Shown: piece after piece, positions 1 to 24,655 of the stretch
How the letters are laid out: each line of letters opens with the position of its first letter
Numbering within the stretch: position 1 is the stretch's first letter
DNA from: a virus
Direction: 5' to 3' (one strand)
IMG/VR virus record: IMGVR_UViG_3300005915_002008
Location: 1 to 24,655 of that record
DNA: 24,655 nucleotides
Made by a program: the position numbers and the translations under genes
Notes under the pieces: generated by a model
What the model was told of the DNA's origin: nothing
The model's database searches: none
The model's input: the letters and a program-made list of their open reading frames with translations, nothing else

Positions 1-26
1 ATATAAATATTATATAAATATATTTT

Positions 27-54
27 ATAGTAAATAGGTTTATAAAGGTATTTA
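27..54 (-). promoter_or_regulatory. Leftward TATA promoter copy, partial match
   Basis: Read on the minus strand it has the AT-rich lead-in and TTTATAAA of the element found before most operons here. The downstream half is degenerate (TATTTACTATAA in place of TTTTGGTATATAA). It would drive genes to the left of the window, just past the tRNA. Confidence 0.45.
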
Positions 55-95
55 ATATTTTAAAAATTAGACATTCATGTTCTATTTATTCTCAA

Positions 96-166
96 GCCCC
101 TGAACGGACTCGAACCGCTAACAATTTCCTTACAAGGGAAGCACTCTACCATTGAGCTACAAGGGC
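96..166 (-). tRNA. tRNA-Thr (anticodon UGU)
   Basis: The minus strand folds into a full 71-nt cloverleaf. There is a 7-bp acceptor stem with one G-U pair, a 4-bp D stem with GG in the loop, an anticodon loop CTTGTAA giving anticodon UGU (reads ACA, threonine), and a 5-bp T stem with loop TTCGAGT. The outermost anticodon-stem pair is a C-A mismatch. The 3' CCA is not encoded. It lies 14 nt beyond the last gene of the leftward operon and is probably cotranscribed with it. Viral tRNAs often offset codon demand, and ACA is a favoured codon in such AT-rich genes (inference). Confidence 0.93.
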
Positions 167-180
167 AATAGTGGTATATA

Positions 181-507
181 TTAAATTTGTTTGTTCTTCT
201 TTTCTTCAAATTCTTTAATCAGTTCTTTTCTTTGTTCATCAGTTACCTTATTTCCTTGCATATGTATATACAATTCCATTGAGTTATCTGATTCAATATT
301 AATCTTCTGTGGAATATAAAACAAGATTTGTTTCATTACAATCTTATCCTTATATGTATACTCTTTAATCGTAATTGGCTTAGACTTATATGTTTTATCC
401 CATTGATCTTCAATCTGTTTAGGATCTGCAGTCCTACAATCAAGATAGGATACCATATAACCATCTTCTTTAATCTTATTTGCTATGTCTTGTATATTCT
501 TATTCAT
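181..507 (-). CDS. Hypothetical protein, 108 aa
   Basis: Not recognised. The start ATG follows an AGGAGTGATAAGGA ribosome-binding region. The protein is soluble and charged: an N-terminal helix (about residues 3-16), a middle part rich in beta-type residues (about 45-85), and a Lys/Glu-rich C-terminal helix. No signal peptide, membrane segment or catalytic motif is visible. It is the last protein gene of the leftward operon, directly before the tRNA. Confidence 0.75.
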   Translation of the reverse strand: MNKNIQDIANKIKEDGYMVSYLDCRTADPKQIEDQWDKTYKSKPITIKEYTYKDKIVMKQILFYIPQKINIESDNSMELYIHMQGNKVTDEQRKELIKEFEEKKNKQI

Positions 508-523
508 TCCTTATCACTCCTAT

Positions 524-676
524 TTAATATTTATTATTATCATTCCAAGCTTTCAATTCTTTTTCTAACTTCTCAAGTCTATCCTTCTGCCAGAGGATGA
601 TCTCCTTTAGAAAGTCCTCGTTATAATTATCCAAATCCATTATATAAAAATGTGGCTTTTCATTCATATTAGTCAT
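524..676 (-). CDS. Small hypothetical protein, 50 aa
   Basis: Its ATG overlaps the TGA of the upstream gene (ATGA), a typical translational-coupling arrangement. Two later in-frame Met codons (residues 4 and 13) are alternative starts. The C-terminal half is a charged amphipathic helix (WQKDRLEKLEKELKAW) that could form a short coiled coil. No family is recognised. Confidence 0.6.
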   Translation of the reverse strand: MTNMNEKPHFYIMDLDNYNEDFLKEIILWQKDRLEKLEKELKAWNDNNKY

Positions 677-1401
677 TCTTCATCAATCTCCAGAAGTTCT
701 AAAACTTTATATAATATTTTATATTTAGTTCTAGCTTCAAATGAAGAAATACCTTTTTTAACTTCATCTTTATCTATTTCTGCTGATGCATGTTCTATAG
801 CAACTAAATCCATTTCTAATCTTATCTTATTAACTAACTTATCCCTCTTCACATATCCTGCTTTCTTATACTCTGACTCTTCCATGTCATTATATGCTTC
901 TGTTAATGCTTTTTTATCAATAATATCTGAATTTTTATCAGGTATAATATCACTAGGTTTGCATTCTATACCTATCATTAATATTTTATTTTGTATTTTT
1001 AATAACCTTCTAAGATTCAATTCAAGTGCTTCCTCGTCGTCCTTGTTGATGAATTGATGGTCTAAATATACTATTTTATCTTCATCAATATTATTATAAT
1101 CACCTAATCTCTCCCAACTACAACCACCATCTGTAATTAATTCTATTCGCTCTAAATACTCACTAGCAATTTCAAACTTCTTCTCTTTATTCATAGACTC
1201 GTCTAGCACTTTATCGGCTTCTTGAACATCAAGAATAGTTATGCCTCTATTCTTCGCACTTCTTGTGCCTATATCAGCCTTGTCCAATCCAACACTTGAC
1301 TCTGATTCATTCATCTTATCAATAAGAGTTATTTGTTCTCTAAACTCTTTTGTAGTTCCTATATGTAAATTACCCTTTTTATCTTTAATCATCTCACTCA
1401 T
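673..1401 (-). CDS. Hypothetical protein, 242 aa
   Basis: Start ATG preceded by AAGGTG. A charged protein rich in Glu, Asp and Lys with no signal peptide, membrane segment or recognised motif. The middle (about 85-150) mixes strands and helices around ITDGGCSWERLG and KILMIGIECKPSD. The C-terminal 80 residues are largely helical. Its stop overlaps the start of the next gene. It is one of the two largest genes of the leftward operon. The function is unknown. Confidence 0.8.
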   Translation of the reverse strand: MSEMIKDKKGNLHIGTTKEFREQITLIDKMNESESSVGLDKADIGTRSAKNRGITILDVQEADKVLDESMNKEKKFEIASEYLERIELITDGGCSWERLGDYNNIDEDKIVYLDHQFINKDDEEALELNLRRLLKIQNKILMIGIECKPSDIIPDKNSDIIDKKALTEAYNDMEESEYKKAGYVKRDKLVNKIRLEMDLVAIEHASAEIDKDEVKKGISSFEARTKYKILYKVLELLEIDEE

Positions 1402-1415
1402 ATTTTACACCTTCT

Positions 1416-1568
1416 TTATATTTTTATATAGTATACTTTATAACAATCAAGGCATTCTATACAAATGTGTATTCTACCACCCTTGATATCTAATGCATCA
1501 CCATATTTAATATTGCTTGAATTACAAAAGTTGCACTTTAAACTTATAATACAATCATTATCTTCCAT
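1416..1568 (-). CDS. Small zinc-ribbon-like protein, 50 aa
   Basis: A short ORF with ATG behind GGTGAG. It carries CNFC (Cys12, Cys15) and ICIECLDC (Cys36, Cys39, Cys42). Two CxxC knuckles about 20 residues apart suggest a single zinc-binding site. It sits in an operon of other small Cys-rich proteins. The fold is an inference from Cys spacing only, and the specific role is unknown. Confidence 0.65.
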   Translation of the reverse strand: MEDNDCIISLKCNFCNSSNIKYGDALDIKGGRIHICIECLDCYKVYYIKI

Positions 1569-1572
1569 AATC

Positions 1573-1734
1573 TCACCTTATATTTTTTACCATTGATATA
1601 AAAAACTTAGCAATAGTATCTGCGTGTTTATCAATTAACTCCTTTCTATGAGGCATATAATTTTGTTCTAATAATTGTGCACATTCTATTGCTTTAGATA
1701 ATTCCGAATACTCATCTTCTTTTTTAATATCCAT
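1573..1734 (-). CDS. Small hypothetical protein, 53 aa
   Basis: ATG preceded by GAGGTG at good spacing. Mostly helical and charged, with no recognised domain. It is separated from the zinc-ribbon gene downstream by only 4 nt, as expected for a tightly packed operon. Confidence 0.6.
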   Translation of the reverse strand: MDIKKEDEYSELSKAIECAQLLEQNYMPHRKELIDKHADTIAKFFISMVKNIR

Positions 1735-1753
1735 AACACACCTCATTTCTTCC

Positions 1754-1870
1754 TTATATCAATACATTAATTGCAATAACTGCAGTAATAAATACTGCTA
1801 TAAATAAAGTTATATATAATGATTTATACATTGCTAATTCATTTATTAATTCATCTGTAAATTTATCCAT
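1754..1870 (-). CDS. Small single-pass membrane protein, 38 aa
   Basis: The N-terminal 16 residues are polar and helical. They are followed by one hydrophobic segment of about 21 residues (from YITLFIAVFI) that runs nearly to the C terminus, so it is a predicted single-span protein. The start ATG follows GAAGTGATTGGT, a variant of the leader used by neighbouring genes. The role is unknown. Confidence 0.55.
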   Translation of the reverse strand: MDKFTDELINELAMYKSLYITLFIAVFITAVIAINVLI

Positions 1871-1875
1871 ACCAA

Positions 1876-2031
1876 TCACTTCTTTATTTGATACACATCT
1901 ACCATGTTAGGTATTACTATACAATCTTTAAAGCCCTTCTTTTTAAGTTCTTTTCTGACCTCACTACAAACACCAGCACCTGCATTGTCAATACCAATTA
2001 TTGTAATCTTACTTTTCTTTTTCCAAAACAT
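1876..2031 (-). CDS. Small hypothetical protein, 51 aa
   Basis: A strong ribosome-binding site (AAGGAGTGATT) precedes the ATG. After a basic start it reads like a beta-alpha-beta unit: strand ITIIGID, a loop with AGAG, helix SEVRKELKKKG, strand CIVIP. This resembles the first unit of a Rossmann-like or TOPRIM-like fold but is too short to classify. The function is unknown. Confidence 0.62.
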   Translation of the reverse strand: MFWKKKSKITIIGIDNAGAGVCSEVRKELKKKGFKDCIVIPNMVDVYQIKK

Positions 2032-2036
2032 ATTAA

Positions 2037-2213
2037 TCACTCCTTTGTATAATATTTAAGTATAAACTTTTTCAACCCATATTTTAATAAAAAACAATTT
2101 TCTTTAAATTTAATATCATATTCATTATTAACATCAGATTTAATACATTTATCTATACTATATATTGTATCATTAATCTTTGCAAGTATATCACAATATT
2201 CAATATCACTCAT
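2037..2213 (-). CDS. Small hypothetical protein, 58 aa
   Basis: I chose the ATG at 2213 over an in-frame GTG nine bases upstream. The AAGGAG ribosome-binding site sits 8 nt before the ATG but overlaps the GTG. The protein is predicted mainly helical with three Cys residues and a Lys/Tyr-rich tail. No family is recognised. Confidence 0.65.
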   Translation of the reverse strand: MSDIEYCDILAKINDTIYSIDKCIKSDVNNEYDIKFKENCFLLKYGLKKFILKYYTKE

Positions 2214-2228
2214 ATCAATCACTCCTTT

Positions 2229-2251
2229 GTTAGCTTAACTATTTAACCAAC
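2229..2251 (-). repeat. Intercistronic hairpin, copy 1
   Basis: On the minus strand a GUUGG/CUAAC stem (one G-U) is followed by UUAA/UUAA around an AUAG loop. It holds the stop codon of the 47-aa gene and ends just before the AAGGAG of the next gene. Copies 2-4 lie at 2749, 3134 and 3301. Confidence 0.6.
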
Positions 2252-2382
2252 TTATTCTTTTTAATAAACACATCTCTGCATTTGTTGCTACAAAAACTTC
2301 CTATCGGAGTATCTTTATTGCCATCAGAAACTATAATTTTGCCACAGCTATTACAAAATTCAATTCTGCATCTCTCACACAT
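2239..2382 (-). CDS. Small zinc-finger-like protein, 47 aa
   Basis: ATG follows the leader GGATTAAGTGGAATT. Six Cys: MCERC, FCNSC and FCSNKC. The spacing CxxC-x4-CxxC, then about 17 residues, then CxxxC resembles small zinc-finger proteins of the MYM or TRASH type (family suggestion only). The basic C-terminal tail ends KKNKLVK, and the stop codon lies inside an intercistronic hairpin. Confidence 0.68.
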   Translation of the reverse strand: MCERCRIEFCNSCGKIIVSDGNKDTPIGSFCSNKCRDVFIKKNKLVK

Positions 2383-2396
2383 AATTCCACTTAATC

Positions 2397-2579
2397 CTAC
2401 TTTTTATTAGTGTTAATCTCTACCCAATCTTTACTACTTTTCCTTCCAAAGATTTTTATAACTGGGAGATTTTCATTTAACTTAAATTCATTATCACCAA
2501 TTTTAATTAAAGGGGACATATAGCAAAGTTCATAATACTCCTTCCTAGTCATTGTTACTAATCCTAATAATTTTATCAT
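2397..2579 (-). CDS. Small hypothetical protein, 60 aa
   Basis: The ATG is preceded by AAAGGTAGATTGAT, a variant of the AAAGGAGTGATTGAT leader of its neighbours, which supports this start. The second half is beta-rich (IKIGDNEFKL, LPVIKIFG). Not recognised. It follows the upstream small Cys-rich gene with almost no gap. Confidence 0.6.
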   Translation of the reverse strand: MIKLLGLVTMTRKEYYELCYMSPLIKIGDNEFKLNENLPVIKIFGRKSSKDWVEINTNKK

Positions 2580-2580
2580 A

Positions 2581-2709
2581 TCAATCTACCTTTATAATTT
2601 TTGATTTACCACATTTATTGCATACACAAAATGGTACACAAATAGGAGGACTTATACTATAAAACTTATTAGGATAATATATCTTCCACTTGTGATTACA
2701 AAATAACAT
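2581..2709 (-). CDS. Small Cys-rich putative zinc-binding protein, 42 aa or longer
   Basis: Contains CNHKW near the N terminus and CVPFCVCNKCG further on, ending KIIKVD. This is a plausible zinc knuckle of the kind common in small viral proteins. The ATG at 2709 has a poor ribosome-binding site. The usual leader (AAAAGAGTGATTGAT) lies 30 bases upstream, followed in frame by ATT where neighbours have ATG, so the true start may be ATT (adding IGRLRLIR before Met) or the GTG within that leader. Confidence 0.55.
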   Translation of the reverse strand: MLFCNHKWKIYYPNKFYSISPPICVPFCVCNKCGKSKIIKVD

Positions 2710-2748
2710 TCTAATTAATCTTAATCTACCAATATCAATCACTCTTTT

Positions 2749-2771
2749 GTCGACTTAACTATTATACCGAC
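2749..2771 (-). repeat. Intercistronic hairpin, copy 2
   Basis: The stem GUCGG/UCGAC resembles copy 1, but several stem bases have changed on both sides and pairing is largely kept. It overlaps the end of the 119-aa gene and precedes an AAAAGAGTGATTGAT leader. Confidence 0.5.
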
Positions 2772-3114
2772 TTATTCTTTTCTTTAAATAAATTAATATT
2801 ATAGTTATTATATCAGCATCCATATCTGAAGTATAAATTAATGTTTTATATTTGTTATAAATTTTAAAATAATTTGTACTATCATTACGCATCCTATTAG
2901 GTTCACTTCCATTTGCATTCCACCAACTACAATAATAAAACTTAGCATAGTAATTATGTTTTTTTAAATATTTTTGTAATTTATATAATGTATTAATTAT
3001 TAAATCATTAGTAACAGATATTTTATCATAATCTATATTTATATTATTTAAATTATGATTTAATTCTAATTTTATTTTATCTCCAATTATATCTTCTTTT
3101 AAACTATAATCCAT
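2755..3114 (-). CDS. Hypothetical protein, 119 aa
   Basis: ATG preceded by GAGGGAATGGT. Predicted alpha/beta: a helical Asn-rich first half, then YAKFYYCSWWNANG and a C-terminal region (TLIYTSDMDADIITIILIYLKK) that mixes strand and helix. It is not clearly membrane-spanning, since the hydrophobic stretch is short and preceded by acidic residues. No family is recognised. Confidence 0.7.
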   Translation of the reverse strand: MDYSLKEDIIGDKIKLELNHNLNNINIDYDKISVTNDLIINTLYKLQKYLKKHNYYAKFYYCSWWNANGSEPNRMRNDSTNYFKIYNKYKTLIYTSDMDADIITIILIYLKKRISRYNS

Positions 3115-3133
3115 ACCATTCCCTCTTCATTTT

Positions 3134-3156
3134 GTTGGCTTAACTATTTAACCAAC
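3134..3156 (-). repeat. Intercistronic hairpin, copy 3
   Basis: On the minus strand a GUUGG/CCAAC stem with an inner UUAA/UUAA helix and AUAG loop, nearly identical to copy 1. It lies between the 38-aa gene and the ribosome-binding site of the 119-aa gene. Confidence 0.6.
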
Positions 3157-3159
3157 TTT

Positions 3160-3276
3160 TTATTTTTCAAACTCTTCTTCTCTTTTATATATCTCTTTTT
3201 TATAATAATTATATCTATTATCTTGCTTTCTTTTTACCTTTTTAGGAACTTTACCTAATTTGAGCCATAATTCCAC
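3160..3276 (-). CDS. Small basic protein, 38 aa, GTG start (possible relic)
   Basis: A GTG start with GAGAGGG upstream opens a 38-residue Lys/Arg-rich ORF (LWLKLGKVPKKVKRKQDNRY and on). The leader GGATTAAGTGGAATTATG is the same as that of the 47-aa zinc-finger gene. Here the ATG in that leader gives only five codons, so either the GTG frame is used or the gene is a frameshifted relic of a duplicated zinc-finger gene. No gene-sized alternative exists in this gap. Confidence 0.38.
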   Translation of the reverse strand: MELWLKLGKVPKKVKRKQDNRYNYYKKEIYKREEEFEK

Positions 3277-3300
3277 TTAATCCCTCTCCCTCTTCATTTG

Positions 3301-3326
3301 GTAGGCTTAAACAGTGTTAAGCCTAC
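3301..3326 (-). repeat. Intercistronic hairpin, copy 4
   Basis: A perfect 10-bp stem (GTAGGCTTAA with TTAAGCCTAC) and a 6-nt loop. It is the best-paired member of the family. It overlaps the stop codon of the 92-aa gene and lies before the GAGAGGG of the 38-aa gene. Confidence 0.65.
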
Positions 3327-3601
3327 TTTTCATTCTTTTTAATTAATTCTTTTAATTCATTAAAATGTTTAGGACAAGCACAAATATAAATACACACACC
3401 TTTAAATCTTAATCCTGTAAGTAATCCTTTTTGTTGTATGTCATAACAATAATCACAACCAACATATTTTCTTTCTTTTTCATTCTTTACTTCTTCCTTA
3501 GTAGGAAATGTCTTAGTAGGAAATGTATATCCATAATTTTCTGATACCCCTTTATCATAGTTACTAAATAAAGATCCATATCCACCATGACTATTTTCCA
3601 T
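3323..3601 (-). CDS. Putative zinc-binding protein, 92 aa
   Basis: ATG behind GAGGTGATGGT. The first 45 residues are Gly/Tyr/Lys-rich and look disordered, with a small internal repeat (FPTK twice). The second half carries Cys49-x2-Cys52 and Cys74/Cys76-x2-His79, a likely single zinc site, and then a Lys/Glu helix. Not recognised by family. Confidence 0.68.
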   Translation of the reverse strand: MENSHGGYGSLFSNYDKGVSENYGYTFPTKTFPTKEEVKNEKERKYVGCDYCYDIQQKGLLTGLRFKGVCIYICACPKHFNELKELIKKNEK

Positions 3602-3605
3602 ACCA

Positions 3606-3788
3606 TCACCTCTTTAACTTCTTACGTTTGGTGTCATAGTTATTCACAACCATCATGTCCAGAACAAATCCACCAACCATGAATCCGCTCAGAAAGACCC
3701 AGTCGCTTATGATTATGCAGTAGACTATGATAAACAACGCTAGTACACCGAATATAATGTTCAACTCTTTTGATATACCTATTTTCAT
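3606..3788 (-). CDS. Small membrane protein with two spans, 60 aa
   Basis: Two hydrophobic segments (about residues 10-26 and 29-47) are separated by an SDW turn, with a basic tail KRKKLKR that would lie in the cytoplasm. The ATG follows GGTGAGGAT. Its higher G+C codon choice (for example ATCATGTCC on the plus strand) differs from the surrounding genes. The role is unknown. Confidence 0.7.
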   Translation of the reverse strand: MKIGISKELNIIFGVLALFIIVYCIIISDWVFLSGFMVGGFVLDMMVVNNYDTKRKKLKR

Positions 3789-3796
3789 ATCCTCAC

Positions 3797-4858
3797 CTAT
3801 TCAGTATCCTCGAAGTACACCTTTTGGTAATGTTTCCAGGCATCACCAGTTGTATTATTATTTATTATATTATATTTTTTAAAATTTATACAATATATAT
3901 CACCATAATTATTATGATATCTAATATTAATAATCATTTTTATACCTTTATTATTAAGTTTATTGTGTATATTCCAATCATCATTATCTGTGTACCTGAA
4001 GAAATCACCGACCTTTAAGTCCTTGAACTCACAATCACGTAAGACTGCCTTTTTATTAGAATCTTTTAAATCTGCAATCCATTCATTAGAACTTGTGTCA
4101 ATTTGCAATCCATTCTTATTAGTATACATTATTTGTTTTTTATTATATGGATTGATTAAACTTGTTTCACTAAGCCCATAAAACAACTCACTCACGTCCA
4201 GCTCATCCTTAACCGTGTCCTCGAAGGCTTTATAACTCTCTTCAGAAATAAAAACCTCATTACCATTCTCTAAAACTATCTTCTTACTCATACTTAATTT
4301 CTCCTTTTTTATATTATTAAATTTCACAAAACATTCTGGAAAAAATTTATGATAAAAATCCAATATTCCTGGATTTGGACCTATACAAAATTCTTTAACC
4401 AATGGGTGTTCATCTCCAAGAATATCCTGCCAAGTCACTTCTTTATTTTTATGATTATCAAAGAATACAGAATCGCTATATGTATAATATATTCTAGTGT
4501 TCATGATATAAAAACACAAATCATCATGATCAAAATTTAATACTCTTTTATCATCATAACACCATTCATATCCACATCTGAACAACTTCTCCTGGACTGC
4601 CATGCTGATCTCTTTGCTCGGGATCTTGATCTTTATATCCTCATAAATCTTAAAGGGTAACATAGGCTTTGATTCTTTTGCTAACTCTAACTGATCATCA
4701 AACCAACACCAATCAGCATCCTCATTTAATTTATAAGACCCATCAATATTCACATTTTTAATTTCATACATTCTATCATAATATTTTTCAATATTACATA
4801 TGTCATAATCATCACAGCCTTTTATAACCCTAACTCTATCACCAATCTTAAATCTCAT
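3797..4858 (-). CDS. Hypothetical protein, 353 aa, possibly two fused genes
   Basis: Starts at ATG behind GGTGGG. The N terminus FKIGDRVRVIKG plus the next 45 residues resembles a small SH3/KOW-like barrel. Residues about 65-180 contain FRCGYEWCYDD and EVTWQDILGDEHPLV, a style common in phage hypothetical proteins. An AAGGAG ribosome-binding site lies in frame within the ORF, 9 nt before an internal ATG at 4291 (MSKKIVLENG, then 164 residues to the end). The C-terminal part (FKDLKVGDFFRYTDNDDWNI) again looks beta-rich. It could be a gene fusion or one message making two proteins. The function is unknown. Confidence 0.78.
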   Translation of the reverse strand: MRFKIGDRVRVIKGCDDYDICNIEKYYDRMYEIKNVNIDGSYKLNEDADWCWFDDQLELAKESKPMLPFKIYEDIKIKIPSKEISMAVQEKLFRCGYEWCYDDKRVLNFDHDDLCFYIMNTRIYYTYSDSVFFDNHKNKEVTWQDILGDEHPLVKEFCIGPNPGILDFYHKFFPECFVKFNNIKKEKLSMSKKIVLENGNEVFISEESYKAFEDTVKDELDVSELFYGLSETSLINPYNKKQIMYTNKNGLQIDTSSNEWIADLKDSNKKAVLRDCEFKDLKVGDFFRYTDNDDWNIHNKLNNKGIKMIINIRYHNNYGDIYCINFKKYNIINNNTTGDAWKHYQKVYFEDTE

Positions 4859-5036
4859 CTTTTCCCACCTTCACTAACGCTTTATAAATTAACTTATTAT
4901 TAATATACCCAATCAAATCAGCATCATTCATTTTCTTAATCTTCCCACACTCAGCAATCTCAGCCTGAGTCAAAACTAATGTAGGAATAGTCTCTACAGA
5001 TTTTTGAATATTATAATTATCTTTATCCTTCTTCAT
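4848..5036 (-). CDS. Small hypothetical protein, 62 aa
   Basis: Overlaps the start of the 353-aa gene by 11 nt. A disordered N terminus precedes a predicted two-helix stretch (LTQAEIAECGKIKKM, DLIGYINNKLIYKALVKVG). Only a weak purine-rich ribosome-binding site is seen. Not recognised. Confidence 0.6.
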   Translation of the reverse strand: MKKDKDNYNIQKSVETIPTLVLTQAEIAECGKIKKMNDADLIGYINNKLIYKALVKVGKDEI

Positions 5037-5038
5037 CT

Positions 5039-5224
5039 CTATCTCTCTCTGAGCTCGACACTCTGGTAATTAAATACAGAATTTAAATAAATAGTACTAC
5101 TTTTAATTGTATGTTCTTCATCAAAAAATACATAATAAATCTTTTCATTCTCAACCTTAGTTATTAAACATATATTTTTATTATCTTTATTATTTTCATA
5201 ATTCCAATCATTCTTATCCACCAT
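5039..5224 (-). CDS. Small hypothetical protein, 61 aa, first gene of the leftward operon
   Basis: The nearest gene to the promoter at 5254-5287. The TATA box lies about 48 nt upstream, giving a predicted leader of roughly 23 nt containing TTAGGAAATGATTAAGT. The protein is beta-rich (NICLITKVENEKIYYVFFDEE). The function is unknown. Confidence 0.65.
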   Translation of the reverse strand: MVDKNDWNYENNKDNKNICLITKVENEKIYYVFFDEEHTIKSSTIYLNSVFNYQSVELRER

Positions 5225-5253
5225 ACTTAATCATTTCCTAATGTCATATATAA

Positions 5254-5287
5254 TTATATACCAAAACATTTATAAACATATTTATTT
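5254..5287 (-). promoter_or_regulatory. Leftward composite promoter of the 5.2-0.1 kb operon
   Basis: On the minus strand: AAATAAATATG, then TTTATAAA, two bases, then TTTTGGTATATAA. This is the full consensus of the element shared by most operons in the window. It is the only clear copy found upstream of the roughly 19 small leftward genes and the tRNA. Confidence 0.75.
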
Positions 5288-5319
5288 ATGTAAATAATAT
5301 TCATTATCAATAATTGATA

Positions 5320-5646
5320 TTATCTATTTAAGTATATAATCAACCCGACTATTATGATCGAAAGCAATGTAATTAGTATGTACAGGTTCTGGAAATTATA
5401 ACTCACGATCTCGTTCAGGTTATGCTGAAGATTGAAGATCTCGGAGTTAGCATCACAGGTCGATGTAGTCCAACCATGAACAGCTAATCCATTAAGCTCA
5501 TAACTTATTTCTGCATCACAACCATAACTCTCAAATATAGCCTTATGAATATTCTCATGCGAGTCCAGATGTATCATACTCACAACCATGTACACAACAA
5601 TGATCGCACCTATATAAAAAATTATACTCTTAGTATACTCGTTCAT
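5320..5646 (-). CDS. Membrane protein with HExxH motif, 108 aa
   Basis: I take the ATG at 5646 rather than the longer TTG frame, because the latter begins inside the promoter. The layout is an N-terminal membrane span (about residues 8-24), then SHENIH (HExxH at residues 30-34), an extracytoplasmic-looking region with two Cys, HNLNEIVSY, and a second C-terminal span (about 88-104). HExxH is the zinc site of many metalloproteases. Small archaeal membrane proteins with HE..H..IF..YG followed by a later H/N-NEIV motif are known to me as an uncharacterised family, so peptidase activity is an inference. Codon use is richer in G+C than neighbours. It may act at the host envelope. Confidence 0.75.
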   Translation of the reverse strand: MNEYTKSIIFYIGAIIVVYMVVSMIHLDSHENIHKAIFESYGCDAEISYELNGLAVHGWTTSTCDANSEIFNLQHNLNEIVSYNFQNLYILITLLSIIIVGLIIYLNR

Positions 5647-5653
5647 ATATATA

Positions 5654-5687
5654 TTACGTACCAAAACATTTATAAAGGTATTTATTT
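5654..5687 (-). promoter_or_regulatory. Leftward composite promoter of the HExxH gene
   Basis: On the minus strand: AAATAAATACC, TTTATAAA, two bases, TTTTGGTACGTAA. The TATA centre is about 26 nt from the ATG, the usual archaeal TATA-to-start-site distance, so the transcript should begin at or next to the start codon. Confidence 0.75.
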
Positions 5688-5721
5688 ACATAAATGTTTT
5701 ATATAAAGGATCTCAAGCATT

Positions 5722-5830
5722 TATGCTACGCATGTATGCTACGCATGTATGCTACGCATGTATGCTATGCATGTATGCTATGCATGTATGCTACGCATGT
5801 ATGCTACGCATATATGCTATGCATGTATGC
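5722..5830. repeat. Eight 13-bp tandem repeats (iteron-like)
   Basis: Eight consecutive copies of TATGCTAYGCATG plus a 5-bp partial copy. The only changes are C/T at one position and one final A. Each unit is an interrupted palindrome (ATGC-N3-GCAT). It lies in a non-coding gap between two leftward genes. The long plus-strand reading frame across it is a by-product of the repeat. It resembles iterons or partition-site arrays bound by small DNA-binding proteins. Confidence 0.85.
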
Positions 5831-5891
5831 ACCCCTATAAAGATCTTAATCCAGGGGGTACAGCACCCCTATAAAGATCTTTATAGGGGTG
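5830..5891. repeat. Perfect 28-bp palindrome with a half-site copy
   Basis: Positions 5864-5891 form a perfect palindrome centred on AGATCT, with CACCCCTATAAAG as its left arm. The 18 bases at 5830-5847 repeat its left portion exactly. A shorter TATAAAGATCTTA copy lies at 5925-5937 and a TATAAAGGATCT variant at about 5702-5713, so related motifs flank the 13-bp array. A dimeric protein site or cruciform is likely. Confidence 0.85.
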
Positions 5892-6008
5892 TAATATGCA
5901 TAAATATGTATAAATATATACATATATAAAGATCTTAAACAAATAAGTGAAATATAACACACCTACACCTAATTGGGTATAATAGATGTAAAAATATAAG
6001 AGTGTCTA

Positions 6009-6086
6009 AAAACATAACACACCCATACCAAAATATGTGATCAATAGGAACTGACAATATAAATCAGTATGGGTGTGTTATGTTTT
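6009..6086. repeat. Perfect 20-bp inverted repeat
   Basis: The arms at 6009-6028 (starting AAAACATAACACACCC) and 6067-6086 are exact reverse complements, separated by 38 nt. Part of the arm (AACACACCTACACC) recurs at about 5957. No ORF spans it. As RNA it would form a long hairpin. As DNA it could bind a protein dimer. Confidence 0.85.
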
Positions 6087-6118
6087 ATATGGGGTAACTA
6101 TAACCTGTAAATCTCAGG

Positions 6119-6156
6119 TACTTAGTAACTATGTACTGAGTAATATGTACTAAGTA
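6119..6156. repeat. TACTTAGTA/TACTAAGTA inverted repeat
   Basis: A 9-bp perfect inverted repeat with an additional related copy (GTACTGAGTA) between the arms, just after an ACCTG/CAGGT stem. It lies 9-46 nt beyond the stop codon of the leftward 6165-6839 gene, so it may be its 3' UTR structure or belong to the repeat zone. Confidence 0.6.
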
Positions 6157-6164
6157 CTAAGCAA

Positions 6165-6839
6165 TTATTTAGTATTGAATTTGTCCATGAACTCGTCCAT
6201 TGACACGGTCTCGCTGTTTACATTGATGTTCACATTCTTCGATCCTTCAATTATACGATCCAGCTTCTCGATTGCGTCGATCGTGAGTTTACTCAGATCC
6301 ACCTTCAGTCTCTCAATTGGGTTCAGTACGAAACTAGAATTCTCGTTCTTGTCATAAACCCTCTGGAGCATGCCGTGCTTGTGACTGTATATATTAGCTC
6401 GGATCAGATCGGACTTACTCATTAATAAATTATTCACAATCTCATAAACTCGAGGATCATCCAGGTCATACTTATTATTGAATCGTATCACTGTTTTATT
6501 CAACTCATCCTCTTGGTATTTGCATTTAATATGATTCTCTGTGCAGTAATCAGCCGCGTTATGAAGTGCCTTGCTTTTTATTTTATTCCAGACATTTAAA
6601 AATAAAGGTTCATTATCATCATAAATCTCTTTCACATCATTATCCTTTAATGATTCCTCATATGCCTCATGCTTGAATCGTAAAATTAAATCATGTTGAC
6701 AATCACAATTTAATAAATGTTGATAATCACAATTTGGTAATAATGAATCTACTAAATTATTCTGAAATTGTGTCTTTAAATTTATACTCTCTTTCTTTAA
6801 TTCTATATTAATATTATCATTATTAATTACATTACTCAA
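6165..6839 (-). CDS. Hypothetical protein, 224 aa, TTG start
   Basis: No ATG occurs in the first half of the frame. I take the TTG at 6839 because GGTGAT, complementary to the 16S rRNA tail, lies 5 nt upstream and a TATA box about 43 nt upstream. The protein is mainly helical. An eight-residue tandem duplication (NCDYQHLL then NCDCQHDL) reflects a 24-bp DNA repeat at 6693-6740. The C-terminal 70 residues (NPIERLKVDLSKLTIDAIEKLDRIIEG) look like a helical bundle. The 3' part uses more G+C-rich codons. It sits between the two repeat zones, so a role at the origin or in packaging is conceivable, but I recognise no family. Confidence 0.72.
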   Translation of the reverse strand: MSNVINNDNINIELKKESINLKTQFQNNLVDSLLPNCDYQHLLNCDCQHDLILRFKHEAYEESLKDNDVKEIYDDNEPLFLNVWNKIKSKALHNAADYCTENHIKCKYQEDELNKTVIRFNNKYDLDDPRVYEIVNNLLMSKSDLIRANIYSHKHGMLQRVYDKNENSSFVLNPIERLKVDLSKLTIDAIEKLDRIIEGSKNVNINVNSETVSMDEFMDKFNTK

Positions 6840-6864
6840 AAATTATCACCAAATATAGATAATA

Positions 6865-6897
6865 TATGAATAAAAATATTTATAAATATATTTATTT
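6865..6897 (-). promoter_or_regulatory. Leftward promoter of the 224-aa gene
   Basis: On the minus strand AAATAAATATA, TTTATAAA, two bases, TTTTTATTCATA: the shared element without its GG. The predicted start site is about 18 nt before the TTG start codon. Confidence 0.6.
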
Positions 6898-6997
6898 TTT
6901 TAGGCTTATATAATATATAAAATATATTATACTCATTATCTCTTTTCTCATTTCACAAAAAAAAAAAAGAAAAAGTATATCAAAAGCTTATATTAGA

Positions 6998-7095
6998 TTT
7001 ATTCTATTTATTTCATTTATTCCTTAATAATAAATAGAATAAATAAAATAAATTTATTTTTATTTATTTATTATTATTATTATAATAATAAATAA
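6998..7095. repeat. AT-only hairpin pair in the 6840-7588 gap
   Basis: Two perfect inverted repeats: 15 bp (6998-7012 with 7029-7043) and 13 bp (7064-7076 with 7083-7095). Both lie in DNA almost without G or C. The gap of about 750 bp holds no ORF or RNA gene I can support. Apart from these and the 11-bp arrays it is simple AT-rich sequence that would melt easily. Confidence 0.65.
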
Positions 7096-7292
7096 GGTTA
7101 ATATATGTATTAATTATACAAAATTAATACAAATTTATGTAGATAAATATGTTTAAACTTAGTGTTTATAATACATTTATGTATTAATTTACACTTATAA
7201 ATATGACCATTAATTATTTATAATTAACTAATTTCCCAACTTTTTCATCAAATTAATTTAATAACCCTATAAAATTAACCTATTTTCAGAAA

Positions 7293-7398
7293 GAATAAAT
7301 GACGAATAAATGAAGAATAAATGGAAAATATTAATTTATTAATTATATACAATTAACAATTTATTCACCATTTATTCTTCATTTATTTTGGTTTATTC
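7293..7398. repeat. Facing arrays of 11-bp repeats (iteron-like)
   Basis: Three direct copies of GAATAAATGRM at 7293-7324 face four inverted copies, two of them degenerate, at 7357-7398. The central 21 bp (7304-7324 against 7368-7388) match at 20 positions. The 11-bp period would put sites on one face of the helix. It lies about 190 bp upstream of the RHH-helicase genes. Confidence 0.7.
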
Positions 7399-7514
7399 AC
7401 CTATAATTATTCATGGTTACTAAATTAATTTAGGTTTTTCATAGATATTACTAAAGTATTATTAATATAATAACAATAAAACCCCAACAATTTCTATTAT
7501 AATTTATAATTTAT

Positions 7515-7547
7515 TATAATAACCTTTATAAACATTTTGGTATATAA
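7515..7547 (+). promoter_or_regulatory. Composite promoter of the RHH-helicase operon
   Basis: ATAATAACC, TTTATAAA, two bases, TTTTGGTATATAA. The predicted leader of about 37 nt carries AGGAGGA at 7576-7582, the strongest ribosome-binding site in the window. Confidence 0.78.
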
Positions 7548-7588
7548 TTATATTAAATAATTCAATAATATTATCAGGAGGAATTAAT

Positions 7589-7804
7589 ATGGTTCAGAAC
7601 TTAATATTTTTAGATAATGATTTAAACAATAAATTAAAGGTTTATGCGAGTATGAAATCTATGTCTAAGAATGATTGCATTATATACATTTTAAAGGAAT
7701 ATTTGGATAACAATTTAGATTATAAGTCTTTAGAGTTACAATCTGGTAATTCGCAATCGAGTATTTCAGAGCTTAATATAGAATCAGAAGAAAAAACTAA
7801 GTAA
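7589..7804 (+). CDS. Ribbon-helix-helix DNA-binding protein, 71 aa
   Basis: Residues 4-42 fit an RHH (CopG/Arc-like) domain: a short strand (NLIFLD), helix DLNNKLKVYASMKS, a turn MSKND, and helix CIIYILKEYLD. The remaining 30 residues are polar and probably disordered. RHH proteins bind DNA as dimers through the strand, often at tandem sites, and autoregulate or mark origins. This is the first gene of the helicase operon, downstream of the 11-bp arrays. AGGAGGA lies 6 nt before the ATG. Confidence 0.75.
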   Translation: MVQNLIFLDNDLNNKLKVYASMKSMSKNDCIIYILKEYLDNNLDYKSLELQSGNSQSSISELNIESEEKTK

Positions 7805-7866
7805 TAATATAGAATATATAATAATATAGAATATATAATATATATATGAGATATAGATGATAATTA

Positions 7867-10740
7867 ATGGGCAATAATTTAAATACAAATCATATAGTTA
7901 GAAATGAAATGATGAATTTGTTTCCGCAGATTAAGAAGTATTGTGGGAACACGACTGGGTCATTTCTAAACACACCAATTTTTGTTATATTATATTTATT
8001 ATACAGTGATAATAGATTTAATAGTATAAAAAATCATGTGTATAAAGAAGATGGGATGATATATTTATATTATCATCAATATAATAGCATAGAAGATTTT
8101 AATAAAATGTCTAAAAAAGATAAAATTGAAGAGAATATAATATTTTATAAATTTCTAAATAATAATGGGAATAAGAACCAAACAAAGAGAGTAATGAATT
8201 TATTAAATCAGTACCAAGGAAATAAGGATTTAATGGATATTAAGCTTGACCATTCGAACTTTGCGTATTATATAAGATTCAATGAGAATATTAGTAATAT
8301 ATTCATAAACTATTTCGAAAGAATTATAAAGAATAATGGGAGATATAACAATCCGAATAATGAGATTAGAACTAGCATGGATGATGAAAATGATAATAAT
8401 GAAAATGAAAATAATGAAAATATAAATAAAGAGAATATAAATAGCATAATAAAGAATAATATTGTAACAGTGACTGATTATTTTATTGATAAAAAATTTA
8501 AGACATTACAAGAGGCTAAGGATATATATAAAAATAAATGTATATACATTCCGAATAGATTCAAGGAAGATCCACAATGCATACTTAATAATTATTATAA
8601 TTATTACATTCCTAAGATTGCGTTTTCGATGATGGACTTTCATAAATTAATAAATTCTAATGATGATTGTAGATTTATAATGAATCCCGAAATTAAGATA
8701 TCCACGTTCGATTATAATGCACTCGGGATGGTGCAGAATGTGCAATTTAGAATTGATGAGATAATAGAAATTAATGAATCATCTGGAGAAAAGTTCGTAG
8801 CAATGTATAAATATATCTGCCCGAGAAAAGAATGCCACGAGAGTGTGCAGATTCTACCAGAGGACATTCATCAAGAACTTCTACATGGATGTAAGAATTA
8901 TATAACAGAAGATAATAGACAAAAGTTTACGAAAATTAAACCTTCTGCATTGAAAAATGATAAAATGAAGTATATATATCTATATAAATGTAAGATTAAA
9001 ATTGCTGAGAATAAAGGGAAAAAGAATTGGAAGGAGATATATATATATAGCTTTAATAATGATATGAAAATTGGTAGATATTATGGGAATATAATTGTGT
9101 TTGATGATAAATTGAATAAAGATGAATCTAAAAATCGGACATTAGTGTTCTTACTCGGATATAACATGATTAAACCAGATGCGAATATAGAAATGATAAA
9201 TAATGAGACTGTACAGAGTGCTAGCAAAAGTTTCTGTGAGAAGATCGGAATGCCACATATTAGACTTATAGATACTGTGTTCGGTGTAAGGTATGTATAC
9301 AAAAAGTTCACGAACTTCGATTTCGAGGATAAAGGGATGTGGCTACAGATTATCACGACCATATCAGAACTCGCAAGGAATCTTTTCGAGCATGAGAAGT
9401 TCGGGATTAATGTGATTAGTAACATGTCACTCGGAAAAACTTTCATTGCGACTAAGTTCGCGCAAATGCTGGACTTGAAGTTCAAGCATTCACCAGATAT
9501 ATCATCGAACATGAGCGAAAAGGGATTCACGGGTGGAATTAATAATAATGGAATGAACATTAATGGTGTGAATATCAAGACTTTTCAGAAGGGTATTGTT
9601 TCATTTGGGGGTACAATTGTCATGGATGAAGCGACTAAATTCTTTACTGATAGTAACTATAACATGGCATTAAAAGGATTCTTTAATAAGAATATAGACA
9701 TTGCCAAGATTGGGGGGAAGACACTTGAGGTTGATTATACACCGATTATGCTTTCGAACTTCGATAGAATTGATAAAGAATATAGAAATGATATATATAA
9801 ATATTATAAAACTAAATGCTTCAAAAATAATGAAGAAGAGATTAATATTCATGAAAATTCGAACACTGAGATCCTGAGATATTTAAATAAAATAGATTTA
9901 TATTTACCAATATCATATTACCAAAATAGTCCGATTGAGAATAAAATACTCGCAGAGTCTGTGTATTATGTTCGGAATGTCTGGACAAAGAATAAGAAGC
10001 TAGACTATAAAAATGGGGGATTAATTGAGGCAATGAATAGAATATTCTTTAATGTCTCGGTTTGGAATACATTGAATGTAAAAAAGAAGAAGTTTAAATC
10101 TGCACATAATATGCTATGTGACATTGAGGATGAGATATTACCAATAAATGAATTTATTGATCAGATTCATGAATATTATAATCCTGAGAATAAGAATATA
10201 CAATTATTTTATGAATATAAAATGTCCGGGAGCAAGGAAGAAAAGCAGATAAAGAAGTTATATAGTAGTATAGAGAAATGGCTCGAGGGCAAGGACTGCG
10301 AGAACATGATTGAGTTTATTACAAACAGCACATATGAAATAGACCCAAAGACAGAGTCGTTATTGCATTCTATGATTGCAGTGATTCAGTTATGTGAGGA
10401 CATAAATTCAACAGAAATTTCTGAGAACGTGAAAAAGTGGGTTGTGTTATTAGTTCTGAAAAATAATAGAGGAATTTCAGAGAGAGAATATAATTTTGAA
10501 AAGAACTTAATGCATATTGATGTTGTGAATTATGATGTGATTGAGCTTGAGGAAGAATTAAAAGAAATTACTGAAGAGAATAAAATTAATGAAAAAGCTA
10601 GAATTGAATTACAAAAAGAGAAGATACAGAAAAAAGAAGAAAATATAAATAATCCGAATGAAAATGAATTGAATGAAAATAAAGACATGAGCATTGAAAT
10701 TAATAATATAAACGAAAAAGAATTTAATGAAATAGAATAA
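7867..10740 (+). CDS. mcm: Divergent MCM-like AAA+ replicative helicase, 957 aa
   Basis: Likely the replicative helicase. A long N-terminal region (about 1-300) precedes a Cys/His cluster (Cys318, Cys323, His324, Cys342), placed like the MCM zinc motif. The ATPase has Walker A NMSLGKT (519-525), then GFTGGI, and Walker B IVMDE (Asp587-Glu588). Helix ALKGFFNKNIDIAKIGG and sensor 1 LSNFD (Asn631) follow. The 62-residue Walker A-B spacing and the ALxxxxxxxxIxIAK pattern are MCM-like rather than SF3-like. The last 100 residues are Glu/Lys/Asn-rich and probably disordered. At 957 aa it is longer than usual archaeal MCMs (about 650-700). An SF3 or other AAA+ helicase is the main alternative. No strong ribosome-binding site is seen, so it may depend on coupling to the RHH gene. 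Confidence 0.65.
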   Translation: MGNNLNTNHIVRNEMMNLFPQIKKYCGNTTGSFLNTPIFVILYLLYSDNRFNSIKNHVYKEDGMIYLYYHQYNSIEDFNKMSKKDKIEENIIFYKFLNNNGNKNQTKRVMNLLNQYQGNKDLMDIKLDHSNFAYYIRFNENISNIFINYFERIIKNNGRYNNPNNEIRTSMDDENDNNENENNENINKENINSIIKNNIVTVTDYFIDKKFKTLQEAKDIYKNKCIYIPNRFKEDPQCILNNYYNYYIPKIAFSMMDFHKLINSNDDCRFIMNPEIKISTFDYNALGMVQNVQFRIDEIIEINESSGEKFVAMYKYICPRKECHESVQILPEDIHQELLHGCKNYITEDNRQKFTKIKPSALKNDKMKYIYLYKCKIKIAENKGKKNWKEIYIYSFNNDMKIGRYYGNIIVFDDKLNKDESKNRTLVFLLGYNMIKPDANIEMINNETVQSASKSFCEKIGMPHIRLIDTVFGVRYVYKKFTNFDFEDKGMWLQIITTISELARNLFEHEKFGINVISNMSLGKTFIATKFAQMLDLKFKHSPDISSNMSEKGFTGGINNNGMNINGVNIKTFQKGIVSFGGTIVMDEATKFFTDSNYNMALKGFFNKNIDIAKIGGKTLEVDYTPIMLSNFDRIDKEYRNDIYKYYKTKCFKNNEEEINIHENSNTEILRYLNKIDLYLPISYYQNSPIENKILAESVYYVRNVWTKNKKLDYKNGGLIEAMNRIFFNVSVWNTLNVKKKKFKSAHNMLCDIEDEILPINEFIDQIHEYYNPENKNIQLFYEYKMSGSKEEKQIKKLYSSIEKWLEGKDCENMIEFITNSTYEIDPKTESLLHSMIAVIQLCEDINSTEISENVKKWVVLLVLKNNRGISEREYNFEKNLMHIDVVNYDVIELEEELKEITEENKINEKARIELQKEKIQKKEENINNPNENELNENKDMSIEINNINEKEFNEIE

Positions 10741-10741
10741 A

Positions 10742-10810
10742 TAGAATATAAAAAATGGAGATGCAGAATTAAATAGTATGAATAGTGAGGAATTCGAAGA
10801 CATACAATAA
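10742..10810 (+). pseudogene. Possible relic of a helicase C-terminal end
   Basis: In the +1 frame after the helicase stop, codons read AELNSMNSEEFEDIQ before a double stop, resembling the helicase end IEINNINEKEFNEIE. It has no start or ribosome-binding site. It may be a displaced copy of the original gene end left beside the inserted endonuclease, or only shared low complexity. Confidence 0.25.
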
Positions 10811-10814
10811 TAAA

Positions 10815-10846
10815 TTAAATACATTTAAAAAGGTTTTTATATATAA
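10815..10846 (+). promoter_or_regulatory. Degenerate composite promoter
   Basis: ATTAAATAC, TTTAAAAA, two bases, TTTTTATATATAA: the same two-part spacing as the consensus but without the GG. It would serve the small RHH-like gene, the endonuclease and the primase. Confidence 0.5.
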
Positions 10847-10896
10847 TATTATTATAATAGTAGTATTATATTAATATATAGTATGGAGAATATAAT

Positions 10897-11013
10897 ATGA
10901 ACTTAACACAAATACAAGTAACAGTAAAAACTAGAGAATTATTGAAATCAAAAAAGATTACAAATAGAGAATCTTATGATGAAATAATTAATAGATTAAT
11001 AAAAATTAATTGA
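10897..11013 (+). CDS. Small RHH-like/antitoxin-like protein, 38 aa
   Basis: ATG preceded by GGAG. The sequence IQVTVKTRELLKSKK followed by ESYDEIINRLI matches the pattern of short archaeal VapB-like/DUF7557-type proteins: a strand, then two helices with ESYDEII. These are probably dimeric DNA-binding proteins. No toxin gene is adjacent, so a toxin-antitoxin role is not supported. It stands 6 nt before the endonuclease gene. Confidence 0.62.
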   Translation: MNLTQIQVTVKTRELLKSKKITNRESYDEIINRLIKIN

Positions 11014-11019
11014 GAATAA

Positions 11020-11862
11020 ATGAGAAAAGGACAGAAAATTTCAGAAGAAACAAGAAAAAAAATGAGTGAATGGCATAAAGGAAAAATATGTTCTAAAGAA
11101 ACACGAAAAAAAATGAGTATAGTAAATAAAGGAAAAATATTATCAGAAGAAACAAAAAATAAAATAAGTATAGCAAAGAAAGGACATAAAGTTTCAGAAG
11201 AAACAAAAATAAAGATTGGATTAGCAAATAAGGGGCATATAGCTTGGAATAAAGGAAAAGAACGTTCAAAAGAAACAAGACAAAAAATAAGTAAATCAAA
11301 TAAAGGTAGAATTTCACCAATGAAAGGTAAAAACCATTTAGAAGAAACAAAAAGAAAAATGAGTTTAGTTCATAAAGGAAAAATAATGTCACAAGAAGCA
11401 AAAAAAAAAATGAGTATTGTAAAAAAAGGATGTATTCCTTGGATTAAAGGTAAAACACATTCAATAGAAACAAAAAAAAAATTAAGTGAATATCGTAAAG
11501 GTAAAACACATTCAATAGAAACAAAAAAAAAATTAAGAATTATACGTTTAGAACAAATTAAAAAATATTTTAATTCTCAACCATATATAAATGTAGGAAA
11601 GAATGAAAGTCAGATATTAGATAATATTGAAAATATTGATAATATTATTATTAATAGAGATTTTACATGTATAGGTTATCATCCTGACGGTTATTGTAAA
11701 GAAACAAATACAATATATGAAATTGATGAAAAATATCATTTTGATTATAATGGGAATATAAATAAGAAAGATATAATAAGACAGAATAATTTAATTGAGA
11801 AATTGAATTGTGAGTTTGTTAGGATAAAGGATTTTGAAGATTCTAAATATTTTAAGGTGTAA
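11020..11862 (+). CDS. NUMOD3-repeat homing-endonuclease-like protein, 280 aa
   Basis: About nine NUMOD3 repeats (consensus S-x-ET-KKKMS-x-x-x-KGK) cover residues 4-180. NUMOD3 is a DNA-binding module of phage homing endonucleases. The C-terminal 95 residues look like a PD-(D/E)xK nuclease rather than GIY-YIG or HNH: HPDGY (Asp223), then YEIDEKYH (Glu234, Lys238), then RQNNLIEKLNCEFVRI, a pattern seen in Vsr-like fused nucleases. It sits between helicase and primase genes, a typical site for a free-standing homing endonuclease. Its stop codon directly abuts the primase ATG. Almost entirely A/T third positions and long A runs set it apart. Confidence 0.82.
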   Translation: MRKGQKISEETRKKMSEWHKGKICSKETRKKMSIVNKGKILSEETKNKISIAKKGHKVSEETKIKIGLANKGHIAWNKGKERSKETRQKISKSNKGRISPMKGKNHLEETKRKMSLVHKGKIMSQEAKKKMSIVKKGCIPWIKGKTHSIETKKKLSEYRKGKTHSIETKKKLRIIRLEQIKKYFNSQPYINVGKNESQILDNIENIDNIIINRDFTCIGYHPDGYCKETNTIYEIDEKYHFDYNGNINKKDIIRQNNLIEKLNCEFVRIKDFEDSKYFKV

Positions 11863-13149
11863 ATGAATATGAATGAAAATTATATATATTTTTTTAATAA
11901 TATTATAACATTCCAAAAATTCATAGAAATAAGGATTTTTGGTGTGAAATCTTACCCAATTATGAAATATGCACAAAATATGGAAGAATTACAAAAATAC
12001 ATTAAATTACACAATAGGTCTAACCTATATTGTAGTATTAACCCAAGAGTTACTAAAAGTGGTAAAAGCATTAATGTTAGTTATAGAAAAAACATATTCT
12101 TCGACATTGAGGGTATTAAAAACAAGCCCGTACTTACTGATTTAGGGTATTATAATAAGCTTAAAGATACAATAAACTATATTTCTAAATTATTCAATGA
12201 AAAATATGGTATGAATGTGAATTGCGTGGTTAAATCTGGACGTGGAATGCATGTATATTTCACAATACAGAATTTAGATAATAAATATCAAATTAAATAC
12301 ATAAAATGGTATAATGAAATTGTGAAATTTATAAACGAGAATTCACCCTATCATAATGAAATTAAATGTGACCCGCCAGTCAAGGATCTTCCGAGAATAG
12401 CAGGACTGCCAGGAACAATAAACTGGAAATATCCGGAAAAGCCTGTAAGGGAGATTGTGTATATTAATGAAAAGATTAATACAGGGTTTGAAAGTGTCTT
12501 AGATAATATAAAAGAGACTAAAACTAAGATGATCACAGAAAAAAGGACAATTAAAAAGTGCGGGAATAAAAAGAGATACACGAATGCAGACATTCTCGAT
12601 GCACCGGAGTTCCAGGTCTGGAAGTTCAAGCCAAAGCAAGGAACTTCATTAAATAATATTCTGCGGTTAGTTGGGAAACTTCTAATTGATCGAGATAGCA
12701 TAACCGATACATCTAAGATTTCTGAGTTCATACAGGATTGTGGTTATCCTTGGAAAGAAATGAATTTCGATCGGAGTCAATATCCTGATTATGAGTATAG
12801 TGAATCGATTCTTAATAAATATGTGATTCATAACATGCAATGGTCAGTCAATGTTGGATTTAAACTCCCATATAAACTATTTGAGGAAAAAGTTATAGAT
12901 AATTCAATCTCGCACATTGAAATTGATTATGATACAGAATTTATTGGTTATAATATAAATACTTTGAATGACTTAATTGGGTTCATAAAAGTATTTAATA
13001 AAAAATATTGTGATAATAGAGTTAATAATGGGATGAAATATTATACAAAGGCATTAGAGCAAAATATAGAAATTAATATAAAGAGTGAAATATTAAGAAA
13101 GTTTATAGAATTTAATAATTTAATTGAAAGATTAAAATACATTATATAA
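11863..13149 (+). CDS. Archaeo-eukaryotic-type DNA primase, 428 aa
   Basis: Synthesises primers. The primase/polymerase core shows IFFDIEG (catalytic Asp81 and Glu83), KSGRGMHVYF (His130, nucleotide binding), and LPRIAGLPGTINWK (Arg178 region), the three AEP motifs in the correct order and spacing. Residues about 240-428 form a separate helical domain (ILRLVGKLLIDRD, YPWKEMNFD) that may bind template or helicase. AAGGTG lies at the end of the preceding gene, suiting the ATG at 11863 or the Met two codons on. No zinc-binding motif or fused helicase is present, so it probably works with the MCM-like helicase encoded upstream. Confidence 0.82.
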   Translation: MNMNENYIYFFNNIITFQKFIEIRIFGVKSYPIMKYAQNMEELQKYIKLHNRSNLYCSINPRVTKSGKSINVSYRKNIFFDIEGIKNKPVLTDLGYYNKLKDTINYISKLFNEKYGMNVNCVVKSGRGMHVYFTIQNLDNKYQIKYIKWYNEIVKFINENSPYHNEIKCDPPVKDLPRIAGLPGTINWKYPEKPVREIVYINEKINTGFESVLDNIKETKTKMITEKRTIKKCGNKKRYTNADILDAPEFQVWKFKPKQGTSLNNILRLVGKLLIDRDSITDTSKISEFIQDCGYPWKEMNFDRSQYPDYEYSESILNKYVIHNMQWSVNVGFKLPYKLFEEKVIDNSISHIEIDYDTEFIGYNINTLNDLIGFIKVFNKKYCDNRVNNGMKYYTKALEQNIEINIKSEILRKFIEFNNLIERLKYII

Positions 13150-13158
13150 ATTTACATT

Positions 13159-13191
13159 AATAAATATGTTTATAAATGTTTTGGTATATAA
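13159..13191 (+). promoter_or_regulatory. Composite promoter
   Basis: AATAAATATG, TTTATAAA, two bases, TTTTGGTATATAA: full consensus. It drives the 72-aa RHH-like gene and perhaps the acidic protein and nuclease-helicase downstream. Confidence 0.78.
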
Positions 13192-13226
13192 ATATGTATA
13201 TAAACAACTAAATTTATGGTGAAATT

Positions 13227-13445
13227 ATGAATAAAAATGAATTAGTATATAGTGATTATTTTAACACTATGTTTACTGTTAAAGTAAATGGAAAATTGAA
13301 GGATAAAATAAAAAAGCATATTAAGGATAGTAAAGGTCTTTGGCAAAACTTGTTTGATGACTTTTTAAGGGATTATGCTAAACAGAACAATATAGAATTC
13401 AACACCCTCAAGGTTAGAAAGATCGAATCAATCATAACTGACTAG
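13227..13445 (+). CDS. Possible ribbon-helix-helix protein, 72 aa
   Basis: Residues 14-51 fit strand-helix-helix: FTVKVN, then GKLKDKIKKHIKD, a turn SKG, and LWQNLFDDFLRDYAK. This is the order of an RHH domain, but Trp/Leu replace the usual Ser-Glu at the second helix, so the match is moderate. GGTGAAATT precedes the ATG. It may be a third small regulator in this genome. A T-rich tract follows its stop. Confidence 0.55.
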   Translation: MNKNELVYSDYFNTMFTVKVNGKLKDKIKKHIKDSKGLWQNLFDDFLRDYAKQNNIEFNTLKVRKIESIITD

Positions 13446-13454
13446 AACTTCAAT

Positions 13455-13490
13455 GTTTTAATTTTTTCTTAATTCGGTTTTTCTAATCTT
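13455..13490 (+). terminator. T-rich archaeal-type terminator
   Basis: Several T runs (TTTTAATTTTTTCTT, GGTTTTTC) immediately follow the 72-aa gene. Archaeal RNA polymerase terminates on oligo-T in the coding strand without needing a hairpin. Confidence 0.45.
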
Positions 13491-13532
13491 ATTTATAGTT
13501 AATAACTAATAGTTATCAAATAAAAAAAAGAC

Positions 13533-13553
13533 TGCCAGGATTGGCAATGGAGG
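13533..13553 (+). promoter_or_regulatory. Leader hairpin next to the ribosome-binding site
   Basis: A perfect 5-bp stem, TGCCA/TGGCA, with loop GGAT ends three bases before GGAGG (13549-13553), which is well placed for the ATG at 13561. A similar stem-tetraloop precedes the gene at 20127. Confidence 0.5.
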
Positions 13554-13560
13554 AATTAAC

Positions 13561-14310
13561 ATGACAACAAATAAAACAAATCTGAATGGGGATAAAGTCG
13601 AGATTCTTGAGGCGAATGAGAACATAGAAATTTTCAAGTCTGAAGAAGTCAAAGCTGAATCTAATTCTAATTCTAAAGAACAAGGTTCTGAAGCAGATGA
13701 AATAAGTAAAATAGACTCTGTGGATAAAATAACTTTTAATGATGAAACAGAACCTAAATCAGATCCTATGGAGCTTCAAGACTTTGCAGATTCTATTAAT
13801 TATGATATAGAATTTAATGAAGATGAAGAGCTTGAAGAAGACAAGGAAACTAAAGAGAAATATACAAAAAAGATATATACAATAGATAGAGTTGAAGTTG
13901 GTCAACCTAAGCAATTTGATAATGAAGGAAATAAAATTGCACCATTAATTAGTGATAATGGAGCTTTATTCTATGAATCGAAATTGATTGTGTTCTATAA
14001 GGATTCTACTTATAAATCTGTGATACCAAAAATTAAGTGGTATGTGAATAAAGATATTACAACTGGAAAAGAAACTCTAACACCTTGGTTTGCAATTAAA
14101 GAAGATTCAACAATTGAGGAACAATTTATTTCGGTACTTTCTAAAGTGTATTATAAATTTTGTAAATATATGAATTTAGAATCTGGTAAGGTTTCAATGA
14201 AAGACTTTATTACTAAGCTTCCTGGATTAAAGGTTAATCTTTATAATACAAAAGGTAAGTTTAAAGGAACTACATGGAATAGAATTGATATTGTGAAATT
14301 TGTAAAATAA
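13561..14310 (+). CDS. Acidic-tailed replication-associated protein, 249 aa (possible ssDNA-binding protein)
   Basis: Residues 1-100 are Glu/Asp/Ser/Asn-rich and predicted disordered. From about 100 to 249 there is a compact alpha/beta domain: KKIYTIDRVEVG, ALFYESKLIVFYKD, KIKWYVNKD, helix EQFISVLSKVYYKFCKYM, and a C-terminal beta segment LKVNLYNTKGKFKGTTWNRIDIVKFV. Position between primase and helicase, together with the beta-rich basic/aromatic C-terminal domain and acidic tail, would suit a single-strand DNA-binding protein. However, bacterial SSBs have the acidic tail at the C terminus. I recognise no family. Strong GGAGG and a leader hairpin suggest high, controlled expression. Confidence 0.7.
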   Translation: MTTNKTNLNGDKVEILEANENIEIFKSEEVKAESNSNSKEQGSEADEISKIDSVDKITFNDETEPKSDPMELQDFADSINYDIEFNEDEELEEDKETKEKYTKKIYTIDRVEVGQPKQFDNEGNKIAPLISDNGALFYESKLIVFYKDSTYKSVIPKIKWYVNKDITTGKETLTPWFAIKEDSTIEEQFISVLSKVYYKFCKYMNLESGKVSMKDFITKLPGLKVNLYNTKGKFKGTTWNRIDIVKFVK

Positions 14311-14319
14311 GTTTTACAA

Positions 14320-14350
14320 TTATTTTTTTTCTTTTTTATTTATTTATTTA
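14320..14350 (+). terminator. T-rich archaeal-type terminator
   Basis: T8 and T6 runs followed by ATTTATTTATTTA lie right after the acidic protein gene and before the nuclease-helicase gene. Confidence 0.5.
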
Positions 14351-14366
14351 TTAGGTATGAAAATAT

Positions 14367-16586
14367 ATGAGTTTGAAGTTTAATTTATCCGCGAGTAGCG
14401 TGTCGAAATATAAGGAATCACAATTAGACTTTTATTATACATATATAGAAAAGTCTAAACCTGATACTCAAATTCTATCAGTTTATGGTAATGCTGGGAA
14501 TATTGTTCATTCTTCCTTAGAGAATTATATTACTTTATTAAAGAATAAGGATGTAACTAAGGGCTATGCAAAGACAGAAGTCGAGAAGTATTTTAGTACT
14601 CAATGGTTTGAAAAGAATATATCACAAATGCAGACGAAAAATAATAAACCCCTTGATATAAATAAATATTTTAATGGATTAAGGAATGCGTTTGTATATA
14701 TAAATAAAAATATTAATATAAGTAATAACTTAATTCCGGAACAGAAGTTCATTTTCCCAATAGTTAATACTAAAGATGCAGTTATAAATTTCAAGGGATT
14801 CATAGATCTTGTGGATGAAACTACTGATATAATTTACGACTGGAAGACAAACTCATCTATTCAGAACTTCAACCTACATGCTAGAATTTATTGCTATGCA
14901 TATTGGAAAATGTATAATAGAATTCCAAAGGCTATATATTATTATTGTAATGTAGATAAGCCAAAAATATATTATTTCACAAAAGATGAAGTTCTAGAAA
15001 CTGAAACTGAATTGAATGATCTATGCAAAGAAATCATAGGTAAAGGACATGACATTTCTAAGTACGATCTAGGTAACTATAATCATATATTCAATGTACA
15101 TTTACAGAAGTGCAAAAGAGAGGCATTGAATAGACAGGACTCTGATGTGATACAATACAATATTGAAAAGAATAATATAATATTCAGAAATTTAAACAAC
15201 AATTTAAAGAATATAATTGATAAAAAATTTAGTTATTATATAAACGGTCATGAGTTTAGTGACTTATTTAAAAAGAGAATATGGGATGGCAAAACTCATT
15301 TATTTAGTATAAAAAGTAACAAATTACCTATTGGTTTATTTACGATTTTCAAAAAATTACTTAATCAATATAATAAATATTCAGAAAGGGACTATAAATT
15401 AGAACTAAAGTATGATTTAAGAAATAAAGATATAATGTCTAATCAATTCGAGACTAAGTTTAAGGACAATAAAGATATAGAATTAAGATATTACCAAAAT
15501 GATGCAATAAAAAGTGCGATAGAAAACAAGATAGGAATTATATATGGCGGAACTGGTTGTGGTAAGTCTATCATTTCAGCAGAGATTATTAAGAATATAA
15601 ATAAAAGAAGTTTATATATTATAAATAGAATAGAACTTGTTGATCAAACTGCAGAGGTCTTTGAGGAATATTTAGGAATAGAAATTGGGAAAATGTCTGA
15701 GGGGAATCTGGATATAAATAAACAGGTCACAATCGCATCAATTCAAACGGTTAATAGCCTCTTAAAACAGAGCTCTGAGAATTCGAAATTACTAAAAAAG
15801 TATTTATACAATACAAACATCTGTATTTTTGATGAATGCCAGAACGTGAAAGACGATGGGTGCTATAAATTGTTATCGAATAACTTAACTAATTGTGAGT
15901 ATTTAATAGGCATGACAGGAAGTCCATTTAGGAACGATGAGCACACACTTAAAATGAAGGCATTAGTCGGTGATGTTATTTATAGTAAAACTACAAAAGA
16001 TCTAGTATCCGAGAATTACTTAGTTCCGACTAAGGTTTATTTTTTAGAGTACGATACAATTTTTGATAGAAATTATCAAAGCTACTCTGACGCATACACA
16101 GATCTCATTGTAGGAAACATTGAGAGAAATAATTTAATTAAAGACATTGTAAGTAAGTTCGAGAATAAAAAGATCTTAATTATCACAAAATTAATAAAGC
16201 ATGGAAAGTTACTCGAAGAACTTATCCCAGATAGCTTTTTAATCACAAGCCAAACAAAAAAGGATATACGAAAGCAAAAGTTTAAGGACTTCAAGGACAA
16301 TAAATTTAATATTCTTATCGGATCGGCTCAGATATTCTCGACCGGAATTGATATTCCCGATCTTGATATAATTCTAAACAGTAGTGGTCATCGTTCAGAT
16401 GTTTTATCAACTCAAATTATAGGACGAGTTATGCGTAAGTCTAAAAATAAAGAATTTGGATACTACATAGACTTTATAGACGACACGAGTGTATATTTCA
16501 GGCAAGCAACTAAGCAACGAATTCAGATTCTAACAGAATTCGGGCACGAAATTTTAAAAATTAATGATATAAAGGACATACAATAA
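14367..16586 (+). CDS. RecB-like nuclease fused to UvsW-like SF2 helicase, 739 aa
   Basis: Two enzymes in one chain. Residues about 5-250 are a RecB/Cas4-type PD-(D/E)xK nuclease: SASSVSKYKES, GNIVH, EQKF (Glu125), FKGFID (Asp147), IIYDWKT (Asp158, Lys160), and an ARIYCYAYW motif. Residues about 290-330 (RIWDGKTHLFSIKSNKLPIG) match the small N-terminal domain of phage UvsW/D10-like helicases. The SF2 core from 375 has GGTGCGKS (394-401), DECQ (489-492), MTGSP, STGIDIP and QIIGRVMR (683-690). UvsW-type helicases unwind branched DNA and R-loops. With an attached nuclease it may process recombination or replication intermediates. All catalytic residues are present. No iron-sulphur Cys set like that of Cas4 is seen. 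Confidence 0.88.
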   Translation: MSLKFNLSASSVSKYKESQLDFYYTYIEKSKPDTQILSVYGNAGNIVHSSLENYITLLKNKDVTKGYAKTEVEKYFSTQWFEKNISQMQTKNNKPLDINKYFNGLRNAFVYINKNINISNNLIPEQKFIFPIVNTKDAVINFKGFIDLVDETTDIIYDWKTNSSIQNFNLHARIYCYAYWKMYNRIPKAIYYYCNVDKPKIYYFTKDEVLETETELNDLCKEIIGKGHDISKYDLGNYNHIFNVHLQKCKREALNRQDSDVIQYNIEKNNIIFRNLNNNLKNIIDKKFSYYINGHEFSDLFKKRIWDGKTHLFSIKSNKLPIGLFTIFKKLLNQYNKYSERDYKLELKYDLRNKDIMSNQFETKFKDNKDIELRYYQNDAIKSAIENKIGIIYGGTGCGKSIISAEIIKNINKRSLYIINRIELVDQTAEVFEEYLGIEIGKMSEGNLDINKQVTIASIQTVNSLLKQSSENSKLLKKYLYNTNICIFDECQNVKDDGCYKLLSNNLTNCEYLIGMTGSPFRNDEHTLKMKALVGDVIYSKTTKDLVSENYLVPTKVYFLEYDTIFDRNYQSYSDAYTDLIVGNIERNNLIKDIVSKFENKKILIITKLIKHGKLLEELIPDSFLITSQTKKDIRKQKFKDFKDNKFNILIGSAQIFSTGIDIPDLDIILNSSGHRSDVLSTQIIGRVMRKSKNKEFGYYIDFIDDTSVYFRQATKQRIQILTEFGHEILKINDIKDIQ

Positions 16587-16614
16587 ATACGTTTATAAAT
16601 ATTTTGGTATATAA
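16582..16614 (+). promoter_or_regulatory. Composite promoter
   Basis: AATAAATAC, TTTATAAA, two bases, TTTTGGTATATAA: full consensus, beginning at the stop codon of the helicase gene. The predicted leader of the next gene is only about 15 nt. Confidence 0.78.
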
Positions 16615-16635
16615 ATATATAAAATGTGAATACAT

Positions 16636-18252
16636 ATGAATTTAAATTTGAATAACATTGCATGGTCAGAAAAATACAGACCGAAGAATGTCGATGCTGT
16701 GGTTTCGGATAGTAAGCAGAAGATAAAGAAATACCTAGAGAACCCTGAGAGCATCGAGATAAATAAAATATATTGTATGGATTGTATTGATGGCATGAAG
16801 CAGCTAGAAGCTAATAGTGTAGACTCAATAGTAACTGATCCACCCTATGAATTAGGTTTCATGGGTAAGTCTTGGGATGGAACAGGAATTGCATTTAAAC
16901 CAGAAGTTTGGAAACAAGCTCTACGAGTATTAAAACCAGGAGGACATCTTTTAGGTTTTGGTGGAACTAGGACTTATCACCGTATGGCCTGTGCAATTGA
17001 GGATGCTGGGTTTGAGATAAGAGACCAGATACAATGGATTTATTCTACTGGATTCCCTAAGTCACTGAATATTGGAAAAGCTATTGATAAAGTTAGTAAA
17101 AGATTAAATTTATTCACACCATTTGCTAGGTACTTAAAAGAGCAAAGACTAAAAAAAGGTTTTGTGATAACTGATGTTTCAAAGCATTTTATGAGCAAAA
17201 CTGGGGGTGTGACTGGTTGTGTTAGTAATTGGGAATTAGGATATAGTACTCCAACTAAGACACAATTTATAATTCTAAAGCAATTATTAGACCTAGAAGA
17301 TACTTTTGATGACTTGATAAATAGGGTTGAAGCAGAAAGAAAAGTAATTGGAGAACAACATAGATCTGCTGGGAATGATGTAAATATACCATTTTCTGCT
17401 TGTCATACAAATAAAAATAATGGTTGGTTTAATATTACAGCCCCATCCACAGACCAGGCTAAGAAGTATGATGGTTGGGGTACAAATTTAAAACCTGCCA
17501 ATGAACCAATTTGTGTAGCGAGGAAGCCTTTAGAGGAAAAGACTGTTGCTGCTAATGTTCTAAAATATGGTACTGGTGGTATTAACATCGATGACTGCAG
17601 GATTGGAACTGATGAAAATATAGAATTAGGCAGAAATAATAGAAAGGAATGTATTTCTAATTCATTTGGTCGAAAATTACTGGGTATAGATAGGAGTGGA
17701 TTAAATCAAGGTCGTTTTCCTTCTAATGTGATTCTTGATGGTTCAGAAGAAGTTACTAATTTATTTCCTAATAGTAAATCAACTGGTAGTGATGGATCTA
17801 AATTTAATAATTCTTGTTTTAAAGGATTAGAAAAAGATGTTATTAAAAAAGATGGACTTGGTTTTGGTGATGATGGTTCAGCTTCTCGTTTCTTTTACTG
17901 TGCAAAGGCAAGTAAGTCTGAGAGGAATAAAGGGCTTGAGGGATTTGATGATGTAAAAGGTGGTTCAATGGAAGGTGGAAATGATAAAAGAAATGGGTTA
18001 AATAAACCACAATTGAAATTAACAAAAAATATTCATCCTACTATAAAACCAGTTAAGTTAATAGAATATTTAATCAGGCTTGTGACTCCAAAGGGTGGGG
18101 TTGTTTTAGACCCTTTCATGGGTAGTGGCACGACTGGAATGGCTGCTAAGGCTCAGGGGTTCAATTACATTGGGTTTGACATGACTAAAGAATACTGTGA
18201 AATAGCAGAAGCCAGAATTAAGAGTGTAGATCACCAAATGAAATTATTTTAA
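16636..18252 (+). CDS. DNA methyltransferase with RFC-like N terminus and internal HTH, 538 aa
   Basis: A beta-class N4/N6 amino-methyltransferase: catalytic TDPPYE (Asp68-Tyr71) comes first, the AdoMet loop DPFMGSGTTG (492-501) last, and HPTIKPVKLIEYLI just before it. Such enzymes methylate adenine or cytosine in viral DNA, often for protection. Two additions stand out. Residues 8-40 (AWSEKYRPKNVDAVVSD, KIKKYLENPES) match the start of archaeal replication factor C small subunits, but no RFC ATPase follows. Residues about 160-222 (YLKEQRLKKGFVITDVSKHF, CVSNWELG) resemble an XRE helix-turn-helix, probably the target-recognition insert. The methyltransferase body uses more GGT/GGA codons than flanking genes, a sign of transfer. 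It is followed 18 nt later by the polymerase. Confidence 0.85.
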   Translation: MNLNLNNIAWSEKYRPKNVDAVVSDSKQKIKKYLENPESIEINKIYCMDCIDGMKQLEANSVDSIVTDPPYELGFMGKSWDGTGIAFKPEVWKQALRVLKPGGHLLGFGGTRTYHRMACAIEDAGFEIRDQIQWIYSTGFPKSLNIGKAIDKVSKRLNLFTPFARYLKEQRLKKGFVITDVSKHFMSKTGGVTGCVSNWELGYSTPTKTQFIILKQLLDLEDTFDDLINRVEAERKVIGEQHRSAGNDVNIPFSACHTNKNNGWFNITAPSTDQAKKYDGWGTNLKPANEPICVARKPLEEKTVAANVLKYGTGGINIDDCRIGTDENIELGRNNRKECISNSFGRKLLGIDRSGLNQGRFPSNVILDGSEEVTNLFPNSKSTGSDGSKFNNSCFKGLEKDVIKKDGLGFGDDGSASRFFYCAKASKSERNKGLEGFDDVKGGSMEGGNDKRNGLNKPQLKLTKNIHPTIKPVKLIEYLIRLVTPKGGVVLDPFMGSGTTGMAAKAQGFNYIGFDMTKEYCEIAEARIKSVDHQMKLF

Positions 18253-18270
18253 TAAAATAGGGTATAAATT

Positions 18271-20013
18271 ATGAATTACATTAATGATTATTTAGGCTTA
18301 AATGAATTAAAGGTGTTTGCATTTGACACAGAGACGTACGGTCTAGAATTTGATACAATAAACCTAAAAGACATAAGCTTTAGTGATGGTACTAATTCAT
18401 ATTACTTCGATAAGGATCATTTAGATATCGAAAAATTAAAGAATGTACTAATTAACGCGGATTTAATAATCGGGCATAATCTAATATTCGACTTGACTGT
18501 GATGTCTAAGTTCTTTGGTCGAAGCTTTTTATTCGAGATAAATAATGTACCACTATTTGATACCATGCTAGCACAATATATACTAAACGAAAATGCTAAG
18601 AAGGGATTAAAGCATCTAAGTGAGACTATTTTGGGATATAAAATGCAGACTTACGAGGAATCTGTTAATAGCCTGAATAAAGAAACTTGGATTAAGTATA
18701 GTCTAGAGGATTCAATTCAGACATTTAAACTGTATAAATATTTTAAAAATAAAGTTAATAATAATAAAGTATTCAAGAGAGAATGTAAGGCTATACTCCC
18801 AATCGTGGACATGCAACTCGAGGGCTTTCTCGTGGACAAGACTAAATTTAAGGACATAAAAGAAAAAATGGAGAATAGACTCAAGGAAATTGAGGATGAG
18901 TTTATATCGGTTTTTAAGAAATATGGATTAAAACAAAATAGCCTGTTCGGTAGCATTATCCCGATAAACCTAAATTCACCAAAGCAGTTAAAGAAGTTTA
19001 TTAATAACAAATTAAAAATAAAAATTGAGGATACAAGTGTTAAGACACTAAAGAATTATAAAACGAAGCATAAGTTTTTTGAATTGTTATTGGATTATAG
19101 GCATATTTATAAGTTATACAATAGCTATATTAAGCCTTTTGAAGAAAAACACATACAATCAGATGGTAAAATACACGCGAGTTTTAATCCAACTGGAACA
19201 GTAACCGGCAGATATTCAAGTTCTTCTCCAAATCTTCAACAAATCCCATCCTTTGACGAGTTTGGTATGAGGGAACTATTTATAGCAGATAAGGGTTATA
19301 AAATAGCTTGTTTGGACTATGCCGGACAAGAGATTAGGCTCGCAGCCATTATTTCTAATGATAGGAATATGAAAGATGCACTTTTGAATAATAAAGATAT
19401 ACATCTAATGACTGCTAATAGTGTTTATAACTTAGGCATACCCTCTGAATGTCTAAAGACTAATCATAAAGATTACAAAATGTATAAAGATAAGTTCAAT
19501 GCATACAGAAAAAAGGCGAAGATGGTGAACTTCGGTGTTCTCTATGGCGCAGGTGCGATGGGTGTTTCTAACCTCACAGGTGAGTCCGAGGATAAGGCAC
19601 AGGAAATGATTGATAATTTTTTTGAATTTTATACAGGAATAAAATTAAAAATTAATAAAAATTCTAATTATTTATATAAATATAATGAGGTTATAAATTT
19701 ATTTGGTAGACAAAGGAGATTTGAATTGATTGACAGTAAAGCAAAAAGACAATCATTCAATTTCTTAATTCAAGGTACAGCTGGGGATATGTTAAAGATA
19801 GACTTATATAGAGTTTGGAATGAAGTTGTATTAAAATATAAAGATAATATTAAATTAAAAGCTACAGTACATGATGAAATAATATTTATGATTAAAGAAA
19901 ATATGATAGACGAAATATTACCACAATTAGTTAATATCATGCAAGACTTTAAATTTGAAATCCCAATAATAGTAGATTATAATATAGGAAATAATTATGG
20001 TTCAGCTCATTAA
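18271..20013 (+). CDS. polA: Family A DNA polymerase with 3'-5' exonuclease, 580 aa
   Basis: The replicative or repair polymerase. Exonuclease motifs are intact: FDTET (Asp19, Glu21), GHNLIFD (Asn70, Asp74), and YSLEDS (Tyr143, Asp147). The polymerase domain has TGRYSSSSPNLQQIP, motif A LDYAGQEIR (Asp349), motif B KAKMVNFGVLYG, FLIQGTAGDMLK, and motif C VHDE (Asp535, Glu536). There is no 5'-3' exonuclease domain, and at 580 aa it is compact like phage enzymes. GGGT lies before the ATG. Family A polymerases are typical of bacteria and phages, while archaeal hosts replicate with families B and D, so this is an acquired viral polymerase. In motif A, AGQEI replaces the more usual SQIEL. Confidence 0.95.
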   Translation: MNYINDYLGLNELKVFAFDTETYGLEFDTINLKDISFSDGTNSYYFDKDHLDIEKLKNVLINADLIIGHNLIFDLTVMSKFFGRSFLFEINNVPLFDTMLAQYILNENAKKGLKHLSETILGYKMQTYEESVNSLNKETWIKYSLEDSIQTFKLYKYFKNKVNNNKVFKRECKAILPIVDMQLEGFLVDKTKFKDIKEKMENRLKEIEDEFISVFKKYGLKQNSLFGSIIPINLNSPKQLKKFINNKLKIKIEDTSVKTLKNYKTKHKFFELLLDYRHIYKLYNSYIKPFEEKHIQSDGKIHASFNPTGTVTGRYSSSSPNLQQIPSFDEFGMRELFIADKGYKIACLDYAGQEIRLAAIISNDRNMKDALLNNKDIHLMTANSVYNLGIPSECLKTNHKDYKMYKDKFNAYRKKAKMVNFGVLYGAGAMGVSNLTGESEDKAQEMIDNFFEFYTGIKLKINKNSNYLYKYNEVINLFGRQRRFELIDSKAKRQSFNFLIQGTAGDMLKIDLYRVWNEVVLKYKDNIKLKATVHDEIIFMIKENMIDEILPQLVNIMQDFKFEIPIIVDYNIGNNYGSAH

Positions 20014-20044
20014 AATATACAATAAATATATATATAAATATACA

Positions 20045-20077
20045 AATAAATACCTTTATAAATATATTGGTATATAT
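20045..20077 (+). promoter_or_regulatory. Composite promoter of the 20-24 kb gene block
   Basis: AATAAATACC, TTTATAAA, two bases, TATTGGTATATATA. It lies 32 nt after the polymerase stop and about 70 nt before the first ATG. Confidence 0.75.
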
Positions 20078-20092
20078 ATTATATATATAATA

Positions 20093-20111
20093 GCCTGAAT
20101 AGGCAAAGGAG
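20093..20111 (+). promoter_or_regulatory. Leader hairpin with adjacent ribosome-binding site
   Basis: A 4-bp stem GCCT/AGGC with tetraloop GAAT, then AAAGGAG. The arrangement matches the leader at 13533. The GGAG is 15 nt from the ATG at 20127 but only 4 nt from an ATGTGA start-stop pair and 6 nt from a GTG in another frame. Confidence 0.45.
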
Positions 20112-20126
20112 AAAATGTGAAAAAAT

Positions 20127-20480
20127 ATGGAAAAAAGTGTAAATACACAAAGTGTAAATACAAAAAATATAAATATACAGAATGTAAATATAAAAGAAAA
20201 ATTAAAAATGTATTTTGATTTGTCTAATGACATAGAAACTTTAGACGAGCAAAGGAAAATTATTAAAGAAGACTTAGAAATTGTACTAACACAAAGTGGG
20301 GTTGATTCATTATCTACTTCTTTAGGATCAATTAGTTATGTTCATAGAAATTATACATCAATTGATAAAATATTTATTGAATCAATTCTTACAATTGAAC
20401 AAAAAGAAAAAGCATACACACAAAAAGAGTCTAAATTTATAAAAATTACTAAATCTAAAAAAGAGAGTGACCAGAAATGA
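20127..20480 (+). CDS. Hypothetical protein, 117 aa
   Basis: The first 22 residues are a repetitive tail (SVNT, SVNT, NINI, NVNI). Residues 24-60 form a helix with LDEQRKIIKEDLEIVL, followed by GVDSLSTSLGSISYVHR, IDKIFIESIL and a Lys-rich end. The helix-plus-strand layout recalls small phage proteins of the Gam/Gp157 type but not closely enough to name. The start is uncertain: the ribosome-binding site is 15 nt from this ATG, and a second in-frame Met is at residue 28. Confidence 0.65.
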   Translation: MEKSVNTQSVNTKNINIQNVNIKEKLKMYFDLSNDIETLDEQRKIIKEDLEIVLTQSGVDSLSTSLGSISYVHRNYTSIDKIFIESILTIEQKEKAYTQKESKFIKITKSKKESDQK

Positions 20481-20749
20481 AGCTCGAGATTTCTATTTGC
20501 TTGAAAAAAGACGAGTGTGACTTCTTCTATTTCGAGGATCAATTCGATACTGAGGTTGCTACAATTAAGGGATACAAGGACACCGATGACGCGGGGTTAT
20601 ATTTCTATACATTATTTGAGGTTGTAGACTCAATCTTTAACGAGAAAAGCACACTAAAATTAATAAATGATAAGTGCAGTTTCGAGATGGAACTCTCAGA
20701 GGCTGATGAAAAGATATACAAAGAATGCTTTGGAGATGATCTAGAATGA
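20477..20749 (+). CDS. Hypothetical acidic protein, 90 aa
   Basis: ATG overlaps the upstream TGA (ATGA). Beta-rich with many acidic residues (CDFFYFEDQFDTEVATIKG, KCSFEMELSEADEKI). Codons are less AT-biased than neighbours (GACACCGATGACGCG). Not recognised. Confidence 0.68.
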   Translation: MKLEISICLKKDECDFFYFEDQFDTEVATIKGYKDTDDAGLYFYTLFEVVDSIFNEKSTLKLINDKCSFEMELSEADEKIYKECFGDDLE

Positions 20750-20934
20750 ATAAAGAATTAAAAAAACAATTTCAGGCAATATTTAATATTATAAACTCAA
20801 AGATTAAAATACAATCACAAATTGAGTTATGCAAGGATTCCTGGAAGGACTTTGAGAACACGAATTATTTTATAAACACAAGGGACATAAATTTAGTTGA
20901 TTTATACAATGAAGAATTCAAGAAAGTGAAATAG
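20746..20934 (+). CDS. Small hypothetical protein, 62 aa
   Basis: Starts at an ATGA overlap with the preceding gene and ends 2 nt before the next. Largely helical and charged, with no recognised motif. Confidence 0.65.
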   Translation: MNKELKKQFQAIFNIINSKIKIQSQIELCKDSWKDFENTNYFINTRDINLVDLYNEEFKKVK

Positions 20935-20936
20935 AT

Positions 20937-21380
20937 ATGAAAAAGCAAATTAAAAATATATGTAATAATTTAATTAGTATACATGAAAATCATTTTAGAA
21001 AAAATGATAACTTAGAATTTATAGGATATAAATATGTCGATGGATTAACAAAAAAGAAGTTCCTAAAAAATTTCACAATAAAGACATTTATTGAAAGATT
21101 CTATACACTATATTGGTTTAAATTAAATTATCACTATTTAATATTAAACAGAAATGATTTTCATATTACTCGAATTAAAGCATTGAAAAGTGTATTTAAG
21201 GAATGTACAACAAATATTGATTATAAAAAGATATCTACAGAAGTTATTTATTATGAAGACAATGACTTTCAAGTATCAGTATTTCATTCAATGATAATTG
21301 ATAATAAAACATATAGAATAGAATTATTATATCAACATAATGAATTGCTTTTTAGGGTTTGTTGTATGGATATAATTTAA
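20937..21380 (+). CDS. Hypothetical protein, 147 aa
   Basis: A basic, aromatic-rich protein with no membrane span and no recognised motif. The middle (FIERFYTLYWFKLNYHYLILNRNDFHI) has helix/strand character. The C-terminal third alternates strands (VIYYEDNDFQVSVFHSMI, YRIELLYQH). It is continuous with the two small genes upstream. Confidence 0.72.
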   Translation: MKKQIKNICNNLISIHENHFRKNDNLEFIGYKYVDGLTKKKFLKNFTIKTFIERFYTLYWFKLNYHYLILNRNDFHITRIKALKSVFKECTTNIDYKKISTEVIYYEDNDFQVSVFHSMIIDNKTYRIELLYQHNELLFRVCCMDII

Positions 21381-21416
21381 TATATAAAAATAAAAGTATT
21401 AGAAAGTGAAATAGGT

Positions 21417-22664
21417 ATGATTGATATAAATAGTATGATACAACAGGTATTACAAAGCGAGATTCTAAGTGGTGCATTATTTATTAGCGTTTTCATGGGA
21501 TTAATATATTCATTAAAAGGATTACCCCTTAAATTCTGGAATTGGATAAAGAAATATATATATTATGAAGTTTATATATATGAAACTGATAATTTGTTTG
21601 TATATTTTGAGAAATTCTTAAATAAGAATTACAATAAAAAATATAGAAAAGTTGAGGCAGTTACAGAATTTAATAAATTAGACACAGATATAGGTTATGA
21701 TAAAGCACCCGAATCAGACTCGAATATAAATAAAAAACAAAAAAAGAAAAATGTGTTTATGAAGCAATATCAAATGATATTCACAATTAAGTATAATAAA
21801 AAATATTATATTATAAATAAAGGTCGTGAGAAATTCGAGAATACAAACAATTTAAAAAATGCGTACATGAATCATTATAACATAAAAACTTTATTTTATA
21901 ATAAAAGGTATATAAATAAGTTATTGAATGAGTTAGTCGAAAAGAATATTAAAAAAAAAGTGACAAACACAATTTATGCAAACAATTCTGATTATTGGAT
22001 TAGAGCTTGTGAGAAGAATCTTAGGAGTCTAAAAACAGTTGTGTTAAACAATAAAATAAAGAATGAAGTTATTAATGCATTAAAGAAATTTAACTCGAAT
22101 AAGTCATGGTACAAAAAGCGTGGGATTCCTTATAAACTAGGAATACTATTGCATGGTCCACCAGGGAATGGAAAGACGTCATTGATTCAAGCAATAGCGA
22201 ATGAATTTAAAAAAGACATTTATTATCTAAATCTAGGAAACACAAAGGACGATTATTTAGCTAGATTGTTTAGGTGCATTAATGAAAATAGTATAATTAT
22301 AATTGAGGACATTGATGCATTATTCAAGTCAAAAAGAGAAATGAATAATAAGGATTTAACATTCAGTGGGTTTATTAATGTCCTAGATGGTCTGATGTCC
22401 TCAGAGAATGTAGTATCGATCTTCACAACAAATAAAAAATTGAGCTTAGACGAGGCTCTAATGCGACCAGGCAGGATCGATTTTAAGATTGAGATCCCGA
22501 ATCCGACAATTAATGAAATTAAAGAATATTATAAATTATTTTTTAATACAAATATTAAAATTAAAAAATTAATTAAGAATATTAGCATGGCAGAAGTACA
22601 GGATATATTCCTAAAAAATTTAGAAAATAAAGATAGAATAAATAAGTTATTAGAAGGAAAATGA
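21417..22664 (+). CDS. BCS1-like membrane-anchored AAA+ ATPase, 415 aa
   Basis: Residues about 16-34 are a single membrane span (LSGALFISVFMGLIYSLKG). They are followed by a roughly 190-residue BCS1-type middle region and the phrase WYKKRGIPYKLGILLHGPPG that marks the BCS1 family. Walker A is GPPGNGKTS (247-255), Walker B IIIEDID (Glu297), sensor FTTNKK, and arginine-finger segment LMRPGRIDFKI. BCS1 proteins form heptamers that move folded proteins across membranes. Prokaryotic and viral relatives are uncharacterised. The last 50 residues are helical. Its stop overlaps the start of the RecU-like nuclease, so the two products probably act together or are needed in proportion. Confidence 0.88.
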   Translation: MIDINSMIQQVLQSEILSGALFISVFMGLIYSLKGLPLKFWNWIKKYIYYEVYIYETDNLFVYFEKFLNKNYNKKYRKVEAVTEFNKLDTDIGYDKAPESDSNINKKQKKKNVFMKQYQMIFTIKYNKKYYIINKGREKFENTNNLKNAYMNHYNIKTLFYNKRYINKLLNELVEKNIKKKVTNTIYANNSDYWIRACEKNLRSLKTVVLNNKIKNEVINALKKFNSNKSWYKKRGIPYKLGILLHGPPGNGKTSLIQAIANEFKKDIYYLNLGNTKDDYLARLFRCINENSIIIIEDIDALFKSKREMNNKDLTFSGFINVLDGLMSSENVVSIFTTNKKLSLDEALMRPGRIDFKIEIPNPTINEIKEYYKLFFNTNIKIKKLIKNISMAEVQDIFLKNLENKDRINKLLEGK

Positions 22665-23113
22665 TAGATATGACAAAGCAACATTTAGAGAGTTACTTAA
22701 GCAGGAGTCTGAAGCAGTACAATGATTTATGGTACTTGAAGCTTCAGGTAATGCCTTTGGCACACACACAGACACCCGCGGATTACATTGTGCTCTCAAA
22801 GGATAATAAATATTTAGTTGAATGTAAGGAATGCAAGAACGATATTTTCAGTTTCGATCGACTCACTCAGGAGCATGAGTTAAGTGTGTTCCAGAGTAAG
22901 TTCAAGAGCAATCGGAGTTATTTACTATTAATGTTCTGGAAAGAAAGATTGAATAAGTCATCTATATACCTAATTCCAATCAATGCATATTTAAGACATA
23001 AGTCCCGGACGAAAAAGAGATCTATAAATCTTAAAGAATGCCAAGATCAATTTATGATTTATAAAGTAATGCTAACCGAGAACAATTTATTAAATTTAAA
23101 TGACCTGAGATGA
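22661..23113 (+). CDS. RecU-like PD-(D/E)xK nuclease, 150 aa
   Basis: ATG overlaps the ATPase stop (ATGA). A Met three codons on has the better ribosome-binding spacing. The core reads LQVMPLAHTQTPADYIVLS (Asp41), then KYLVECKECK (Glu54, Lys56), then HELSVFQSKF. This order (D, ExK, downstream HQ/FQ helix) is that of RecU-type Holliday junction resolvases and their small relatives. It could resolve recombination intermediates or trim DNA. Length is close to viral resolvases and shorter than Bacillus RecU (about 200 aa). Other restriction-like nucleases cannot be excluded. Confidence 0.72.
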   Translation: MIDMTKQHLESYLSRSLKQYNDLWYLKLQVMPLAHTQTPADYIVLSKDNKYLVECKECKNDIFSFDRLTQEHELSVFQSKFKSNRSYLLLMFWKERLNKSSIYLIPINAYLRHKSRTKKRSINLKECQDQFMIYKVMLTENNLLNLNDLR

Positions 23114-23120
23114 ATTATGT

Positions 23121-23273
23121 ATGTTTAAGTATGTGTATTTATGTGAGATTTATATTGGCCTTGAGGTGTACAAGCACAAGATTTTCAATTCAAAAGTTAA
23201 TGCAACACGATGGGTACAGAATAACGCGAGCATAATGGAAGATTACCAGATTAAAGAAATGCAGGTGTATTGA
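23121..23273 (+). CDS. Small hypothetical protein, 50 aa
   Basis: A short ORF filling the gap after the nuclease gene: MFKYVYLCEIYIGLEVYKHK, then a Trp/Asn-containing helix. Codon choice resembles its neighbours. The ribosome-binding site is weak. The pattern of strand, strand, helix recalls the small phage proteins that begin with a beta hairpin. No function can be given. Confidence 0.5.
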   Translation: MFKYVYLCEIYIGLEVYKHKIFNSKVNATRWVQNNASIMEDYQIKEMQVY

Positions 23274-23279
23274 TAATTC

Positions 23280-23471
23280 ATGGTAGTAAGGGGAGATCAC
23301 ATAGACTCGGGATTAAAGATTCATAACTCGGGAAAGACACAGGGATCGAGTTGTAGTATAATTCATAAAATGCGAGCGAACAGACTTATGAAGTTTATAT
23401 TTCAAAAGGATTTAACAGATGAAGAATTACAGGATTACATTTTATATGATAAAATTAAAAAGGAGAAATAA
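23280..23471 (+). CDS. Small hypothetical protein, 63 aa
   Basis: Starts at ATG 6 nt after the previous stop. Gly/Ser-rich basic first half (GLKIHNSGKTQGSSCSIIHK) and an acidic-basic helical second half (KDLTDEELQDYILYDKIKK). Not recognised. Confidence 0.55.
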   Translation: MVVRGDHIDSGLKIHNSGKTQGSSCSIIHKMRANRLMKFIFQKDLTDEELQDYILYDKIKKEK

Positions 23472-23474
23472 TTT

Positions 23475-23846
23475 ATGTTACTAGAAAAAATACAAAATCA
23501 AGAAAAAGAGATTGAAAGCAATAATACAAGATTGCTAAATGTAAAGCGTGAATTTCAGGACAAAATTGAGACACTAAAAAAGAAGTTCAGTAATAAAGAC
23601 ACTAAAGAATTTTGTGATATATTTTTCAGAGCACCCTCAGCAGAGAAGTATAGCTTCGAAGAATCTCAGATTAATATTATTAAGTATAAAATAATTAAAC
23701 AAGATATTAAAACAAATAAAGGCGATTCTAAGATTGATAAAAATGTAGTGTTATTTTCAATTAATGTAACTATAAATCAATTCAAGGAAAGATTTGATGA
23801 AATCAATAATATTTTAGTAAACTTAAAAGATATAATGGAGGAATGA
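23475..23846 (+). CDS. Coiled-coil protein, 123 aa
   Basis: GGAG lies 9 nt before the ATG. Residues 1-40 form a clear coiled coil (LEKIQNQEKEIESNNTRLL and on). A middle segment (FCDIFFRAPSAEKY) is followed by strands and a second helix (ERFDEINNILVNLKDIM). Not recognised. It overlaps the next gene at its stop. Confidence 0.7.
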   Translation: MLLEKIQNQEKEIESNNTRLLNVKREFQDKIETLKKKFSNKDTKEFCDIFFRAPSAEKYSFEESQINIIKYKIIKQDIKTNKGDSKIDKNVVLFSINVTINQFKERFDEINNILVNLKDIMEE

Positions 23847-23848
23847 AT

Positions 23849-24112
23849 ATGGTAAAAAAGAAAATAGTAAAAAGAAAGAAAAAGAATGATATGGTTGTAT
23901 TAAATCAAAAGAATATAATCAAGAGTTTAGAGCATGAAATTGATACAGACATACAAACTGTTTTAAAAAATAAAGTAAAAAATAAGTTAAAACAAATCAG
24001 AAAGACAAAGAAGATATTATCAATGCAAGAAATCGATTTACAAGACATTTTAACAGGAAAAAAGAACTTCTCGGAGTCTGACTTACTTTTTGAAGATTCT
24101 GAAGAATGGTGA
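23849..24112 (+). CDS. Small basic protein, 87 aa
   Basis: I choose the ATG at 23849 because GGAGGA lies about 7 nt upstream. The ATG at 23843 would touch the ribosome-binding site. The N terminus is strongly basic (VKKKIVKRKKKND), the middle basic-helical (LKNKVKNKLKQIRKTKK), and the tail acidic (ESDLLFEDSEEW). Nucleic-acid binding is plausible from charge alone. Confidence 0.65.
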   Translation: MVKKKIVKRKKKNDMVVLNQKNIIKSLEHEIDTDIQTVLKNKVKNKLKQIRKTKKILSMQEIDLQDILTGKKNFSESDLLFEDSEEW

Positions 24113-24117
24113 TTTTA

Positions 24118-24459
24118 ATGAGAACATCAATGGGATTTAATACAAAAAATATAGAAGATAAGTTTTATATATTTAATAAAACTGCATATGTTTCGATGTA
24201 TGATACTATGTATATACTAAAAGATATTAAAGTACAAAATATAGATGTTACAATTGATAATGGAATACAACCATATTATACATTAAACGATAGGGTTGAG
24301 CATAGAAAAGAATTCAATTTAACAAATATGAATTTTAGTATTACTGGTGAAAAGCTAGAAGTTTCACAGGGTGAAGATTACATTGATGTTTTAGTTAAGA
24401 ACATTAGCACTGATAAATTGCTTAATATGCTATATAAAAAAATGAAGACTAGAAAATAA
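24118..24459 (+). CDS. Hypothetical protein, 113 aa
   Basis: GGTGAT lies 4 nt before the ATG at 24118, favouring it over the in-frame ATG 12 bases earlier. Beta-rich: FYIFNKTAYVSMYD, IDVTIDNGIQPYYTL, NMNFSITGEKLEVS, IDVLVKNIS, and a basic C-terminal helix. No family is recognised. Confidence 0.68.
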   Translation: MRTSMGFNTKNIEDKFYIFNKTAYVSMYDTMYILKDIKVQNIDVTIDNGIQPYYTLNDRVEHRKEFNLTNMNFSITGEKLEVSQGEDYIDVLVKNISTDKLLNMLYKKMKTRK

Positions 24460-24473
24460 TAAAGTGAATAATT

Positions 24474-24655
24474 ATGAAGATTGAGGTTTCAATGATTGTT
24501 AAGAATGAAGAAGCAGTGCTAGAGCGTTGTCTCGAGTCAGTCAAGGATGCGGATTTGATTACGATAATCGACACAGGATCGACTGATAAAACAATTAAGA
24601 TCGGTAAGAAGTACACAAGCAAGATTTATTATGGTGATAGATACAAATGGCGAGG
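24474..24655 (+). CDS. Family 2 glycosyltransferase, 5' part only
   Basis: The window ends after about 60 codons. IEVSMIVKNEEAVLERCLESV followed by ITIIDTGSTDKTIKIGKKY is the hallmark N terminus of GT-A fold glycosyltransferase family 2 (nucleotide-sugar binding strand and the DxGSTDxT loop). Viruses use such enzymes to glycosylate DNA, virion proteins or host surfaces. With a DNA methyltransferase upstream, DNA modification is one option, but the acceptor cannot be told from this fragment. Codon use is less AT-biased than neighbours. Confidence 0.85.
   Translation, partial: MKIEVSMIVKNEEAVLERCLESVKDADLITIIDTGSTDKTIKIGKKYTSKIYYGDRYKWR

Follow-up and report, generated by a model that had tools for sequence, protein, structure and literature searches.

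Archaeal RFC small and large subunits and the phage clamp loader gp44 (PHROG 168) have box II (WxEKYRPK) and the helix next to it in common, N-terminal and in register. The P-loop (box III) follows about 25-30 residues past EKYRP, and the collar domain (PF08542) is C-terminal. Phage beta-class DNA methyltransferases (PF01555, PHROG 67), such as those of Klebsiella phage Kpn BU9 and Mycobacterium phage DrDrey, are built from a catalytic domain, a variable middle region and a C-terminal tail. Here, we describe a viral gene in which the beginning of a clamp loader is joined to such a methyltransferase. It has the catalytic domain, motif order, variable middle and tail of the phage enzymes; from RFC and gp44 it differs in that the clamp-loader part ends before the P-loop and is followed by neither AAA+ core nor collar.

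The gene lies in a window of 24,655 bases, which is the whole of IMG/VR record IMGVR_UViG_3300005915_002008 from an unclassified tailed virus. The ORF (16636-18252) encodes 538 amino acids reading MNLNLNNIAWSEKYRPKNVDAVVSDSKQKIKKYLENPES/IEINKIYCMDC... and is a two-part protein: residues 1-39 (16636..16752, + strand) are the N-terminal fragment of a clamp loader (RFC/gp44), and residues 40-538 with the stop codon (16753..18252, + strand) are a complete beta-class DNA amino-methyltransferase. A previous sequence-only reading had described the ORF as a clamp-loader N terminus on a DNA methyltransferase that is complete over residues 42-538, with no RFC Walker motifs after the EKYRPK segment. RFC profile matches and the Pfam methyltransferase domain, which covers about residues 40-538, confirm this, and the RFC P-loop is indeed absent.

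Results

Two further IMG/VR records, 3300025669_000046 (50,826 bases) and 3300022890_001509 (16,775 bases), overlap the window at about 99.98% identity, and the ORF is identical letter for letter in all three. The 50,826-base record contains tailed-virus genes for a major head protein, tail-fibre-type proteins and, by a weak match, a terminase. Homing genes of the NUMOD3 type are present as well, and the terminase ORF seems to contain an intein; in the window, a protein with six NUMOD3 motifs, of the homing-endonuclease type, is encoded at 11020-11862. The chimera itself is part of a replication/recombination module. Its upstream neighbour combines a PD-(D/E)XK nuclease and a UvsW-like helicase in a single fusion protein (14367..16586, + strand, 739 residues), its downstream neighbour is a family A DNA polymerase (polA; 18271..20013, + strand), and the 18 bases from the methyltransferase stop at 18252 to polA hold no rfc remainder. 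Elsewhere in the window, the first large gene on the replication side (7867-10740) encodes a protein of 957 residues with zero matches in Pfam, PHROGs and the phage collection. A BCS1-like AAA ATPase with the BCS1 N-terminal domain is encoded in this tailed virus at 21417-22664, adjoined by a RecU/Holliday-resolvase-like gene, and tandem 13-base repeats (GCATGTATGCTAC/T) at 5691-5846 lie in the half with leftward genes, near the switch to rightward genes.

Residues 9-17 of the ORF are an intact box II core, AWSEKYRPK, and the segment runs through the first helix on to ...KKYLENPES, just ahead of the place of the P-loop. Searched alone against RFC, as the earlier reading had proposed, residues 1-45 matched seven NCBIfam models, and all seven were RFC models (E = 5.2e-5 for the best, a large-subunit model, and 7.2e-4 for the small subunit). 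The two best PHROG matches were clamp loaders (E = 0.0017 and 0.013), and the PHROG 168 (gp44) profile, run against the virus, matched the leader locus with profile positions 3-39. Searched in six frames, 50,697 phage records gave about 440 at E <= 10; clamp loaders with the alignment at their N-terminus made up nearly all of the matches listed, including those of halovirus HCTV-1, cyanophages, Campylobacter phages and Kuttervirus. A match of the leader to pf16 was on the wrong strand and due to chance. An RFC HMM built from six phage clamp loaders of the six-frame search and run on 9,796 stop-to-stop frames found the chimera at E = 3.5e-7. When residues 1-40 were aligned with 80 viral clamp loaders, the top score was 82 and the median 57; the 200 shuffles reached 54 at most. 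Judged by these comparisons, the clamp-loader origin of the leader is beyond chance. Its assignment to an archaeal RFC small subunit did not hold: that label is too specific because RFC large subunits, RFC small subunits and gp44 have box II in common, and their scores overlap. By its sequence the leader could derive from an archaeal RFC or a phage gp44, and the two sources are indistinguishable. It is 1-2 residues shorter than the same segment in most clamp loaders.

The closest unfused relative, L004 (54% identity), is a free-standing gene with its own ATG and starts M-LKINKIYNMDC; L060, L061 and L050 read LKINNVY, LEINNIY and LEINQVY at the same place. Across the junction the chimera reads ...YLENPES-IEINKIYCMDC. 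Because unfused L004 starts with M-LKINKIY there, the junction is at the methyltransferase's own start codon, and the methyltransferase part, whose first residue is number 40, picks up immediately behind the place of L004's initiator Met. The switch, formerly put at about residue 42, is real and its position is corrected to 39/40 (around 16752). Beyond this point, clamp loaders run into the strand ahead of the P-loop. A HokkenD match that seemed to reach query residue 9 was spurious, since its methyltransferase CDS starts 39 codons past the match start.

The two parts also differ in composition. GC3 is 0.53 over residues 9-42 and 0.21 in the methyltransferase, against a mean of 29% in native gene windows; as the stretch comprises only 34 codons and 4.5% of native 34-codon windows reach 53%, the contrast can only lend support. 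In codon usage, residues 1-42 side with the virus and lie away from every methyltransferase window. In the AlphaFold model, computed with methyltransferase and clamp-loader rows, residues 1-40 have a pLDDT of about 40-62 with one helix (19-34), and the prediction is confident from residue 41.

The methyltransferase part matches the N6_N4_Mtase domain (PF01555) with 133.7 bits against a curated cut-off of 26.7 (E = 1.2e-38). The catalytic motif IV, DPPY (residues 68-71; 16837..16848, + strand), is conserved in relatives, and the SAM-binding motif I, DPFMGSGTT (residues 492-500; 18109..18135, + strand), stands behind motif IV, as in beta-class enzymes. The AlphaFold model has a mean pLDDT of 67.8, with a core above 90, and its best Foldseek match is CcrM (6pbd, E = 2.8e-13). 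The predicted structure is thus that of a methyltransferase fold with beta-class motif order, and the DPPY motif makes adenine-N6 the probable target. Pfam gave no known helix-turn-helix domain in the variable middle region.

The combination of leader and methyltransferase is rare. A W-x-EKYRPK DNA pattern run over IMG/VR viral contigs yielded at least 80 loci, and the P-loop follows the motif in 80/80 viral ORFs among the matches listed; the truncated state of the chimera in the window is therefore exceptional. When related genomes were screened for the same chimera with an EKYRP...DPPY pattern (DPPY 44-53 codons later), IMG/VR yielded this virus only and no second chimera; the scan covered the codon choices GAA AAA and GAG AAR, so that chimeras with GAA AAG would be missed. 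No other viral relatives of the first 48 residues were found. The same 48 residues scanned against 84,980 cellular genomes, a scan that detects close relatives only, gave a single chance match: a RecQ-type helicase from a Bacteroidales MAG contains EKGKKYLENPESIEISK, and it was rejected as leader donor since the remaining protein is unrelated. Comparable leaders are lacking at the 80 methyltransferase loci taken from viral contigs, except in the two records of this virus, and a literature search for clamp-loader/methyltransferase fusions found none.

In the sister contigs, the collar (PF08542), PCNA_N and gp45 families are unmatched, and apart from the chimera locus the AAA matches are to the BCS1-like ATPase and the helicase only. 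In the 50.8-kb sister contig, which is possibly incomplete so that a separate rfc could lie outside it, neither an intact rfc nor a clamp gene was found, and a clamp-loader core was not recognisable. Related genomes were approached through the helicase, polA and capsid genes for an rfc still intact at this locus, and only the same virus population was recovered.

A promoter-like element, TTTATAAATATTTTGGTATATAA (16592..16614, + strand; repeat families D3/D6/D15), is separated from the chimera's ATG by 21 bases. It is a copy of the 23-base element TTTATAAAyATTTTGGTATATAA. The 50.8-kb record, in which coordinates are offset from the window by a 3-base assembly indel, has six such copies at 0-3 mismatches, each followed by an ORF within 7-49 bases; a random genome is expected to give about one match even at <=5 mismatches. 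In the window, copies stand ahead of genes at 7522, 13169, 16592 and 20055 on the + strand and at about 5253 and 5653 on the - strand. The chimera therefore sits behind the virus's own promoter-like element, which bears out what the sequence-only reading had said of the upstream promoter. Between element and ATG, a putative weak Shine-Dalgarno-like GTGA with spacer (16626..16635, + strand) resembles the virus's other AGTGAAATAGATATG starts.

Discussion

In our judgement, the best account of this locus, to which we give a probability of roughly 60%, is that a viral clamp-loader gene gave way to the methyltransferase, which retained the promoter and start of the old gene along with its first 39 codons, now a largely passive leader. 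An orphan, virus-borne beta-class methyltransferase gene would have taken the slot of an RFC/gp44-type clamp loader in the order nuclease-helicase, rfc, polA. Codon 39 of the clamp loader would have been fused in frame, by recombination or deletion, to the second codon of the methyltransferase, with loss of all that followed in the clamp-loader gene. Placed in this slot and joined in frame, the methyltransferase would now be driven from the promoter, ribosome-binding region and ATG that had served rfc. The product would be a DNA methyltransferase with a clamp-loader leader of 39 residues that is mostly passive and may have been retained as the supplier of a start codon. The lost gene was presumably the virus's own, and the enzyme may modify viral DNA, probably to escape host restriction.

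The ancestral state is one that we infer, since the searches turned up no related virus that retains an intact rfc here. For the same reason, and because no clamp-loader remnant lies before polA, two histories are inseparable: insertion into rfc with loss of the remainder, and in-frame deletion between neighbouring rfc and methyltransferase genes fit equally well. The former proposal that the methyltransferase inserted into a viral rfc gene and captured its promoter and start is therefore upheld as to promoter capture, with insertion itself as one of the two histories.

Alternatively, the leader could be functional. The clamp-loader segment would then recruit the methyltransferase to the host or viral clamp loader, and new viral DNA would be methylated as it is made. 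In favour of this, the box II core is intact, and the cell has a precedent for a replication-coupled methyltransferase in PCNA-Dnmt1 (PMC9690074). Methyltransferase genes also adjoin clamp-loader genes in other phages: in Synechococcus phage S-RIM8 (L099) the methyltransferase gene lies between gp44 and a second clamp-loader gene, and in Campylobacter phage CP20 (L103) the gene for the RFC small subunit is immediately preceded by genes that carry the annotation methylation subunit. However, formation of the RFC complex requires the RFC C-terminal region (PMC9223238), and the chimera lacks both the ATPase core and the C-terminal collar; the confidence of the model is low for residues 1-40, and the segment is slightly shorter than in most clamp loaders. 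We thus consider recruitment by the leader unlikely, and the docking tag that had been offered as the other explanation of the EKYRP segment found no positive support.

A second observation bears on coupling to the replisome. The methyltransferase ends in QMKLF (18235..18249, + strand), which loosely fits the bacterial beta-clamp-binding pentapeptide, consensus QL(S/D)LF and commonly C-terminal (PMC9690074), and this resemblance makes replisome coupling plausible for the methyltransferase family. Clamp-like tails (QxxLF/LF) occur in 10/78 family members, among them the enzyme in the window and the relatives L004, L076, L030, L020, L028, L046 and L058, as against 3 of the 718 further ORFs at these loci; with the family clustered at 60% identity the count is 8/57 (Fisher p ~7e-8). 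The dipeptide LF is found in the last 8 residues of 17/78 family members and of 12/718 background ORFs. This enrichment needs an independent test, since the search was made after QMKLF had been seen and the sequences counted are related, and it suggests clamp-tethered methylation in the phage methyltransferase family. Because the motif is at the opposite end of the protein and is present in unfused relatives, the leader is not needed for it, and any link to the replisome would be better sought at the QMKLF end. That the leader is a selected replisome-docking tag, with clamp-loader fragment and clamp-binding motif at opposite ends and methylation at the fork, is more doubtful still. If either leader or QMKLF proved functional, this would point to replication-coupled methylation in phages.

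Less probable again is a foreign origin of the leader, from a cellular or another viral RFC-like gene in place of the virus's own rfc at the locus. The best NCBIfam E-values are indeed to archaeal-type RFC models, and the GC3 of residues 9-42 is above that of most native windows; but the upstream promoter is the virus's own repeated element, and the scan of cellular genomes, within its reach of close relatives, returned nothing beyond the chance helicase match. A chance resemblance, with residues 1-39 as an unremarkable N-terminal extension that spells EKYRPK by accident, is very improbable. Single pairwise matches are weak (best E of 0.078 in the PDB, where the matches are mostly RFC, and 0.1-0.5 for phage tblastn), but the profile E-values of 5e-5 and 3.5e-7, match lists that are all RFC, the in-register alignment from the N-terminus, scores far above the shuffles and the lack of a comparable extension in any relative among the methyltransferase loci argue against it. 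An assembly error near 16760, with an rfc read joined to a methyltransferase contig, would be conceivable for a metagenomic source and is all but excluded: three separately named assemblies share the ORF and its flanks, identical over 13-24 kb, and the junction is in frame.

As we read it, the locus is a clear snapshot of gene turnover within the replication cluster of a virus, the newcomer having retained the promoter, start and first codons of its predecessor. It is singular but well supported as the scar of a gene replacement, and the enzyme family that bears the scar is a known one. It also illustrates that a short signature motif can mislead annotation.

With CcrM (6pbd), M.BceJIV and MboIIA the chimera has the fold of the methyltransferase domain in common; these enzymes are shorter and lack the RFC leader. 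The free-standing phage methyltransferases start at or near the fusion residue of the chimera, and the leader is absent from the 80 loci examined, the two records of this virus apart. A phage DNA methylase with the ShiLan-type insertion (PMC11855218) likewise carries foreign sequence in frame and without internal stops; there, however, the insertion is internal and harbours a hidden HNH endonuclease, whereas the chimera has an N-terminal clamp-loader fragment.
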